A stretch of 64,000 nucleotides of DNA from Terriglobales bacterium (GTDB lineage: Bacteria; Acidobacteriota; Terriglobia; Bryobacterales; Bryobacteraceae). Position numbers and translations under genes: made by a program. The notes beneath the pieces are model-generated. The model saw only the letters and a program-made list of their open reading frames with translations, did not search any database and had not been told where the DNA came from. The stretch's first letter is position 1. The number at the start of each line of letters is the position of its first letter. The stretch lies in assembly GCA_027485675.1 (NCBI GenBank), contig JAIXQP010000007.1:186001-250000 (forward strand), read 5' to 3'. Of the stretch, positions 1 through 64,000 are shown piece by piece.

Positions 1-853
1 TGAGCCGCGCCGCCGGGCTGAGCAGTTCGAGATCTTCCTTCACCGACCGGGCGAAACCGGAGAGCCACACACTCGCCGGGCCCTTCACTTCGGCAAGCAG
101 CGGCCGCTGGGCGTAGCGAACCAGGGTCAACAAGATCTGCTCGAGATGGCTGCGGTCCGCCGTCACCGCCAGAGCCGGCACGGCGCTTTGCACCCGTATA
201 CTGGGCTCCCGCGCGGACAGGGCTTGCAGGAAGGCCACGGCGTCGAAGGAGGTTCGCACGGCCTTCGGCGGAGAGGCCAGCGATTGCAGTTGTGCCGACA
301 TGCCCTTGATCCGGTCCGTCGACCGCAGAATCTCCCGCATGTCTTCCCGCAACGGGCTATCCGGGGGCAGGGCGTCCAGGATCTCCTCTCCGTATCCGGA
401 GAGCACCATCATGAGGTTGTTGGCTTCGTGGAGCACGCGGCCCGCCAGTTTCGCCGAAGCGGTGGTGACCGCCTCCTGCAGGGCGAACTCCGCGGCCGCG
501 GGGTCGGCCGGGGGCGCCGCCAGCTCCCGGCGTTGCACCAGCACGAGATCGGACTCGGCGTCGTTCCACCGCTGAATCCGCAGCAGGTCCCAGCCTTCGT
601 GCGCACCGGCGGCGAGAGGCACGGCGGGCAGGACGCGGGCCAGGGTCAACACACCGAGTTCGGCCATGGTGAGGCGCTGCGATTGCAGGAAGGCCCGGTT
701 GGCGGAGAGGAACTGCCCGCTCGCGTTGAGAATGGCGACGGGAATCGGGAGGATCGTCAGGATATCCTCGTAATAGCGCCGCTCGGACTCGACGAGCGAG
801 AGCAGGCGGGCGACCTCGCGAGATCGCCAAATATAGTTTTCCGATTTCTCCAT
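1..853 (-). CDS. PAS-type sensor histidine kinase, partial (3' end beyond window)
   Basis: Reading the minus strand from the ATG at 853 gives an uninterrupted frame to the window edge (about 284 residues). Residues about 25-110 look like a PAS sensor domain. A HisKA-like dimerisation helix follows, with the phospho-acceptor His near residue 140 in LAGRVLHEANNLMMV. The start of an HATPase domain is visible (HLEQILLTLVRYAQRP). No signal peptide or membrane segment is seen, so it is probably cytosolic. The usual N-box asparagines seem replaced: LLTLVRYAQ where relatives have LLNLxxNAR. The ATPase may therefore be degenerate, but the G boxes lie outside the window. It is divergent from galU. A TATAGT -10-like hexamer lies on the minus strand at 867-872. 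Confidence 0.7.
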   Translation of the reverse strand, partial: MEKSENYIWRSREVARLLSLVESERRYYEDILTILPIPVAILNASGQFLSANRAFLQSQRLTMAELGVLTLARVLPAVPLAAGAHEGWDLLRIQRWNDAESDLVLVQRRELAAPPADPAAAEFALQEAVTTASAKLAGRVLHEANNLMMVLSGYGEEILDALPPDSPLREDMREILRSTDRIKGMSAQLQSLASPPKAVRTSFDAVAFLQALSAREPSIRVQSAVPALAVTADRSHLEQILLTLVRYAQRPLLAEVKGPASVWLSGFARSVKEDLELLSPAARL

Positions 854-994
854 GCGCGGGAAAGTTACTATAGTGTGCGGGGTGAAATGTCCGGATGCAA
901 TTGCACTATGGTAGGTACTTCGAGGCAACCCGTACCAGTACCGGCCATTTAGGTTCGGCATCCCATCCCCTGAGTTGAGGAGATTCCAAATCGA

Positions 995-1879
995 ATGATT
1001 GCGAAACCACGTAAGGCGGTATTCCCCGCCGCAGGACTGGGCACGCGGTTCCTGCCGGCCACCAAGGCCATGCCCAAAGAGATGTTGCCACTGGTGGATA
1101 AGCCATTAATTCAGTATGGCGTTGAAGAGGCGATGCATTCCGGGATGAGCAACATCATCATCGTCACCGGACGCGGCAAGAGCGCGATTGAGGACCACTT
1201 CGACGTCAGCTTTGAACTCGAACACCTGCTCGAATCGAAGGGGAAGAAGGACCTGCTGCACCAGGTTCGCAGCATTTCGGACATGATCGACGTGAGCTAT
1301 GTCCGGCAGAAGGAGGCGCTGGGCCTCGGCCACGCGGTGCTGCGGGCGAAGGAACTGGTGGGCCAGGAGCCGTTTTCGGTGGTGCTGTCGGACGACATCA
1401 TCGACGCCGAGATCCCGTGCCTGCGCCAGATGAGCGACGTCTACGAGTTCTATGGCGCCTCGGTGGTGGCGCTGATGGAAGTGCCGCGCGAGAACATCTC
1501 GGCGTACGGCGTCGTGGACGCCGAGCCGATTGATCATCAGGGAGTGAGCGGCCGCCTGTTCCGCATTCGCAATCTGGTGGAGAAGCCGAAGGCGGAGGAG
1601 GCTCCGTCGAATCTGGCGATCATCGGGCGTTATATTTTGACACCGGAGATTTTCACCTCGATCGAGTCGATCGAGCCGGGCAAGGGCGGCGAAATTCAGT
1701 TGACCGACGCATTGAAGCATCTGCTGCGCAGCCGGCCGATCTATGGCTTCAAGTTTGAAGGCCGCCGGTTTGACGCCGGCGACAAGCTGGGCTTCCTGCA
1801 GGCCACCGTGGAGTTCGCCATGAAGCGTTTCGACCTGGGCGGGCCCTTCCGCCAGTACTTGAAGACGCTCCAGCCATGA
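995..1879 (+). CDS. galU: UTP--glucose-1-phosphate uridylyltransferase
   Basis: Makes UDP-glucose from UTP and glucose-1-phosphate for cell-envelope glycans and cytosolic sugar-nucleotide pools. The 294-residue length fits the bacterial GalU family. The N-terminal nucleotide-binding signature AAGLGTRFLPATKAMPKE is at about residues 12-29. The family segments VRQKEALGLGHAV, VLSDDIID, LVEKPK and GGEIQLTDAL follow in order, with a Rossmann-like nucleotidyltransferase fold throughout. The ATG at 995 is preceded by a GAGGAG-type ribosome site about 10 nt upstream. The next gene overlaps its stop by 4 bp (ATGA), so the two are probably translated together. UDP-glucose is the likely donor for several glycosyltransferases at 48-57 kb. 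Confidence 0.96.
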   Translation: MIAKPRKAVFPAAGLGTRFLPATKAMPKEMLPLVDKPLIQYGVEEAMHSGMSNIIIVTGRGKSAIEDHFDVSFELEHLLESKGKKDLLHQVRSISDMIDVSYVRQKEALGLGHAVLRAKELVGQEPFSVVLSDDIIDAEIPCLRQMSDVYEFYGASVVALMEVPRENISAYGVVDAEPIDHQGVSGRLFRIRNLVEKPKAEEAPSNLAIIGRYILTPEIFTSIESIEPGKGGEIQLTDALKHLLRSRPIYGFKFEGRRFDAGDKLGFLQATVEFAMKRFDLGGPFRQYLKTLQP

Positions 1880-2862
1880 ACCCCGTGCCGTTGACCCTGC
1901 CGGTGCGCGCCGCGGATGCGGCCGCGCTGGCCGACCTGGTGCTGCAGGTGACCGGGCGCGGGCCCTTGAGCGATGCGGCCCGCCATCAACTGGCCGCCCG
2001 CCTGGGGTCGCTGAGTCTCACCAGCTTTACCGTGCTCCCCTGGTCGCTGGCCGCCGACCCCAGTGTGCCGCAGACGTTCTATGTCGCCGTGGACGCCAAG
2101 GAGCCGTGGCTGTTGCACATCGCGCCCGCGGCTTCGCCCGCCAGCGCGCTCTTCCCGAACCCGACGTTGATCGGGCGCATGCGGACTCCGCTAGGCGGGG
2201 AGGTGGTGGTGAACGCGATTCCGTTTGGGCCGGCGAATGAAGCGGCGGTGACGGCGTACGCCGAGCGGCTGGACCGGGCGATTCAGCCGCGGCCGCAGGG
2301 CAGCCAGGCGCTGCTGGTGGCGGCGGTGCGCGCCCCGGACGCGGCCTTTGCGCAGTGCCGCCTGGTGGCGCGGAAGTATGGCCTGCACGTAGCCGCTTTT
2401 GAAACAGCGGTGACCCCGGAGCTTGCCTGGGCGGCCGCGCGAAACGGGTGGCGCGAAGGCTACAGCGCCCTGGGCGTGACCCGGCTGGAGGCGCCGGATG
2501 AGGCGGCGGCGATTCGGATCCGCCGGGAGTCGCGGCTGATGGACATCAACTTGAATCTGTCCGGCGATGCGCCCGCGAACGCGGAGGGGGTCCGCGTGGT
2601 GCTGCGGCGTCTGCGCGATGAGGACGTGGCGGTGCAGGCGATTACGGTCCGCGTGGCCGAAGAGCCGGGGGCGGAGGTGCGCGCGATGCAGGAGACGGCC
2701 CGCCAGTTTGGCGCCTTGCTGCGTGTGGAAGGTTCGCCGGACCACAATGAAGGGTGGCTGGCGGCCCTGGGTGCGGCCGCGGCCGGAAGGCTATATTATC
2801 GAATGCATCCCGAGCAACCGGTGGAGCGGATTGCTGAAATCGCCGGTCTCCTGCGAGGCTAA
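1876..2862 (+). CDS. Conserved hypothetical protein coupled to galU
   Basis: This is a 328-residue protein that I do not recognise. It is translationally coupled to galU (4-bp ATGA overlap) and to the next gene (TAATG). There is no signal peptide or membrane helix. The sequence is rich in Ala and Arg and falls into a mixed N-terminal part (residues 1-120, with LTSFTVLPWSL and NPTLIGRMRTP). A repetitive alpha/beta part follows (about 130-328), suggestive of a TIM-barrel or Rossmann-like fold: ALLVAAVRAP, KYGLHVAAFET, VAVQAITVRV, LLRVEGSPDHNEGW. The latter looks like beta strands alternating with helices. The tight context with galU and an isomerase-like gene suggests carbohydrate metabolism, but that is inference. 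Confidence 0.75.
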   Translation: MNPVPLTLPVRAADAAALADLVLQVTGRGPLSDAARHQLAARLGSLSLTSFTVLPWSLAADPSVPQTFYVAVDAKEPWLLHIAPAASPASALFPNPTLIGRMRTPLGGEVVVNAIPFGPANEAAVTAYAERLDRAIQPRPQGSQALLVAAVRAPDAAFAQCRLVARKYGLHVAAFETAVTPELAWAAARNGWREGYSALGVTRLEAPDEAAAIRIRRESRLMDINLNLSGDAPANAEGVRVVLRRLRDEDVAVQAITVRVAEEPGAEVRAMQETARQFGALLRVEGSPDHNEGWLAALGAAAAGRLYYRMHPEQPVERIAEIAGLLRG

Positions 2863-3893
2863 TGCATATGGTGTCCCGTCGTTCCTTCCTGTCTGGCTTG
2901 GCCGCTGCCCCGCTAATGGCCCAAGGGAGCGCTTTTCCCATGAAATTCGGTATCGACTTGTTCAGTCTGCGCACGCAGGGCTGGAGCCCGTTTGAACTGC
3001 TCGACTACTGCGCCAAGCAGGGCGCGAAGGTCGTCCACTTCTCGGAGATCCGCTTCCTGGGCGGCCTCGAGAAGCCGCATCTTGAAAAGGTCCGCGACCA
3101 TGCCAAACGGCTGGGCATTGAGATCGAAATCGGGATGCTCTCCATCTGCCCCACGGCGGCGCGGTTCGATCCGGCGCAGGGTACGGCGGAGGAGCAGTTG
3201 ATCCGGATGATTGAAGCGGCCAAGGTGGTGCGCGCGCCGCTTGTCCGCTGCGTCCTCGGCGATTGGCGGGACCGGGCGAGCAAGACGCCGCTCGCGCAGA
3301 GCATTGAGAACACCGTGAAGACGCTGCGGGCCGTGCGGACCCGGGCGATGGACGCGGGCAAGCGGATTGCCGTCGAGAACCACGGCGGCGACCTGCAGGC
3401 GCGGGAGCTGAAGATGCTGATCGAAGAGGCCGGCAAGGATGTCGTCGGGGCCTGCATCGACTCCGGCAACCCGACCTGGGCGATTGAGGATCCGCACGTG
3501 ACTCTCGAGACGCTGGCGCCGTATGTGTTGACGAGCCACGTCCGCGACTCCGCCGTCTGGCGCACGCCGGAGGGCGCCGCCATGCAGTGGACGCGGATGG
3601 GCGAAGGCAACGTCGACATCGGCGGCTGGGTGAAGAAGTACGCGCAACTGTGTCCCGGCAAGGCGCTGTCGCTTGAAATCATCGTCACGGGGACACGGCC
3701 GTTCCCGTATCTCGACCCCAAGTTCTGGGACGCCTTCCGCACGACGCCGGCGTGGGAGTTCGCCCGCTTCGCCGCCATCGCCGAGAAGGGCAAGCCGATG
3801 CCGGCGCGCCCGGCCGTGGCGAAGGAGCTGGCCGCCGCAAAAGAGCGCGAGGATCTCGAAGCGTCCATCCATTGGCTGCGGAATCTGAGTTAG
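2862..3893 (+). CDS. Exported sugar phosphate isomerase/epimerase (xylose isomerase-like TIM barrel)
   Basis: 343 residues. The N-terminus MVSRRSFLSGLAAAPLMAQ is a twin-arginine signal, so the protein probably folds in the cytoplasm and is exported. The rest fits the AP-endonuclease-2/xylose-isomerase-like TIM barrel. FGIDLFSLRTQ starts strand 1, and conserved metal or substrate positions appear in KVVHFSEIRFLG, RIAVENHGGD (Glu and His), CIDSGNPTW and LTSHVRDSA. SLEIIVTG lies near residue 270. Substrate is unknown; exported members are frequent in Acidobacteria and Planctomycetes. The ATG at 2862 overlaps the previous stop (TAATG); an ATG at 2868 is also possible and would leave the Tat motif intact. 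Confidence 0.88.
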   Translation: MHMVSRRSFLSGLAAAPLMAQGSAFPMKFGIDLFSLRTQGWSPFELLDYCAKQGAKVVHFSEIRFLGGLEKPHLEKVRDHAKRLGIEIEIGMLSICPTAARFDPAQGTAEEQLIRMIEAAKVVRAPLVRCVLGDWRDRASKTPLAQSIENTVKTLRAVRTRAMDAGKRIAVENHGGDLQARELKMLIEEAGKDVVGACIDSGNPTWAIEDPHVTLETLAPYVLTSHVRDSAVWRTPEGAAMQWTRMGEGNVDIGGWVKKYAQLCPGKALSLEIIVTGTRPFPYLDPKFWDAFRTTPAWEFARFAAIAEKGKPMPARPAVAKELAAAKEREDLEASIHWLRNLS

Positions 3894-3903
3894 GCTCTAG
3901 GGT

Positions 3904-4809
3904 ATGACGCGTCTGGTTTTGGTGATGTTGGCGGCGGCCGCTCTGGCTCCCGCGCAGTTGGTGACGGCTGTCCGGGGGGCTTTGGCGTCAAAGGATTTCG
4001 CCACGGGCGAGAAGATCCTGGCCGCGTATCAGAAGCAGAAGGGCATCACGCCGGAGTACGTTCTGGCCTATTCGTGGCTGGGCCGCGGGGCGCAGGCCAA
4101 CAAGCTTTGGGATAAGGCGGCGGCGTACTCGGCGCAGACGCGTAAGCTGGTGCAGGCGGAGTTGAAGAAGCGCCCGCTGGACGCCGAACCGGACGTGCCG
4201 CTGGCGTTGGGCGCGGCGATTGAAGTGGAGGGCCATACGCTGGCCGGTACAGGCCGTTTGAGCGAGGCGCTGGCGATGCTCAATCAGGAGTTGAAGACGT
4301 ACCACGCCACCTCCATCCGCACGCGGATTCAGAAGAACATCCACTTGCTCAGCCTGGTGGGCAAGCCGGCCCCGGCGCTGGACCTTTCCCGGTTTCTGAA
4401 GGGTCCGAAGATGACGTCGCTCGCGCAACTGAAGGGGAAGCCGGCGGTGCTGTTCTTCTGGGCGCACTGGTGCAGCGATTGTAAGGAGCAGGGGCCGGTG
4501 CTGACCGCGCTGAAGGCGAAGTATCCCGCGCTGCAGATTGTCGCTCCGACGCAGACGTACGGATACGTCGCCAATGGGGAGGATGCGCCGCCCGCCGTGG
4601 AGGTCCCGTATATCGAGAAGGTGCGCGCGCAGTACTACCCGGACCTGCTGAAAGTCGCCTCCCCCTTGAGCAACGAGAACTTCAAGCTGTACGGCAGTTC
4701 GACGTCACCGACGCTGGTGCTGGTGGATAAGGCGGGGATCGTCCGCCTGTATCACCCCGGCAAGATGACGGCGGAGGAGTTACTCCCGGAGATCGAGAAG
4801 ATTCTCTAG
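3904..4809 (+). CDS. Secreted TlpA-like thioredoxin-fold protein with N-terminal helical (TPR-like) region
   Basis: 301 residues with a Sec signal peptide (residues about 1-19, ending APAQ). Residues 20-145 are helical and TPR-like (LAYSWLGRGAQANKLWDKAAAYSAQ). Residues about 150-301 form an AhpC/TlpA-type thioredoxin domain: GKPAPALDLSRF, then KPAVLFFWAHWCSDCKEQGP with the CSDC redox pair, a cis-Pro candidate in STSPTLVLVDK, and KAGIVRLYHPG. It probably acts as a periplasmic thiol reductase. It lies 10 bp after the isomerase gene. Its 3' end overlaps the convergent minus-strand FAD gene by 30 bp. Confidence 0.88.
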   Translation: MTRLVLVMLAAAALAPAQLVTAVRGALASKDFATGEKILAAYQKQKGITPEYVLAYSWLGRGAQANKLWDKAAAYSAQTRKLVQAELKKRPLDAEPDVPLALGAAIEVEGHTLAGTGRLSEALAMLNQELKTYHATSIRTRIQKNIHLLSLVGKPAPALDLSRFLKGPKMTSLAQLKGKPAVLFFWAHWCSDCKEQGPVLTALKAKYPALQIVAPTQTYGYVANGEDAPPAVEVPYIEKVRAQYYPDLLKVASPLSNENFKLYGSSTSPTLVLVDKAGIVRLYHPGKMTAEELLPEIEKIL

Positions 4810-5907
4810 GCGCGTGGGGAAGATCGGCGGCCGGACGGAGGCCGCCGGCCAGCCGCAGAGATGTTCGAGAGCCGGCCCGCAGATGCGGCCCTGGCAGGGG
4901 CCCATGCCGCAACGCGTTTGAAGCTTGGCCGAACGCCAGTCCCGCTGCTGCCAGACGGCGCTGAAGGGGACATCCTCGCAGCGGCAGATGATCGTCTCCG
5001 GGGTGGCCAGGGTGTTGAGTTCGGATCGCAGTTGGAAGGTTTCGTCAAGCAGGCGGTCGAAGCGGACGGCGGCGTCGCGGGCCGGGTAGAGGGCGCGGGC
5101 ACGCTCGAGATCGAAGCCGGCGATCTGGCCTTCGAGGATCGACCGGTCGACACTGCCGGCCCCGGCGAAGTAGATGTGGGGGACGGTCGTGCGCTGTTTC
5201 GAGTCGGTGATGACGGCGCCGCTCTCGACCTTACAGCCGAGCAGCTCCGGGAGTTCGGTGTTGGTGACGAGGCCGAAGCCGCACGCGAGATAGTCGCAGG
5301 GTAGGACGCCGTGGCCTTGGAGGGTGACCGACCCGGGAGCGGCCCGGAGCGGCCAGGAATCGGTGCGGTAGCGGAGGCCCAGGCCCAGTTGGGCGGCCTG
5401 CAGGAGCTTCCCGGGCTGCCGCCACAGGCTGCGGGTGAACGCGGCGACGCGGGCGTACGGCGCCTGCTCGGCCACCAGCAGGACCTTGGCCCCACGCTTC
5501 CGGAGATAGGCGGCCACGGCGAGCAACAGCGGCCCCGATCCGGCGACGACGACGCGCTTGCCGGCAATGGGCAGACCGCTTTTCACCATCGCCTGCAGGC
5601 CGCCGGCACCGAGGACGTGCGGCAGGGTCCAACCGGGAAAGGGCAGGAAGCGTTCGCGGGTGCCGGTGGCGAGAATGATGCGGTCGGCGGAGGGCAGTTG
5701 CGCCGCCGAGTGGATCTGGACGCCGGTGCGGACGGTGACGCGGGGATCGAGGAAGCGCCGGTAGCGGGACGGAATCTCGCCGCGCCAGATCTGCCCGCCG
5801 AGCGCCGGGTTGTCATCGAGGAGCGTGACCGTGTCGCCGGTCTGCACGGCGGCCCAGGCGGCGGCGAGTCCGGCGGGGCCGCCGCCGATGACGAGGGTGC
5901 TAGGCAT
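4780..5907 (-). CDS. FAD/NAD-binding oxidoreductase with C-terminal BFD-like [2Fe-2S] domain (hydroxyproline dehydrogenase subunit)
   Basis: 375 residues. The N-terminal dinucleotide fold LVIGGGPAGLAAAWAA and a second nucleotide motif KRVVVAGSGPLLLAVAAYL are typical of the opine oxidase/HcnB/D-hydroxyproline dehydrogenase FAD subunit. The C-terminus holds a BFD-like cluster domain: ICRCEDV, then TRCGMGPCQGRICGP, giving the Cys-x-Cys and Cys-x4-Cys pairs. With the small ferredoxin and the DAO-type subunit just upstream (8-bp overlap), it would pass electrons from cis-4-hydroxy-D-proline to an acceptor. The substrate comes from the epimerase and deaminase neighbours, not from this protein alone. 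Confidence 0.85.
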   Translation of the reverse strand: MPSTLVIGGGPAGLAAAWAAVQTGDTVTLLDDNPALGGQIWRGEIPSRYRRFLDPRVTVRTGVQIHSAAQLPSADRIILATGTRERFLPFPGWTLPHVLGAGGLQAMVKSGLPIAGKRVVVAGSGPLLLAVAAYLRKRGAKVLLVAEQAPYARVAAFTRSLWRQPGKLLQAAQLGLGLRYRTDSWPLRAAPGSVTLQGHGVLPCDYLACGFGLVTNTELPELLGCKVESGAVITDSKQRTTVPHIYFAGAGSVDRSILEGQIAGFDLERARALYPARDAAVRFDRLLDETFQLRSELNTLATPETIICRCEDVPFSAVWQQRDWRSAKLQTRCGMGPCQGRICGPALEHLCGWPAASVRPPIFPTRLENLLDLRE

Positions 5908-6136
5908 CGGTCGAGATCTCCATGCCGGGAGCGCAGAGCAGTTGGCAACTGCGTTCGTGCGGGCGCCCGTTCAGCGTGACGCGGCACTCCATGCAGATGC
6001 CCATGCCACAGAGCGGACCGCGGAGTTCGCCGGTGACCGAGCGACGGAAGCCGGCCTGGAGGCGCATGACCGCGGCGGCCACGGTGGTGCCGGGTTCGAC
6101 GTCGATGCGCCGGCCATTGATCAAGACGGCGATCAT
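5900..6136 (-). CDS. (2Fe-2S)-binding small subunit of hydroxyproline dehydrogenase
   Basis: 78 residues, the usual size of the small ferredoxin subunit of opine/D-hydroxyproline dehydrogenases. The ferredoxin-type motif CGMGICMEC (residues about 43-51) supplies three Cys ligands, and the fourth is CQLLC at about 64-68. NGRRIDVEPGTTVAAAV begins a beta-grasp fold. It overlaps both neighbours by 4-8 bp, indicating stoichiometric translation of a three-part complex. Expected location is the cytoplasm, or loosely on the inner membrane. Confidence 0.88.
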   Translation of the reverse strand: MIAVLINGRRIDVEPGTTVAAAVMRLQAGFRRSVTGELRGPLCGMGICMECRVTLNGRPHERSCQLLCAPGMEISTDA

Positions 6137-7194
6137 GCGAAACGCTCCGGCAGGTATGGCTCCGGGGGAATGGCCGGGGTATCGCCGAGGAGCCGGTCGA
6201 GGAGCAGGGCGGCGGAGCCGAGCGAGGTGGTGATGCCGAGCCCTTCGTGGCCGGCGGCGACCCAGACGCGGTCGCGGACGGGGCCGATCAAGGGGAGGCT
6301 GTCCGGGGTGGCGGCGCGGAAGCCGGTCCAGGTGCGGATCACTTGCAGGTCCACGAGGCGCGGCATGTATTCGACGGCGCGGCGCAGCATCCGGGAGAGG
6401 AGTTCCGGCCGGATGTCCGGGCTCTCGTCGCCGTACTGGCGGGAGCTGCCGATGAGGATCTGCCCGGTGGAACGCGGCTGGACGTTGAAGGCGACGCTTT
6501 CATTGGAGTGGCCATGGGCGCTCTTGAGGTAGCCGAGTTCGACGAGTTGATGGCGGAGAAAGCCGGGGTAGCGGTCCGTGATGGCGAGATGCCCTTTGCG
6601 CGGTTTGATGGGCAGTTCCGGCAGGAGACGGGTGATTCCGGTGCCGCAGGCGAGAATGGTCAACCCGGCGGATACCTGCGTACCGTCGGCGAGCAGGGCG
6701 CCGTCCGGGGTGAGGGACTCGATGGCGGTGTAGCGCACGGGGGTCAGCCGCAGCAGCCAGGAGGCGGCGGTGGGCGCGTAGACGACGCTGTCGCCGGGGA
6801 CGAGCAGGCCACCCGCCAGGCCGGGGCGCAGTTCGGGTTCGGCCTCATAGAGCGCCCGTTCGTCGAGAATCTCGCTCGCCGGGAAGAGAGCATGTTTACG
6901 GGCTACTTCCGCCATCTCTTCGGCGTCGGCGGCCACCCAGAGGGTTCCGCGGTGCTCCCGCTCGACGCTGGGCGGCACGGGCAGGGCGTCCCAGAGGCGC
7001 CGGGAGTATTCCGTGAGCGCTAACTGGGCCGGCGAATCGTCCATGACGACGACGTGGCCCATGCCGGCCGCGGTGGCGCCTCCACCGACGGTGTGGGGTT
7101 CGACGACCAGGCACTTGCCGCCCTCTTCGCGAAAGGCCGCGGCAATCGCCGCTCCTACAATGCCCGCGCCAGCGATGAGGACGTCGGTGGTCAC
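6133..7194 (-). CDS. DAO-family FAD-dependent oxidoreductase (D-hydroxyproline dehydrogenase catalytic subunit)
   Basis: 353 residues. The N-terminal FAD motif [20 protein letters not shown], the segment [14 protein letters not shown] and the C-terminal [21 protein letters not shown] are those of glycine/D-amino-acid oxidases. The family oxidises the C-N bond of D-amino acids. In this operon the expected reaction is cis-4-hydroxy-D-proline to 1-pyrroline-4-hydroxy-2-carboxylate. It overlaps the ferredoxin gene and the epimerase gene by 4 bp each. Length is typical. Sarcosine- or opine-type substrates cannot be excluded without context. Confidence 0.87.
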
Positions 7195-8081
7195 GGCTGC
7201 GGGAAACCCCAGGCGAAGGGGTCGCGGTCGTCGATCAGGAGGCGGGCTTCCGCCGTGATGAAGGCGGTGCCGGTGATGGAGGGGAGAATGCGGTCGCCGT
7301 CCGGCCGGTAGGACGCCTGGAACTGGCTGCCGATGATGCTCTCCTGCACCCAGACCTCGCCGGGGGCGAGATGGCCGTCGGCGGCGAGGCAGGCTAGTTT
7401 GGCGCTGGTGCCGGTGCCGCAGGGCGAGCGGTCGTAGGCTTTGCCGGGGCAGAGGACGAAGTTGCGGTTGCCGTCGTAAAGTTCGACGTGGTCGACCTCC
7501 GGGTAGCCCTGCGCGTTGACGGCCTGGCGGATGGCCCAGGCGTAGTTGGTCAGGGACTCGATGTCGCCCAAGCCGGGGTGGTGGGAAAGGAAGAACCAGT
7601 TGCCGCCCCAGGCGATATCGCCGGCGACGGGACCGTAGCCGGGCACTTGGATGACGGCCTGGGCGGCGCGATAGCTGGGGACGTTAGCGATGGTGACGGA
7701 GCCGTCTTCGTGCAGGCGGGCGGTGATTTCGCCGACCGGGGTCTCAATACGGTGCTCGCCGGGGGCGATGCGGCCAAGGTGAGCGAGGGTGACCATCAAG
7801 CCGATGGTGCCGTGGCCGCACATGCCGAGATAGCCTACGTTATTGAAAAATATAACCCCGGCGGCGCAGCCGGGATCCACCGGCTCGCAGAGCAGGGCGC
7901 CGACCAGGACGTCGGAACCGCGCGGCTCGTTGACGACGGCCGCGCGAAACCGATCATGCATTTGACGAAACGAAGCCAATCGGTCGGCCATGGGTCCCGA
8001 GCCGAGGTCCGGGCCGCCGGCGATGACGATGCGGGTGGGCTCGCCGCCGGTGTGGGAGTCAATAACCTCAATGGCCCGCAT
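7191..8081 (-). CDS. 4-hydroxyproline 2-epimerase (proline racemase family)
   Basis: 296 residues. Interconverts trans-4-hydroxy-L-proline and cis-4-hydroxy-D-proline. Both catalytic cysteines are present: Cys88 in [12 protein letters not shown] and Cys221 in [12 protein letters not shown]. This excludes the trans-3-hydroxyproline dehydratase subgroup, where the second is Thr. The N-terminal SHTGGEPTR variant is characteristic of 4-hydroxyproline epimerases rather than classical proline racemases (HTAGMPTR). Its placement between the deaminase and the D-hydroxyproline dehydrogenase subunits agrees. It has 4-bp and 14-bp overlaps with its neighbours. Confidence 0.92.
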
Positions 8082-8982
8082 AACGGCTAAGATCCGGCCG
8101 GTGGGCCAGGGCGTGGCGGATGATGCCGAGCACCTCTTCCCGCTCGGCGCCGGCGATGGGGAGGCGGGGAGGACGGGTCAGTTCCGAGCCCAGGCCGACT
8201 TCGGCCATGCAGAGCTTGATGTACTGGACCAGCTTGATCTTGGTATCGAGGTGCAGGAGGGGGGTGTACCACTGGTAGAGCTCGCGGGCTTCCGTCCAGC
8301 GGCCCTGCTGGGCGAGTTCCCAGAGGACGCGGTTCTCGTCCGGGAAGGCGTTGACCAGGCCGGAGACCCAGCCTTCGGCGCCGAGGAGGGCGCTTTCGAG
8401 CACGAGGTCGTCCACCCCGCTGAACAAGATAAACCGGCGGCCGACGGCGTTGCGGAGGTCCGTGATGCGGCGGACGTTGTCCGAGGACTCTTTGATGGCG
8501 ACGATGGTGGGCTCTTCGGCGAGTTCGACGAAGGCGTCGGGCGGCATATCGACGTAGTAGGCCGGGGGGTTGTTGTAGATCATCACCGGCAGTCCGCTGG
8601 CCTGCGCGACGGTGCGGAAGTGGGCAATGGCTTCGCGGCGGTCGGCCTTATAGATCATGGCCGGGAGGACCATCAGGCCGTCGAGGCCGAGCTTCTCGCA
8701 GTCGCGGGCGAAGCGGGCGGCGACGAGGGTGGTGTTCTCGGCGACGCCGGAGAGGACGGGGATGCGGCCGTTGACGACGGCCTTCAACTCGCGCAGGATG
8801 GTTAGTTTTTCTTCATATTCATGCGCGGTGTTTTCGCCAACGCTGCCGAGGAGGATGACGCCGTGGATGCCCGAGGCGATCATCTTCTCGAGGTGGGCCG
8901 CTGTTGCGTCCAGGTCTACCGAAAAATCGGGGTGGTACTGCGTGGTGAGCGCCGGGTAGACGCCGTGCCAGGTGACATTCAT
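8068..8982 (-). CDS. DapA-family lyase, probable 1-pyrroline-4-hydroxy-2-carboxylate deaminase
   Basis: 304 residues with the TIM-barrel layout of the dihydrodipicolinate synthase/N-acetylneuraminate lyase family. The [10 protein letters not shown] segment (normally GTTGE) is near residue 45. The Tyr is in [15 protein letters not shown] (about residue 137), and the Schiff-base Lys is in [10 protein letters not shown] (about residue 165). In hydroxyproline operons this family member dehydrates and deaminates 1-pyrroline-4-hydroxy-2-carboxylate to 2-oxoglutarate semialdehyde. It is first in the five-gene catabolic set. The expected semialdehyde dehydrogenase is not in this window. The GH57 gene ends 7 bp upstream. 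Confidence 0.87.
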
Positions 8983-8989
8983 GGGGTAG

Positions 8990-11005
8990 TTAGTTCCAGT
9001 CTTTTTGGGTTAGGGTATCCAATTCCAAGGCGCCATGGCGGGGAAGGGATTCAAGGGGCAGGCCGGCCTGCCAGAGAGAGACCTGAAAGTGCACCAGGTC
9101 GCCCGGGGCGATCTGGAGATCGCGGAGCGGGATGGCCGCCTCGACGATGCGGCCGACGGCGAACTGTCCGGCTTTGAGCGAAGTCTCCTTGTCGCCGGCC
9201 TTCAGGCGGATTTCCAGTTGGGTGCAATCGGGCAGGGGGTCGAAGTCGAGACGGAGGTAGATCGTCTTGCCGTCGGTGCCGTAGAAGAGCTCCTGCAGGC
9301 CGACGCGTCCGCCGTGCATGGCGCCCTGCCGCTGGTCGACGCGATACTCACCGGCGCCCATCCATTCGAAGTAGCTGCTGATTTCGCCGTCCACTTTCGG
9401 GGTGATGTGTCCGGTGGGGCGGAGATGGTGTTCGGCGAAGGAGGCGCGGAGGATGGGCCGGGAGAGTTCGTCCGGAGGCGGGAGTTCGAGGGCGCGGTAG
9501 ACGTTGGCCAGATGGTCGCGAAACAACTGGTCGAATTCGAGGCGGTTGGCGGATTCGTGTTCGGGCCCGTACCACCAGCACCAGTCGCTGCCTTCGGCGA
9601 TCAGGATCTCTTCGTAGGCCAGCTCCCGCTGGGTGGCGGTGACGAGGTCTTTGTGTTTGTCGAAGGCCTGCCGCGCGCGGAGGAGATACTCCCAGGCGCG
9701 GTTATCCTCTTCGGCGCCGATCCAGATATCGAAGTTGGCGTTGATCCAGGAGCCGGGGAAGATCTTGTCGAGCTTATGGGCGGGATGGCGTTCGATGCCT
9801 TCGCTGACGGTGACGGCCTCCATCTGCGGATCCGCGGCGATGCGGGCGTAGAGCTGGCGGAGGAACTCGCGGCCGCTTTCGGGGAAGTACTCCCAGGCGT
9901 TTTCGCCGTCGAGGATGATGGGGACGAGGGAGTCGCGGCCGTTGCAGTTTTCGCGGATGCGGCCGAGGAAGTGGTCGGCGGCTTCTTCGGGGCCCATTTT
10001 CGAATAGACGAAGCCGACGAGGTCGCTGAGATAGTGATCGCGGAAGAGGCAGTGGAGCTGGCGGCCCTGGTGATCCCAGAGGTAGGGCCGGTAGGTTTCG
10101 GCGGCGCCGGCGGCGCGGCCGAGGGTGCGGGCGAGGACGCCGTTATCGGTGGCGAACCACTTGAAGCCGCAGTCGGCGGCGAGCAGGAGCGCTTCGTCGG
10201 AGACGGACCCTTCCGAGGGCCAGAGGCCGTTGGGCGTAAGGTTGAGGCGCTGCTGCATGTACTCGCGGGCGGTGACGAGTTGGTGCTTCGCGTCTTCCGG
10301 ATAGCGGAAGCGGGTGGGAAGCGGGACGTGCGGATGGGCAACGCCGGCGACGTCGGAGTCGCACAGGAGCGGCAGGATGGGATGGTAGTAAGGGGTCGTC
10401 GAGACTTCGATCTGCCCGGCGGCGGCGAACTTCTCGTAGACGGGGACGACGTGGCCGAGGATCTCGAGTTGCTTGCGGCCCATTAGCTTCTGGTCGGCGA
10501 GAGAGAAGCCGCGGCCCTTGTCGACGAGGGCCTTGATCTCGGGATCGGTGGCGAGGAAGATTTCGTCAAACCAGGCTACCTGCGAGAGCACCTGGAGATC
10601 GCGAAAGTCCTGCGGGCCGAAGAAGCGGCCCGCTTTCTGGTTGAGCTCGTACAACTCGCCATAGCGCGGATAGCGATAGACCATGCGGCCGACATTGGCT
10701 TGGAAGAAGTACCGCAGGATGAACTGCTGTTCGGGCTCGGTGAGCTCTTCGGCCGGCTTGAGGGCGAGGCGCAGAAACGCGTCGTGGGCCTTGCCGCCGG
10801 CGTACTCGTCGAGCTGGGCGACCATGGAGGGCACCAGGTTGAAGGTCTGCCGGACGGTGGGGAACTCGGCGAGCACCTGCACCATACCGTAGTAGTCCTT
10901 CAAGCCATGCAGCCGGGTCCAGGGGAGCTTGTACTCACCGGTAACCAGATCCTTGTAAAAAGGCTGGTGCATGTGCCAAACGAAGCAAAGATCGATGCGG
11001 GCCAT
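8990..11005 (-). CDS. Glycoside hydrolase family 57 protein
   Basis: 671 residues. The N-terminus ARIDLCFVWHMHQPFYKDL is the GH57 (beta/alpha)7-barrel entry with its HMHQP motif. The nucleophile Glu is expected in GLWPSEGSVSDEA (about residue 262) and the second acid in ILDGENAWEYFPE (about residue 365); both match amylopullulanase-like GH57s. WWYGPEHESANRLEFD follows, then a C-terminal beta-rich region (about 520-671). There is no signal peptide, so it probably acts on intracellular alpha-glucan. It is packed between the phosphoesterase (2-bp gap) and the deaminase. Exact substrate is unknown. Confidence 0.88.
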   Translation of the reverse strand: MARIDLCFVWHMHQPFYKDLVTGEYKLPWTRLHGLKDYYGMVQVLAEFPTVRQTFNLVPSMVAQLDEYAGGKAHDAFLRLALKPAEELTEPEQQFILRYFFQANVGRMVYRYPRYGELYELNQKAGRFFGPQDFRDLQVLSQVAWFDEIFLATDPEIKALVDKGRGFSLADQKLMGRKQLEILGHVVPVYEKFAAAGQIEVSTTPYYHPILPLLCDSDVAGVAHPHVPLPTRFRYPEDAKHQLVTAREYMQQRLNLTPNGLWPSEGSVSDEALLLAADCGFKWFATDNGVLARTLGRAAGAAETYRPYLWDHQGRQLHCLFRDHYLSDLVGFVYSKMGPEEAADHFLGRIRENCNGRDSLVPIILDGENAWEYFPESGREFLRQLYARIAADPQMEAVTVSEGIERHPAHKLDKIFPGSWINANFDIWIGAEEDNRAWEYLLRARQAFDKHKDLVTATQRELAYEEILIAEGSDWCWWYGPEHESANRLEFDQLFRDHLANVYRALELPPPDELSRPILRASFAEHHLRPTGHITPKVDGEISSYFEWMGAGEYRVDQRQGAMHGGRVGLQELFYGTDGKTIYLRLDFDPLPDCTQLEIRLKAGDKETSLKAGQFAVGRIVEAAIPLRDLQIAPGDLVHFQVSLWQAGLPLESLPRHGALELDTLTQKDWN

Positions 11006-11007
11006 GG

Positions 11008-13506
11008 CTAATCTCGTCCGAAGTAGCTACGCACGGGTACAGGCGGCGGGGTCTTCTTGATGGCGAGCCACAGGACTTCGTTGAGTTCGTCGTCGTCGAT
11101 CTCGTCGGCCTCCTCGAACGCCATGCGCGCGGAGCGGGCCGCGAGAGCTCCCTGGCCCGGATTGCGTTCATCGAGCGGGTGGCGGGGCTTTTCGGCGGTA
11201 TAGGCGCTGACGTTCGGGGTCATCTGGAAAGCGCCGACCATGGGCCGGGCGCCGGCGTCGAACATGGTCATGGGCCGGATGCCGAGGATCAACTCGATGG
11301 TCCGGAGCATGGAGGTGGTGTTGTAGAACGAACTATCGATGGCGCCGCGTTTAGTGTAGGGCGAGATGACGTAGGCGGGGGAGCGGTGGGAGTCGACGTG
11401 GTCGGGTCCGTTCTGCGCGTCGTCCTGGATGACGAAGATGGCCATCTTCTCCCAGAACTTGCTCTTCGAAAGCGCCTCGATCATGAGGCCGAGGGCGTAG
11501 TCGTTATCGGCCATGGCGGAGAGGGGCGCGATCTTGCCGGCGGCGAGGCCGCTGGTATGGTCGTTGCCGAGGCGGACGAGAGAAAGGTTCGGGAACTTGC
11601 CTTCGGCCTCCATGCGGGCGAGGTCGGCGATGAAGGCTTTGGCGCGTTCGACGTCGGGGTAGTCCATGTCGAAGCCGCGATACTGACGGTTGGTGTGGGG
11701 GATGAGAGCGGGGTCGCGGATCAGCTTCACGTGCGGCGTGGAGCCGGTGACGTCCTTGAGCGGGGCGTTTTCGACGAAGTAGCCGTAGTTGCGGAGGGTG
11801 AGGCCTTTGGCGAGAGCGTTGTTCCAGAGGTAGCCGGCGGGGGGCACCGCGGCCGGTTCGCCGCCCTCGTAGTCGTAGTGCTTGCGGCGGCCGGCGTAGC
11901 TGTTGGGCCACATCTTCTGGACGTAATCGGGGGCGATGGCCGCCGTGGTCCAGTTGTGGCCATCGGCGGAGACGTCCGCCGAGACGTAGAAGTTATCGAG
12001 CAGGACAAACTCGCGGGCCAGCTTGTGATGATTGGGGCTCACCTTTTCGGGGAAGAGCGTGAGCGACGGATCGCCATTGCCTTTGCCGAGATCGCCGAGC
12101 ACCTGATCGTAAGTCCGGTTCTCCTTGACGATGTAGATAACGTGTTCGATGCGCGAGGGTTCGCCGGGGCGGACGGGGATGATGGGGGCGACGGCATCGG
12201 AGTGCGCCATGAAGAGGCGCTTGTCTTCGTACGGGGTGTTGCGGCGGACGGCGGACGTCCACTTATCGAGCTGCTCTTCGTCGAACGAGTCAATGACGGA
12301 GATGGACCCGCGCTGGATACGGCCGACGTACTCGACGGCGACGTTGCCTTCATGGACCGGGGCGGGCCGCTGCGCGGGATTGGGCCCTTTGGGGTTGGGA
12401 TAGCTGCGGGGGCCGCGGCCATTGAAGACGAGGAGTTGCGAGTCGAGGGCGCGGGCGGCGATGGGATACCAGCCGGTGGGGATGAAGCCGCGGACGCGGG
12501 TACGGACTTCGCTGATATCGGCCACGGCGACGGCGTTGGCATCGGAGCAGACGACATAGAGGCGCTTCTGGTCCGGGCTGAGGGCGAGGGCGCTCGGCGT
12601 CATGCCGGCGGGCTGCTCAAAGGAGAGGGAGACGTTGATGGACTCGAGCGCCGTGGCGGTGTTGGCGTCGCTGACCCCGATGACCGAGACGGAGTTCGCG
12701 TTGCCATTGGTGACGAAGATGCGGCCTTTGAACTTGGGGGCGTCGCCGTCATCCGCGTCCGGCTGGCGGTCGCTCCAGATCATGTCGGTAGGGTGCTGGC
12801 CGGCCCGGACGAGGCCGAGGCGGTTGCCGGTTTCGGCGGCATAGTGGCCGACGGAGGCATCGGCCCAATGGGAGACAAAGAAGCTCTTGCCGTCCGGATG
12901 GAAGAGGATGCGGTAGGGGCGGCGGCCGGTCGGCAGCTTTTCGATGACACGGCCGGACTGGGGGTTGATGACGTGGACCGCGTTCTGGAACAGGCTGGCG
13001 GCGTAGACGAGGCGACCATCCGGGGAGACGGCGACGTCGCCGACGAAGTCGGTGTGTTTGCGTTCCGCGGCGGGGACGACGGGCATGGAGCGGAGGAGCT
13101 TGAGTTCGCCCTTGGTGTCGTCGAAGCTGAGTTCGTGCACGTTGGCCTGGCCGCCGCCGCCGACGTAGACCATCTTGCCGCTGGGGGCGAAGGTCAAACC
13201 CAGCCAGGCGTCCGGCAGATCGACGCGGCTCGTTTCGGCGAGCGTCTTCGCGTCGAAGACGACGACGGCCGGCGGGTTGTAGCCGCCATGGAGGACCAGC
13301 AGCCAGCGCTTATCGAGCGAGAGCGCGGAGGCCATGGGGAAGGTGTCGGTGCCGATCTGCCGGCCGGCGGGCGTGAGGAGCGCGCCGCTATTAAGAAAAA
13401 CCGAGCCATCGGGACGGGGGCCCACCCGTTCGGAGACGCCGGCTTGGGAGACAAGCAGGACGGCGGCCAGCAGCGTTCCGCCGCCGGCCAGGAGAAGTGT
13501 TTTCAT
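11008..13506 (-). CDS. YncE-like beta-propeller fused to a phosphoesterase (PF04185-type) domain
   Basis: 832 residues with an N-terminal signal or anchor (LLLAGGGTLLAAVLLVSQAG). Residues about 40-370 are YVTN/YncE-type propeller blades (DKRWLLVLHGGYNPPAVVVFD, SPDGRLVYAASLFQNAVHVI). Residues about 440-780 are an alkaline-phosphatase-superfamily phosphoesterase: VIYIVKENRTYDQVLGDL with the nucleophile and metal region, NFYVSADVSADGHNW, and FVIQDDAQNGPDHVDSHRSP. The protein is probably periplasmic and may hydrolyse a phosphate ester, but the substrate is unknown. The start overlaps the nadE stop by 4 bp (ATGA). Confidence 0.87.
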   Translation of the reverse strand: MKTLLLAGGGTLLAAVLLVSQAGVSERVGPRPDGSVFLNSGALLTPAGRQIGTDTFPMASALSLDKRWLLVLHGGYNPPAVVVFDAKTLAETSRVDLPDAWLGLTFAPSGKMVYVGGGGQANVHELSFDDTKGELKLLRSMPVVPAAERKHTDFVGDVAVSPDGRLVYAASLFQNAVHVINPQSGRVIEKLPTGRRPYRILFHPDGKSFFVSHWADASVGHYAAETGNRLGLVRAGQHPTDMIWSDRQPDADDGDAPKFKGRIFVTNGNANSVSVIGVSDANTATALESINVSLSFEQPAGMTPSALALSPDQKRLYVVCSDANAVAVADISEVRTRVRGFIPTGWYPIAARALDSQLLVFNGRGPRSYPNPKGPNPAQRPAPVHEGNVAVEYVGRIQRGSISVIDSFDEEQLDKWTSAVRRNTPYEDKRLFMAHSDAVAPIIPVRPGEPSRIEHVIYIVKENRTYDQVLGDLGKGNGDPSLTLFPEKVSPNHHKLAREFVLLDNFYVSADVSADGHNWTTAAIAPDYVQKMWPNSYAGRRKHYDYEGGEPAAVPPAGYLWNNALAKGLTLRNYGYFVENAPLKDVTGSTPHVKLIRDPALIPHTNRQYRGFDMDYPDVERAKAFIADLARMEAEGKFPNLSLVRLGNDHTSGLAAGKIAPLSAMADNDYALGLMIEALSKSKFWEKMAIFVIQDDAQNGPDHVDSHRSPAYVISPYTKRGAIDSSFYNTTSMLRTIELILGIRPMTMFDAGARPMVGAFQMTPNVSAYTAEKPRHPLDERNPGQGALAARSARMAFEEADEIDDDELNEVLWLAIKKTPPPVPVRSYFGRD

Positions 13507-15152
13507 TCGCTGTAACCCTGTGCGATCGGAAGGCGGCGACCGAAGCCGAACGCCTTGGTTGTCACCTTGAGTCCGGGCGCGGCTTGCTGGCGCTTGTACT
13601 CATTTCGGTCCACCTTGCGAGCCACGTCGCGCACGAGCGCGAGTGGCAGGTTCAGCTTCTCGGCGATCCGGGCGGGCGAGACCATCTGATCGACGTAGAG
13701 TTCGAGGATGGCGTCAAGCACCGGGTACTCGGGAAGGGAGTCAGAGTCCTTCTGGTCCGGCCGGAGCTCGGCGGACGGGGGTTTCACGAAGGTCGATTCG
13801 GGGATGGCGTTGCCGAGGCGACGGTTGGCGACGCGGCAGAGGGCATAGACCTGCATTTTGGCGACGTCGCTGATGACGGCGAGTCCGCCGCACATGTCGC
13901 CATAGAGCGTGGCGTAGCCGACGGCGGTTTCGCTTTTGTTGCCCGTGGTGAGGACGAGCGCTCCGGTTTTGTTCGAGAGCGCCATGAGCGTCAGGCCGCG
14001 GAGGCGGGATTGGAGATTCTCCTCAGTGACGTCCGGCTTGGCGCCGGCGAAGACCGGCTGGAGGGTATCGATCATGGCGGCGTAGGCGTTGTTGATAGAT
14101 ACCGTGGGGCACTGGATGCCGAGCGCTTGGGCGAGGGCGAGGGCGTCGGTCAACGAATGATCGGAGGAGTACGGGCCGGGCATAGCGACGCCGGTGACGT
14201 TCTCTTTGCCAAGGGCTTCGACGGCGATGCAGGCGACGAGGGCCGAGTCGATGCCGCCCGAAAGGCCGAGGAGCGCTTTGCGGAAACCGGTTTTGCGGAA
14301 GTAGTCCCGGGTGCCGAGGACGAGGGCGGCATAGACGGCGTCGATCTCTTCGGGATGGCTCGCGTGAAGGTCGCCGGTGCCGGTGTGGAGGTTGGCGAAG
14401 ACCAGTTCTTCGGCGAAGCTGGAGGCGGCGGCAATGACCTTACCGGTCGCGTCCATGGCGAAGCTGGAGCCATCGAAGACGAGCTGATCGTTGCCGCCGA
14501 CCTGGTTGACATAGACGAGCGGCAGGCGGTGGCGGCGGGCGGTGGCCGTGAAGATCTGCTCGCGCAGCGCCCGCTTGTTGATGTGGTACGGGGAGGCGTT
14601 AATGGAGAGAATCGCCTTGGCCCCGGACGAGATCAGCTCTTCGACCGGGTCTCGTTCGTAGAGGCGCTTTTCCCAAAAGTGCTGGTCGTTCCAGGCGTCT
14701 TCACAGATGGTGATGGCGACGGGCGTGGAGCCGATGCAGGCGATGGACTGGCTTTCGGCGGGACGGAAGTAACGCTGCTCGTCGAAGACGTCGTAGGTGG
14801 GCAGCAGCATCTTGTTCTGCTGGAACAGGACTTTGCCGCGCTGGAGCAGGGCCGCGGAGTTCCAGATTCGTTTGCCGACCGTGAAGTCGGCCGCGGTGGC
14901 CGTGCCGCAGATGATAGCGATGCGCAGCGGCGCGGCTTCGGCCGCCAATCGCTGCAGTTCGGCATCGGCGGCTTCGAGAAAAGCGGGGCGTTCGAGGAGG
15001 TCCTGCGGCGGGTAACCGGTGAGAGCCAATTCGGGAAAGACGATCGCCTCCGCCCCTCCTTCGGCCGCGCGACGCGCGTAACGCATCATCAGGCTGGCGT
15101 TTCCGACCAGGTCGCCAACCGTGGTATTGATCTGCCCCAGGGCAATCCGCAT
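13503..15152 (-). CDS. nadE: Glutamine-dependent NAD+ synthase
   Basis: 549 residues. Amidates nicotinate adenine dinucleotide to NAD+ using glutamine, in the cytosol. The N-terminal nitrilase-type glutaminase domain (1-250) shows Glu in FPELALTGYPPQDLL, the Lys region GKVLFQQNKMLLP, and the catalytic Cys in ITICEDAWND. The C-terminal PP-loop synthetase has GLSGGIDSALVACIAV (about residue 292) and ALVLTTGNKSE. It lies 22 bp downstream of hspR on the same strand and overlaps the phosphoesterase start. Confidence 0.95.
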   Translation of the reverse strand: MRIALGQINTTVGDLVGNASLMMRYARRAAEGGAEAIVFPELALTGYPPQDLLERPAFLEAADAELQRLAAEAAPLRIAIICGTATAADFTVGKRIWNSAALLQRGKVLFQQNKMLLPTYDVFDEQRYFRPAESQSIACIGSTPVAITICEDAWNDQHFWEKRLYERDPVEELISSGAKAILSINASPYHINKRALREQIFTATARRHRLPLVYVNQVGGNDQLVFDGSSFAMDATGKVIAAASSFAEELVFANLHTGTGDLHASHPEEIDAVYAALVLGTRDYFRKTGFRKALLGLSGGIDSALVACIAVEALGKENVTGVAMPGPYSSDHSLTDALALAQALGIQCPTVSINNAYAAMIDTLQPVFAGAKPDVTEENLQSRLRGLTLMALSNKTGALVLTTGNKSETAVGYATLYGDMCGGLAVISDVAKMQVYALCRVANRRLGNAIPESTFVKPPSAELRPDQKDSDSLPEYPVLDAILELYVDQMVSPARIAEKLNLPLALVRDVARKVDRNEYKRQQAAPGLKVTTKAFGFGRRLPIAQGYSE

Positions 15153-15174
15153 GAAGACTACTATTGTAGCGGCG

Positions 15175-15609
15175 CTAGGCGCTTACTTTCTTGCGGCGTA
15201 CTTTGGGTTCAACAAATCGTTGCTGCGTTTCGACATGGACCAGGGAGGAGACACTGACGACGGGGACGAGGGCCTGCGAGTCGGGCCCGGCGGGATGGCG
15301 GACGCGCTGCGCGATTTCGGAGTTGAGCGAGGCGACAAACTGTTCGATCTGCCGCTGCATCTCTTCCATCTTTTCGCGCATGTTGAGAATGATCTCCACG
15401 CCGGCCAGGTTGACGCCTAACTCGCGCGTCAGTTGCAGGATCACTTCGAGGCGTTCGATGTCTTCGTCGGTATAGAGCCGCGTATTACCATCGCTGCGCG
15501 AAGGCTTCAGCAGGCCTTCCCGCTCGTACATGCGGAGCGTCTGAGGGTGGAGGTTGTACTGTTCGGCTACGGCCGAGATCATGTAGGCAGCTTTGTTTCG
15601 TTTGGCCAT
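15175..15609 (-). CDS. hspR: MerR-family heat shock repressor HspR
   Basis: 144 residues. The MerR-type winged helix (residues about 8-75) reads YMISAVAEQYNLHPQTLRMYEREGLL, then RLYTDEDIERLEVI. A coiled segment (NMREKMEEMQRQIEQFVASL) and a basic tail (KVRRKKVSA) follow. HspR represses dnaK operons by binding HAIR inverted repeats and uses DnaK as co-repressor. Its place as third gene after dnaK-dnaJ matches the actinobacterial layout. A HAIR-like operator is present upstream of dnaK. Confidence 0.93.
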   Translation of the reverse strand: MAKRNKAAYMISAVAEQYNLHPQTLRMYEREGLLKPSRSDGNTRLYTDEDIERLEVILQLTRELGVNLAGVEIILNMREKMEEMQRQIEQFVASLNSEIAQRVRHPAGPDSQALVPVVSVSSLVHVETQQRFVEPKVRRKKVSA

Positions 15610-15627
15610 CCGCGCTTCCCTCTACCG

Positions 15628-16797
15628 TTATACCTTGCTCCAGACCTCGCTTCGGGGATCGGCCGGATACTGTTCGGCTAATTCGCGCAGGAGCTCCCGC
15701 GTCCGCTCATCGTTGGCCGGCGGCGCCTGCAGCTGCACTTCGACAATCTGATCGCCGCGCGTCTCTTTGCGCGAGTTGGGCACGCCCTTTTCGCGCAGAC
15801 GGAACTTCTGGCCGTTTTGCGTACCCTGGGGGATTTTCAGAATGGCGCGCCCATCGATGGTGGGCACCTCAATCTTGGCGCCGAGGACCGCTTCGGGCAC
15901 CGTGACCGGAACCTTGATTTCAATGGTGTCGCCGTCGCGTTTGAAGAACGCATGCTCTTCGACGCGGACCGTGATGTACAGGTCGCCGGCCGAGCCGCCC
16001 ATGCGCCCGGCATTTCCCTTCCCGGCGACGCGGAGGCGCGAGCCGGTGGCCACCCCGGCGGGGAGACGGACTTCGACCGAGTCCATATGCGCCGTGCGGC
16101 CTTCGCCCCGGCACGCGCCGCAGACATTGCGCAGGCGGCCCGAGCCGTTACAGCGGGAGCAGGTGAGATTGAACTTCATGGCGCCGGCCGTTTGGGAGAC
16201 CTGGCCGGTACCGCTGCACTCCGGACAGGAGGCGACGTTGCCGCCGGCCGAGCCGGAGCCATTGCAGGTGGTGCAGGCCTCCTGGCGGGAGATGCTCAGC
16301 CGCACTTGCGTGCCGCGGATCGCCTGCCAGAAGTCGATATTGAGGGTGTACTCGAGATCCGCGCCCTTTTCCGGCTGCTGCGGTTGCGCCGCCTGGCGCC
16401 CCCCAAAGAACTGGCTGAAAATGTCGCTGAACCGGCCGCCGGCATCGCCGGCCGGGCCGCCCGGCGCGGAGCGGCGGCCGCCCTGCTGATTAATAAAATC
16501 GGAGAAATCGAAGCCTTCAAAGCCCATGCCCGGGCCGCCGCCAGAAGGAGGTCCGCCCTGCGGAAAGCCGCTGTCCGAATAGAAGCCGTATTGATCGAAC
16601 ATCGCCCGCTTCTTGGGTTCGCTGAGGACGTCGTAGGCTTCCTGAACCGTTTTGAACTTATCCTCGGCGGCCTTATCCCCCGGGTTGAGATCCGGATGAT
16701 ACTTGCGCGCAAGGCGGCGATAGGCCTTGCGGATCTCGTCATCCGATGCTTTTCGATCGACACCGAGGGTGCCGTAATAGTCTTTGCGTTCCGGCAT
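15628..16797 (-). CDS. dnaJ: Chaperone protein DnaJ
   Basis: 389 residues. J-domain (5-70) with the HPD motif in [11 protein letters not shown], followed by a long Gly/Phe-rich linker ([20 protein letters not shown] and on). A complete zinc-finger domain has four CxxCxGxG repeats: [32 protein letters not shown] (about 160-235). The C-terminal substrate-binding domains end the protein. It stimulates the ATPase of DnaK, encoded 60 bp upstream. hspR starts 18 bp downstream. No grpE lies between them. Confidence 0.97.
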
Positions 16798-16857
16798 GGC
16801 TTACCTCGCCGGCCAGGGCCGCACGGCGGCGGCCCCAACCAAGCGCCTCACTGGTGA

Positions 16858-18774
<1,917 letters not shown>

Positions 18775-18810
18775 GACTAGAACTTTTGCCTCCTGCTTTA
18801 GTGTACTACA

Positions 18811-18839
18811 AGTATTGAATCTGCGCGACTCACTATCAA
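18811..18839 (-). promoter_or_regulatory. Predicted sigma70-type promoter of dnaK
   Basis: On the minus strand a -35 TTGATA (18839-18834) and a -10 AATACT (18816-18811) are separated by 17 bp. They match the consensus at 5/6 and 4/6 positions. The dnaK ATG is about 37 nt downstream of the -10. The spacer holds the HAIR-like repeat, so a bound repressor would block RNA polymerase. Confidence 0.5.
18814..18834. promoter_or_regulatory. HAIR-like HspR operator
   Basis: On the + strand the half-sites ATTGAAT and ACTCACT flank exactly seven bases (CTGCGCG). The published HAIR consensus is CTTGAGT-N7-ACTCAAG, and 10 of 14 half-site positions match with the correct spacing. It lies between the -35 and -10 of the dnaK promoter, and hspR is in the same operon. 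Binding is inferred. Confidence 0.5.
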
Positions 18840-18868
18840 GTAATATTTTAGCAGGAGAGACTCAGGTT

Positions 18869-20203
18869 CTAGCCCGGCAGCAGCTTGCTGATGTCGTTGT
18901 ACAGAACAAAAACCACCACCATCATCAAAAAGACAAAGCCGAGCTTGAAGACGGTCTCCTTGACCTGGAGGCTCAAATCCCGGCGCATGATCATCTCAAC
19001 CGCCAGCATCAGAATGGTGCCGCCATCCAGGATGGGGATCGGCAACAGATTGAAGATCGCCAGATTGAGACTGACGGCGGCCATCAAGCCAACAAAGGAC
19101 GCCAAGCCCTCCCGCGCCGCTTCGCCACTGAGACGGGCAATGCCGATGGGACCTTCCAGGCTCTTGGCGGACATGCGCCGCTCCACCAGCCCGCGGAGGA
19201 ACTGCAGAATGAGTCCGGCGCTGCGCGTGTTCTGGCGGACCGACTCGCGGACGGCTTCGCCGAACGGGAGTTGCACGTAGGTCACGCGGGCCGACAACTG
19301 CACGCCGAGCATGTAGCGTTTGGAGTCGCCGTCGCCGACAGCGGTCGGGGTGATCTGCACCTTGCGGACTTCGCCGTCGCGATTGTAGGTCAATTCCACT
19401 GGCTTGCCTTGGCCTTCCTTGAGCATCGCGAGCAGTACCTGCGTGGAGCGGAGGGCAACACCATCGAGGGCGACAAGGAGATCGCCGGCCTTCAAGCCGA
19501 CACGGGCCGCCTCCATATCGGGACTCACGCCACCGAGCTGGATTTCATGCTGCTCGCCCCAGCCGATCGTACCGATGCCGTTCTGCTCGTGGAGCGCCGG
19601 GGTGAGCGTGACGACGACCTGCTCCGTGTCGCGCTTCAGGACCACCGGCACCGGGCGATTCGCCGCGGCGACTTCGGCTAGCGTGACGTCCTCCCAGGTG
19701 GGATCGGGGATATCGTCAAAACGGACGATGCGGTCGCCCGTGCGCACCCCGGCTTTGGCCGCCACCGAGTCCTTGGCCACGTAGCCGACCACGGCCGGAC
19801 CATCCGAGCCGACAATCTTCGGGTAGCGATACATGAACAGGCCGGTCAACAGGACGAGCGCCAGGATAATGTTCATCGCCGGGCCCGCGAACGCAATGAT
19901 CATGCGCTGCCAGCGGGGCTTAGCGAGAAAGCTGCGGGGATCTTCGACCGCGGAGGGATCCGGCGACCCGTCTTCGGCAGTTTGTTCGCCGGTCATCTTG
20001 ACGTAGCCGCCGAAGAGGATGAGCGACACGCGGAAATCGGTTTCGCCGCGGCGGAACCCGAACAGGCGCGGACCGAAGCCGAACGAGAAGGCTTCGACTC
20101 GGACATCAAAGTACCGGGCGGCCCAGTAGTGACCCAGTTCGTGGATCAGGATCATGATGCCGATCAGGACCAGGACCCACCAAACGTTTTGAAAAAGAAC
20201 CAT
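18869..20203 (-). CDS. rseP: RIP metalloprotease RseP (site-2 protease family)
   Basis: 444 residues. Inner-membrane intramembrane protease that cleaves anti-sigma factors and signal-peptide remnants. The zinc site is HELGH at residues 21-25 in the first membrane segment. Two PDZ regions follow (SVAAKAGVRTGDRIVRF and DMEAARVGLKAGDLLVAL). The third metal ligand is in LLPIPILDGGTI (about residue 395), and membrane segments are at both ends. It starts 8 bp after the dxr stop, the same dxr-rseP order seen in many bacteria. Confidence 0.95.
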   Translation of the reverse strand: MVLFQNVWWVLVLIGIMILIHELGHYWAARYFDVRVEAFSFGFGPRLFGFRRGETDFRVSLILFGGYVKMTGEQTAEDGSPDPSAVEDPRSFLAKPRWQRMIIAFAGPAMNIILALVLLTGLFMYRYPKIVGSDGPAVVGYVAKDSVAAKAGVRTGDRIVRFDDIPDPTWEDVTLAEVAAANRPVPVVLKRDTEQVVVTLTPALHEQNGIGTIGWGEQHEIQLGGVSPDMEAARVGLKAGDLLVALDGVALRSTQVLLAMLKEGQGKPVELTYNRDGEVRKVQITPTAVGDGDSKRYMLGVQLSARVTYVQLPFGEAVRESVRQNTRSAGLILQFLRGLVERRMSAKSLEGPIGIARLSGEAAREGLASFVGLMAAVSLNLAIFNLLPIPILDGGTILMLAVEMIMRRDLSLQVKETVFKLGFVFLMMVVVFVLYNDISKLLPG

Positions 20204-20211
20204 AGATGCGA

Positions 20212-21381
20212 CTATCCTACAAGCGCCCGGGCCGTCTGGCGGCTCGCGCGATCAATCTCCAGTACCTCTTCGACGGAGCGGGGCGTCCGGTTGGGTACTC
20301 TCTCTAATGTCTCGGCCACAATTCGTGCGATCCCCGGAAAGGAGATGCGGCCGGCCAGGAACGCTTCGACGGCGATTTCGTCAGCGGCGTTCAGAGTGCA
20401 AGTGGCCGAACCGCCCGCCGCCTGCGCCTCGTAGGCGAGCCGGAGGAGGGGGAACCGGTCGAGGTCGGGAGGCGAAAACTCCCAGGTGCGGGCTTTCGTC
20501 CAGTCCATGCGGGGCACCGGGGCGGACTCGCGGACCGGGTAGGTGAGGGCGTACTGGATCGGCATCCGCATGTCGGTCGCCGAGACCTGGGCGATCACGG
20601 AACCGTCGTTGTACTCGACCATGGCGTGGATGGAGGACTGGGGATGGACGACGACTTCGACGTCGGCGGGGGCAAAATCGAAAAGCCAACAGGCTTCAAT
20701 GACCTCGAAGCCTTTGTTCATCATCGTTGCCGAATCGATCGTGATCCGTTGACCCATATTCCAGGTTGGATGATTCAAGGCCTGGGCGACGGTAACATTT
20801 TCGAGCTCTTCTTTCGAGGTGTTGCGGAATGGGCCGCCCGAAGCGGTGAGGATCAGCTTGGTGACCTCGTCGCGGCGGCCCGCCCGCAGGCATTGATGGG
20901 CGCCGTTGTGTTCGCTGTCGACGGGAATCATCTCGGTGCCGGCTTCGCGGCAGGCGTCCATCACCAATTGGCCGCTGGCGACGAGGACCTCTTTATTGGC
21001 CAGGCCGATGACCTTTCGCTTGCGGACGGCTTCATAGGTCGCCTCGAGGCCCGCGACGCCGACGATCGCGGACATCACAATCGCCACTTCGGGAGCGGTA
21101 GCCGCGGCCAGGCGGCCGGCGGCGCCGGAGGCCAACTCGGGCGCCGGGATATTGGCGTCAGCGAGTTTCCGGACGAGTTGATCGCAGAGTTCCGGGGTGG
21201 CGACAACGGCAACGGCTGGGGAAAACTCTCGAATCTGTTCGACCAGAACATCGAGGTTGCTCCCGGCTACAAGGGCATAGACGGAAAACTCATCGCGGCG
21301 GCGTCGTACGACGTCCAGGGTGCTGGTACCGATGGAACCAGTCGATCCAAGTAAGGTCAGGGTCTTCATCCAATCAGACAA
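20212..21381 (-). CDS. dxr: 1-deoxy-D-xylulose 5-phosphate reductoisomerase
   Basis: 389 residues. Makes 2-C-methyl-D-erythritol 4-phosphate in the MEP isoprenoid pathway. NADPH-binding GSTGSIGTSTLDVV is at residues 12-25. The metal and substrate region IPVDSEHNGAHQCL is near residue 155, with LTASGGPFRN, TIDSATMMNKGFEVIEA and HPQSSIHAMV following, all family hallmarks. Two starts are possible, at 21381 (MSDWMKTL) and 21369 (MKTL); neither has a strong ribosome site. A promoter is predicted about 150 bp upstream. Confidence 0.95.
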   Translation of the reverse strand: MSDWMKTLTLLGSTGSIGTSTLDVVRRRRDEFSVYALVAGSNLDVLVEQIREFSPAVAVVATPELCDQLVRKLADANIPAPELASGAAGRLAAATAPEVAIVMSAIVGVAGLEATYEAVRKRKVIGLANKEVLVASGQLVMDACREAGTEMIPVDSEHNGAHQCLRAGRRDEVTKLILTASGGPFRNTSKEELENVTVAQALNHPTWNMGQRITIDSATMMNKGFEVIEACWLFDFAPADVEVVVHPQSSIHAMVEYNDGSVIAQVSATDMRMPIQYALTYPVRESAPVPRMDWTKARTWEFSPPDLDRFPLLRLAYEAQAAGGSATCTLNAADEIAVEAFLAGRISFPGIARIVAETLERVPNRTPRSVEEVLEIDRASRQTARALVG

Positions 21382-21529
21382 ACCTATGGTATCACTCGGT
21401 TTGAGGATCTTTAGAGGAAGGAAGCACCCGGAGACTAGGAACCCCGAAGGGCGACGGGAGGGATGCTTCAGGGGTCTATATTGAGGTTAGTCTCGCTTTG
21501 GTGGGAGTTGCCCCCCCGTCTTACTTTCA

Positions 21530-21558
21530 ATATTAGAATATGATTTTTGGAATCGCAA
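21530..21558 (-). promoter_or_regulatory. Predicted promoter for dxr-rseP
   Basis: Minus strand: -35 TTGCGA (21558-21553), a 17-bp spacer, and -10 TAATAT (21535-21530), each 4/6 to consensus, in a locally AT-rich stretch. This implies a leader of roughly 150 nt before dxr. The leader contains a run of seven G and a few short GC-rich inverted segments; I recognise no riboswitch in it. Confidence 0.35.
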
Positions 21559-21571
21559 GACTTTTTTTGTG

Positions 21572-21605
21572 AAAAATTGAAGACGACGGACTATGCCGTC
21601 GTCTT
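21572..21605 (-). terminator. Intrinsic terminator overlapping the 3' end of the hydroxyacid dehydrogenase gene
   Basis: A perfect 10-bp inverted repeat (AAGACGACGG, loop of 6, CCGTCGTCTT; 21580-21605) is followed on the minus strand by CAATTTTT (five T at 21576-21572). The TAG stop codon of the gene (21593-21591) is inside the loop, so the last Thr-Thr-Ala codons form part of the stem. Confidence 0.8.
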
Positions 21606-22496
21606 GCTTTTCACTTCGACGCCCGCGATTCCTTCTAAGACCTTGATAGTGCTGCAGATATCCTCGTCACCCGAGCCTTGGGAGATGGCGGCCTGGAACA
21701 TTTGGTGGGTGAGAGCGGTCAGCGGGAGGGGTACACCGATGTCTTTTGCCGAGTCCAGCATCAGGCCGATGTCCTTGTGCATCCACTTTACGGAAAAGTT
21801 GGTCGAGAAGTCGCGGCGGAAAACGTAGGGAGCCTTAAAGGAAATCAATCCGCTACGGGCGGCGGAGTTGCTGAGGATGTCGACCATGAGGTCGGGATCG
21901 ACGCCGGCCTTGGTGGCGAGCACCATGCCTTCGTTGAAAGCTTGGAGGAGATTGGACAGGATCAGGTTCTGCGTGAGCTTTGCGTTCATGCCCAAACCAG
22001 GGCCACCGCAGTAATACAACTGCTTGCCCATGGGTTCGAAGTACGGTTTCACCGCTTCGAATACGCCCTGATCGCCTCCAATCATAAAGGTGAGGGTGCC
22101 GCCCTCGGCGCCGGGCTTTGATCCGGTGCAAGGTGCATCAAGGAACTCGACTCCCTTTGCCTTGCAGCGTTCGGAAGCGGAGCGGCTGTAGGCCGGCGCC
22201 ACGGTGGAGGCGTCGACGATGACCGTTCCGGGCTTCGCTCCCTCTAGAAGTCCGCCCGGTCCGAAGACCACCGTTTCCGACATCGCCGTATCGCCGACGA
22301 TGAGGAAGATGCAATCCGCATTCTCGGCAACCTCCCGAGGGGTCGCACAGGCACGGGCATTGGCCCGGCCAGCGGCCAGTTCCGTGGCCTTGCTGGCCGA
22401 ATACGACCAGAGAGCCACGTCGTGGCCCGCGTCAAGAAGATGCCGGGCCATGGGGTAGCCCATGATGCCCAATCCAAGAAAGCCGAGTTTCGCCAT
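21591..22496 (-). CDS. NAD(P)-dependent beta-hydroxyacid dehydrogenase (3-hydroxyisobutyrate dehydrogenase/GarR family)
   Basis: 301 residues. N-terminal Rossmann motif GFLGLGIMGYPMARHLLDAG; substrate motif FLDAPCTGSKPGAEGGTLTF (about 118-137). The catalytic Lys is expected in GMNAKLTQNLILS (about residue 175), and a cofactor-domain helix (KWMHKDIGLML) is near the C-terminus. Members reduce or oxidise tartronate semialdehyde, 3-hydroxyisobutyrate or related short acids; the exact substrate is not visible. It appears to be a single-gene unit with its own terminator. A small gene ends 18 bp upstream of its start. Confidence 0.9.
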   Translation of the reverse strand: MAKLGFLGLGIMGYPMARHLLDAGHDVALWSYSASKATELAAGRANARACATPREVAENADCIFLIVGDTAMSETVVFGPGGLLEGAKPGTVIVDASTVAPAYSRSASERCKAKGVEFLDAPCTGSKPGAEGGTLTFMIGGDQGVFEAVKPYFEPMGKQLYYCGGPGLGMNAKLTQNLILSNLLQAFNEGMVLATKAGVDPDLMVDILSNSAARSGLISFKAPYVFRRDFSTNFSVKWMHKDIGLMLDSAKDIGVPLPLTALTHQMFQAAISQGSGDEDICSTIKVLEGIAGVEVKSKTTA

Positions 22497-22514
22497 AACC
22501 CGGCCATTGTATCG

Positions 22515-22712
22515 CTATCGCAGGTTGCCGAGGAGGCGCAGGACGACGAGATCGGAAGGCTGATACGTCGTCGAGGGGATCATGTGCTGCTCTTCCTCAG
22601 TGTGCGCGATATGGGTTCTCACGAGCGATCGGAATTGATCGATCGAAACTCCCAACGCTTCGGCCGCTTCGGACTCAGAATAGTAAGATTTCGACGCTCG
22701 GGTGGCTAGCAT
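22515..22712 (-). CDS. Small helix-turn-helix-like protein
   Basis: 65 residues. YYSESEAAEALGVSIDQFRSLV followed by YQPSDLVVLRLLGNLR resembles the first helices and wing of MerR/excisionase-type DNA-binding folds, although the basic character is weak. An AAGGA-type ribosome site precedes the ATG. It is 18 bp upstream of the hydroxyacid dehydrogenase and on the same strand, so the two may be co-transcribed. I do not recognise the family; it could be a minimal transcription regulator. Confidence 0.6.
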   Translation of the reverse strand: MLATRASKSYYSESEAAEALGVSIDQFRSLVRTHIAHTEEEQHMIPSTTYQPSDLVVLRLLGNLR

Positions 22713-22811
22713 TGATTTGGTTCCTTGCCGCTGATCTATCTCTCATTCTAGAGACGAGGCGGCCAGTACCCAATCAGCAAGAGTCCCTAGATGCCGGGCG
22801 ATTTTTCCTGA

Positions 22812-25800
22812 CTAGTTGCACGCGCGCGCGGTCCTTTCCACCGAGGATCCGAGCCGGTTCCGTAAGGTCACACGGAGGGATTCGACGCGAACTGCGTTCG
22901 TCGACGGGGGCAACGGGATGGGGACCTCAATCTGGAACGCCCCACCGGTCCGGATACTGAGTTCATTGGCAAAGTAGTCGGAGGCATAGGTTGCCACGTT
23001 CAGATCCTCGACCGCAACACCGTTTAAGGACGCCGAGATCTGGGTCAGGTCGCGCGTGGAGCTAAATCCAGTCAGGCGCAGCGCCAGGCTGCTGCCCGAG
23101 ATGGCATAGCAGGCATCCGTCAACACCGGCGCCGTCCGCAAAACGGTAACCCGAGCCGCACCCGGCAGGGCCTGCTGGGCCTGTCCGGCGATTTCCATAC
23201 GGCTGACGTTTACCGACAGATATCCGGCGACGGTACCGGGACTGGCTACCGTGGCGGCGAACCGTCGCTCGCCCGCCGGAATGCTGAAATTCAGCTGCCG
23301 GCGGCCGTTGGCGGCGAACACGACGGCGGGATCCGGCTGGTTCGCGCGATCCTCGCCGCTGCCGGTATCGGGCTGCATGTCCAGCGACAACGTCCCGCTG
23401 ATGGGCATCGGATAGGGACGGTCCAGTTGCAAGACAACCGGGATGGCGCCGCCGGCCGGCTGAGCCGTGGGCGGGGCGCCGGTGAAGCGGAGACCGCTAG
23501 GTACAGGAACCTGAGCACTCAGCGCACAGGTCCGCCGGACCCCGGCCCGGCGGGCGTCTTCTAGAACGATAGTCACCTGGCTGTTTCGCGGCTCCCGGGG
23601 AATCCCGGACAACCAACCGTCCGTACCCAGCGCCAGACCGGGCGGCAACGGGCTCTCGGTGTGGAACCGGTACGGCGGCACCCCGCCATCGGGGAGAGCG
23701 TGAGCCCGATAGAACGAACCCACGGTCGCGTTCGGCAGCGGGCAATCTCCCACAATGCGCAGGGGCTTTGGCGTGACGAAGTGGTCGCACTGCTGCGTCG
23801 CCACTAACCCGTTGCCATCCCGCACCGCAACCACGAAACGGGAATCACCCGGCGTGGTGGGAACTCCACCCAGACGGCCTTCCGAAGTGATGGTTAAGCC
23901 CGCCGGAACCGCGCCACTAAACGTCCAGACGTAAGGCGCAACGCCGCCCACCGCAGTCAAAAAGGTTTCGTAGGACTGCCCCAGGTTCGCCGGAGGCAGC
24001 GGACAGGAGGAGATGCTGAGCGGCGCGCGGGTTACCCCCATGGCACACGGCTTACCGGCACTCAGCCCGTCGCGGTCCCGGACGACCAGTTGAAACTGAT
24101 AGGCGCCAGCGGCATTCGCGGCTCCCTGCAGCTCGCCGTCCGGACTCAGAACCAAACCGGGGGGCAACGTACCCACTGAGCTCCAAAGATAGGGGGCGGC
24201 GCCACCCGACGCTTGCAAGGCGATGCGAACCGGCTGCCCGGTTTCAACCGGCGCTAACGGGCAGGCCGTCTCCAGATTCAGCCCCGGCGCGCCAATCGTC
24301 AGATTGCAGTTCAGCCGGTGGGAACGTCCCGCGGCGTCACTGACTTCCAATGCATAGACAAACCGGCCAGCAGCCGTGGGAATTCCCGTCAATCGACCCT
24401 GTTCCGTAAGCCGGACACCCGGCGGCAAGGCACCGAAAGCGCTCCACCGGTAAGGCATGAGCCCACCGCCAGCCTGCACCAGTTCATCGTAGCCAACACT
24501 TTGCGTTCCGGTTTCGGCCGGGCAGGCGGCGATCGTGAACTGCGTCAGGCGCGGACGGACCGTCAATGTACAGCTCCGGGAAGCCGGCTCGACGGAGGAT
24601 CGCGCACTGCCCGCTACACGGACCAGGAAGTTATAAGACCCCGCAGCCGTGGGCGTGCCCGACAGCACCCCATCCTCACTCAACTGCAGCCCGGAGACCG
24701 GGCTCGCCCCGTTCTCCCCCCAGGACCAGAGATACGGGCCCGGCGCCCCGGCGGCGCGAAATACCTGCCGGTAACCAGCCCCTTCCGTGGCCTCCGGCAA
24801 AGGACACGTTCCGCTTAGAATCTGCAAGGTGGCCGGCAGAACTTCGAGTGTAAGCCGCTGGGCTACCGATTCCTCGACCCCATCCACTCTTGTGGTCACG
24901 CTGACCGTGAACTGGTAGGTGCCGAGCGCCGTCGGAACGCCACTCAGGACACCAGCAGGCGAAAGAGAAAGGCCGGGCAGGGTTTGTCCCGGATCAGGGA
25001 GCAGGGTCCACTGGTAGCCGGAGCCGCCCTCGGCGGTCAGGGTCATAGAATAAGGGGAGCCGAGCCGAGCCGCCGGAAGCAAATTGCTCGAGCTGATTTG
25101 CAGCCCGGGGCTCAACTGACCATCGCGCGCGCGAAAGAAATAACGACCATTTACCGAGGAGTTCAGCCGGCGGCGCACGAGCGCCCGCGGCCCCCCATCG
25201 AGAAAGGCCCCGGTAATCAGCGAGCCGGGCAATTGAAAACTGGTCCCGGGTTGCCCCGAGCCGTTGGACCAACCGACGGCGGCAGGCACTCCGCCAAAGC
25301 CGCCCGAGCCTCCCGAGGCATCGCCGGTTTCCCAAGCAATACGGCCGTAGTTGAATTCCACATCGAAGTTTCCGGAGCCCGTATCCGAACGGTCAATTAG
25401 AATGACCTGAAAGCTGTTCAATTTCTCATCATGGCTCGAGAAGTAACCCACATCGATGTAGTTGGCGCCAAAGGCGCGGCGACCGTTCACGGTATCCTCG
25501 CCAAAAGTCACCAGCCGCGACCGTTCGCCGCGCGTGTCGACGTCAGCAAAGAACGGCGCGATAATCTCGGTCTGCGTGTTTTCGAGGCCAAACGGTGTGA
25601 AGGTCGATAGCGCGCGATCGAAGGTGATGTTCCCGTTGTTATTGACCCAGCAGCCCGCCCGCAGACGGCCGAAAAAATTGATCGGGAACGGCAGCGCCAC
25701 GAAGGGCCCGGAGCCATCATCGTTGCGCGGCACGCTTTGCGTTTTGAAGCCCGGCAGATCCCGGATGGCCTCACCGGTGGCAGCGTGGGGAAACAGCAGG

Positions 25801-25985
25801 CTGCCCGCCAAGGCTAACAGCAGGGGCAGTACGACGCCAGGGGTGCTCCTCCGCACGCGGGCCTCTTCGGCCCGCTCCCTGACGGCTTGCGCTTGTATTG
25901 ATTCGACGGCTCGCGCCAAAGCGAGCAGACTAGGCGTAAACTCGGCCTCGCTGTGCGAGGTCTCTTCCCGGCGATTCCCCAACAT
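22812..25985 (-). CDS. Secreted nidogen-like/Ig-repeat surface protein (putative adhesin)
   Basis: 1057 residues. A 45-residue charged leader precedes a hydrophobic export segment (about 49-70, VVLPLLLALAGSLLFPHAA). A NIDO-type domain follows (about 80-255: PFPINFFGRLRAGCWVNNNG, IIAPFFADVDTRG, FQVILIDRSD). Then come six Ig-like putative repeats of about 85 residues (about 290-800). Each runs from a CPLP-like start through PYxWS and LPPGLxLSPDGxLSGxPTxAG to a second Cys, so each probably holds a disulphide. The last 250 residues are beta-rich and unique. The ATG at 25985 has GGAGG 7 nt upstream and overlaps the previous stop (TAATG). Confidence 0.85.
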   Translation of the reverse strand: MLGNRREETSHSEAEFTPSLLALARAVESIQAQAVRERAEEARVRRSTPGVVLPLLLALAGSLLFPHAATGEAIRDLPGFKTQSVPRNDDGSGPFVALPFPINFFGRLRAGCWVNNNGNITFDRALSTFTPFGLENTQTEIIAPFFADVDTRGERSRLVTFGEDTVNGRRAFGANYIDVGYFSSHDEKLNSFQVILIDRSDTGSGNFDVEFNYGRIAWETGDASGGSGGFGGVPAAVGWSNGSGQPGTSFQLPGSLITGAFLDGGPRALVRRRLNSSVNGRYFFRARDGQLSPGLQISSSNLLPAARLGSPYSMTLTAEGGSGYQWTLLPDPGQTLPGLSLSPAGVLSGVPTALGTYQFTVSVTTRVDGVEESVAQRLTLEVLPATLQILSGTCPLPEATEGAGYRQVFRAAGAPGPYLWSWGENGASPVSGLQLSEDGVLSGTPTAAGSYNFLVRVAGSARSSVEPASRSCTLTVRPRLTQFTIAACPAETGTQSVGYDELVQAGGGLMPYRWSAFGALPPGVRLTEQGRLTGIPTAAGRFVYALEVSDAAGRSHRLNCNLTIGAPGLNLETACPLAPVETGQPVRIALQASGGAAPYLWSSVGTLPPGLVLSPDGELQGAANAAGAYQFQLVVRDRDGLSAGKPCAMGVTRAPLSISSCPLPPANLGQSYETFLTAVGGVAPYVWTFSGAVPAGLTITSEGRLGGVPTTPGDSRFVVAVRDGNGLVATQQCDHFVTPKPLRIVGDCPLPNATVGSFYRAHALPDGGVPPYRFHTESPLPPGLALGTDGWLSGIPREPRNSQVTIVLEDARRAGVRRTCALSAQVPVPSGLRFTGAPPTAQPAGGAIPVVLQLDRPYPMPISGTLSLDMQPDTGSGEDRANQPDPAVVFAANGRRQLNFSIPAGERRFAATVASPGTVAGYLSVNVSRMEIAGQAQQALPGAARVTVLRTAPVLTDACYAISGSSLALRLTGFSSTRDLTQISASLNGVAVEDLNVATYASDYFANELSIRTGGAFQIEVPIPLPPSTNAVRVESLRVTLRNRLGSSVERTARACN

Positions 25986-26893
25986 TATTGAACCTCCGAA
26001 ACTGAAGCGGGCAGAATCGTGAAGGCAGCCTCGCCTCGCCCGAAATCAAGATAATGCGACATTCGTTTAAGAGACTCGTGCAGGCGGACCATACCGGAAC
26101 CGGCCGGCCAGGCGCCAGCAGGTTGGCACTCACAGTGGGCGGCCGAGACGAGACCACCCAGCGCATCCCATCGGCGAATTTCGCCGGAGCGATGTACGGT
26201 AACCAGCAAATCACCCATCCACACGAGCCCGGCCGCCTCGGCGGGAGTCTCTACCTGGGTGGATGAGGCGGTACGAACGTCCATGAGAACCAACGCCCCC
26301 GCATCATTGACGGCCGCTAACCGGGCGCCGTCAGCTGAAAAGGCACCCCCGAGGCCCGCACCCTCCATAACCAAAACCAGACCTTCACTCTCCGTCCAAA
26401 GGACCGCGCGATTTTCCTGGCGCAGCAGCGCCTCAACGCCACTATCCGACAAACTCAAGGCCCGGAGACCAGCCGTCGAGCGGATTTCTCTCATCTGCTT
26501 CCCGGTTTCCGCGCTGTAGATCCCACAGACTTCGGCGGACTCTCCGCAGGCTAACCACGCGGTTCCCCGCGAGTTCCAAACCGGGGCCACCCAGTCCTGC
26601 TCGCCGAGGTCCACGGTACGGCTTACAGACAAATCCTCATTCCATTCGAGCAGTTGCCAACCCTCGGCCGAACGGACGATCGCTCGTGACGCGGCAGGCC
26701 ATGCAGCCTCAACCGGGCGATCCCAAACCCGTTGTCCCACGTTCAGACGGCCGGCCACTCCCTCAATCGCCACCAAATGGCCCGTCACCGGATCCACCGC
26801 AACTGCCACAGCGGGCGGCGGAAGGACGCGAGGGGTACCTGCCCAACAGGCGAGACCCCAGGTGAGCAAAACTCCGGCAGAGAGATGGCGCAT
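25985..26893 (-). CDS. Exported WD40/beta-propeller-like protein
   Basis: 302 residues from the ATG at 26893, chosen because GGAGG lies 8 nt upstream and a signal peptide follows at once (MRHLSAGVLLTWGLACWAG). The body has propeller-like repeats: VAVAVDPVTGHLVAIEG, WVAPVWNSRGTAWLACG, GAFSADGARLAAVNDAGALVLMD, LLVTVHRSGEIRRWD. No catalytic motif is seen. It is translationally coupled to the nidogen/Ig protein, so the two are probably displayed or secreted together. Its role is unknown. Confidence 0.75.
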   Translation of the reverse strand: MRHLSAGVLLTWGLACWAGTPRVLPPPAVAVAVDPVTGHLVAIEGVAGRLNVGQRVWDRPVEAAWPAASRAIVRSAEGWQLLEWNEDLSVSRTVDLGEQDWVAPVWNSRGTAWLACGESAEVCGIYSAETGKQMREIRSTAGLRALSLSDSGVEALLRQENRAVLWTESEGLVLVMEGAGLGGAFSADGARLAAVNDAGALVLMDVRTASSTQVETPAEAAGLVWMGDLLVTVHRSGEIRRWDALGGLVSAAHCECQPAGAWPAGSGMVRLHESLKRMSHYLDFGRGEAAFTILPASVSEVQ

Positions 26894-27083
26894 GGTTAAT
26901 CCTCCGGGGACACTTGCCCCTAAAGAGGAATCGACCAACCGGGCTGGAAACTTTACCCCGATCCTGAGCCCGTCACCCCAGTGTTAAATTAAAAGAGGCG
27001 TAACCTCCACCGGGCTTCGTTCGCCCTCTCCCTTGAGGCAGTCCGTCGCTTCCCATCCTCTATTCAGCCTTGGTCAATTCTTT

Positions 27084-28415
27084 ATGTCGGCGATTCTTAA
27101 CCCTACTCCGCAACCGACCCCGCCTAACCAACCGGCACGGCTAGCCCCGGCGGTCCCTCCCGAGGCGCCCCGTGGGGGCAAATGGAAGCCGTTTTTGATT
27201 CTGGCCCTGGTCGCTGGCGCCGCTTGGGCGGGCTACGAGTTTGGCTACAAACCGCTCGAGGCGCAGAAGGCCCAATCCGTGGCCGTCGTCATCCCCACCA
27301 CGCAAGTCAAGCGGGGGACCTTAGAGAAGCGGACCCGCATCTCCGGCACCACGGCCGCGAAGAATTTTTCGACCGTCACGGCTCCCATGATCCGCGGACC
27401 AGAGGGCAACCGGCCGATGGTTCTGCTGTCGATGGTGAGTTCCGGTGCGATCGTAAAGCGCGGTGACGTGATTGCCCGCATCGATGGCCAGAGCCTGCAG
27501 GATCACATCGACGACGTGAAGGACACCGTCGAAGCCGCTCTAGCCGACGTCCGGAAGCGAAAGGCCGAACTGGAAATTGACTGGAAGAATCTGGAGCAGA
27601 CGGTCCTCGTCGCCAAGGCAGACCTCGACAAGGCGCGCCTGGAAGCTTCAGCCGCCGAAGTGCGCACCGAAGTCGAACGCCAACTCCTGCAACTCTCCTA
27701 CGAAGAGGCGCAGGCTCGTTACAAGCAGCTCCAATCCGATTTCGAGAATACGAAAAAGCTGCAGGCCGCTGACCTTGCGATCCTCAACTTCACCTTGGAA
27801 CGCCATAAGCGCCATCTCGGACGTCACGATGCTGACGTAAAGCGCTTTGTGATCATTGCTCCGATGGACGGTCTGGCCGTTCTGCAGTCGGTCTGGGGCG
27901 GCAGTTCGATGCGTACCATCGAACAGGGTGACCAGGTAACTCCCGGCCAACCGTTCATGAAGGTTGTGAATCCGGCCAGCATGATGCTCGATGCCAAGAT
28001 CAATCAGGCGGAGAGTGATGATTTCCGTATAGGCCAGCCGGCCGAGATCCGCCTCGACGCCTTCCCGGGGATGGTCATGAAGGCGAAGGTCTTCAGCATT
28101 GGCGCTATCGCGACGAGCACGTCGCGGCAAAGTCCGTTTATCCGCAGCATTCCGCTGAAGCTTGCCATCGACGGTTCCGATCCCCGGCTGATCCCGGACC
28201 TATCCGGCTCGGCTGATGTGGTTCTCGATAAAGTGGAAAACACTTTGATCGTTCCGAAGCAAGCTGTGTACGCGCAGGATGGCAAGACCTTTGTCGATGT
28301 GAAATCGGAAAAGGGATTCACCGCGCGGGAAGTGCAGGTTGGCATGAGCAACGACACTCACGCCTCGATTTTGGGCGGGCTTAAGGAAGCGGAAGAGATC
28401 CGGCTGAGCCGCTAA
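27084..28415 (+). CDS. HlyD/RND-type periplasmic adaptor (membrane fusion protein)
   Basis: About 443 residues from the ATG at 27084 (MSAILNPT); an upstream in-frame TTG at 27033 is less likely. A proline-rich cytoplasmic head precedes one membrane helix (KPFLILALVAGAAWAGYEFG, about 35-54). A lipoyl/barrel-sandwich half follows (VKRGTLEKRTRISGT), then a long coiled-coil hairpin (about 130-240, KRKAELEIDWKNLEQTV), the second lipoyl half (APMDGLAVLQSVWGG) and a beta-barrel domain (LDAKINQAESDDFRIGQ). Adaptors link an inner-membrane pump to an outer-membrane channel, but no ABC, RND or TolC gene is adjacent. Confidence 0.9.
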   Translation: MSAILNPTPQPTPPNQPARLAPAVPPEAPRGGKWKPFLILALVAGAAWAGYEFGYKPLEAQKAQSVAVVIPTTQVKRGTLEKRTRISGTTAAKNFSTVTAPMIRGPEGNRPMVLLSMVSSGAIVKRGDVIARIDGQSLQDHIDDVKDTVEAALADVRKRKAELEIDWKNLEQTVLVAKADLDKARLEASAAEVRTEVERQLLQLSYEEAQARYKQLQSDFENTKKLQAADLAILNFTLERHKRHLGRHDADVKRFVIIAPMDGLAVLQSVWGGSSMRTIEQGDQVTPGQPFMKVVNPASMMLDAKINQAESDDFRIGQPAEIRLDAFPGMVMKAKVFSIGAIATSTSRQSPFIRSIPLKLAIDGSDPRLIPDLSGSADVVLDKVENTLIVPKQAVYAQDGKTFVDVKSEKGFTAREVQVGMSNDTHASILGGLKEAEEIRLSR

Positions 28416-28437
28416 GCGCTCTTCGTCGAAGGGTTGA

Positions 28438-28461
28438 TTCCGAGCGGCTATTCGCTCGGAA
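28438..28461. terminator. Shared hairpin between convergent genes
   Basis: A perfect 9-bp inverted repeat (TTCCGAGCG, loop GCTATT, CGCTCGGAA) lies between the adaptor gene stop (28415) and the convergent zinc-finger gene. The TAG stop of the minus-strand gene (28450-28448) is in the loop. There is no strong T-run on either side, so it may be a weak bidirectional terminator or an mRNA 3'-end stabiliser. Confidence 0.5.
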
Positions 28462-28834
28462 CCAACTCTTGCGGCCGTTCGTCGAGGTTTTCCTGCTGCT
28501 TTTCCACCTCGATGCGTTCCTGACACTTGACGCAGTAGTTGGCCCACGGAATCACGTTGAGCCGCGCGAGGGAAATGGGCTCGTCGCAATCCGCACAGAT
28601 GCCGTAGCTTTCGTCCTCGATCCGGACCAGGGCTGCCCGCACTTCGCGAAGATCGAGAGCCGTCTGGTGCAGCAAACCACTCTGGAATTCGCGATCCACC
28701 AACTGCAGTCGCGCGTCAAACTCGTCCGGAGACACCTGGACTTCCAAATCGTCACGACGAGCGAGACGGTTTTGGAGCTCCGTCTGCTTGGCGAGCAGCA
28801 TCTCGTGGAACTTTTTTCTGTCGGATTGATTCAT
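28448..28834 (-). CDS. DksA/TraR-type C4 zinc finger protein
   Basis: 128 residues. An N-terminal coiled-coil hairpin (residues 5-75) carries an acidic tip (SPDEFDARLQ) resembling the DxxDxA tip of DksA. A C4 zinc finger follows: GICADCDEPISLARL and NYCVKCQERI (about 85-110). Members bind RNA polymerase through the secondary channel and tune initiation, often with ppGpp. This short member, with a charged tail (ENLDERPQELVPSE), could be a regulator of that kind. It converges with the adaptor gene and shares its terminator hairpin. Confidence 0.88.
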   Translation of the reverse strand: MNQSDRKKFHEMLLAKQTELQNRLARRDDLEVQVSPDEFDARLQLVDREFQSGLLHQTALDLREVRAALVRIEDESYGICADCDEPISLARLNVIPWANYCVKCQERIEVEKQQENLDERPQELVPSE

Positions 28835-28881
28835 TTAAAAAGGTACACCCCCATTATAGGGCGAAACGGAACCGACCCCGG

Positions 28882-30381
28882 TTACCGCCATCGCCCTTCT
28901 AGCGGAGCGGGCGGAGTCGCGATCGACTGAAACATTCCCACGCGCACCGTATCCGTTCCCTTCATTGTCAACAGAGGCATCAAGCCTTGGGCGATCATCC
29001 GTTCTGCTGCCTGCAGGGTCAGCAGAACCTCCGCGCAGGGCTTCACTTCGGGACTGCCGTACTCTACGTAAGAATGCAAAGGCAGACTCTCGAGATTCTG
29101 GTACTGTCCGGGACGCATGTCCCAGCGATTCACGGCGAAAGCGTGGGCGGTCAACTGAACGCAGGCGTACATGGGATTTGCCCACAGATACCCGGAGTGC
29201 ACCGATGAGCGGTTCGGCATCTCCTCGAATACGAACCGTTCGACGGGATTGGAGAGCTTGCCGTAGGGCAGGCGGACTAGGAACCGGGGCAGCGCCAACC
29301 CGATGCGTCGCGCCTCCGGCAACTGACGGATCTCGTCCCAGATCGGATTGCCCTCCTCCCACTCCTCGATATGCCGCAGGTCTTCGGGATTCTTCACCCC
29401 CAGAATCGACGGATCCGCTCCGGCCAGCAACGGAGCGCCAGCCTGATCAGCGATCATGGCCAGCCGGGCCAGCAGTTCAATCTCTTCAATCCAGGGCCGG
29501 AAGTAGAGATCCGCGCCCATCAGCGCCCATGGCTCGCCCTTGACGGGCTGAGTCACTAAGAGCCGGTAGAGCCCGGTGGTGCGCAGATCGCTGGCGGTGG
29601 CGAGGTCGGCGAACAACTCGGCCTTGCTCACGTCGAACAGATAGAGCTGAAGCTGGCTATCGGTTTCCGTGTTCCGAACCAGCCAGTCGAGCGCTCGCCA
29701 GGAGCTTTCGAGCGCTTGGAACAAGGGTTGATGCAGCAGGGCTCGCATCTGTCCGGCGATCGTCTCGTCCAGTTCGGCCAGAAGCTGCTTCTGCTGGGGG
29801 TCGTTGGTCTTTTCAAGATGGGGGGCAACGAGATCGTGCACATAGGCGAGCAGCGCGTCGGCGGGTTTGCGCTTTGCCGATGCCTGGGCGGCCGGCTCAC
29901 CGCCTTCGACGATCGCATCGAGCAGACTGCCCGTGACGATATCGGCCCCCGCGCGCGCAGCCGGGGCCTCGGGCGCCCGGGCCAATCCTCCCAGAATCTC
30001 GTCGGTCGTGGCCTTCAGCGTTGCCGGGTTCTCGAGGCGTTTCCGCATCTGCTTCAGCGCTCGGAACAGGGGCTGCGTGTCCAGGATCCGGTCCGGATGA
30101 AAATCATCCAGTTCGCTGATCGAAAGGTCCGCCGTGGCTCCATCCGCTCCCAGGGGAAGCCGTAACTGAATCTGCAGACTCCGCATGACGGTGTCGATCT
30201 CATCCCGATCGACAGCAAGGGGACGGCGCCCCACTAACGGCTCGACGATTCCCCGGCTGGTCCGCCCGGAGAAGTCGCCCAAAATCAAGACATGAAAGGG
30301 CGAATCAGGCTCCGGCCGCGCGGTAGTGCGCCGCTGGGGATCGACGTCAAGAAACACTTCTGCCATCGGAGTTTTTGCCAT
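28882..30381 (-). CDS. Compact TssB-TssC-like contractile sheath fusion (orphan T6SS-like protein)
   Basis: 499 residues from the ATG at 30381 (MAKTPMAEVF), with GGGAG just upstream. Residues about 28-135 match TssB/VipA: PFHVLILGDFSGR, RPLAVDRDEIDTVMRSL and ISELDDFHPDRIL. Residues about 190-495 match the core of TssC/VipB: LESSWRALDWLVRNTETD, LYLFDVSKAELFADL, GAPLLAGADPSILGV and LALPRFLVRLPYGKLSNPVERF. Separate TssB and TssC together are about 660 residues, so this is a shortened fusion. No TssD, TssE, TssK, ClpV or membrane-complex gene is nearby. It could belong to a contractile machine encoded elsewhere, or to a reduced one. Confidence 0.75.
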   Translation of the reverse strand: MAKTPMAEVFLDVDPQRRTTARPEPDSPFHVLILGDFSGRTSRGIVEPLVGRRPLAVDRDEIDTVMRSLQIQLRLPLGADGATADLSISELDDFHPDRILDTQPLFRALKQMRKRLENPATLKATTDEILGGLARAPEAPAARAGADIVTGSLLDAIVEGGEPAAQASAKRKPADALLAYVHDLVAPHLEKTNDPQQKQLLAELDETIAGQMRALLHQPLFQALESSWRALDWLVRNTETDSQLQLYLFDVSKAELFADLATASDLRTTGLYRLLVTQPVKGEPWALMGADLYFRPWIEEIELLARLAMIADQAGAPLLAGADPSILGVKNPEDLRHIEEWEEGNPIWDEIRQLPEARRIGLALPRFLVRLPYGKLSNPVERFVFEEMPNRSSVHSGYLWANPMYACVQLTAHAFAVNRWDMRPGQYQNLESLPLHSYVEYGSPEVKPCAEVLLTLQAAERMIAQGLMPLLTMKGTDTVRVGMFQSIATPPAPLEGRWR

Positions 30382-30391
30382 TGCGCTCCCG

Positions 30392-30397
30392 ATTATA
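30392..30397 (-). promoter_or_regulatory. -10 hexamer upstream of the sheath-like gene
   Basis: A perfect TATAAT on the minus strand lies 10 nt before the ATG at 30381. I find no good -35 at 16-18 bp. If used, the transcript would begin almost at the ATG, or translation would start at the in-frame ATG at 30366. Confidence 0.35.
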
Positions 30398-30489
30398 CAC
30401 GGGGGAGGTGTAACATGACCCCAGAACATTTTCCGTGAGGGAATTTTCTTTTCGTTCGCGCGCACGGTAAGGTAAGGAACTGTAACTCC

Positions 30490-32022
30490 ATGACCACAGA
30501 CACCATTCTGAACCCGTTTGCGAAGCTAGACCCCCGGTATCTGGCCCGGCTGCGCGAGGTCTTCGACCGCGCCAGCTATACGGAGAAGACGATTGAAGAC
30601 GCCCTGCCCATGGGCCTGCGGGACAACGCAACGAAGGAAGGCGCCGCGCCCGGGGTCATGCGAGCCATTCCGCAAGACACCCCGCTCGGTCTCTTGGTGC
30701 GCACCTTTCTGCTGAACGTTCCGGTTCCGCAAGAAGCGCTCGCTGCGCTGCTCGGCGAAGAGCTGGTGGCGGGGCTCTTGGCGGGGGAGTTCCTGATGGA
30801 GCGGCCGGGCGGGGTTGCCTGCCCCGTCGTGATTCATCCGCTCCGGGGTTTTTATATTGTTCACGATGGCCTTGGTGCGAGGCTTACTCCCATCAGTAAA
30901 CACTTGGTCATGGGCATAGGTACCAGTTCGCTGGCGCCGGCCAACGCCGCGCCTCGCCGCCACTACCGCCGCGCCCTCGATCTTGGTTGCGGCGGCGGGT
31001 TTCAGGCGTTCCATCTGGCCCAACACTGCGATGAAGTGGTGGCTCTCGACATCAACGTCCGCGCTCTCAATCTGGGCCGGGCCGCGGCGGTTCTGAACCG
31101 GGCCGGAAACATCGAATTCCGCCACTCGAATTTCTTTTCCGCGGTCGAAGGCGAGAAATTTGACCTCGTCGTCTCGAATCCCCCGTTTGTCATTTCCCCC
31201 GAGTCGGAGTTTCATTATCGCGATGGCGGGCTCGGCGCGGACCGCGTGACGGAAACCGTTATCCGCGGCGTGGGCAACTATCTCGAAGAAGGTGGCCTCG
31301 CCGTCATCATTTGCGAGTGGGCTTCGCTTAAGGACGGCCAGCCGCACGACCGGTTGAAGCAGTGGGTGGCCGATAGCGGATGTGACGTGTGGGTATACAC
31401 GAGCGAGCAGGATGACCTGGTCTCTTACGCCATGTCCTGGCTCCGCTCCTACCAGGCCAACCTCTCGGCCGAAGAGTTTCACCGGACTTACGATCGCTGG
31501 ATCGACTACTACGAGGGTCTCAACATGAGCGGAGTGCAGACCGGACTGGTGGTCATGCGGAAGCGGACGGGCGACAACTGGGTATACATTGACCAAGCGG
31601 CCGCCGTCATCCGTGGACGGTGGGGTGAGGCGCTGCTCCAGTTGATCGACATCCACACCATGCTGCATACCTCCACGGCAGATGAAATTCTGGACCAGCC
31701 GTACCAGTTGTCCAGTGCGGCGCGAATGCGGCACATCTATCAACAGGCCGGCAACCGCTGGGCCTCCACCGAGGCGGAGATCTTCCTGGTGGAACCGTTG
31801 CCGTATAGCGGCCGGGTGGATCAGTACACCGCCGGACTCCTGGCCCGCTGTGATGGCACCGTCCCGCTACGGAAACTGGTCGCCGACATGGGAGAGATCG
31901 TTGGCGTCTCCTTCCCGGAGATCGTGGAGGCGGCCATGCCCATCATTGAAGGACTGATGCAGCGGGGCTATCTCATCCCCGTTTCGCTTCTTCCCCCGGA
32001 CCCCGAGGTACCCGAGGCGTGA
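30490..32022 (+). CDS. Class I SAM-dependent methyltransferase with extra N- and C-terminal regions
   Basis: 510 residues. A helical N-terminal domain (1-130) precedes a Rossmann methyltransferase core. RALDLGCGGGFQAFHLAQ (about 158-175) binds SAM, VVALDINVRALN is the acidic loop, and LVVSNPPFVISPESEF carries the NPPF motif of N-methyltransferases acting on Gln or adenine (PrmC and RlmF-like). The last 150 residues (from about 355) are not recognised. It may modify rRNA or a translation factor, but this is inferred from the motif only. It is divergent from the sheath-like gene. The CoA-transferase overlaps its stop by 4 bp. Confidence 0.8.
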   Translation: MTTDTILNPFAKLDPRYLARLREVFDRASYTEKTIEDALPMGLRDNATKEGAAPGVMRAIPQDTPLGLLVRTFLLNVPVPQEALAALLGEELVAGLLAGEFLMERPGGVACPVVIHPLRGFYIVHDGLGARLTPISKHLVMGIGTSSLAPANAAPRRHYRRALDLGCGGGFQAFHLAQHCDEVVALDINVRALNLGRAAAVLNRAGNIEFRHSNFFSAVEGEKFDLVVSNPPFVISPESEFHYRDGGLGADRVTETVIRGVGNYLEEGGLAVIICEWASLKDGQPHDRLKQWVADSGCDVWVYTSEQDDLVSYAMSWLRSYQANLSAEEFHRTYDRWIDYYEGLNMSGVQTGLVVMRKRTGDNWVYIDQAAAVIRGRWGEALLQLIDIHTMLHTSTADEILDQPYQLSSAARMRHIYQQAGNRWASTEAEIFLVEPLPYSGRVDQYTAGLLARCDGTVPLRKLVADMGEIVGVSFPEIVEAAMPIIEGLMQRGYLIPVSLLPPDPEVPEA

Positions 32023-33074
32023 GCCTTCCCCTCGCCGGGGTCCGCGTCCTCGATTTCACCCGCGCGGTGGCGGGCCCGTTCTGCACGATGATGCTCGCCG
32101 ATCTGGGCGCGATCGTCCTGAAGATCGAAGAGCCCGGCGCCGGCGACGAAACCCGCCAGTGGGGACCGCCCTTCCGGGGCGAAGACAGCACCTACTGGCT
32201 GGGGCTGAATCGCAACAAATCCAGCGTCGCCTTGAACCTCAAGTCGAACCAGGCCGAGGTCCGCGCCCGGATCGCCGAAGCGGACGTCCTCGTCGAGAAC
32301 TTCCGGCCCGGCGTGATGGACCGCCTGGGCTTCGGCTACGAACAACTCGCTCAACCTTCATTGATCTACGCTTCGGTGAGCGGCTTCGGCCCCGAATCCA
32401 CCCAACCCGGTTACGACTTGATGATCCAGGCGCTCAGCGGCCTGATGCATACAAGTGCGCTCCCCGGCGCGGCCGTCGGCAAGACCTCCTTTCCCGTCGC
32501 CGATATCCTGGCGGCGCTGTTTACCAGCCAGGCCATTCTGGCGGCGCTCCTGCGCCGGGAACGCTCGGGCGAAGGCGCCCGCATTCATGTGTCGCTGTTT
32601 GAGAGCCTCCTCGCCGGCATGTCGCCCCTCACCTCCGCGGCGCTTCTCGCCGGGGTCGATCCCCGCCCGGCGGGCCTCGGCCTAGCCAACATCGTGCCCT
32701 ATCAGGTCTTCGAGTGTGCCGACGGCCAACTCGCCGTCGGCGTCCCCAATGAACGGCTCTGGCTTCGCTTCTGCGACTTGATGGACCAGCCGGCCTGGAA
32801 GGCGGATCCCCGTTTCGCCGGCAACGCCGCCCGTGTGCAGCATCGGGACCAACTCGTCTCGCTCCTCGTTCCCCTGTTCGCCGCACGCTCGAAAACAGAC
32901 TGGCAAGAGCGTTTATCCGCAGCCGGCATCCCCTGCGGCGCTGTGCAGACGGTTGCCGAAGCGCTCGGCCAAATCACTCCGTGGCAACTCGAAGAAGACC
33001 TCCCCGCCATGCCCAATCCCATGCGGATCTCGAACTGCGAGATGCCGCGCCGCCGCCCACCCCGCCGGCCTTAA
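32019..33074 (+). CDS. CaiB/BaiF family CoA-transferase
   Basis: 351 residues beginning with GTG that overlaps the previous TGA (GTGA). RVLDFTRAVAGPFCTMMLADLGA is the family N-terminus. VLVENFRPGVMDRLGF, GFGPESTQPGYDLMIQALSGLM and a conserved Asp in FPVADILAALF (expected acyl carrier residue) follow in the usual order. The family moves CoA between carboxylic acids as intertwined dimers; the substrate cannot be read here. Slightly shorter than typical (about 380-400). Confidence 0.92.
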   Translation: MSLPLAGVRVLDFTRAVAGPFCTMMLADLGAIVLKIEEPGAGDETRQWGPPFRGEDSTYWLGLNRNKSSVALNLKSNQAEVRARIAEADVLVENFRPGVMDRLGFGYEQLAQPSLIYASVSGFGPESTQPGYDLMIQALSGLMHTSALPGAAVGKTSFPVADILAALFTSQAILAALLRRERSGEGARIHVSLFESLLAGMSPLTSAALLAGVDPRPAGLGLANIVPYQVFECADGQLAVGVPNERLWLRFCDLMDQPAWKADPRFAGNAARVQHRDQLVSLLVPLFAARSKTDWQERLSAAGIPCGAVQTVAEALGQITPWQLEEDLPAMPNPMRISNCEMPRRRPPRRP

Positions 33075-33100
33075 GCCCTATTCATTAAATTTCCCGACGG

Positions 33101-33129
33101 TTGTCTCCGCCGGCGATTTGTGATGTAAT
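33101..33129 (+). promoter_or_regulatory. Predicted promoter for the Oar-like TonB receptor
   Basis: -35 TTGTCT (33101-33106), a 17-bp spacer and -10 TGTAAT (33124-33129) match the consensus at 4/6 and 5/6 positions. A strong ribosome site (GGGAGGG) precedes the ATG at 33154. Confidence 0.5.
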
Positions 33130-33153
33130 CCGCCAACCCAACGGGAGGGAATC

Positions 33154-36100
33154 ATGTCACTTCATCGAGGCGCCCTTGTCGCGCTGTCTCTCATTTCCGC
33201 ATCGTCACTTCTAGCCCAGGACACTCGGGGTCGGCTCCAGGGACGAGTTACGGACGCCACCGACGCCGTCGTCGTCGGCGCCACGGTTTTGCTCCAAAAC
33301 GACAACACCAACATCCAGTCGACGCAGATGACCGGTGCTGCCGGCCAATATATTTTTGACCTCGTGCTCCCCGGTAAGTACACCGTGACCGTCGAGATGT
33401 CCGGCTTCCGCAAGTACGTCCAGAAGAACATCCTCGTCCAGGCGCGCGCGGACGTCACCGTGGACGCTCGCCTCGAAACGGGTTCGACGCGCGAGTCGAT
33501 CACCGTCGAGGCATCGCCGGTCGCGGTGCAGTTCAACACCTCCACCATGGGCCTCACGCTCGATACAAAGATGACCAATAACCTCCCGATCATCCATCGG
33601 AATCCGTTCCTGCTCGTCAGCTTGAACCCGGCCACCGTCATCCGCTCCAGCACCGAGCAGAGCCCCTTCCATCATTGGGCCGCTTCGCAGTTCGACGTCG
33701 GCGGCAATACGAGCACCAAGAACGACATCATCCTCGATGGCTCCCCGTCGATGACCGGCCAGAAATCCTCCTACACGCCGCCCATGGACGCCGTGCAGGA
33801 AGTGAACCTGCAGCAGAACGCCGTGGACGCCGAGTTCGGCCACTCCGCCGGCGGCGTGCTCAGTGTTTCGATGAAGTCCGGCACCAACGACTATCACGGC
33901 ACGGCTTACTATCTGGGCCGCAACCCGGCTCTCAACGCCTTGGCCGACCGCATCACCCAACGCGCCAACCTCACCCGCCAGAACACCTGGGGCGCCACCC
34001 TGGGCAACCCCATCAAGAAGAACAAACTCTTCAACTTCCTGTCCTACGAAGGCTGGCGGACCATCGAACCGCGCAGCTCGTTCAACACGCTGCCGACCGA
34101 CCTTGAACGCACGGGCGACTTCTCGCGGTCGCTGAACACCGCCGGCGCCCTCCGCACCATCTATGACCCCTACACGACGACCGTCACCAACGGCGTCGCC
34201 AGCCGCATGCCCTTCGCAGGAAACGTGATTCCGGCCAACCGCATCGACCCCACTTCCCGCATCATCATGAACGATCTGTGGAAGCCGAACGGTCCCGGCA
34301 ACGGCCCCACGCAAGTCAACAACTTCATCGCCGGTTTCGCCAACCGCTTCCGCTACTGGAACCTCAGCGATCGCGTCGACTACAACGCCACCGACAAACT
34401 GAAGTTCTTCGGCCGCTACAACCAGTTCCGCACCTTCACCGCCCAGGATGACTACACCGGCGGCTCGCTGGCCCAGCCGCCGGATGGCTCCAAGCGCCAT
34501 TCCCTCAGCTTCTCCGGCGACATGGTCTACGCCCTGAACTCCAGCACCGTGCTGAACATTCGCGGCGCCTCCAACGCCATCGTCGACTCCTTCGGCGTAC
34601 CCTCGGCGACGCTGAAAGAGTCTGACCTTGAAAAGTTCTGGCCCGGCAACGCCTGGTATAAGCCCTATCTCGGCGGCCTGCCCGATATCTACTATCCTGG
34701 CGTCACCGTCACGCAGGGCTCAACCACCACCCTCGGCCGCACCGGTTACTGGTATCAGGAACCGAAATCCTGGAACATCGACGCCAAGATGTCCAAGAAC
34801 ATCGGCAAGCACTATGTGAAGGTCGGTGGCGAATACCGCCGCGAGAATGTCGTCGCCTCGCGTCCGCGGCCGCCCGTTTTCAACTTCGTGCCCGCCGTCA
34901 CGGCGAACACCTTCCTGAACCCCAACGTCAACCTCTCCGGCGACGGCTGGGCCACCATGCTGCTCGGCGCCATGAATGGGACCTCGAACTTCAGCTCCAT
35001 TCCCATCCAGCGGCCCCAGGTGAACTTTATGTCGTTCTTCGTCCAGGATGACTACAAGCTCACGCAGCGCCTCACGCTGAACCTCGGCATCCGCTACGAA
35101 TACTTTGGGCCGATGACCGATCCCGAAGACCGCTTCTCCCGCTTCCTCGATCTGAATAGCCCGATTCCGGAGTTCCAGGGCGCCAGAGCACCGCAAATGC
35201 CCGCCGCTGTGACGGCCCTGCGCACCGCGGCTCCCATCTACAACGGCGCCTGGATCTTCACGGATTCGGAGAATCGCGGTAGCTGGAACGCGCCCAAGAC
35301 CCTGCTGATGCCCCGCGCGGGACTCGCCTACCGGATCAACGACAAGTCGGCGCTCCGCATCGGCTGGGCTCGTTACATTGTCCCCGCCACGCTTACCGAT
35401 GGCCTCAACATCCTCGGCTCGGTGCCGCTGCCCGGCTTTGACGCCACCAGCACCTCGGTTCCCGAAATCCAGGGTGTTCCGCAGCAGCGCCTGTCGAACC
35501 CCTTCCCGGGCGGACTGGTGCCGGTTAGCGGCAAAACGCTGGGCCGCTACACCAACCTGGGCGCTCCGGCCACCTGGTATCAGCAAGACTTTACCCCAGG
35601 CGTCAACGACCGCTTCAACGTCTCGTTGCAGCGCCAGTTGCCCGGCCAGATCCTCGCCGACATCACATTCTTCATGAACACCGGCCGGAACCAGCCGTAC
35701 ACCTTCGATCTCAACCAGATCGATCCGCGCATCGGCTACAACGTGAAGACGGCCGTCACCCAGTCGGTCCCGAACCCGTTCTTCAACGTACTTCCGGCGA
35801 ATCAATTCCCTGGCCAGTTGCGCACGCAGCAGAACATTCAGGTCAACCAACTGCTCCGGCCCTATCCGCAGTACGGCGCCCTCACCGAGACGCTCAACGC
35901 CGGCCTGCGCAACTACTACCGCTCGCTGCAGATGCAGTTCCAGCGGCCCTTCGCCAATGGCTTCAACTTCACCGTCGGCTACAACTACAACCGCGAGCGC
36001 AACGAAGAGTTCTACGACGAGCAGGACTACTTCACCCGGACCTTCACCTTCCAGCCGGCCCGCAACGCCCGCCACCGGTTGACCGGCGCGGCGATCTACG

Positions 36101-36576
36101 AACTGCCCTTCGGCAAAGGCCGCCGCTTCATGGCCAACGCCCCCACGGCGCTCGATTATGCCTTCGGCGGCTGGTCCATCGCGCCGCTGTTCACCTACAA
36201 CACGGGTCTCTTCCTCCGTTTCGGCGGCATGCTCGTCAACGGGGATCCCACGATTGATAACCCCCAGCGGGACCGCTGGTTCGATACCTCGAAGTTCGCG
36301 GTTCTCCCGGCGTTCACCCGCCGCACCAACCCGCTCCAGTATGCGAATCTGGTTGGCCCCAATACGCTCAACCTCGACGCCACCCTGGCTAAAGAGTTCC
36401 GCATCACCGAAAAGGTGAAGTTCGAACTCCGCATGGAGGCTTACAATGTGGCCAATAGCTTCTTTGGATCCGATCCGGACGTCAACGTGAACTCGCCGAA
36501 CTTCGGCCGGGTCGTCACGCAGCGTGGAGGTTTCTTTGGCCGTCAGCTTCAGTACTCGGGCCGTATTATTTTCTAG
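33154..36576 (+). CDS. Oar-like TonB-dependent receptor with N-terminal carboxypeptidase-regulatory domain
   Basis: 1140 residues. Signal peptide (SLISASSLLAQ), then a CarboxypepD_reg-like beta sandwich (about 22-110: GRLQGRVTDATDAVVVGATV, PGKYTVTVEMSGFRKYV). A plug domain follows (MTNNLPIIHRNPFLLVS, DVGGNTSTKNDIILDGSP), then a large outer-membrane barrel ending in an aromatic C-terminus (FGRQLQYSGRIIF). This architecture is expanded in Solibacteres and usually linked to glycan or peptide uptake; the ligand is unknown. Upstream are a promoter and GGGAGGG. Its last codons overlap the start of the cytochrome gene. Confidence 0.93.
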   Translation: MSLHRGALVALSLISASSLLAQDTRGRLQGRVTDATDAVVVGATVLLQNDNTNIQSTQMTGAAGQYIFDLVLPGKYTVTVEMSGFRKYVQKNILVQARADVTVDARLETGSTRESITVEASPVAVQFNTSTMGLTLDTKMTNNLPIIHRNPFLLVSLNPATVIRSSTEQSPFHHWAASQFDVGGNTSTKNDIILDGSPSMTGQKSSYTPPMDAVQEVNLQQNAVDAEFGHSAGGVLSVSMKSGTNDYHGTAYYLGRNPALNALADRITQRANLTRQNTWGATLGNPIKKNKLFNFLSYEGWRTIEPRSSFNTLPTDLERTGDFSRSLNTAGALRTIYDPYTTTVTNGVASRMPFAGNVIPANRIDPTSRIIMNDLWKPNGPGNGPTQVNNFIAGFANRFRYWNLSDRVDYNATDKLKFFGRYNQFRTFTAQDDYTGGSLAQPPDGSKRHSLSFSGDMVYALNSSTVLNIRGASNAIVDSFGVPSATLKESDLEKFWPGNAWYKPYLGGLPDIYYPGVTVTQGSTTTLGRTGYWYQEPKSWNIDAKMSKNIGKHYVKVGGEYRRENVVASRPRPPVFNFVPAVTANTFLNPNVNLSGDGWATMLLGAMNGTSNFSSIPIQRPQVNFMSFFVQDDYKLTQRLTLNLGIRYEYFGPMTDPEDRFSRFLDLNSPIPEFQGARAPQMPAAVTALRTAAPIYNGAWIFTDSENRGSWNAPKTLLMPRAGLAYRINDKSALRIGWARYIVPATLTDGLNILGSVPLPGFDATSTSVPEIQGVPQQRLSNPFPGGLVPVSGKTLGRYTNLGAPATWYQQDFTPGVNDRFNVSLQRQLPGQILADITFFMNTGRNQPYTFDLNQIDPRIGYNVKTAVTQSVPNPFFNVLPANQFPGQLRTQQNIQVNQLLRPYPQYGALTETLNAGLRNYYRSLQMQFQRPFANGFNFTVGYNYNRERNEEFYDEQDYFTRTFTFQPARNARHRLTGAAIYELPFGKGRRFMANAPTALDYAFGGWSIAPLFTYNTGLFLRFGGMLVNGDPTIDNPQRDRWFDTSKFAVLPAFTRRTNPLQYANLVGPNTLNLDATLAKEFRITEKVKFELRMEAYNVANSFFGSDPDVNVNSPNFGRVVTQRGGFFGRQLQYSGRIIF

Positions 36577-37414
36577 CCTGATCCTTTCACTGGCCGCCGC
36601 CCAGTTCACCGGGTCGGCGGCCTGTGCCGAATGTCACCAACCCCAATGGGCCGCGCAGAAACGCTCGGCCCATCCTTATGCCCTCTCCCGCCGCAACGAC
36701 CTCTGGCTGTTCGGCGCCGGCCGCCAAGCCACCACACCCGTCTCGCGCCTCGACCCCGACCACTACCTCGAACACGGACTCTCCCAGTATTCGAATCCCA
36801 ATGTCAAAGCGCTCACCCCGGGCCACTCCACGCCCGACGGTGTCAAGTATCGCGTCTTCGACCCCGGCGCGCAGATCCTCCGCTGCTTCCAGTGCCACTC
36901 CACCGGCAAGCTCAGCTTCTCCCCCGAAAAGGGCATCCAGCCCGCGGAGACCGGCGTCCAATGCGAAGCCTGCCATGGCCCCGGGGCTGACCATACCCAA
37001 CTCCTCCGGCCCAAGGTCTTAAACCCCGCCGGCCTCAACGACCTATGCGGCGCCTGCCACCGCCAGCCCCCCAAGCCGGGCGAAGACGTCAACTGGCAGG
37101 ACCCATGGAACGTGCGCCACCAGCCCGTCTCCCTCTCCCAAAGCGCCTGTTTCCAGAAGGGCAACGTGAGCTGCACCACCTGTCACGACGCGCACTCCGG
37201 CGAGGTCAAATCCACCTGCGCCAACTGCCACCCGAACGTCACCCACAAGGTCAAACCAGCCGCCGCGCTAACCTGTGAATCCTGCCATATGCCAAAGGTC
37301 GCCGCCAGCCCGCAGCTTACCTTCGCGAACCACTGGATCGGGGTTTACGCGCCGCGGCAACCGCTGCTGCCGCTTCCTCGGTCCAGGGGTGCCGCGGCCC
37401 CAACTGCGCGTTGA
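36536..37414 (+). CDS. Multiheme cytochrome c (seven CXXCH motifs)
   Basis: About 292 residues. I favour a TTG start at 36536 because GGAGG (36526-36530) lies 5 nt upstream; an in-frame GTG at 36524 is the alternative. Signal peptide (VLFSSLILSLAAAQ). Seven heme-binding motifs in order: CAECH, CFQCH, CEACH, CGACH, CTTCH, CANCH, CESCH. The CxxCH-plus-GPGADH and NPAG spacing resembles the cytochrome c554/NrfH-like tetraheme group. It is likely a periplasmic electron carrier or reductase. The 5' end lies in the receptor gene, and the 3' end overlaps the convergent TPR gene by 98 bp. Confidence 0.87.
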   Translation: MAVSFSTRAVLFSSLILSLAAAQFTGSAACAECHQPQWAAQKRSAHPYALSRRNDLWLFGAGRQATTPVSRLDPDHYLEHGLSQYSNPNVKALTPGHSTPDGVKYRVFDPGAQILRCFQCHSTGKLSFSPEKGIQPAETGVQCEACHGPGADHTQLLRPKVLNPAGLNDLCGACHRQPPKPGEDVNWQDPWNVRHQPVSLSQSACFQKGNVSCTTCHDAHSGEVKSTCANCHPNVTHKVKPAAALTCESCHMPKVAASPQLTFANHWIGVYAPRQPLLPLPRSRGAAAPTAR

Positions 37415-38072
37415 AGATCGTCCAGGCCTGTTCGTAGAACACGCCCGCCGGCTTCCCCACGGCCGTCAGCACATCGCCCAGGTTGCTCGCGCTCAGCCCC
37501 GTCCTCACGTGCCGCGGCCCCAGCGTCGCCTCCAGAATCCGCAGGCTCCGCCGCTGCACCGCCTCGGCCTCCACCAGCTTCCCCTTCGTCAACAACTCAC
37601 TGCCCAGGTTGTTCAGCGTCGTCCCCACCTCCGGATGGTTCGCGCCCAACGCCTTCTCCTGCGCCGCCAGCGCCTCCCGCAGCAACGCCTCCGCCCGCGC
37701 TGAACCCTTCAACAACAGCGCCAGATCATTCAGGTACGCCGGCTTCCGCTCGCGCTTAATCGCCAGCTCGAGAAACTGCGCATCCCCCGTCAACTCCGTC
37801 CGCCGCGCCAACGCCCGCGTCGAAGGCGCCTTGGCATACTCCGCCAAGGCTTCGCCGTTCCGCCCCATCGCCGCCAGGCAATCGCCCAGCATCTCCGCGT
37901 CGCCCAGCTTCCGCAGCCACGGCTCAGCCAACTCCCACTGCTGCTCCCGCATCAGGAACAGCGAAACGTCCCGCACCCCCGCTTCATTCGTCGCCCGCGC
38001 CTCGTACAACGGCAGCAGCGCCCGCCAATCCACCGGCTGCCACAACTGAAACGCCAACAGCAGCGCGATCAC
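37317..38072 (-). CDS. Tetratricopeptide repeat protein
   Basis: 251 residues with a short hydrophobic N-terminus (IALLLAFQLWQPVDW) that may act as a signal. TPR-like helices fill residues 25-235; the clearest, GTTLNNLGSELLTKGKLVEA and then RRSLRILEATLGPRH, resemble kinesin-light-chain-type repeats. No catalytic motif. Its start overlaps the stop of the cytochrome peroxidase by 4 bp, so it is the last gene of a three-gene minus-strand unit (propeller, peroxidase, TPR). Its coding end overlaps the multiheme cytochrome gene. Confidence 0.8.
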   Translation of the reverse strand: MIALLLAFQLWQPVDWRALLPLYEARATNEAGVRDVSLFLMREQQWELAEPWLRKLGDAEMLGDCLAAMGRNGEALAEYAKAPSTRALARRTELTGDAQFLELAIKRERKPAYLNDLALLLKGSARAEALLREALAAQEKALGANHPEVGTTLNNLGSELLTKGKLVEAEAVQRRSLRILEATLGPRHVRTGLSASNLGDVLTAVGKPAGVFYEQAWTIFNAQLGPRHPWTEEAAAAVAAARKPRSSGSRR

Positions 38073-38938
38073 GGCAGCCCCTCCTGCACCCGGCCCGTGA
38101 ACGCCCGCAACAGCGCCACCAACTGCCGCTTCTCCTCCGCCGTCAGGCGCAGCGGCCGGATCTCCGGATCGCTTCCCTTCCCGGCGTCATAGAGCTCCAC
38201 CACCTCCTCCAAGCTCGCCTTCGACCCATCGTGCAGATACGGCGGCGTCTCCGCCACCTGCCGCAGCGAAGGCGTCTTGAAGGCGCCCTTGTCCTCCTCG
38301 CGCCGCGTCACCTCGAAGCGCCCCAGGTCCGTGCCCACCGGCCCCGTAGCATGAAACTCCTCATCCGTCAGGTTCGGCCCCAGATGGCACGCCACGCAGT
38401 TGGCCTTGCCGCGAAAGAGTTTCAAACCTGCCTGCTGCTCCGCCGTCAACGCCGTCCGGTCTCCCGCGATAAAGCGATCGTACGGGCTATCCCCCGCCAG
38501 AATCGTCCGCACATAGCTCGCCAGCGCCCGCGTCAACTCCTCCCGCGTCAACCCCACCCGCGCCGCCGCATCCTCCACGCGCATCCCCATCTCCAACGGA
38601 TTCGCAATCGGCTGCACCACCTGCTCTTCCAGCGTGGCCGCCCGCCCGTCCCAGAAGAACGACTTCCCATACGCCCGGTTCACAATCCGCGGACTTCGCC
38701 GTGGCCCTACCTGCTGCCCGATGCCCACCGCCCGCGCCGCGCTGTCCGTAAACCCCCGCGCCGGATCATGGCACGTCGCGCAAGCCACTGTCCCATCCCG
38801 CGACAAACGTCTATCGAAGAACAGCTCCCGCCCCCGCTTCACTCGCCCGGCCTCCAGCGGATTCTCCGCCGGCGCCGGAATCAGTTGATCCAACCCCAAC
38901 GGCACCGCCACAATCGCCGCCAGCCACCACGCGTTCAT
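38069..38938 (-). CDS. Di-heme cytochrome c peroxidase/MauG-family protein
   Basis: 289 residues from the ATG at 38938, which overlaps the propeller stop (ATGA) and is followed directly by a signal peptide (WWLAAIVAVPLGL). Two heme motifs, CATCH (about residue 55) and CVACH (about residue 200), sit in the expected contexts: GRELFFDRRLSRDGTVACATCH and LKLFRGKANCVACHLGPNLTDE. FWDGRAATLEEQV and TPPYLHDGSKASLEEVVELY complete the family. It is a periplasmic peroxidase or oxidase of unknown partner. Propeller and TPR neighbours may form a complex with it. Confidence 0.9.
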   Translation of the reverse strand: MNAWWLAAIVAVPLGLDQLIPAPAENPLEAGRVKRGRELFFDRRLSRDGTVACATCHDPARGFTDSAARAVGIGQQVGPRRSPRIVNRAYGKSFFWDGRAATLEEQVVQPIANPLEMGMRVEDAAARVGLTREELTRALASYVRTILAGDSPYDRFIAGDRTALTAEQQAGLKLFRGKANCVACHLGPNLTDEEFHATGPVGTDLGRFEVTRREEDKGAFKTPSLRQVAETPPYLHDGSKASLEEVVELYDAGKGSDPEIRPLRLTAEEKRQLVALLRAFTGRVQEGLP

Positions 38939-40329
38939 CGCGGCAACTCCCACTTCCAGATCTCGTTCCGGGCGTCCGACTCCGTCCACGCCTCCCGTTC
39001 GCCGCTCTCGTCATACGCCCCGCCGCCCACCAGCTTCTCGCCCCGCCAGACAATCTCCTTCGCCTCGCTCCGTCCCCGCTCCTCGCCGTCCACCTCGAGC
39101 GCTCCATTGCTATAGAGCACTGCCAGCCGATTCCCCCGCGCGGCGAACGCGCGCACGTCCCGGTAAACCCGCGCCCCGTTCCGCAGCTCGGTGCCCCGCT
39201 GCACCCAGATCGAATCGCCCTCCCCCCACGCCGCCCGAAACAGCCCCGGAGCCAAACCCGCTTCCCGCTCCACCGGCGTCACTTTCCCCGTCGCCACGTC
39301 CACCACGAAGACGCCCGCCCGGCCCTGCCGGTCCGCCCCCCGCACCAGCAAACGCTTTCCATCGCCGCTCCACGCCGGCGCGTCCACCAGCGCCAGCCCC
39401 GGATCGATCTCCCGCTCCACGGTCGACGCCAACTCCCGCACCACCAGCACCCGCGCCTCCTCCCCGAAGTTCTCCTCTCCGCGCCGCGAAACATAGGCCA
39501 GCCATTTGCCATCCGCGCTCCATGCCGGCGCAGAGTTCCGTCCCGGAAAGCGCAGCGACGCCCGCTGCCGCTTGTCGTAGTAAACATCGGTTCCGCCCGC
39601 CCGCACGCCAAACACCAGCACATCCCCATGCGTCATCCCCATCGGCAGAAACCGCCCCAATCCGTCGCGCAACTTCCGCCGCTCGCCGGTCTTCACCGTC
39701 AACTCCCACAACTCCTCACCCAGTGCATAGACCACCCGCTTCCCGTCTTCCCGCCACAGCGGAAAAACCCCTTCGCCCAGCACCCGCTCCCCCGATCCAT
39801 CCGCCGCCAGCAGATACAGTTTCCGCTCCCCGCCCACCAGCGAGTCATACACAATCCATTTCCCATCGCGCGAGAGATCCATCCGCTTCGGATACACCCA
39901 AGCCAGCGACTTCAACACCCGCGGCAAGCCCCCCGCCAAGGGCACCATCGCAATCTGGCTCGTGTTGTCCTTCCGAAACAGGAGCGTCAGAACAAACTCT
40001 CCATCCGGCGTCCAAGCGCAGGGCTGCACAAAGCCGGCTTCTTCGTTCCGGTACACAGTCCGCCCGTCCACCCGAAGTTCGTAGAATCCCTCCGCGTTCT
40101 TCCACGCATAGGCCACGCGCTTGCCGTCCGCCGAGACAATCGAAAAGTAGGCGAACTCCGCCGCGCTCCCCGGCGCCACGACCGTTGTCTGTTTCGCCGC
40201 GAAATCGAACAACACCAACTCCCGCGAAGGAGCCTGCACGTTCGAAAGCACGCGGCCATCCCGCGACGGCCCTCCCAGCAGCGTTACCTCGGGCCCGGTC
40301 CACAGCAGTAACGGCACCAGTGCCAGCAT
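38935..40329 (-). CDS. TolB/PD40-type beta-propeller protein
   Basis: 464 residues with a short N-terminal hydrophobic stretch (LALVPLLLWTG) that is marginal as a signal peptide. Repeated PD40-like blades: FSIVSADGKRVAYAWKN, WTPDGEFVLTLLF, LSRDGKWIVYDSL, WREDGKRVVYAL, WSADGKWLAYVSRRG, WSGDGKRLLVRGAD. Probably a periplasmic scaffold. It is the first gene of the unit leading to the di-heme peroxidase and TPR protein, and is divergent from the TonB receptor with only 72 bp between the starts. Confidence 0.82.
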   Translation of the reverse strand: MLALVPLLLWTGPEVTLLGGPSRDGRVLSNVQAPSRELVLFDFAAKQTTVVAPGSAAEFAYFSIVSADGKRVAYAWKNAEGFYELRVDGRTVYRNEEAGFVQPCAWTPDGEFVLTLLFRKDNTSQIAMVPLAGGLPRVLKSLAWVYPKRMDLSRDGKWIVYDSLVGGERKLYLLAADGSGERVLGEGVFPLWREDGKRVVYALGEELWELTVKTGERRKLRDGLGRFLPMGMTHGDVLVFGVRAGGTDVYYDKRQRASLRFPGRNSAPAWSADGKWLAYVSRRGEENFGEEARVLVVRELASTVEREIDPGLALVDAPAWSGDGKRLLVRGADRQGRAGVFVVDVATGKVTPVEREAGLAPGLFRAAWGEGDSIWVQRGTELRNGARVYRDVRAFAARGNRLAVLYSNGALEVDGEERGRSEAKEIVWRGEKLVGGGAYDESGEREAWTESDARNEIWKWELPR

Positions 40330-40401
40330 GTTGCCCAGCCTATCACTTGTCCAGCATCCTCCCCAAAGGCAATAAGTGAGTATGTGTTATCGTTATCACC
40401 T

Positions 40402-42621
40402 ATGGTCCGTACCCTTGTTCTTTGCATCCTGCCTGTCGTTCTCTGCGCGCAAAGTCCGCCACCTGGCATCGACCCCCTCAAGACCACCGTTACCGTCACC
40501 GGCACCCGCACCGCGATGGAGATCGATAAGTCCCCCGTCTCCACCTCCGTCGTCACCCGCCAGGAACTGGAATCCCGCAACATTCGCCAAATCGATCAGG
40601 CGCTCGCCCTCATCGAGGGCGTCAACAGCCTGCGATCGAAGGGTCCCAACGACAACGACTTCGGCCTCGGCCTGCGCGGCTTCTCCGGACGCGGCGGCCA
40701 ATCCCGCACCCTCATCCTCGTCGACGGCCAGCCCATCAACAACTCCTACATCGGCAGCGTCAACTGGTCCACCTTCGCCCCCAGCGAAATGGAGCGCGTC
40801 GAAGTAGCCCGCGGACCCTTCTCCTCCCTGTACGGCGGCAACGCTATGGGCGGGGTCGTTAACATGATCACGCGCCCCGTCGACCGCCGCCAACTCGAAC
40901 TTTTCGGCCAGTATGGCAACCGCGACACCACGAACTACTCTCTCCGCGCCGCCGACCGCTTCTTCAACAAGCTCGGCGTCAGCCTCGGCTATAGCCGCTT
41001 CCAATCCGGCGGCTACCAGTCCCAGGAGATTCTCCGCCCCTCCGCCACCCTCACCGGCGGGACCCCGGTCACCGGCCCCTTCCGCTGGCCCACGGCCGCC
41101 GGCGGCACTACCTACGAAGTCGGCAAGCGCGGCGACAACTGGTTTTCCCAGGAAGCACTCCGGCTCCGCACCGAATACGCCATCACCCCCAAGGTCTTCG
41201 CCAGCTTCCAATACATGCGCCAGTCCCGTGCCGATGGCTACGACGCCTACACCTCCAACCTCCGCGACGCCAACGGCCGCGTCATCGACTCCGGCACCGT
41301 CTCCTTCCTCGACGATGGCGTCCTGCGCCGCCTCTCCGTCACCCCGGCCAACTTTCTTGGCACCCCCACCGGCGCCCTGCTCCACATCTTCCAGGCCCAA
41401 CTGCTCACCACCCTCTCCCCGGCGTGGAACCTCCGTGTCGCCGCCGGACTCAACCGCAGCCCCGGCGATTGGTACGTCACACCCGCCGCCAACGCCACCC
41501 TCACCTCCGGCGGCGGCAACTACGTCAACCAGACCAACCAGGCCGTCTACGGCAACGTGCAAGCCAGCCACAACGCCGCCGGACAGAACTTCATCTTCGG
41601 CGGCGAAACCCGTCACGACCGCGCCCGCATCGCCGGACAAAACGTCCCGAACTACGCCTTCCGCGAAAACGGCGGCGCCTTCGACTCCCAAGCCCGAGGC
41701 AAGGCCTTCAACCAGGCTGGCTACGTTCAGTACCAGCGCTCCTTCTCCGACCGCCTCAACATTGTCGCCGGCGGCCGCTGGGACTACTGGCGCACCTACG
41801 AAGGCGGCAACCAAACCGGCATTAACCTTCCCATCACGCCCTACCCCGAACGCTCCACCAACGCCTTCACCGGCAAGATCGCCGCCTCCTACACGCTCCC
41901 CGGCAACCTCCAGGTCCGCGGCAGTGTCGGCAACGCATTCCGTAACCCCTCAGTGTATGAGCTCTATCGCGATCTTACCCTCGCCGGTTCTTTACTCCTC
42001 GCCAACCCCAACGTCCTCCCCGAACGGCTCCTGGCATACGAAGGCGGCCTCGTCCGCTCCTTCGGCGGCCGTCACTCCATCGAGGCCACCGTTTTCGAAA
42101 ACCAGGTCACGGATCTGATCTATCGCACGACAGACTTCGTCCTCGACCCCACCGGCCGCACCCGGCGCCTCACCAACGCAGGCCTCGGCCGCACCCGCGG
42201 CGCCGAACTCTCCGCCCGCCAGCAGGTCCTACCCTGGCTCCAATTCCGCCAGTCCTACACGTTCACCAACTCCATCATCACGCGCAACGACGCCCTCCCG
42301 GCTACCGTCGGCCGCCGCATCCCGTACGTCCCCAAACACACCGCCACCTATCTCGTCACCGCCGCCCGCAACCGATGGAGCGTCACCTGGTCCGGCCGCT
42401 ATGTCGGCGATGTCTTCGCCACCGATACCAACACCGATCTCGTCTCCGGCGTCCCCGGCAGTTGGAACCCGTTCTTCGAGATGGATACGACCGTCTCGTA
42501 CGAACTGACCCGCCGCCTCTCTCTGATCGCCACGGCCGACAACATTCTCGACCGCCGCTACTACATCAACTTCATCACCCCGGGCCGCACCGTCTTTGCC
42601 GGCTTCCGTCTCCGGCTCTGA
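40402..42621 (+). CDS. TonB-dependent receptor paired with a CobN-like protein
   Basis: 739 residues from the ATG at 40402 (MVRTLVLCILPVVLCAQ, signal peptide). The plug domain spans about 20-140 (SVVTRQELESRNIRQIDQAL, LILVDGQPINNSY, ERVEVARGPFSSLYGGNAMG). The barrel includes FRNPSVYELY and NPNVLPERLLAYEGG, variants of the FRAP/NPNL motifs of heme, cobalamin and siderophore receptors, and ends in GFRLRL. The His often found between those motifs in heme receptors is absent. The CobN-like gene begins 7 bp after its stop with a GAGGT ribosome site. Ligand candidates are heme or another metal-tetrapyrrole. Confidence 0.9.
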   Translation: MVRTLVLCILPVVLCAQSPPPGIDPLKTTVTVTGTRTAMEIDKSPVSTSVVTRQELESRNIRQIDQALALIEGVNSLRSKGPNDNDFGLGLRGFSGRGGQSRTLILVDGQPINNSYIGSVNWSTFAPSEMERVEVARGPFSSLYGGNAMGGVVNMITRPVDRRQLELFGQYGNRDTTNYSLRAADRFFNKLGVSLGYSRFQSGGYQSQEILRPSATLTGGTPVTGPFRWPTAAGGTTYEVGKRGDNWFSQEALRLRTEYAITPKVFASFQYMRQSRADGYDAYTSNLRDANGRVIDSGTVSFLDDGVLRRLSVTPANFLGTPTGALLHIFQAQLLTTLSPAWNLRVAAGLNRSPGDWYVTPAANATLTSGGGNYVNQTNQAVYGNVQASHNAAGQNFIFGGETRHDRARIAGQNVPNYAFRENGGAFDSQARGKAFNQAGYVQYQRSFSDRLNIVAGGRWDYWRTYEGGNQTGINLPITPYPERSTNAFTGKIAASYTLPGNLQVRGSVGNAFRNPSVYELYRDLTLAGSLLLANPNVLPERLLAYEGGLVRSFGGRHSIEATVFENQVTDLIYRTTDFVLDPTGRTRRLTNAGLGRTRGAELSARQQVLPWLQFRQSYTFTNSIITRNDALPATVGRRIPYVPKHTATYLVTAARNRWSVTWSGRYVGDVFATDTNTDLVSGVPGSWNPFFEMDTTVSYELTRRLSLIATADNILDRRYYINFITPGRTVFAGFRLRL

Positions 42622-42628
42622 GGTCACC

Positions 42629-45600
42629 ATGAGACTCGCCCTTGCTCTCCTCGCGTTCGCCCCCCTGCTCGCCGCGCAGAAGCCGAATGCCGTACTTGTT
42701 CTGCGCAACTCCCAGGTCGCGCCGGCCGCCCTGCGCGCCTTCGAAGCCAAGTACGGCGACGTCTTCACCTGCACCATCACCAACGAATCTCTCTCCGCCG
42801 AACGTCTCCGCCAGGCGAAGGTTCTCTTCCTCGAACACCCTTCGCCCGCCTTCCTCGCCCGTCTGAAGGAACCCGCTCTTGCCGCCATCCGCGGCGGCCT
42901 CCGCGTTGCCACCGACGTACCGGACACCGTGCAACGCGGCTGGGGAATCGAGCCGCCGCTACCCCTCCTCCGCCGTCTGCTCCCCTATTGGCAGAACGGC
43001 GGAGAAGAGAACCTGCTCGACTTCTTCGCCGCACTCTATGTCGAGTCCGGCGGCCCGGCGAATCTCGCCATCGGCCCGCCCCGCGAAGCGCCTAAACTCG
43101 GCGTGTACCATCCGGATGCGCCCCGCACCTTCGCCAACCTCACCGAATACCTCGCCTGGTATCGCGCCGCTAAACCCAATCTCGGCCCCCTCGCTGTCGT
43201 CACGTTCTTCTCCACCTACCTGAAGAACCGCGACACGGCCGCCGTTGACGCTCTCCTCGCTGCCCTCGAAAAGCAAGGCCTTGCCGCCGCTGGCGTCTTC
43301 GGTTGGCCGCACCACACCACCGAACCCGTCTTCGTCGCGCCGGCCAACGATCCGCCCCGCATTCTCCTCTCCTCCACCCTCAGCCTCTCCAAACCCGAGG
43401 ACGCGCTATTCCTCGAAAAGCAGAACCTCCACGTCATCTCCTGGATCATCACCCGCGACCCTTACGCCGTCTGGTCCGAAACCGATCGCGGCATCCCCGC
43501 CGATCGCGTCGCCACCTCACTCAACGAACCAGAGCGCAATGGTGCTACGGACCCCATCCTTGTTGCTACCACGGAAGCCGGTCCGGGTGGCGCTGTCGCC
43601 ATCACGGTCCCCATCCCCGAGCGTGTCGAAATGGCCGCCCGCCGGGCCCGCCGCTGGCTCAACCTCGCGGAAAAACCCAACGCCCAGAAGCGCCTCGCCA
43701 TTCTCTACTACAACAACCCGCCCGGCAAGGGAAACCTCGGCGCCAGCTACCTCAATCTCGCCCCCAGTCTCGAACAGGTGCTCAACCGGCTCCGCGCTGA
43801 AGGCTACGACACGGGCAACCGTCTGCCCACCGCCGAAGAGATCCTCGCCCAACTCGAACGTGCCGGCCGCAACGTCGAAACCTGGGCCCCGGGGGAACTG
43901 CGCAAGATGATCGAAGCCGGCGGCACGACACTGGTCCCTGTCGAACTCTACGAAAAGTGGTTCGCCGAACTGCCCGCCCGCTTCCGCCAGTCCATCAACT
44001 CCCGCTGGGGCAAGCCCCGCGACGCCAAGCTCATGGCCTGGGTCTCCCCCGAAGAGAAGAAGTTCTTCGTCGTCCCCGGCATGTTCCTCGGCAACGTCTT
44101 CCTCGGCCCTCAGATCCTGCGTGCCTCCTTCGCCGAGTACACCAACCTCCAGCACAGCGCCACGCTGCCGCCTCATCACGGCTATGTCGCGGCCTATCTC
44201 TACTACCGCCACTTCTTCAAGGCGGACGCCGTCATCCACATGGGCCGCCACGGCACCCTCGAATGGCTTCCCGGCAAGAACGCCGGCCAGGCCGGCTGGG
44301 ACGCCTCCGAAGTCATCCTCGGCGACCTCCCCAACGTGAACTACTACATCATGGACGGTGACGGCGAAGCCATTCAAGCCCGCCGCCGCTCCGCTGCCGT
44401 CGACCTTTCCCACCTCACCCCCATGCTCGCTCACGCCGGCAAGGAGGACCGCTTCGCCACCCTGTCGAAGGCCCTCGGCGAATGGGAGCAAACCCACGAA
44501 ACCGCCCCGGCCCTCGCCGCGGAATACGCCGCCACCGCTTGGCGCGAACTCGAGTCCACCGGCCTCGCCGCCCAACTCTCCCTCGCCGCACTCCCGCGTG
44601 ACGCTGCTCTCGAAAAGGCGGCCGAGTTCCTCGAATCGATCGAGGAAGCCCCCATCCCTCTCGGCCTCCCCACCCTCGGCGTCCCACCCTCGGAGGACCG
44701 TCAACGCGAAGGCCTCCGCGCCATGCTGCTCTCCTCGTTCCCGCTCGAAGACTCCCGCCGCCGCCGCGAACAAATCCTCGCCTGGGCGGACCAGACCTTC
44801 GCCGGCGATGCCGTCGAGGCCACCGCCGATAAGGATCGCCGCATCCTCGCCGATGCCCGTCTCTGGCTCTCCCGCCTGCGCGCCTCGGCGCCCCGCGAGC
44901 TCGATATGCTCCCGCGCATCCTGCGCGCCGAGTATCTGCCCAGCGGCCTGGTCGGCGACCCCATCGCCGTCCCGGACGCCCTCCCCAGTGGCCGCAACTT
45001 GCATCAGGGCGATCCCTCCCGCCTCCCCACCCCGGCCGCTTGGGAGCTCGGCAAAAAGCTCGGCGATCAACTCCTCGCCGAACACACGAAGAAGAATGGC
45101 AAGCCCCCGGAGAGGATCTCCGTGGTCCTCTGGCAAGGCGAAACCGGCCGCAACCAAGGCGCCATGGAGGCCGAAGCGCTCTACCTCATGGGCGTGCGCC
45201 CTGAATGGAACGCGCGCGGCCAAGTCGACCGTCTCAGTCTCATCCCGGAAGCCGAACTCGGCCGCCCCCGCGTGAATGTCCTCTTCACCGCCTCCGGCCT
45301 CTACCGCGACGGCCTCGGCGACAAGATCATCCTCCTCGACCGTGCCGCCCGTCTCGCCGCCGCCGCCGGCGATAACGCCCTCTCCCGCCAGAACAAGGCC
45401 ACGGAAAAGGCGCTTCTCGCCTCCGGCATAGCGCCGGAGCAGGCCGCCGAACTCGCCGGCGCCCGCGTCTTTGCCTCCGCCCCCGGTTCCTATGGTTTCG
45501 GCCTGAACAAGTTCGTCGAACAGAGCCGCGACAAAGAAGAACCCCAAACCATGGCCCAGCTCTACCTCACGAAAATGAACTACGCCTTCACCGAAAAGAG

Positions 45601-46552
45601 CTGGGGCGCCAACGCGCCCAAGCTGCTGGAGCACCAGCTTCGCGGCAACGAGGTGATTCTCCATAGCCGCTCCTCCAATCTCTACGGAGCCGCCGACAAC
45701 GACGACGTCTATCAGTACATGGGCGGCCTCCGCGTCGCCTCCGAGGCGGCCGGCGCCAAGCCCGAACTGCTCATTAACAACTTCCGCCGCCGCGGCAGTG
45801 AACGCATGGAGACGGCCCGCAACTTCCTCGCCGCCGAACTCAACGCCCGCAACTGGAATCCGAAATGGCTCAAGGAAATGCAGCAGGAGGGCTACTCCGG
45901 CGCCCGCGAAATGGTGAAGGCCGTCGAATATCTCTACGGCTGGCAGGCCACGGCTTCGGACACGATTGACCCTACCGTCTGGAAGAAGACCTACGACGTC
46001 TACGTCGCCGACGAGTACAAGCTCGGCCTCAAGGAGTTCTTCGATAAATCCAACCCCGCCGCCAAGCAGAACCTCGTCGCCCGGCTTCTCGAAGTCGACC
46101 AACAGGGCACCTACAAGTTCACGGACGCCGAGCGCACCGCGCTCGTCAAGGAGTACGTCCAACTGGTATCGCAGAACGGCCCGGCCTGCTCCGCCAACGT
46201 CTGCGGCAACGCGCGCTTGCAGAAGCAGGTCATGAGCCTGGCGAAGAACCTCGACCCCGACGCCGCGGCCAAGTTCCAGCAGGAGTTCACCAACGCCGCG
46301 AACGCCCGTCCCGTCCCCCGCCGGACCCCAACGCCCGCCGCGCCACCCGAGCCGGCCGACCCCTACCGTGGCCTCAAGATCAGCATGGTGAAGCTGAAGC
46401 ACCTCGCTACCGAGACCCAGCGCCTCATCGGCAACAACCCACGCGCTGCCGCTGCCGTCGGCGCCTCGCTGCTGCTCGTCAGCTTCCTCATCGCCTGGAC
46501 CAAACGTCGCCGCCCCTTTGTCCTTTCGAACCTGGATCTCTCTCACTCCTAA
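42629..46552 (+). CDS. Envelope-anchored CobN/BchH-like chelatase homologue (HmuS-type)
   Basis: 1307 residues. Unlike cytosolic CobN or BchH, it has a signal peptide (RLALALLAFAPLLAAQ). It also has a C-terminal membrane helix with positive tail (AAAVGASLLLVSFLIAWTKRRR, about 1275-1296), so the chelatase body should face the periplasm. The class signature is complete: DAVIHMGRHGTLEWLPGKNAG (about 535-555), SVVLWQGETGRNQGAMEAEAL and NVLFTASGLYRDGLGDKI. No ChlI/ChlD-type AAA partner is encoded nearby. HmuS, a CobN-like protein of Bacteroidota heme loci, is the closest precedent I know; it is linked to iron release from heme. Cobalt or tetrapyrrole handling is the alternative. Confidence 0.85.
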   Translation: MRLALALLAFAPLLAAQKPNAVLVLRNSQVAPAALRAFEAKYGDVFTCTITNESLSAERLRQAKVLFLEHPSPAFLARLKEPALAAIRGGLRVATDVPDTVQRGWGIEPPLPLLRRLLPYWQNGGEENLLDFFAALYVESGGPANLAIGPPREAPKLGVYHPDAPRTFANLTEYLAWYRAAKPNLGPLAVVTFFSTYLKNRDTAAVDALLAALEKQGLAAAGVFGWPHHTTEPVFVAPANDPPRILLSSTLSLSKPEDALFLEKQNLHVISWIITRDPYAVWSETDRGIPADRVATSLNEPERNGATDPILVATTEAGPGGAVAITVPIPERVEMAARRARRWLNLAEKPNAQKRLAILYYNNPPGKGNLGASYLNLAPSLEQVLNRLRAEGYDTGNRLPTAEEILAQLERAGRNVETWAPGELRKMIEAGGTTLVPVELYEKWFAELPARFRQSINSRWGKPRDAKLMAWVSPEEKKFFVVPGMFLGNVFLGPQILRASFAEYTNLQHSATLPPHHGYVAAYLYYRHFFKADAVIHMGRHGTLEWLPGKNAGQAGWDASEVILGDLPNVNYYIMDGDGEAIQARRRSAAVDLSHLTPMLAHAGKEDRFATLSKALGEWEQTHETAPALAAEYAATAWRELESTGLAAQLSLAALPRDAALEKAAEFLESIEEAPIPLGLPTLGVPPSEDRQREGLRAMLLSSFPLEDSRRRREQILAWADQTFAGDAVEATADKDRRILADARLWLSRLRASAPRELDMLPRILRAEYLPSGLVGDPIAVPDALPSGRNLHQGDPSRLPTPAAWELGKKLGDQLLAEHTKKNGKPPERISVVLWQGETGRNQGAMEAEALYLMGVRPEWNARGQVDRLSLIPEAELGRPRVNVLFTASGLYRDGLGDKIILLDRAARLAAAAGDNALSRQNKATEKALLASGIAPEQAAELAGARVFASAPGSYGFGLNKFVEQSRDKEEPQTMAQLYLTKMNYAFTEKSWGANAPKLLEHQLRGNEVILHSRSSNLYGAADNDDVYQYMGGLRVASEAAGAKPELLINNFRRRGSERMETARNFLAAELNARNWNPKWLKEMQQEGYSGAREMVKAVEYLYGWQATASDTIDPTVWKKTYDVYVADEYKLGLKEFFDKSNPAAKQNLVARLLEVDQQGTYKFTDAERTALVKEYVQLVSQNGPACSANVCGNARLQKQVMSLAKNLDPDAAAKFQQEFTNAANARPVPRRTPTPAAPPEPADPYRGLKISMVKLKHLATETQRLIGNNPRAAAAVGASLLLVSFLIAWTKRRRPFVLSNLDLSHS

Positions 46553-46574
46553 AGCCGGTGTAGCCTGAAGGGCG

Positions 46575-47342
46575 ATGCCCTACGTCGACCTCACGCTCCA
46601 CTCCGGCGGCCACTGCCGCGAGCGCGCCTGGTTCGTCGACCGTGCCCGTGGCTTTGAGAAAATCACCCTCCCCGCCTTGGTCGCCGCCCTGCGGCATCCG
46701 CAGGCCGGCCTGCTCCTCTTCGACACCGGCTACGGCCCCCACCTCGCCCACTCCCGCAGCTTCCCCGCCCGCCTCTACCGCCGTCTCCTGCCCTTCGCCC
46801 TCGCCGCGGACCCGCTCCCCACCGACGGCCTCTCCGCCATCATCGTTTCCCACTTCCACCCCGACCACATCGGCGGCCTCCGCTCCCTGCCCGCCGTGCC
46901 GCTCTACCACTCCCGCGAAGGTCTCGCCCAACTCCGCGCCCTCTCGGCCTACCAACAGGCCCGCCACGCCTTTCTCCCCGAACTCCTTCCCCCCACGTTC
47001 CCCTCGCGCGCCATCGAAGACTGCCCCCGCGTCACCCCTCCCAATCTCGCGCCCTTCACCGAAGCCTACGATCTTCTGCACGACGGCTCCCTCCTCGCCG
47101 TCCCGCTGCCCGGCCACGCCCTCGGCCAGCACGGTCTCCTCTGCCGCCACCGCGATGGCTCGGAAACGTTCCTCGTCGCCGATGCCGCCTGGGTGCTCAC
47201 CAATATCACCGAACTCTCCCTCCCCGCCGAACCAGCCCTCCGCCTCCTCGGCCACCGCCCCACCATCATCGAAACCCTCCGCAAGCTCCACGCCCTCCAT
47301 CGCCGCCGCCCGGACCTCCCGCTGCTCCCCTCCCATGTTTGA
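46575..47342 (+). CDS. MBL-fold metallo-hydrolase
   Basis: 255 residues, no signal peptide. The metallo-beta-lactamase zinc motif is HFHPDH (about residue 95) in AIIVSHFHPDHIGGL. The remaining ligands are probably in PLPGHALGQHGL (His) and FLVADAAWVL (Asp). Relatives include lactonases and esterases. The downstream adenylate-forming gene overlaps its end by 8 bp, so their products likely act in one pathway, possibly hydrolysing or editing an activated or lactonised acyl product. It starts 22 bp after the CobN-like gene. Confidence 0.87.
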   Translation: MPYVDLTLHSGGHCRERAWFVDRARGFEKITLPALVAALRHPQAGLLLFDTGYGPHLAHSRSFPARLYRRLLPFALAADPLPTDGLSAIIVSHFHPDHIGGLRSLPAVPLYHSREGLAQLRALSAYQQARHAFLPELLPPTFPSRAIEDCPRVTPPNLAPFTEAYDLLHDGSLLAVPLPGHALGQHGLLCRHRDGSETFLVADAAWVLTNITELSLPAEPALRLLGHRPTIIETLRKLHALHRRRPDLPLLPSHV

Positions 47343-48324
47343 GCTCCTCCGCGCCTATCTCGCCGCGCGCCGCCTCCGCACGCTCCGCGTACCCGCCGTC
47401 CCCCCACTCCAAATCGCCGAAGCCCAAGCCCGCGCCTACGCCGAGCAGGAACTCGCCACCGGCATCTCCCCTCTCCCCCCGTACAGCTTCGGCCTTTCCT
47501 CCGGCACCACCGGCGCCCCCGGCGTCTTCATCACCACCCCCGCCGAACGCGCCCGCTGGGCCGGCAACATCCTCGGCAAATACATCCCGCCCCACCGGCT
47601 CCCCGGCCTCCGCGTCGCCCTCTTTCTCAAACACAACAACCGCCTCTACTCGGGCGTCCGCGGTCTCCGCTACTACGGCCTCACCCCGCCCTATCCCGAT
47701 CTCGCCTCCTGGCGTCCCCACGTCCTCGTCGGCCCGCCCAGCGTCCTCCTCCAACTACCCGACGGCCTCCGCCCTCACACCGTTCTCGCCGGCGCCGAGC
47801 CCCTCTTCCCCGCCGATCGCGAAGCCTTGACGCAGAAGTTCCAAGCCGCCCCCCGCGGCCTCTATCAGGCCCGCGAAGGCTTCCTCGCCTATGGCTGCCC
47901 GCACGGCCGCTACCACCTCAACGAAGACCTCCTCTCCTTCCGCCTCCAACCCTTCACCCACGATCCCCGCCGCGTCCTCCCCCACATCACGGACCTCGTC
48001 CGCCAAACCCAGCCCCAAACCAATCGCCGCGTCGATGACGTACTCCTCCTCGCCCCCTCCTGCCCCTGCCGCAGCCCGTTCACCGCCGTCGAAACCGTCG
48101 AAGGCCGCCTGCAGGACCTCATGGTCTTCCGGAACCGTCCCCCCAAGTTCCCCCTCGAACTCGCGCCCCTCCTGCCCCCCGGCGCGGCGCTCTTCCAGAA
48201 CGACTTCGACGACTTCACCGTCCAGTTCGACTACGCCCCGCCCCCCGGCCACAAGCACCGCCGCTTCCAGCGCCTGTTCGATCCCCACAACACCCTCATC
48301 GAACCATGGCTGCAACCCGCGTAA
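47335..48324 (+). CDS. Adenylate-forming enzyme, F390 synthetase/PaaK-like
   Basis: 329 residues from the ATG at 47335 (MFELLRAYL), which overlaps the MBL gene stop by 8 bp. The ATP-binding loop SFGLSSGTTGAPGVFITT (about 52-69) is that of phenylacetate-CoA ligase/coenzyme F390 synthetase relatives. GLYQAREGFLAYGCPHG follows near residue 185. It is shorter than PaaK (about 430), and the usual C-terminal lid is reduced (GRLQDLMVFRNRPPKFP). It probably activates a carboxylate as an acyl-AMP for transfer to an unknown acceptor. The stop overlaps the convergent GT1 gene by 29 bp. Confidence 0.85.
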   Translation: MFELLRAYLAARRLRTLRVPAVPPLQIAEAQARAYAEQELATGISPLPPYSFGLSSGTTGAPGVFITTPAERARWAGNILGKYIPPHRLPGLRVALFLKHNNRLYSGVRGLRYYGLTPPYPDLASWRPHVLVGPPSVLLQLPDGLRPHTVLAGAEPLFPADREALTQKFQAAPRGLYQAREGFLAYGCPHGRYHLNEDLLSFRLQPFTHDPRRVLPHITDLVRQTQPQTNRRVDDVLLLAPSCPCRSPFTAVETVEGRLQDLMVFRNRPPKFPLELAPLLPPGAALFQNDFDDFTVQFDYAPPPGHKHRRFQRLFDPHNTLIEPWLQPA

Positions 48325-49429
48325 GAAACGCCTCCCGCGGCCGGTACGCCCGCGCCGCCTTCTGCAACTCCGGCAGCCGTGGCCACTCCCGCGCGAGCAA
48401 CTCCTCTACGGTTCCCTGCCGCGTCCCCGCGCCGAACCATTCCACGCGCGCCGCAAAGTCGAAATGGTCGTAGTCCTGCGGCCACACTAAACTCGGCTTC
48501 CCTTCGAGAATCGCCGCGTAGGCGATCCCCGCGCCGCCATGGTGAATCACCGCGTCGAACTGCCCCAAGTCCCGCGCATACGGCACAAACGGATACTCCT
48601 TCGACCCCGCCACCACGATCGAAACACCCGGCGCCTCCGGCACCCGCAGCCGCTCCTTGGCCCAGAACAAATGCGTCCCCAGCGTCAGCAGAACCTTCTT
48701 GCCCGCCGGGTACGTCACGGCCGGCCACTCCTCCGGGTCCTCCACCAGCGGCCCGATCATCTCGAAGCTGGCCGGCCAATCCCGTTCAAACTCCAACTCC
48801 TGAATCCCCAACCCCAAAATCGCCTCCGGCGAATACACCACCTCCGTCCCGTCCGCCCGCCACAACTCCTCCACCCCGGCGGCCCGGAACTCGGCCGCTA
48901 ACCAGGCCTTCACCCCCCGCTTGAAGCCCCGCACCGCCAGCCGCCCCAGCCAGTCCCGCAAGCCCCACCCCGGCGTCCACCCCCCGCAGTAGGACGGCGT
49001 TCCCCGCTTCGTTTCGAGCACCAGCGGGCTCGGCATCGTCGTCACCCACGGCAGGCCCATCTCCTGCGCCACAAACCCGCCCACCGGCGCCACGAAATCG
49101 GCCACCACCACGTCCGGCCGCCAGCCCGCGAACAGCCCGCGCAAGTCGTTGCGGATTCCCGGCAATAGGCCCAGGTTCGCCCGCAACTGCTGCATGAGGA
49201 GTCGCGGATTGCTGCCTACTTTGTACGGTGGGTTGGCAATCGCCTCGAGCGCTCCGTCCGGCACGCTCGTGAGCGGCAGCGTCTCCAGTCCCCGCTTGGC
49301 CAATACGGCCCGCTTCCGCTCGCCGGTCACGAACGCCACCGTATGCCCCGCCGCCCGCGCCGCCTCCGCCAGCGGCACCTGCGGGTACAGGTGGCCCGCG
49401 TAGGGCGGCGCGACAAACACGATCCTCAT
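48296..49429 (-). CDS. GT1-family (UGT/MGT-like) glycosyltransferase
   Basis: 377 residues from the ATG at 49429, just after which MRIVFVAPPYAGHLYP gives the GT-B acceptor-side motif. The C-terminal donor motif is FDAVIHHGGAGIAYAAILEG and then PQDYDHFDFAARVEWFGAG, as in macrolide and sterol glycosyltransferases that use NDP-sugars on small hydrophobic acceptors. The start overlaps the previous gene by 4 bp. In this cluster it could glycosylate a lipid or secondary metabolite. The acceptor is not visible. Confidence 0.92.
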   Translation of the reverse strand: MRIVFVAPPYAGHLYPQVPLAEAARAAGHTVAFVTGERKRAVLAKRGLETLPLTSVPDGALEAIANPPYKVGSNPRLLMQQLRANLGLLPGIRNDLRGLFAGWRPDVVVADFVAPVGGFVAQEMGLPWVTTMPSPLVLETKRGTPSYCGGWTPGWGLRDWLGRLAVRGFKRGVKAWLAAEFRAAGVEELWRADGTEVVYSPEAILGLGIQELEFERDWPASFEMIGPLVEDPEEWPAVTYPAGKKVLLTLGTHLFWAKERLRVPEAPGVSIVVAGSKEYPFVPYARDLGQFDAVIHHGGAGIAYAAILEGKPSLVWPQDYDHFDFAARVEWFGAGTRQGTVEELLAREWPRLPELQKAARAYRPREAFLTRVAAMVR

Positions 49430-50001
49430 CGCACCACCTCCCAATAATCCAAATGCCCACAGCGCACGCGCCGGTCCACGCGGCCCCGATAGAACAGGCG
49501 GCTCCACCCGTCCCGGTCGCCCATCACCACCTCGGCCGGCACCCGCAATTTCCCGAAGCAAGCCGGCCCCAGGGCCAAGACCTCCGCCTCGCCCCGCAAC
49601 TCCTCCCAGACGCAGTTCAGTAACTGCAGCCCGCAACTCCCCGTGACGATCTGTAGCCGCTCCTGCGTCGTATCCATCGCCCGCTGCAGCACCCGCCGCA
49701 CCACCTCCCGATACTCACCCGAAGCCATCGACATCGCCACCTGCGCCGCGTTCCGCCAACTCGCCCCGATCATCGAGGTCTCTTCGAACGCGGCCCCCGT
49801 CATCGCCGCGTGATAGGGAAACCCCGCCCGCAACGCCGTCCACCCCGGCGGCGTCACCGCATCGAGAAACGCCTCCTGCGCCGGGCTCAAACGAGCCGAC
49901 CGCCACGAACTCTGCCCGGTCAGGATCATCACCCGCCGCTCCACCGGCACGAGCAAGCTCCCGGCGTCATCCAGTTCCCGCAGCCGCGCGAAGTAGTTCA
50001 C
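49426..50001 (-). CDS. Unrecognised protein with alpha/beta-hydrolase-like Cys-Asp-His arrangement
   Basis: 191 residues starting with GTG at 50001, which overlaps the GT2 stop (GTGA). It starts VNYFARLRELDDAG; further upstream the same frame is only a shadow of the GT2 gene. Candidate active site: IVTGSCGLQLLN (GxCx elbow, about residue 119), VVMGDRDGWSR (Asp, about 157) and VRCGHLDYWEV (His near the end). The order nucleophile-acid-His fits an alpha/beta hydrolase with Cys in place of Ser, but the fold is short. It is coupled on both sides to glycosyltransferase genes, so an acyl transfer or hydrolysis step on a glycolipid is plausible. Confidence 0.6.
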   Translation of the reverse strand: MNYFARLRELDDAGSLLVPVERRVMILTGQSSWRSARLSPAQEAFLDAVTPPGWTALRAGFPYHAAMTGAAFEETSMIGASWRNAAQVAMSMASGEYREVVRRVLQRAMDTTQERLQIVTGSCGLQLLNCVWEELRGEAEVLALGPACFGKLRVPAEVVMGDRDGWSRLFYRGRVDRRVRCGHLDYWEVVR

Positions 50002-51062
50002 CGGTAGCGGATCCTCCCGTCCGAGACATCGATCCGCCGGCTCCGCCAACTCATCCGTCCCGGCCGCACCAGCGAACTCGCATAGAGCACCGGCAGACTC
50101 AGATCCGCCACCACCTCGAACAGCACATCGACTACGCCGCTCCGCACCCCGGCCCACCGCCACAAACAAACCCGGTTCACCAAGGCCTTCCCGAACAGCA
50201 CCCACCCCCAACCCGTCGCGACGAGCACCCAAGGCAGCAGAGCCGGCAGCACCACCAAGGCAAACGAACTCACCGTTAGATTCTCCCGCAGATAGCGATT
50301 CGCGAAGATCAGCCACCGCCGCATCACCCGTCCGCAATGTGCCGCCGAGGCGATGGTCATCGTCACCCGCGCAAACACCGGAGCCTGCCGGATCGACTTC
50401 CCCTGTCCCTCGTACAACTGCGCCATGGCGTAGTCATCGGTCAGGCACTCCACCACGGCGCCGAACCCGCCCACCGCTCGCAGCGTCTCCGCCGGCGTCG
50501 CATAGATCATCCCGTTGATGGTCCGCTGCGCCCCTACCGCCGCTGCCGGCAGATAGGTCAGAATCGCCGACCCGTTCACGAACCCGCCGACGAAGCGTTC
50601 CCAAATCGTTCCGGCTTCGACGAACACCGGCAACCCGGTCACGAGGTCCGCCCCCGTCAAACGCCGCAGCGAACTCTCGTCAATCCGCGTATCGTCATCG
50701 AGCACCACAACCATCCCTTCCCGAATATCCACCCGCCCCAGTTTCGCAATCTTCGGATTCTCCCCCTGCGCCGGCGGAGGCCCCACCATCACCGTCACGC
50801 GTTCGTCCGCGATCCGCCCCGCGATCTCCCGTCCCAACGGATCGTCCTCATCCACGAGCCGAACAAACCGCACCCCGGGATTCCCGGCCAGGTTCCCCCG
50901 CAAACACCGCTCCAGTTTCGGATCCCCCGCGAGAATCGGCTGCAACACGGTAACCGGCCCCGCCCAAGCCTCCCCCGCGCCCCGCCGCACCATCCACCAA
51001 GCCAACCCCACCCGCACCGCCAGCAGCGCTAGATAAACCGCGACTGCGAGATTCCACGCCAC
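49998..51062 (-). CDS. GT2-family glycosyltransferase, HpnI/ceramide glucosyltransferase-like (GT21)
   Basis: 354 residues. An N-terminal membrane helix (LAVAVYLALLAVRVGLAWWMV) precedes the catalytic domain. Signatures: VTVLQPILAGDPKLERCL, VVLDDDTRIDESSLRRL (D2), ECLTDDYAMAQLYEGQG (D3), and CGRVMRRWLIFAN corresponding to (Q/R)xxRW. Two or three C-terminal membrane segments follow (SSFALVVLPALLPWVLVA and on). These are features of ceramide glucosyltransferases and hopanoid HpnI. It probably adds a sugar to a membrane lipid at the cytoplasmic face. No hopanoid cyclase or sphingolipid gene is in the window. Confidence 0.88.
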   Translation of the reverse strand: MAWNLAVAVYLALLAVRVGLAWWMVRRGAGEAWAGPVTVLQPILAGDPKLERCLRGNLAGNPGVRFVRLVDEDDPLGREIAGRIADERVTVMVGPPPAQGENPKIAKLGRVDIREGMVVVLDDDTRIDESSLRRLTGADLVTGLPVFVEAGTIWERFVGGFVNGSAILTYLPAAAVGAQRTINGMIYATPAETLRAVGGFGAVVECLTDDYAMAQLYEGQGKSIRQAPVFARVTMTIASAAHCGRVMRRWLIFANRYLRENLTVSSFALVVLPALLPWVLVATGWGWVLFGKALVNRVCLWRWAGVRSGVVDVLFEVVADLSLPVLYASSLVRPGRMSWRSRRIDVSDGRIRYR

Positions 51063-51068
51063 AGGCCG

Positions 51069-51719
51069 TTAAGCCAGCCAGCGCTCAATCCAGTCGCCCA
51101 GGCGACTCGGCGTAGCAGTTTCAACGTCAATCAAGCCTTTGGCAATCGCCACGTCCATCTTCATGCCCGGTTCTTCCTGCCAAGCTAACCAGGTGTGAAA
51201 CGTTGCCTTGGAAACCTTTCGGTCACTGAATTTCTTCACTGCTGGCGGAAGTTCCGCAATCACCTGTCCGGCGTGTTGCACTCCCTCGTTCGCCTGTTCC
51301 GCCACCGACCTCAGCACCAAGTCTTCGAGGCTACCCGCGCCCTGGTTGTCTGGCATCCCCCACACCCCGACCGACGGCAACTCTCCTTGTGAAAGATGCA
51401 CCAAACCCTCGCCTGGGAGTCTCTCGGGCAAACCCTCGTACCGCAAACGGACCAGACTTCCCCGTAGCCGCTCCCAGCGTCGGTCATTGGGCTGGTCAAG
51501 ATCGAACACGATTCCCAGAATCGGATCTCCTGGCTTCAGGTATGTGCTAACCCCAGTGATCAATTTGTCGAAGCCCTTCATGTCAACGATGGTTACGATC
51601 TTCTCGCCCTTGACCAGCTTGTCTCCATTCGAGACGAATCCTCGTCGGCGCAATAAACCGCGAATAAAGGATTCGTCGTCTTTCCCCTCGACAAGAAGTT
51701 GTGGGCTATTCTCCGGCAT
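51069..51719 (-). CDS. TOPRIM-like DUF3226/DUF4435-type protein (partner of the AAA ATPase)
   Basis: 216 residues. LLVEGKDDESFIRGLLRRRG (about 8-27) carries the TOPRIM Glu, and ILGIVFDLDQPNDRRW (about 67-82) the DxD motif expected for metal-dependent nuclease or toprim chemistry. The rest (GVWGMPDNQGAGSLEDLVL, HTWLAWQEEPGMKMDVAIAKG) fits the DUF3226 group. It starts 5 bp after the AAA ATPase gene. ATPase plus TOPRIM pairs split the OLD nuclease architecture in two and are seen in phage defence (PARIS, OLD-type); that role is inference here. Confidence 0.8.
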   Translation of the reverse strand: MPENSPQLLVEGKDDESFIRGLLRRRGFVSNGDKLVKGEKIVTIVDMKGFDKLITGVSTYLKPGDPILGIVFDLDQPNDRRWERLRGSLVRLRYEGLPERLPGEGLVHLSQGELPSVGVWGMPDNQGAGSLEDLVLRSVAEQANEGVQHAGQVIAELPPAVKKFSDRKVSKATFHTWLAWQEEPGMKMDVAIAKGLIDVETATPSRLGDWIERWLA

Positions 51720-51724
51720 TTGAT

Positions 51725-52762
51725 CTACCGCAGTTCCTTACCGGTCTCTTCAGCAAACTGCTGCTCCTCTTCGGAGTACTCCGCCGCGACCACCTGACCC
51801 TTCCATTGCCGCAAGCTAATCAACCTGCCTTCGACGTCCGTCCTCTCTTGACAAGCCTTAGCAAAGGCCCGCACGGCATCACTGCTATGCGTCGCTGCGA
51901 ACACCTGAACTTGAAACTCCTGCGCCGCCGCCACCAGAAATCGCCAGAAAGTGGACTGAACCGAGTAGTGCAGTCCCGTCTCCACCTCATCAATGAGCAA
52001 GGTGCCACCAGACACAGACACCGCTGCCAGAGCGAGTCCAAAGACGCGCCACACACCCTCGCCCATCGACCGAATCGATACCGGCGCGAGACTGCCCTTC
52101 AGCTTCAAGATCACCCTGGTCGAAGATCCCAGCGGGCTCACCGCCACTCGCTCGATCTCCGGAAAGCACTCCCCTAAGAACTTGTTCAGTTGCTGCTCTT
52201 TCGGCGTCAAGACAACACTCGCCCACATGTCGCCGATCTCCGCCTGGGAGAACCCATGTAGCCCAACGTGGATGCATCTTGATTCCGGCTCAAAGGAGAT
52301 TCTGCCAACTTCCTCACCAAATGCTCGGATTCGGAACATCCCTGCCGGAGAAGAGACCTCGTAGGCAGGTTCACCGCTGCGGGGCTCTTCGTGGGGGTCA
52401 AGCGGCACCAGCTTTCCCGCTTGCCCATCTTCCGATGTCTTCCGATAGAAGCCAAACTTTACACTCACGCTGCGAGAGTCGTTTGCGGTGACCCGGAAAA
52501 CCAACTCCCGGGAATTCCAATTGAATAGTCGTTCGTCAACGCCCAACTTCGACCATGGAGACCCGCCACTGGTCTCCGAACGCCCCGCCACAAGGGACTG
52601 CATTGTGGAGTACGAGCCGTTTGTCGCCAGAACACGAACCGCTTCAAGAAACGCGCTCTTGCCGGCATTATTCCGCCCCACAACTAGGTTCACATGCCCC
52701 AATTGCGACACCTGCAACCGAGAGAACAGTCTGTAGTTCTCAATCGTAATGGACGAAATCAT
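51725..52762 (-). CDS. OLD-like AAA (ABC-type) ATPase
   Basis: 345 residues. Walker A GRNNAGKSAFLEAV (about 29-42) follows the typical SMC/OLD N-terminus SSITIENYRLFSRLQ. The signature region is VSIRSMGEGVWRVFGLALA, Walker B TLLIDEVETGLHYSVQ (about 263-278), and the switch His is in VFAATHSSDAV. It has no nuclease domain of its own; the next gene supplies a TOPRIM-like one. Local GC is visibly lower than in the flanking glycosyltransferase genes, which suggests it arrived separately. Predicted cytosolic sensor ATPase of a defence pair. Confidence 0.88.
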   Translation of the reverse strand: MISSITIENYRLFSRLQVSQLGHVNLVVGRNNAGKSAFLEAVRVLATNGSYSTMQSLVAGRSETSGGSPWSKLGVDERLFNWNSRELVFRVTANDSRSVSVKFGFYRKTSEDGQAGKLVPLDPHEEPRSGEPAYEVSSPAGMFRIRAFGEEVGRISFEPESRCIHVGLHGFSQAEIGDMWASVVLTPKEQQLNKFLGECFPEIERVAVSPLGSSTRVILKLKGSLAPVSIRSMGEGVWRVFGLALAAVSVSGGTLLIDEVETGLHYSVQSTFWRFLVAAAQEFQVQVFAATHSSDAVRAFAKACQERTDVEGRLISLRQWKGQVVAAEYSEEEQQFAEETGKELR

Positions 52763-52790
52763 GTCCCTAGCGTACCTCGATCAACCGGCC

Positions 52791-53720
52791 CTAAGACTTT
52801 CCCTTCTGCCATTCGACAAACCTCCGCAAGCTCTCCCCATTCGACACCGGCACCCGCCCCAACACCGCATTCGCCTTCCCCACATCGAACGTCTTCGCAT
52901 GCGCCATCACCTCCACCCCGAATCGCGTAATCGGCGGCTCCCACCATCCCGTCGCCGCCGACGCCCACTCCATTCCCCGCGCCAATCCCATCGCCACCCC
53001 CACCGGCACCCGCCGCCCCAACTCCGGATACCCCAACCCCCGAAACACCTCGTTCAGAAACGTCCACAACCCCACCGGCTCCCCATTCGTCACGTTGAAA
53101 TCCCCCGTCGCCCCCAACGCTAACACCCGCTCGAGCAGAAAACACAGGTTCTCGATATAGATCAAATCCCCCACCGGCTCCCGCACCCCAAACCGCGGCA
53201 GCATCCCCTTCTTCGCCGCCCGCAACAGCCGCGGAAACAGCACCGTATCCTCCGGCCCGAACACCGCCCGCGGCCGCACCACCGTCCACCGCCTCCCCGA
53301 CGCCCGCACCAGCCGCTCCGCCTCCAACTTCGTCGCCGCGTAGGCATTCAACGGCCGCTCCGCCACCGGCGACTCCTCCGTCAACCCCCACTGATCCCCC
53401 CAGCGGTAGTAGACGCTGCTCGACGAAACAAACACGAAGTGGTCCGCCTCCACCCGCAGCGTATTCGCCGTCGCCCTCACGTTCTGCGCCACGAACTCCG
53501 CCGGCCGCCCCCACGGCGCCGACCGCGCCGCGCAATGCACCACAGCGTCAAACCGCCCCGGCACCACCCCCGTCGTCAAATCAAACGGAACAAACTCACA
53601 ACAAGCCCCGCTCCGCGCCGCCCCGCGGCTCACCCCCGTCACGGAATACCCGCGCCCCCGCAGGTAGCGCCCCAAGGCCCCACCCACAAACCCGCTGACC
53701 CCGGTTACGAGTACCCGCAA
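52791..53720 (-). CDS. NAD-dependent epimerase/dehydratase (extended SDR)
   Basis: 309 residues from a TTG at 53720, chosen because GGAGG lies 5 nt upstream and the Rossmann strand begins at once (LRVLVTGVSGFVGGALGRYL). The extended-SDR motifs are VVHCAARSAPWG, FVSSSSVYYRWG and the catalytic YxxxK in AYAATKLEAERLV (about residue 140). RPRAVFGPED and LIYIENLCFLLERV follow. The family includes 3-beta-HSD, HpnA and sugar-nucleotide epimerases, so the substrate may be an NDP-sugar or a lipid. It begins one base after the stop of the GT4-GT4-TE gene. Confidence 0.9.
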   Translation of the reverse strand: MRVLVTGVSGFVGGALGRYLRGRGYSVTGVSRGAARSGACCEFVPFDLTTGVVPGRFDAVVHCAARSAPWGRPAEFVAQNVRATANTLRVEADHFVFVSSSSVYYRWGDQWGLTEESPVAERPLNAYAATKLEAERLVRASGRRWTVVRPRAVFGPEDTVLFPRLLRAAKKGMLPRFGVREPVGDLIYIENLCFLLERVLALGATGDFNVTNGEPVGLWTFLNEVFRGLGYPELGRRVPVGVAMGLARGMEWASAATGWWEPPITRFGVEVMAHAKTFDVGKANAVLGRVPVSNGESLRRFVEWQKGKS

Positions 53721-53721
53721 C

Positions 53722-56700
53722 TCACCCTCCGCGCAGGATCCCCGCCAACTCCTCAAAGAACGTCCCTTCCCCCTGGAAGTAGAAGTGCCCCCCGGCGAAC
53801 ATCCGCTGCGAAAACGCTCCCGCCGTCACCTCGCCCCACGGCGCCAAATGCTCCGCCGTCACCTGCGGATCCTCCGCCCCGCCCAACGCCACCACCGGCG
53901 CCGTCAACAACTCCCCCGGCTCATAAACCCACCGCCGGAACAGCCGCGTATCCCGCCGGAACGCCGGCAGCAACGCCGTCAATCGCTCCCGCGGCGCCCC
54001 GCCCAGCCGCTCCAACTGCGCCAACAACTCCGCATCGCTCGGCTCCGCCGGCGGCACATAGCCAATCCGGAACTTCGGCGCCCGCGCCGCCGAAACCACG
54101 AGCCGCGCCGGAGCCACCCGCCGCGCCACTTCAAACGCCAACCCCGCGCCCATCGAATGCCCGAAGAACACCGCGTCCTCCGTCAACAACGGCTTCACCT
54201 GCCGGGCCAACTGCTCCACCAAATCCCCTATCCCCGCCCACTCCCGCTGCGGCAGCCGAATCGGGATCACCGCGAACTCCCGCCCCAACTTCTCCTGCCA
54301 ACCCCGGTAAGCCAGCGGCCCCGCCCCCGCCCACGGAAAGCAGAAGACCCGCCGCCCCTGCGCCGGCACCGCCGGCATCCACGCCGCGCGCTCCTGCAGC
54401 CGCAACTCGAGCAACCGCCGCCGGTCCGAACTCAAACCCGCCAGCGGCCCCGCCCCCACCGTCCGCACCGCCGCGCCCCGCTTCGGCCGGTGCAGCAGGC
54501 TCTCGCAGTAGGCCTCAAACGGCAGCACGTTCAGATTCTCCATGTAGTGCAGCGCCTTCTCCCGCGAAAGCGCCGACAGCTTCTCCCAATGCGCCCGGTC
54601 CGTCGTCAACTTCCGCAGCGCCTCAACCCACGGCCCCACGTTCTGCGGCGGCACCTGCGCCACCGGCACCATATGCTCGTCCACCGACCCCCGGTACCCC
54701 GTCACCGGATTCACCGGCAGCAAATACGGTACGCCCAGCATCGCCTCGTGCAGCCCGCCCACGTTCGCGCCCAGCACCGGCACGCCCCGCGACAAACTCT
54801 CGAGCACCATCCGGCTCCGCGCCTCCGCCCACACCGATGGCACCAGCGTCACCCGCGTCTCGGCCAGCAACTCGTCAATGTTGTCCGTCCGCGGCAGGAT
54901 GCGAATGTTCTGCCGCTTCTGCAACTCCACCAAATCCTGCTCCGTCGTGCCCCACGATGCGACGGCGCCAAACGTCACCTCCGGCATCGCATCCGCCAGC
55001 CCCAACAGAATCGAAATCCCCTTCACCGCGCAAGGGTTCACCATCAGCACATACGGATTTTCGAACCGCCCCAACAGCGGCGCCGGCCCCGGCTCCAGCA
55101 GCGAAATCGGCACGTGGATCGCCTGCGTCAATCCGCCATGCTCCCGCGCATAACCCGCCACGTAGTGCGAAACGCCCACCACGCCGTCCGCCTGCCGGAG
55201 CAACGCCGTCCGCTCCTCGTGCACCCCGGAGCTATCCGGCCCGAACGGCACCGCAATCGTCGCCCGGATCAGATACACCACGCGCGCCCGCGGCGCCCGC
55301 ACCGCCAGGTCAAACAGCAGCTGCGCCGGGTCATCCGTCGACGTCACAATCACGTCCGGATCAAACGCATCAATCTGCGCTTGGAAATAGGGCCGCCACA
55401 ACGGGCTCCGCGTCAGCGTCCGCACGTCCACCCCATGCAGCGAGAACGTCACGTCGCTCTCTCCCACCGCCGGGCTCACGCCCCGCGTCGCCAGCGCGTT
55501 CAGATACGACGCATGGTCCGGCTCGCCGAAGGTCTCCACCCGCGTCACCACCCGCACATGATGGCCCCGCGCCGCCAGCGCCTCCATCAGCAACCGGTTC
55601 GACTTATCGCCGCCCCCCGCCGACGGATAGTACAGCGAGTTATGCGCCAGCAGCACCCGCAGCTTCCGCCGCGATACCAGGTACCGCGCCAAGTCATTCG
55701 CGTCCAACGCCGAAACAAACCGCTCCGCCGCCGCCCGCGACTTCGCCGCCTCGGCCTCCCACGCCGTCCGGTTCGTCGTCAACTCTTCGAGCGCCGCCAT
55801 CCACAGCGTCAGATCCTGCTCCACGTCCACCGGCCGCGGCATATGGTTCTCATCGAAGTCCGACAAGTACTTCGTGATCGGTTGCACCGGAATCACGTAT
55901 CCCGTGCCCGCCTTCGCCTCCGCCAACCCGCCCGAGTTCGACGCCACCACCGGCAACCCGCGCAGCATCGCCTCCATCGTGATCAGCCCGAACCCTTCGT
56001 ACCAAAGCGAAGGCATCAGCAACAGCCGCGCCTGCGCCAGCACGTCTTCGATATCCGGCACCGATTCGAACACCGTCACATTCGGCAGCGCGCCCAGCAA
56101 CTCCCGGTCCGCCGACGTCGTCCCCCATCCCGCCAGCGCCGCGAACTCCAAATGCGGCATCCGCCGTGCCAGATTCACGAGCACCGTCACGCCCTTCACA
56201 ACGCACGGGTTCACCATCAACACATACCGGTTCTCGAACCGGCCCAGGTTCCGCCACGGCGCCGTCCCGTAGATCGGCGGATGAATCACCACCGGCTGCA
56301 CGCCCAGGTGCTGCTTCACGTACGCCGCCATGTGATGGCCAATCACCACCACGCCCCGCGCCTGCCGCACCAGCGCCGTCGCCGCCGCGTCCGGGTACCA
56401 GCTCTCCGGCCCGAACGGCATGAACTGCGGCGTATGCGCCACGAAGATCAACCGTCCCGGCGCCACGCGAAACGCCTCCCGCAGCAGCACATGGCTCAGG
56501 TCTTCGCTCGAAACCAACACCCAATCCGGCTTCCACTTCTCAATCTCCGCGGCCAACTGGTCCACATGCCGCGTCAACTCCGGCACCCGCAGAATCGAAA
56601 TGCCCCGCCGCGTCGTCTCCCCCGCCGCGTCGTGCGCCGCACACACCACGCGCACCGCGTGCCCGGCCGCCGCTAGCGCCTCGAGCCAAATCAGATTGCT

Positions 56701-56760
56701 CCGTGTCGACCCGCCCCGTGGCGGCTCATACGAAGCGTTGGAAGTTAAGAGAACGCGCAT
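53722..56760 (-). CDS. Tandem GT4 glycosyltransferase fused to a type II thioesterase
   Basis: 1012 residues, three domains. GT4-1 (about 1-365): LTSNASYEPPRGGSTRSN, donor motif LWYEGFGLITMEAMLRGLP with EX7E. GT4-2 (about 367-745): LAHNSLYYPSAGGGDKSN, VWAEARSRMVLESLSRGVP with EX7E. Thioesterase (about 785-1012): VFCFPWAGAGPLAYRGWQ, nucleophile FFGHSMGAGLAFEV, Asp in LGGAEDPQVT, His in FAGGHFYF. Type II thioesterases normally hydrolyse acyl groups from carrier proteins of NRPS or PKS systems, and a carrier is encoded just upstream (16-bp overlap). I know of no described enzyme with this order. It could glycosylate and then release a carrier-bound group. Confidence 0.87.
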   Translation of the reverse strand: MRVLLTSNASYEPPRGGSTRSNLIWLEALAAAGHAVRVVCAAHDAAGETTRRGISILRVPELTRHVDQLAAEIEKWKPDWVLVSSEDLSHVLLREAFRVAPGRLIFVAHTPQFMPFGPESWYPDAAATALVRQARGVVVIGHHMAAYVKQHLGVQPVVIHPPIYGTAPWRNLGRFENRYVLMVNPCVVKGVTVLVNLARRMPHLEFAALAGWGTTSADRELLGALPNVTVFESVPDIEDVLAQARLLLMPSLWYEGFGLITMEAMLRGLPVVASNSGGLAEAKAGTGYVIPVQPITKYLSDFDENHMPRPVDVEQDLTLWMAALEELTTNRTAWEAEAAKSRAAAERFVSALDANDLARYLVSRRKLRVLLAHNSLYYPSAGGGDKSNRLLMEALAARGHHVRVVTRVETFGEPDHASYLNALATRGVSPAVGESDVTFSLHGVDVRTLTRSPLWRPYFQAQIDAFDPDVIVTSTDDPAQLLFDLAVRAPRARVVYLIRATIAVPFGPDSSGVHEERTALLRQADGVVGVSHYVAGYAREHGGLTQAIHVPISLLEPGPAPLLGRFENPYVLMVNPCAVKGISILLGLADAMPEVTFGAVASWGTTEQDLVELQKRQNIRILPRTDNIDELLAETRVTLVPSVWAEARSRMVLESLSRGVPVLGANVGGLHEAMLGVPYLLPVNPVTGYRGSVDEHMVPVAQVPPQNVGPWVEALRKLTTDRAHWEKLSALSREKALHYMENLNVLPFEAYCESLLHRPKRGAAVRTVGAGPLAGLSSDRRRLLELRLQERAAWMPAVPAQGRRVFCFPWAGAGPLAYRGWQEKLGREFAVIPIRLPQREWAGIGDLVEQLARQVKPLLTEDAVFFGHSMGAGLAFEVARRVAPARLVVSAARAPKFRIGYVPPAEPSDAELLAQLERLGGAPRERLTALLPAFRRDTRLFRRWVYEPGELLTAPVVALGGAEDPQVTAEHLAPWGEVTAGAFSQRMFAGGHFYFQGEGTFFEELAGILRGG

Positions 56761-58691
56761 AAACGGGTTATTTCGGACCGAACCTCATCATCCGACATCG
56801 ACTCAATCTCACGAATCACCGCGGCCACCTCCGCCTGGTCGTACGTGCTCAACTGCCGCGTCTCCACAATCTCCGCCAACTTCGCCAGCGTCGTGTCCGC
56901 CGAATAGACATCGTCCATCGACAGCTCCATCCCGAACTCCTCATGCACCCGCGTCACCAGCAGCACCGCCAGCAGCGAGTGCCCCCCCAGGTCGAAGAAG
57001 TTGTCCTCCGTTGAAATCGCCGGCTGCCCCAGCAACTCCGCCCAGATCGTCGCCAACCGCCGCTCGGCATCGGTCACCGGCGGGTTCGCCACCGGCCGCG
57101 CCGGAGCCGCCTGCCTCTGCTCCGCCCGCATCGCCGCCACAATCCGCTCCACGGTATCGAGGTGCGTCGCAATCCTCTGATACTCGTGGAACCGGCCGTT
57201 CGCCACCACCGGCGCCGCCTCCGCCACCGGCGCCGCCGCCGGAGCCGTAAACTCCACCGCGCCCATCTGCGCCGCGCCCAGCGTCGCCGTCCCCTGCGTC
57301 TGCCCCGTCAACTCCCGGAAAAAGGTTTGCGCCGGAGCGTTCCGCGCCGTCGGGACCAATTCAAACGTCAACGCCCCAAAGTGCTCGCCCAACCACCGCA
57401 CCACGGCATGTTCCACGCCCCGGCCCAGCACCCGGCAACTCAGCAGGAAGGTATCCACAATCCCGTCCTGAATCACCAACAGCCCCGTGAACCCGTAATC
57501 GCCAAACCGGTCCTTCACATGCACCGAATAAACCGGCAACCCCGCCAGCTCCGCCTCCGTTCGCCGCCGCGTCGTGAAGTTGAACTGGTTGGTCCGCTGC
57601 GTAATCTGCGCCGCCCGCGGCAGCTCATGCGGATGCAGCCGGTGCACGTCCACCTGCAGTTGCAGCGTCTCGTAGAAATGGCCCAGGCTCGCCGCCGCCG
57701 CGAACTCCTGCTGCAGTTGATAGCTCGCCGCCCGGTTCCGGTCCGCCTCGGTCACCACCGGATGGTCGAACGCCCAAACGTGGTCGAGATAGTGCGGAAT
57801 GCCGGTCTCCGGCAGCGTCAACCCCAACACCTCCGGCGCGCCCTCGGCCAACTCGCCAATCTCTTTCGGGTTGTCGTCGAGCAGGATGAACGAGTCCGCC
57901 CCCAGCGAAAGCTCCGCGGCCATCTGCCGCAGCCCTTCCGACTTCGGTGCCCACGAAAGCCGCTGCGCCGTAATGTGTTCCCGCTTCAGCAGCATCTCCG
58001 AATGCGCCGCGAACGTCTGCCACACATCGTCCGGGTTGTTCTTTGAAGAGAGCGTGAGCAGCATGCCCATCTCCCGCTGCCGCAGCAGAAACTCCTGCAG
58101 CGTGCGCCGCGGCTCGTCGATCGTCACACCGGTCGGCCCGTCTTCGCCGCAGACCCCGGCCCACAGCGTGTGGTCACAGTCGAGCGAGATCACCTTGAAC
58201 GGGGGCCGCTGCAAGGCATGCAGCAGCCGCGCAATCGCCGTCCCCAGCGCCGCAAAGTACGCAGGGGTGTAGGGAATCCGGCCCAGCCGGTCCGCCGCCT
58301 CGTCCGCCCACTCCTCCACCGGGTACAGCGCGGTATCGACGACGAAGACATTCGGCCGCGGCTCCACGCGCACCTGCCGCGGCGGGCAGATGGCCAGCAG
58401 CGTCGGCACCGCAAACCGCTGCGTCTCCAGGGTGGCGAGCAGTTCGTCCAGCCGCGCCTGCTCGTCGGCCGCCGTCGCCCCCTCAAATTGCGCGAGGTCT
58501 GACGACCGAACCAGCACGACATTCGCCCCATCGCGGTTCCGCGCAAACAAGCCGCCGGGGTCCAGCACGGTCTGCAGCACCTGGTTGAAGGGAGCGAACT
58601 CAATCGCCCACGGCTCCCCAAGTTGGCGAGCCCAAAACTCCAACACCGGCTGGATCGGCTCGGCGGTAAACGTGGCGCTAATGCAGATCAA
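56745..58691 (-). CDS. FkbH-type HAD glyceryl transferase fused to a phosphopantetheine carrier domain
   Basis: 648 residues. Residues about 5-145 are the FkbH N-terminal part (FTAEPIQPVLEFWARQLG, EFAPFNQVLQTVLDPGG). Residues about 165-450 are the HAD core: VISLDCDHTLWAGVCGEDG, LLTLSSKNNPDDV, FILLDDNPKEIGEL, then DRFGDYGFTGLLVI. A linker leads to a carrier domain (about 545-625) with the prosthetic Ser in DNFFDLGGHSLLAVLLV. FkbH enzymes take a glyceryl unit from 1,3-bisphosphoglycerate onto a carrier thiol. The only close start is TTG at 58691, directly after an in-frame stop and without a clear ribosome site. No ketosynthase or condensation partner is found. Confidence 0.9.
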   Translation of the reverse strand: MICISATFTAEPIQPVLEFWARQLGEPWAIEFAPFNQVLQTVLDPGGLFARNRDGANVVLVRSSDLAQFEGATAADEQARLDELLATLETQRFAVPTLLAICPPRQVRVEPRPNVFVVDTALYPVEEWADEAADRLGRIPYTPAYFAALGTAIARLLHALQRPPFKVISLDCDHTLWAGVCGEDGPTGVTIDEPRRTLQEFLLRQREMGMLLTLSSKNNPDDVWQTFAAHSEMLLKREHITAQRLSWAPKSEGLRQMAAELSLGADSFILLDDNPKEIGELAEGAPEVLGLTLPETGIPHYLDHVWAFDHPVVTEADRNRAASYQLQQEFAAAASLGHFYETLQLQVDVHRLHPHELPRAAQITQRTNQFNFTTRRRTEAELAGLPVYSVHVKDRFGDYGFTGLLVIQDGIVDTFLLSCRVLGRGVEHAVVRWLGEHFGALTFELVPTARNAPAQTFFRELTGQTQGTATLGAAQMGAVEFTAPAAAPVAEAAPVVANGRFHEYQRIATHLDTVERIVAAMRAEQRQAAPARPVANPPVTDAERRLATIWAELLGQPAISTEDNFFDLGGHSLLAVLLVTRVHEEFGMELSMDDVYSADTTLAKLAEIVETRQLSTYDQAEVAAVIREIESMSDDEVRSEITRLCAFS

Positions 58692-58700
58692 ATCGTTAGT

Positions 58701-58826
58701 TTAGCAACCCACTCGGCAACCGGCCGCTGAACCCGCCAGGGGAATCGGATCCCCGTGCCGCACACAATCGAGCAGATAGGCCTTCACCGCGTCGGCCTTG
58801 TTTCGCAGGGCACACTCTTGCGTTGC
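58701..58826 (-). pseudogene. HicB antitoxin C-terminal remnant
   Basis: In one minus frame the last 40 codons read TQECALRNKADAVKAYLLDC and then VRHGDPIP before a stop. This resembles the end of HicB antitoxins (EEALxNxxEAxExYLxxxxxxGxPIP). No HicB start or HicA toxin is present. The fragment overlaps the tail of the DUF433 gene in another frame. Confidence 0.4.
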
Positions 58827-59041
58827 TCTCCTGTGCCACTCCTCGCCACAAAATCCAACACCGCCTCCACCTGTTCCCGCGTCACGGGAAAGTTCTCCAT
58901 GACCTCCCCAATCGAAGAGCACTTCAGGTTCTCAAAGACAGCGGAGACGGGCACCCGGCTTCCGCGAAACAACCAAGCCCCGCTCAACTTGCCGGGAATC
59001 CTCTCCACCGCCGGGCACTGTGACCAATCGAGACTAGGCAT
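58784..59041 (-). CDS. DUF433 family protein (antitoxin-like) with altered C-terminus
   Basis: 85 residues from the ATG at 59041. The segment AVERIPGKLSGAWLFRGSRV, then PVSAVFENL, IGEVMENFP and VTREQVEAVLDFVARS is a complete DUF433 winged-helix core. Such genes are usually antitoxins paired with a DUF5615 PIN-like toxin, but no toxin follows. The last 16 residues (TGEQRKSVPCETRPTR) are unlike the family and overlap the HicB remnant in another frame, so the 3' end may have been replaced by recombination. Confidence 0.75.
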   Translation of the reverse strand: MPSLDWSQCPAVERIPGKLSGAWLFRGSRVPVSAVFENLKCSSIGEVMENFPVTREQVEAVLDFVARSGTGEQRKSVPCETRPTR

Positions 59042-59067
59042 CCTGCATGCTCTTTCTACCAAGCCTG

Positions 59068-59901
59068 TTAGTGCCCCGGCTGCATCAACTCCCCCGCCTC
59101 AATCGCCACATTCAGCGTATTCCGCTTCGTCGGAATCGGACACGTCGCATACGGCGTAAACACACACGGCGGGTTCTTCGCGATATTCATCTCCACCTCC
59201 ACCTTGTTGTCCGGCCCCGGCAGCGGCGCATACAGCATCCGCCCCCCGCCATACGTCTGCTTCCCCGAAGTCTTATCCCGAAACACAAAGAACAGCTGCC
59301 CCTCGTCAATCACCGGCTCCAAAGTCACCCGCTGCCCGTTCACCGCAAACTCCACCTCCCCCGGGCTCTCATACTTCAGCGTGTTCCCCGTCACATCCGA
59401 CACCATCACAGTCTTCTTCTGCGGGTACGGCTTAAACTGTCCCGTCAACGAATACTGCGGCCGAATCGGAAACCACTTCGTCCCCGCAAACTCCCGCCGC
59501 ATCTTCGATTGCGGATCCCGCATCCGAATCCCGATCTTGCCATTCCGGTTGATGACGAACAACGTCATCCGGTCAATCGTCAACAGGTCCGGCTTCGCCC
59601 CGTCTTTGTCCGATTGCAGCATCTTCGCCGGCCCGTTCACCGGCTTCCACGTCACCCGTTCCCTCACCCGTTCAAACGTTCCCGCCACCGCCGGCCCCGC
59701 CGGCAAAACGATCTTGTTCGAAGCGGCAGTCCCCGCCGGATTCGCCCCCTCTTCGAGCCAGTACAGTCCGGCCACCGAGAGCCATCCGGTATCGCCCTTG
59801 AGTCCGGTTTCGTACTTCGCCCTCCATTGGGCGACCTTCTCGGTCAACGGATCCGCCGCCAACAAAGGCAGCACAGCAAGAAACAGGACACGGGCGCGCA
59901 T
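59068..59901 (-). CDS. DUF1684 domain-containing secreted protein
   Basis: 277 residues. Signal peptide MRARVLFLAVLPLLAADP. DUF1684 landmarks: QWRAKYETGLKGDTGWLSVA, LYWLEEGANPAG, LFFVFRDKTSGKQTYGGGRM, and the C-terminal NPPCVFTPYATCPIPTKRN with two conserved Cys. Function unknown; the family is common in soil bacteria and is predicted extracytoplasmic. It is divergent from the SMP-30 gene, the two starts being only about 23 bp apart. Confidence 0.9.
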   Translation of the reverse strand: MRARVLFLAVLPLLAADPLTEKVAQWRAKYETGLKGDTGWLSVAGLYWLEEGANPAGTAASNKIVLPAGPAVAGTFERVRERVTWKPVNGPAKMLQSDKDGAKPDLLTIDRMTLFVINRNGKIGIRMRDPQSKMRREFAGTKWFPIRPQYSLTGQFKPYPQKKTVMVSDVTGNTLKYESPGEVEFAVNGQRVTLEPVIDEGQLFFVFRDKTSGKQTYGGGRMLYAPLPGPDNKVEVEMNIAKNPPCVFTPYATCPIPTKRNTLNVAIEAGELMQPGH

Positions 59902-59924
59902 GGCACATGATATCTTGCAAAAAC

Positions 59925-60788
59925 ATGCGAATGCTATGGGTGATTGCCGGGGCCGCTGTTCTTTCGGCCCAGGATTTCTCCAAAATCCAGATCGAGAAGG
60001 TCGCCGGCAACTACCAGTACACCGAAGGCCCCGTCTGGAGCCGCGAGGGCTTCCTGCTCTTCTCCGACGTGCCCACCGGCCGCATCATCAAGCTCACCCC
60101 GAGCGAGCCGCCCGCCGTCTTCCGCCCCACCTCCGGCGGAGCCCACGGCAACGCCTACGATGCCCAGGGCCGCCTGATCACCTGCGAAGCCGCCGCCCGC
60201 CGCGTCACCCGCACCGACAAAGGCGGCAAGGTCGAAGTCCTCGCCGAGCGTTTCGAAGGCAAGCGCCTGAACGCCCCGAACGACCTCGCCGTCCGCCGCG
60301 ACGGCAACCTCTACTTCACGGACCCCGCCTTCGGCTCCCAGGCCGCCGCCCGGGAACTCGATTTCTACGGCGTCTATCAGATCTCCCCCAAGGGCGAACT
60401 CTCCTTGGTGGCCAAGACCACGGGCCGTCCCAACGGCATCGCGCTCTCCCCCAAGGGCGACCGTCTTTACGTGACGGACTCCGACCAGCGCCTGATCCGC
60501 CTTTGGGACCTCGACCGCGCCGGCAAGGCGACGAACGAGCGCGTCTTTGTTTCTGGCATCGAGGGCCCGCCGAACGGCATCAAGACGGATGAGAAGGGAG
60601 GCGTCTGGGTCGCGGCCAAGGCGTTACTGGTTTATGGGGAGGATGGAAAATTGGCAGCCAAGTTGGACATGCCCGAGTCTCCAGGCAACCTGGTGTTCGG
60701 CGACAACGATTTCAAGTCGCTCTACCTCACCGCCCAGAAGAGCATCTACCGCATCCGGCTTGACGTCAAAGGCGCCGTTGTCCAGTAG
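59925..60788 (+). CDS. SMP-30/gluconolactonase/LRE family protein
   Basis: 287 residues from the ATG at 59925 (an in-frame ATG at 59907 is the alternative), starting with a signal peptide (RMLWVIAGAAVLSAQ). Six-bladed propeller motifs: EGPVWSREGFLLFSDVPTGR, GGAHGNAYDAQGRLITCE, LNAPNDLAVRRDGNLYFTDP, RPNGIALSPKGDRLYVTDSD. The Glu, Asn and Asp metal ligands of gluconolactonases are in place (TEGPVW, APNDLA, VTDSD). It is probably a periplasmic lactonase. The Nudix gene begins inside its last codons. Confidence 0.92.
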   Translation: MRMLWVIAGAAVLSAQDFSKIQIEKVAGNYQYTEGPVWSREGFLLFSDVPTGRIIKLTPSEPPAVFRPTSGGAHGNAYDAQGRLITCEAAARRVTRTDKGGKVEVLAERFEGKRLNAPNDLAVRRDGNLYFTDPAFGSQAAARELDFYGVYQISPKGELSLVAKTTGRPNGIALSPKGDRLYVTDSDQRLIRLWDLDRAGKATNERVFVSGIEGPPNGIKTDEKGGVWVAAKALLVYGEDGKLAAKLDMPESPGNLVFGDNDFKSLYLTAQKSIYRIRLDVKGAVVQ

Positions 60789-61206
60789 GCAGTATCCCGA
60801 ACGCCCGGTCCTCGGCGTCGGCGCCCTGATCTTCGACGGCGACCGCGTCCTCCTCGTCGAGCGGGGCAAGGAGCCGCTGAAGGGCTGGTGGTCGCTGCCG
60901 GGAGGCGGCGTGGAGACCGGCGAGCGCCTCGAAGCGGCCATCCAGAGGGAGGTCCGCGAGGAGACCGGCCTCGAAGTCGAAGTGGTCAAGGTGGCGACGA
61001 TCTTCGAGCGCCTGATGCCCGACGCCGAGGGCCGCTGCGAGTATCACTACGTCCTGATCGACTACGAGTGCCGCATCACCGGAGGAACCCTCGAAGCCGG
61101 AGACGACTCCGCCGCGGTCGCCTGGTTCCCCCTCGACGAACTCAAAGAGATCAAGCTAACCGAAGGAACCCGCGAAGTCATCGAGCGTTACGCCGCTACC
61201 CGCTAA
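60778..61206 (+). CDS. Nudix hydrolase
   Basis: 142 residues if started at the TTG at 60778, which overlaps the SMP-30 stop by 11 nt. No ATG or GTG is available before the conserved fold, so the start is uncertain. The full Nudix box GX5EX7REUXEEXGU is present: GGGVETGERLEAAIQREVRE and then ETGLEV (about 39-64). The order VLGVGALIFDGDRVLLVERG, box, and WFPLDEL resembles the ADP-ribose/dNTP pyrophosphatase group. Substrate unknown. Probably a housecleaning enzyme. Confidence 0.9.
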   Translation: MSSRQYPERPVLGVGALIFDGDRVLLVERGKEPLKGWWSLPGGGVETGERLEAAIQREVREETGLEVEVVKVATIFERLMPDAEGRCEYHYVLIDYECRITGGTLEAGDDSAAVAWFPLDELKEIKLTEGTREVIERYAATR

Positions 61207-61345
61207 GGCCGCGGAGTACACGCCGCCGAGTCCGCTGCGGAAGAATCCGAATCCGGCAGCAAACCGCCCCTGTTGATCATGTCTCGGCAAAGATCAACTG
61301 CTTCCGCCCAGACAGCGGTGCCTGCTTCCAAGCGAAAGTAGTCTG
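61203..61345 (-). pseudogene. DUF2442 C-terminal remnant
   Basis: Minus-strand reading gives DYFRLEAGTAVWAEAVDLCR, then DMINRGGLLPDS before a TAG at 61205-61203. It aligns by eye with the end of the intact DUF2442 protein at 62081-62347 (FRQVQAAEGTLVWPGGVDLC, PDMVIWGGLPPADS). The DNA also shares the segment GGCAAAGATCAAC. The N-terminal half is missing; the frame is entered directly after the stop of the next gene upstream. Confidence 0.6.
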
Positions 61346-61355
61346 ACGCGCTGCT

Positions 61356-61853
61356 TTAGAATGGCGATTCGAAGTCGTCTGTCGGTCCTCGTGCGCTGGT
61401 CTCGTTTGGGACGGAAATGTTTTCTGCTGGCGGTGTGGGATCCGTGTCATCCATTCGCCCTCTGGTCCCACGGTGGTTGAAAGGTTCAATGCCGACGATC
61501 CGGTAAACGTTGGCCCAGTTCAGCGGATCGTCAAAACTTCGAACACTCTCAACGTTCACGAGTGAGTGGTTAATGAGCCAACTGATCGCCGGCTTGATTC
61601 GTTGGCGTGGCACTCCCGCGAATTCTGTGATCTTGTCGTAACTGATATTGGCGACGTTTGTGGAGCGATCTCGCCGCGCAATGAATAGGTAAAACAGCTT
61701 GAGCGCTTCCAGTTCCGTAGGATTGCGAAGGTGGCAGTCATGGAAAGCGATGATGCGATCGTCTCTATACCTAGTTCGCGCTGGCAGCTTTGCCCACCCC
61801 GCGGCGGGATCATAGTTCGCGAGCTCATACATGCTCCGGCCCAGCGGCTTCAC
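61356..61853 (-). CDS. Winged-helix protein, possibly replication-initiator or mobile-element derived
   Basis: 165 residues with a GTG start at 61853. ALKLFYLFIARRDRSTNVAN, then ISYDKITEFAGVPRQRIKPAISWLINHSL (about 50-100), look like a winged-helix domain of the kind found in plasmid or phage replication proteins and accessory regulators. The tail is polar and disordered (RGRMDDTDPTPPAEN). The same frame continues upstream to a stop at about 61899 without an ATG, so the 5' end may be truncated. GC is lower than in the flanks. It lies in an island with DUF2442 and TA-like genes. Family not identified. Confidence 0.55.
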   Translation of the reverse strand: MKPLGRSMYELANYDPAAGWAKLPARTRYRDDRIIAFHDCHLRNPTELEALKLFYLFIARRDRSTNVANISYDKITEFAGVPRQRIKPAISWLINHSLVNVESVRSFDDPLNWANVYRIVGIEPFNHRGTRGRMDDTDPTPPAENISVPNETSARGPTDDFESPF

Positions 61854-61940
61854 GATGCTGAGGTCGCGATCCGGGGAGTGATCGTGACCTTCGGATCAAA
61901 TGGCAAGGCAGTTTATCGGCATTCCCAGATTCCGTTATTG

Positions 61941-61960
61941 TGCCGTTAAGCTGCCGTTAA
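61941..61960 (+). repeat. Short direct repeat TGCCGTTAA x2
   Basis: Two copies of TGCCGTTAA separated by GC, in the 227-bp gap between the winged-helix gene and the DUF2442 gene. This could be a regulator site or a scar of integration. Otherwise the gap holds only the palindrome at 62014-62031. Confidence 0.4.
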
Positions 61961-62013
61961 AGCACGCCGCCCATAGATCGGTAACACCTTCCAAACCTTG
62001 TCAGCCTGGGTTC

Positions 62014-62031
62014 CGGGGCTGGCCAGCCCCG
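62014..62031. repeat. Perfect 18-bp palindrome
   Basis: CGGGGCTGGCCAGCCCCG is its own reverse complement and lies just downstream of the minus-strand DUF2442 gene. It can form a GC-rich hairpin but has no T-run, so a classical terminator is doubtful. Confidence 0.5.
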
Positions 62032-62080
62032 CACTTGCCTAATTCGGCAAACTCCTACCTTATGCAGGTAACCATGGCAA

Positions 62081-62347
62081 TTACGCCGCGCAAGAGGAGG
62101 AATCAGCAGGAGGCAGCCCTCCCCAAATCACCATATCTGGGCAAAGATCAACGCCGCCCGGCCAGACCAAGGTTCCCTCCGCCGCCTGCACCTGCCGAAA
62201 CTGCGATGGGTCTGTCCGAATCGCCTCAAATATCGGTCCGCTCAGAAGACCGCTCAGATCCCGGGTTACGACCTCGCCCGTCGTCAAAGTGATTTCCACC
62301 TCGAACGATTCTAACGGTTTGACCTTTGCGATGCGGACTAGCGCCAT
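62081..62347 (-). CDS. DUF2442 domain protein
   Basis: 88 residues. ALVRIAKVKPLESFEVEITL, then TGEVVTRDLSGLLSGPIFEA and EGTLVWPGGVDLCPDMV form the DUF2442 fold. These proteins are often encoded directly after a DUF4160 protein, as here (22-bp gap), and the pair behaves like a toxin-antitoxin or host-regulation module in genome context. No biochemical role is certain. A second, broken copy lies at 61203-61345. Confidence 0.88.
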   Translation of the reverse strand: MALVRIAKVKPLESFEVEITLTTGEVVTRDLSGLLSGPIFEAIRTDPSQFRQVQAAEGTLVWPGGVDLCPDMVIWGGLPPADSSSCAA

Positions 62348-62369
62348 GGGTTTCGACCTCTGCTATCTC

Positions 62370-62630
62370 CTAGTCTAGCGGCGCAATTGGAACAAGGGGC
62401 GCGCCGCTGCGAGAGTTCTGCCAGTTTGCGAGGAGTTCAGGTCGGTGGAGAGCTGCCCATTCGAGGACCATGGCAAGAGCGCGCCGCGGCAGCTGCCCAC
62501 GGAGCACAGCCAGAGAATCTATCTCAATCAGGGCTTCATGCTCCCCATAAACGGCGTGAAAATGCCCGGGCTCATGGTCGTTATAGTAGAAGCGAACTGC
62601 AATCCCGAAGAATCGAGAAACTTCCGGCAT
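62370..62630 (-). CDS. DUF4160 domain protein
   Basis: 86 residues. SRFFGIAVRFYYNDHEPGHF, then HAVYGEHEALIEIDSL and LAMVLEWAALHRPELLANWQ are the complete DUF4160 family pattern. An AGGG ribosome site is just before the ATG at 62630. It follows the ParD-like gene by 6 bp and precedes DUF2442, giving a three-gene operon. Function is unknown; a toxin-like role is suspected from pairing only. Confidence 0.9.
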   Translation of the reverse strand: MPEVSRFFGIAVRFYYNDHEPGHFHAVYGEHEALIEIDSLAVLRGQLPRRALAMVLEWAALHRPELLANWQNSRSGAPLVPIAPLD

Positions 62631-62636
62631 CTTGCC

Positions 62637-62813
62637 CTAAATGCTATCCCGTTGTCCATTTAGCTTCCGCTTAGCGCTTCGTTCCCGGATCGCCGCGAAG
62701 ACCTCTGGACCATCGACGAACTCACCGCGGTCCGCCTCCGCAATACCGACCGCGATCTCCCTCCGGAGTTCCGCCAGCCGCCACTGCTCCAGTTCCTCTT
62801 TCTCTTCCCGCAA
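62637..62813 (-). CDS. Short ParD-like antitoxin
   Basis: 58 residues beginning with TTG at 62813. The start is fixed by a GGGGAGG ribosome site 7 nt upstream and by an in-frame TGA immediately before it. The protein (LREEKEELEQWRLAELRREI, then AVGIAEADRGEFVDGPEVFA, then AIRERSAKRK) has the helical region typical of the C-terminal half of ParD antitoxins (IxxGIxExDxGxxVDxxEVxxxIRxR). The N-terminal ribbon-helix-helix is very short or missing, so it may be reduced. It is first in an operon with DUF4160 and DUF2442. Confidence 0.6.
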   Translation of the reverse strand: MREEKEELEQWRLAELRREIAVGIAEADRGEFVDGPEVFAAIRERSAKRKLNGQRDSI

Positions 62814-62888
62814 ACGTCAGCCTCCCCAAATGTGATACCCGAACAAATATTGTCCGAAAACCGCCCGCCAAAACACCCCCAGCGGCGT

Positions 62889-62909
62889 GCCGGGCCATCG
62901 AGGCCCGGC
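62889..62909. repeat. GC-rich hairpin between the TA operon and mutS2
   Basis: GCCGGGCC, a 5-nt loop, GGCCCGGC: a perfect 8-bp stem with no T-run on either side. It sits in the 152-bp gap between divergent genes (ParD-like and mutS2) together with their presumed promoters, which I cannot assign. Confidence 0.4.
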
Positions 62910-62965
62910 CCACCGCCATGCACGCTCCCCCCACCGAACGGTACCCTAAAAGATTGAGCACCATC

Positions 62966-64000
62966 ATGGGTCCCGGCAGCCTCGAACTCCTCGAATACGC
63001 GTCTCTCAAGGAACTCGTCGGCCGCCACATCTCCACCGCCGCCGCCCGCCGCCTCCTCGACGACCTCGCCCCCTCCACCCACCGCGAAGCCCTCGAACAC
63101 GCCCTCGCCGAAGTCGCCGAAGCCATGCGCTGGCTCGACGAGGCCAACTCCCCCGGCAACGCCGCCAAAGGCTCCGCCGTCCGCTTCACCGGACTCCCCG
63201 ACGTCGCCGAAGCCGCCGCCCGCCTCCGCATCGAAGGCGCCGGACTCGACGGCCGCGAACTCTACGACCTCATCCAGTGGCTCGAACGCAGCGGCGATAT
63301 GCGCGCCGCCATCTTCCTCGTCGTCGATCGCTACCCCCTCCTCGCCCAACGCGCCCAAAAGCTCGGCGACTTCCGCAGCGTCCTCCGCGAAATCTCCGGC
63401 AAAGTCCTCCCCGATGGCTCCCTCGCCGACGATGCCAGCGTCGCCCTCCATCGCCTCCGCCGTGGCATGAGCAAGCAGAAGGAGCACATCCAGTCCTCCC
63501 TCGAAAAGTTCCTCCGCGTCCACCGCGATGAAGGCGTCCTGCAAGACGAATACGTCACCATCCGCAACGACCGCTTCGTCGTCCCCCTCGTCGCCGGCCA
63601 ACACAAGAAAGTCGACGGCGTCATCCACGCCGCCTCCGGCACCGGCGCCACCCTGTTCGTTGAGCCCATGGAAACCATCCAGCTCAACAACGAACTCGTC
63701 CGCATGACCGAAGAGGAGATGCGCGAAGTCCATCGCATCCTCCGCGAACTCACCGAAGCCCTCCGCGCCCACGCCACCTCCATCCGCGACTCCATCGCCA
63801 CCATGGCGATCCTCGAACTCACCTTCGCCAAAGCCAACCTCGGCGGCGTCATTCCCACCTTCGGCGACACCCTCCGCCTCGTCGAAGCCCGCCACCCCAT
63901 CCTCGCCGACGTCCTCCGCCGCGAACGCCGCCGCCCCGTCCCCGTCTCCTTCGGCCTCGATCCCATCAACCGCACCCTCCTCATCACCGGCCCCAACACC
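62966..64000 (+). CDS. mutS2: MutS2 (endonuclease/ribosome-rescue ATPase), partial at the right edge
   Basis: 345 residues are visible from the ATG at 62966 (a TTG at 62954 is possible). The N-terminus SLELLEYASLKELVGRHIST and the core LQDEYVTIRNDRFVVPLVAG, then ASGTGATLFVEPMETIQLNN are characteristic of MutS2. ARHPILADVLRRERRRPVPV leads into the Walker A approach (INRTLLITGPNT) where the window ends. MutS2 lacks the mismatch-reading domain of MutS and acts on branched DNA or collided ribosomes; the Smr domain would be outside the window. Confidence 0.95.
   Translation, partial: MGPGSLELLEYASLKELVGRHISTAAARRLLDDLAPSTHREALEHALAEVAEAMRWLDEANSPGNAAKGSAVRFTGLPDVAEAAARLRIEGAGLDGRELYDLIQWLERSGDMRAAIFLVVDRYPLLAQRAQKLGDFRSVLREISGKVLPDGSLADDASVALHRLRRGMSKQKEHIQSSLEKFLRVHRDEGVLQDEYVTIRNDRFVVPLVAGQHKKVDGVIHAASGTGATLFVEPMETIQLNNELVRMTEEEMREVHRILRELTEALRAHATSIRDSIATMAILELTFAKANLGGVIPTFGDTLRLVEARHPILADVLRRERRRPVPVSFGLDPINRTLLITGPNT

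Follow-up and report, generated by a model that had tools for sequence, protein, structure and literature searches.

Glycosylation of natural products is usually regarded as the tailoring of a finished, free molecule. Glucosylglycerate, at the start of mycobacterial methylglucose lipopolysaccharide, is made by GpgS/GpgP from free 3-phosphoglycerate with no carrier protein, and type II thioesterases such as RifR are normally free-standing editing enzymes. Other systems hold the glycerate on a carrier. According to the accessible parts of two papers, FkbH domains load a glyceryl unit onto a T domain (PMC8949500), and modules of the FkbH-T and C-FkbH-PCP types have been published (PMC8949500, PMC10099666); in the vioprolide/corramycin starter, FAAL-ACP-C-FkbH-T, the resulting acyl-glycerate primes a long NRPS/PKS line. 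Similarly, the partly available literature on cystomanamides, suomilides and dysinosins describes glycerate loaded by FkbH onto an NRPS carrier, and glycerate-containing products with a sugar or a sulfate: the cystomanamide and suomilide pathways include glycosylation, cystomanamide C bears fructose on the lipopeptide, and glycosylation of suomilide by BslX is proposed to follow release (PMC13122637, in part). Lincosamide synthetase, like the different system that we propose below, couples carrier chemistry with a sugar unit and dispenses with a normal assembly line; in the part of PMC4351081 at hand, an A domain activates an amino acid, an amide bond is made to an amino sugar, and no FkbH is mentioned.

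We analysed a stretch of 64,000 nucleotides from a Terriglobales contig (JAIXQP010000007.1), called the window throughout. An earlier note on this DNA had described an FkbH domain joined to a phosphopantetheine carrier in one protein (P0002), and two GT4 domains joined to a type II thioesterase (TE) in the next (P0001), with coding sequences that overlap by 16 bp. This description was borne out: the ORFs run exactly as reported, and the profile matches agree (Table 1). P0002 has the FkbH-T core of the vioprolide/corramycin starter and, like the cystomanamide, suomilide and dysinosin systems, would hold an FkbH-loaded glycerate on an NRPS-type carrier; those systems, unlike the window unit, are full NRPS lines. 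The FkbH-carrier fusion is not by itself new, such modules having been published, and the available portions of the literature on these three product families mention no GT-GT-TE protein.

Table 1. Features of the P0002/P0001 gene pair, in window coordinates
Feature	Position	Strand	Basis
P0002, FkbH-carrier protein	56745..58691	-	ORF, TTG start, 648 aa
P0002 N-terminal extension, residues 1-164	58200..58691	-	position in P0002
P0002 FkbH domain, residues 165-466	57294..58199	-	TIGR01686
P0002 phosphopantetheine carrier domain (NRPS-type), residues 545-608, attachment Ser572	56868..57059	-	PF00550
P0001, GT4-GT4-thioesterase protein	53722..56760	-	ORF, ATG start, 1012 aa
P0001 first GT4 domain (GTA), residues 1-363, EX7E E255/E263	55672..56760	-	Pfam
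P0001 second GT4 domain (GTB), about residues 365-795, EX7E E646/E654	54376..55668	-	Pfam
P0001 type II thioesterase domain, residues 804-998, S869/D964/H992	53767..54351	-	PF00975
Overlap of the P0002 and P0001 coding sequences, 16 bp	56745..56760	-	ORF coordinates

The FkbH domain scored 224.8 bits against TIGR01686 (curated cut-off 146.65), and the carrier 61.8 bits against PF00550. The N-terminal extension probably corresponds to the region named NEX in the accessible part of PMC12304814. Five GT Pfam models matched P0001, four of them in two stretches; the GTA and GTB halves are 37% identical, and the thioesterase scored 101.4 bits against PF00975. Among solved structures this thioesterase was best matched by RifR (3fla), at 205 bits versus 51 bits for ObiF1; it thus resembles type II more closely than type I enzymes, and differs from RifR-like thioesterases in being fused to a GT4. 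The search for GT structure templates returned weak matches alone, with a weak likeness to WaaG, BshA and MshA-type GT4 enzymes. The 16-bp overlap recurs in relatives L033-L037 and L125-L127. No RNA structure was detected at the overlap (z = 0.53), and a scan of positions 52700-59100 gave no promoter-like site and four terminator-like sites, versus 5.5 in shuffled sequences.

Neither KS, condensation nor Pfam AMP-binding domains were found in the 14 window ORFs scanned around the pair (10 downstream, 40.4-53.8 kb, and four upstream, 59.1-61.9 kb). The absence of ketosynthase, condensation and canonical adenylation domains claimed by the earlier note thus holds for these flanking ORFs, with a single sub-cut-off match, in frame 46642-48324, to an F390-synthetase-related adenylating family. 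The SDR gene just downstream (52791-53756) was rejected as a member of the unit because GT-GT-TE is followed by a 429-aa gene in both L033 and L034, and the SDR gene of L034 lies several genes off. By reading alone, this 429-aa gene looks amidohydrolase-like.

Of 200 genomes sampled from the order, 85 had a match to P0001, and these 85 belong to a single family (E ≤ 1e-30, a limit that admitted at least one weak match, in G136 at 6.7e-33). We read 85 loci, which do not map one-to-one onto those genomes and include the window, L037 from a named MAG, and one from G165; genes in relatives were called with a home-made scorer, so their ends are approximate. The FkbH-carrier gene stood together with GT/TE genes in 69 of the 85 loci, and the core genes mostly abut or overlap, with gaps largely of -23 to +12 bp. 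Because the same genes recur together so often, their association exceeds chance, and we conclude that they form a conserved unit. A single GT-GT-TE protein is encoded in 22 loci; another 58 have GT-TE as a gene of its own. Among the remaining loci, three keep a fragment of FkbH or of the carrier where the contig breaks off (L103, L113, L115), nine lie on contigs that stop no more than about 450 bp upstream of the GT genes (L090, L095, L104, L106, L107, L108, L110, L114, L119), and one is an NRPS relative (L112/G165). Three are true exceptions, with GT-TE but no adjoining FkbH (L070/G135, L075/G152, L099/G112): no FkbH orthologue was found in G112 or G152, and in G135 the parts are spread over three contigs.

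Further genes accompany the core in some lineages. A PPTase-like gene lies directly behind the thioesterase gene in 14 of 85 loci; the three that were profile-tested (L076, L117, L091) match PPTase models, and the other 11 were recognised by BLAST similarity. An MFS gene, convergent with and abutting the core, is likewise present in 14 of 85 loci. Neither neighbour occurs beside the window pair. In nine loci the core is followed by a gene for a D-2-hydroxyacid dehydrogenase, the broad family of glycerate dehydrogenase.

The catalytic residues of both proteins are almost invariant in the alignments. All 69 FkbH rows retained D171/D173/T175 and C419, which we take to be the HAD DxDxT motif and the cysteine of SCRxLGRG, and all 69 retained carrier Ser572. 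The EX7E glutamates were present in 74 of 74 and 73 of 74 GTA rows (L079 has Q at the second position) and in 80 of 80 GTB rows at both positions. In the thioesterase, Ser was found in all 80 rows, His in 77 (three gaps), and the Asp position held D in 69 and E in seven (three gaps, one G). The window genome has two ACPS-superfamily matches, neither of them beside the pair. Given the invariant Ser572 and the PPTase-like genes next to the core in relatives, the P0002 carrier is very likely phosphopantetheinylated, as the earlier proposal presupposes.

Four relatives link the unit to lipo-glycerate starter modules. L077, L078 and L079 encode FAAL-ACP-C-FkbH-carrier, the domain order of the vioprolide/corramycin starter, and L100 encodes C-FkbH-carrier, truncated by the contig end; in each, the FkbH gene is followed by GT and GT-TE genes, the second GT gene of L100 being cut before the TE. 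The other 65 of 69 FkbH rows, the window among them, stand alone without FAAL, ACP or C. FAAL-ACP-C upstream of FkbH-T, the mark of a vioprolide-type starter, was found neither in P0002 nor in the window genome, where the best match to FAAL-ACP-C (28% identity) falls inside a PKS/NRPS line on contig C7; supply of these domains from elsewhere in that genome was therefore rejected. In both the FkbH tree, built by a quick method, and the GT tree, which leaves L100 outside, the FAAL-type rows are sister to the stand-alone rows or branch at their base: in the GTA part the three group as a clade next to all other rows, and in the GTB part they make a basal grade. The GTA rows are monophyletic (100/100), and the GTB clade has as its sister the GT of an NRPS fusion with C-A-T-TE (L112), so GTs of this family do occur on carrier-based lines. 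Since four relatives keep all or part of a vioprolide/corramycin-like arrangement, the system is NRPS-derived, and some members are probably acylated; FAAL-ACP-C was likely lost in the stand-alone lineages, whose ancestor may have been acylated.

The unit does not have to serve a PKS or NRPS. Condensation domains and matches to PF16197 (the type I PKS extension domain) above its cut-off were both absent from 25 of 43 core-carrying genomes, which we chose from those with FkbH loci and counted apart from the window's own; the 25 include G048, G038, G104 and G020, assembled in 1, 1, 2 and 4 contigs. The remaining 18, and the window genome, have a C domain, a type I PKS or both. With the recurrence of the architecture itself, these counts answer the co-occurrence search suggested by the earlier note in favour of a unit able to stand without such lines. 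In the window species itself that view holds less well, as its contig C7 carries a large PKS/NRPS with one C domain and 11 KS matches, the latter spread over two very long frames. Such lines are the usual recipients of FkbH units, and the pair could supply glyceryl or glycosyl-glyceryl groups for a larger product made there. The C7 cluster has, on the other hand, its own thioesterase, PPTase and ABC transporter, and a search with the FkbH part of P0002 gave no match on C7; a close relative (G022, P0001 92% identical) has no C domain and one PF16197 match. A comparable Streptomyces set speaks for an accessory role of this kind. On the one plasmid examined, an FkbH-carrier gene, one same-family GT4, a TE with no detectable similarity to that of P0001, and genes for a free ACP and for a C-domain protein that is likewise free lie within 16 kb, and a KS search of the record and its annotation reveal, at 48-59 kb, a type I PKS that has genes of the enediyne type around it. 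Because this PKS is about 30 kb from the FkbH gene, the set probably feeds a larger product, and the free C-domain protein could attach the unit, as such proteins do in other enediyne clusters. Of the plasmid FkbH matches H22 and H26, one is part of a very long PKS-like gene that has PfaD and AT genes next to it, and the other lies near a KS gene. As a general explanation for the Acidobacteriota unit, the accessory role is disfavoured by the 25 genomes and appears quite improbable.

The four relatives that keep acylating domains raise another reading, in which the product is an acylated glycosyl-glycerate with the sugars as head group, acylation being carried out by FAAL and C where these are present and by an unlinked acyltransferase in the stripped forms. 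The same architecture makes acyl-glycerate in vioprolide (PMC8949500, PMC10099666, both in part), and the position of the FAAL-type rows fits an acylated ancestor. The 65 rows without these domains, the window genome among their sources, argue the other way, and none of the neighbour families that recur in the 85 loci was recognised as an acyltransferase; we regard a general glycolipid maker as doubtful, if the most credible of the alternatives. Less credible still is a role in decorating surface glycans, with the GTs building a glycan or glycolipid, FkbH-carrier providing glyceryl groups, and the TE acting as glyceryl transferase or clearing misloaded carrier. An FkbH-carrier-TE fusion in Aquisphaera does lie among exopolysaccharide/exosortase genes, and the faint WaaG, BshA and MshA likeness of the GTs points the same way. 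Against this, the TE resembles the hydrolytic RifR, we recognised no gene for polysaccharide export or for a polymerase among the neighbours that recur in the 85 loci, and of the GTs sampled the NRPS-fused one is nearest to GTB, in a sample without a known polysaccharide GT and with distance ranks that leave aside L037, L098, L113 and L118. We consider this role unlikely.

We therefore favour, at a probability of roughly 0.47, a minimal NRPS-derived assembly line that makes a glycosylated glycerate on a carrier and then releases it; this upholds in part the interpretation of the earlier note, whose freedom from PKS/NRPS lines applies to the unit but not to the window genome. From the architecture, its conservation and the intact residues we infer the following steps. 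The P0002 carrier would be phosphopantetheinylated, in 14 relatives probably by the PPTase encoded right after the thioesterase gene. As in other FkbH systems, FkbH would take 1,3-bisphosphoglycerate or 3-phosphoglycerate, dephosphorylate it and load the glyceryl onto the carrier thiol. The two GT4 domains would then add one or two sugars to the hydroxyls of the carrier-held glyceryl, and the GT-fused type II thioesterase would hydrolyse the thioester to free a (di)glycosyl-glycerate, possibly exported where the MFS gene is present. This product would likely be of the same class as that of GpgS/GpgP, the carrier protein being particular to the window unit. Members with FAAL-ACP-C would, in addition, esterify the glycerate with a fatty acyl group. 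By analogy, the proposed post-release glycosylation of suomilide counts against sugar transfer on the carrier, and the sequences are compatible with a GT acceptor that is instead free or lipid; the TE could be a mere proof-reading hydrolase.

Judged by its domains, the nearest known thing is the lipo-glycerate NRPS starter: the Acidobacteriota unit is without the peptide extension that acyl-glycerate primes in vioprolide/corramycin, mostly lacks the acylating half, and is joined instead to two GTs and a type II TE. Tentatively, and with somewhat less assurance than for the assembly line itself, we suggest a stand-alone thiotemplated glycosylation, in which dedicated GT4s recognise a carrier-bound C3 acid and build a short glycoside, a GT-tethered type II TE releases it, and no condensing, elongating or adenylating domain takes part; the system would have arisen from a lipo-glycerate NRPS starter by loss of the acylating half and been inherited through one Acidobacteriota family. 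If true, this would be carrier-based chemistry without elongation, with a tiny carrier-bound acid apparently serving as GT acceptor, and would show how an NRPS starter module can turn into an independent pathway. The parts are few and small enough for in vitro reconstitution, which would make this a new, directly testable route to sugar-capped small molecules. It would also point to an undescribed glycosyl-glycerate metabolite across a family of soil Acidobacteriota.

Reading of the open reading frames and profile scans bore out the two proteins of the earlier note, an FkbH-carrier protein (P0002) and a GT4-GT4-thioesterase protein (P0001), whose genes overlap by 16 bp. The halves of P0001 that hold the first and second GT4 domains (GTA and GTB) share 37% identity. 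An N-terminal extension is described for FkbH-like proteins in PMC12304814, and residues 1-164 of P0002 occupy the same position. Profile-scanning 14 other window open reading frames (10 at 40.4-53.8 kb and 4 at 59.1-61.9 kb) turned up neither KS nor condensation nor Pfam AMP-binding domains. The window's genome contains a second FkbH gene, on contig C29, whose 642-aa product matched FkbH and HAD-IIIC models only in an NCBIfam scan, with no carrier model.

Coordinates of the features discussed in the text
Feature	Location	Strand	Details
FkbH-carrier protein P0002	window 56745-58691	-	648 aa
FkbH domain of P0002	residues 165-466		TIGR01686, 224.8 bits
Carrier domain of P0002	residues 545-608		PF00550
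GT4-GT4-thioesterase protein P0001	window 53722-56760	-	1012 aa
Thioesterase (TE) domain of P0001	residues 804-998		PF00975; C-terminal to GT4-GT4
ATPase and DUF3226 genes	window 51069-52762	-	ATPase AAA_21/AAA_15
Unrelated gene set	window 46575-53756
Second FkbH gene, window's genome	L128 8815-10743
PPTase-superfamily gene, window's genome	C54:180544		outside window
Streptomyces sp. NBC_00441 plasmid set	L133 4414-23672 and L149 4300-15209		also GH38 protein
Aquisphaera giovannonii plasmid gene	L134 11932-14961
GT4-NRPS gene of G165	L112 304-5781
GT4-NRPS gene of G250	L136 10203-19061

The residues that are catalytic in these families are strongly conserved among relatives. In the FkbH domain, D171, D173, T175 and C419 are invariant (69/69 rows) and C181 is present in 68/69; carrier Ser572 is found in 69/69. 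The EX7E glutamates are retained in GTA (74/74 and 73/74 rows) and in GTB (80/80 at both positions), and the TE triad retains Ser in 80/80 rows, His in 77/80 (3 gaps) and an acidic residue at the Asp position (69 D and 7 E of 80, with 3 gaps and 1 G). Against solved structures, the TE profile scored best with RifR (205 bits), followed by other type II enzymes; ObiF1 scored 51 bits. Judged by these residues, the FkbH, GTA, GTB and TE domains look active and the carrier looks competent.

We found P0001 matches in 85 of 200 genomes drawn from the order (E <= 1e-30), all 85 belonging to the window's own family. A phylum-wide draw of 396 genomes, in which that family is sparsely sampled, yielded only the window's genome and 2 others with the GT-TE profile (E <= 1e-80). 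A named genome collection contained 7 P0001 loci: five are in Acidobacteriota MAGs, which include a Candidatus Sulfopaludibacter (Bryobacterales, Solibacteraceae) and show 81-92% identity, and another matches the thioesterase alone (33%). The remaining locus, on a 3-kb contig of a MAG labelled Phycisphaerales, encodes a homologue 94% identical to the window's, too high for a genuine Planctomycete copy, and the contig is probably misbinned. Searches of the open literature, with subscription papers mostly outside their scope, found no paper on FkbH in Acidobacteria or on Bryobacter with nonribosomal peptide and glycosyltransferase, and, on glucosylglycerate with acyl carrier protein, only two papers whose titles are unrelated.

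FkbH accompanies the GT/TE genes in 69 of the 85 loci read. These are arranged as FkbH, GT and GT-TE genes in 43 loci, as FkbH with a single GT-TE protein in 23 (21 of them fused GT-GT-TE), and as FkbH, GT and a GT-TE gene truncated at a contig end in 3. Of the other 16, fragments of FkbH or of the carrier sit at a contig edge in 3, the contig ends just upstream in 9, one (G165) is an NRPS relative, and 3 (G112, G135 and G152) are real exceptions. G135 has its FkbH-carrier, GTA and GT-TE homologues on separate contigs (C64, C82 and C102 in all); because the GTA and GT-TE homologues are far from contig ends, the unit may be dispersed there. Most intergenic gaps between core genes are -23 to +12 bp, gene ends in relatives being approximate. 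The GT4-GT4-TE fusion of the earlier note is real but is not the sole form: since GT-GT-TE is a single protein in 22 loci and GT-TE its own gene in 58, the fusion is one variant of an operon with two or three genes. FkbH and GT-TE correlate in their pairwise distances (Spearman 0.78; 62 loci, 1891 pairs), as expected for co-inherited genes and by itself no proof of interaction. We conclude that the FkbH-carrier and GT/TE set is a real, conserved, NRPS-derived unit.

Beyond this core, gene neighbourhoods vary by lineage, and three partners recur at a fixed place, none of them present at that place in the window. In 14 loci, a PPTase-like gene lies 3' of the TE gene; the two overlap in 11 and are 178-211 bp apart in 3, and in L114 a TE-gene fragment intervenes. 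Three such genes were profile-tested: L076 and L117 matched PF01648 (38.2 and 41.6 bits; cut-off 25), and L091 matched PF22624 (42.6 bits), with PF01648 below cut-off. A D-2-hydroxyacid dehydrogenase gene lies 3' of the TE gene in 9 loci; the single one tested matched PF02826 and no NCBIfam model at cut-off. An MFS gene adjoins and converges with the TE gene in 14 loci, with overlapping ends in 13. The window's genome has two PPTase-superfamily genes, one on C54 and one in a PKS/NRPS cluster on contig C7. Beside the core, the window carries an unrelated set of MBL-fold, F390-synthetase-related adenylating enzyme, macrolide-type GT, GT21 (HpnI-like) and OleD-like SDR genes; its GT21 and GT genes are also close to the core in L033 and L034, and the SDR gene in L034. 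An ATPase gene and a DUF3226 gene separate the SDR and GT21-like genes in the window, and this pair looks like an inserted cassette, since the two flanking genes adjoin each other in L034.

With regard to INDEPENDENCE from PKS/NRPS, the window's genome carries a long PKS/NRPS on C7, where 11 KS matches fall into two very long frames and a single C domain is present. P0002 matches it in the carrier region only, and the cluster has its own thioesterase, ABC transporter and PPTase. We surveyed C domains and PF16197 in 43 other core-carrying genomes, hand-picked among those with FkbH loci. A C domain was found in 12, above-cut-off PF16197 in 12, and one or both in 18; the sole C domain of G052 and G055 is part of the unit's own FkbH protein, and G160 has that domain plus five others. 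The remaining 25, 3 of them with a below-cut-off PF16197 match, have neither, and include G048 (1 contig), G038 (1), G104 (2) and G020 (4). The core thus need not serve a PKS/NRPS, and a large line clearly using both proteins, which by the earlier note would refute its proposal, was not found for the family as a whole.

Outside the family, a Streptomyces sp. NBC_00441 plasmid encodes, over ~20 kb, an FkbH-carrier protein with 38% identity to P0002, a GT4 of P0001's GT family (37-38% identity), a second GT, a free ACP, a TE with no detectable similarity to that of P0001, a free condensation-domain protein and sugar-nucleotide genes. Some 30 kb away from the FkbH gene, at 48-54 kb, a type I PKS gene containing a KS adjoins genes annotated as enediyne biosynthesis protein and DUF1702; AMP-binding genes are more distant. 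In known enediyne clusters, free C enzymes join side units to the core. On this model, the Streptomyces genes may make a glyceryl side unit on the carrier, perhaps with sugars added, for attachment to an enediyne-type core by the free C-domain enzyme, and the FkbH/GT genes and the PKS are possibly one cluster. The plasmid supports FkbH-carrier proteins acting with P0001's GT family but, given this nearby PKS and its neighbours, not independence from PKS. An Aquisphaera giovannonii plasmid encodes a single 1009-aa FkbH-carrier-thioesterase protein amid exosortase/exopolysaccharide genes.

In three relatives (L077, L078 and L079), the FkbH gene product is an AMP-binding-ACP-C-FkbH-carrier protein of 1827-1849 aa; a fourth, L100, truncated at a contig end, is C-FkbH-carrier. 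The AMP-binding parts of L077 and L079 have fatty-acid-AMP ligases as best single-enzyme NCBIfam models, below cut-offs; over this part, L078 and L077 share 63% identity. The C-domain motif before FkbH in all four is HHxxxDL or HHxxxDV, not HHxxxDG. This order resembles the FAAL-ACP-C-HAD-T order with glycerate loading that PMC10099666 and PMC8949500 describe for vioprolide and corramycin, the loaded glycerate being esterified to a fatty acid in vioprolide. Since a search showed the FAAL-ACP-C half to be absent in the window, the unit there was kept apart from vioprolide-type modules. In the FkbH tree (72 rows), the quartet is sister to 65 stand-alone rows (support 94/93). The GT tree (49 rows) recovers GTA and GTB as one clade each (100/100); L078 and L079, then L077, branch off at the base of GTB, and in GTA those three form a clade beside the remainder. 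The sister of GTB is the G165 GT fused to C-A-T-TE of an NRPS (99/97). These trees are most simply explained by descent of the unit from an NRPS, with later loss of the FAAL-ACP-C half; that the quartet instead gained this half is a possible, less simple alternative. GT4 domains also stand N-terminal to NRPSs with a terminal TE in G165 (one C, one AMP-binding and one carrier domain) and, elsewhere in the phylum, in G250 (two of each).

The best supported reading is that FkbH would load a glyceryl group onto the carrier of P0002, GTA and GTB would glycosylate the carrier-held glyceryl, and the GT-tethered TE would hydrolyse the thioester to give a (di)glycosyl-glycerate; in the FAAL forms, the product would additionally bear a fatty acyl ester. 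Loading is the known chemistry of the FkbH family, by analogy with which P0002 would act, and residue conservation supports a competent carrier and active sites. We infer that glycosylation would take place on the carrier from how the operon is organised, from the fusion of GT to TE and from the fact that the sister of GTB is fused to an NRPS. The unit is predicted to work like a lipo-glycerate NRPS starter turned separate pathway.
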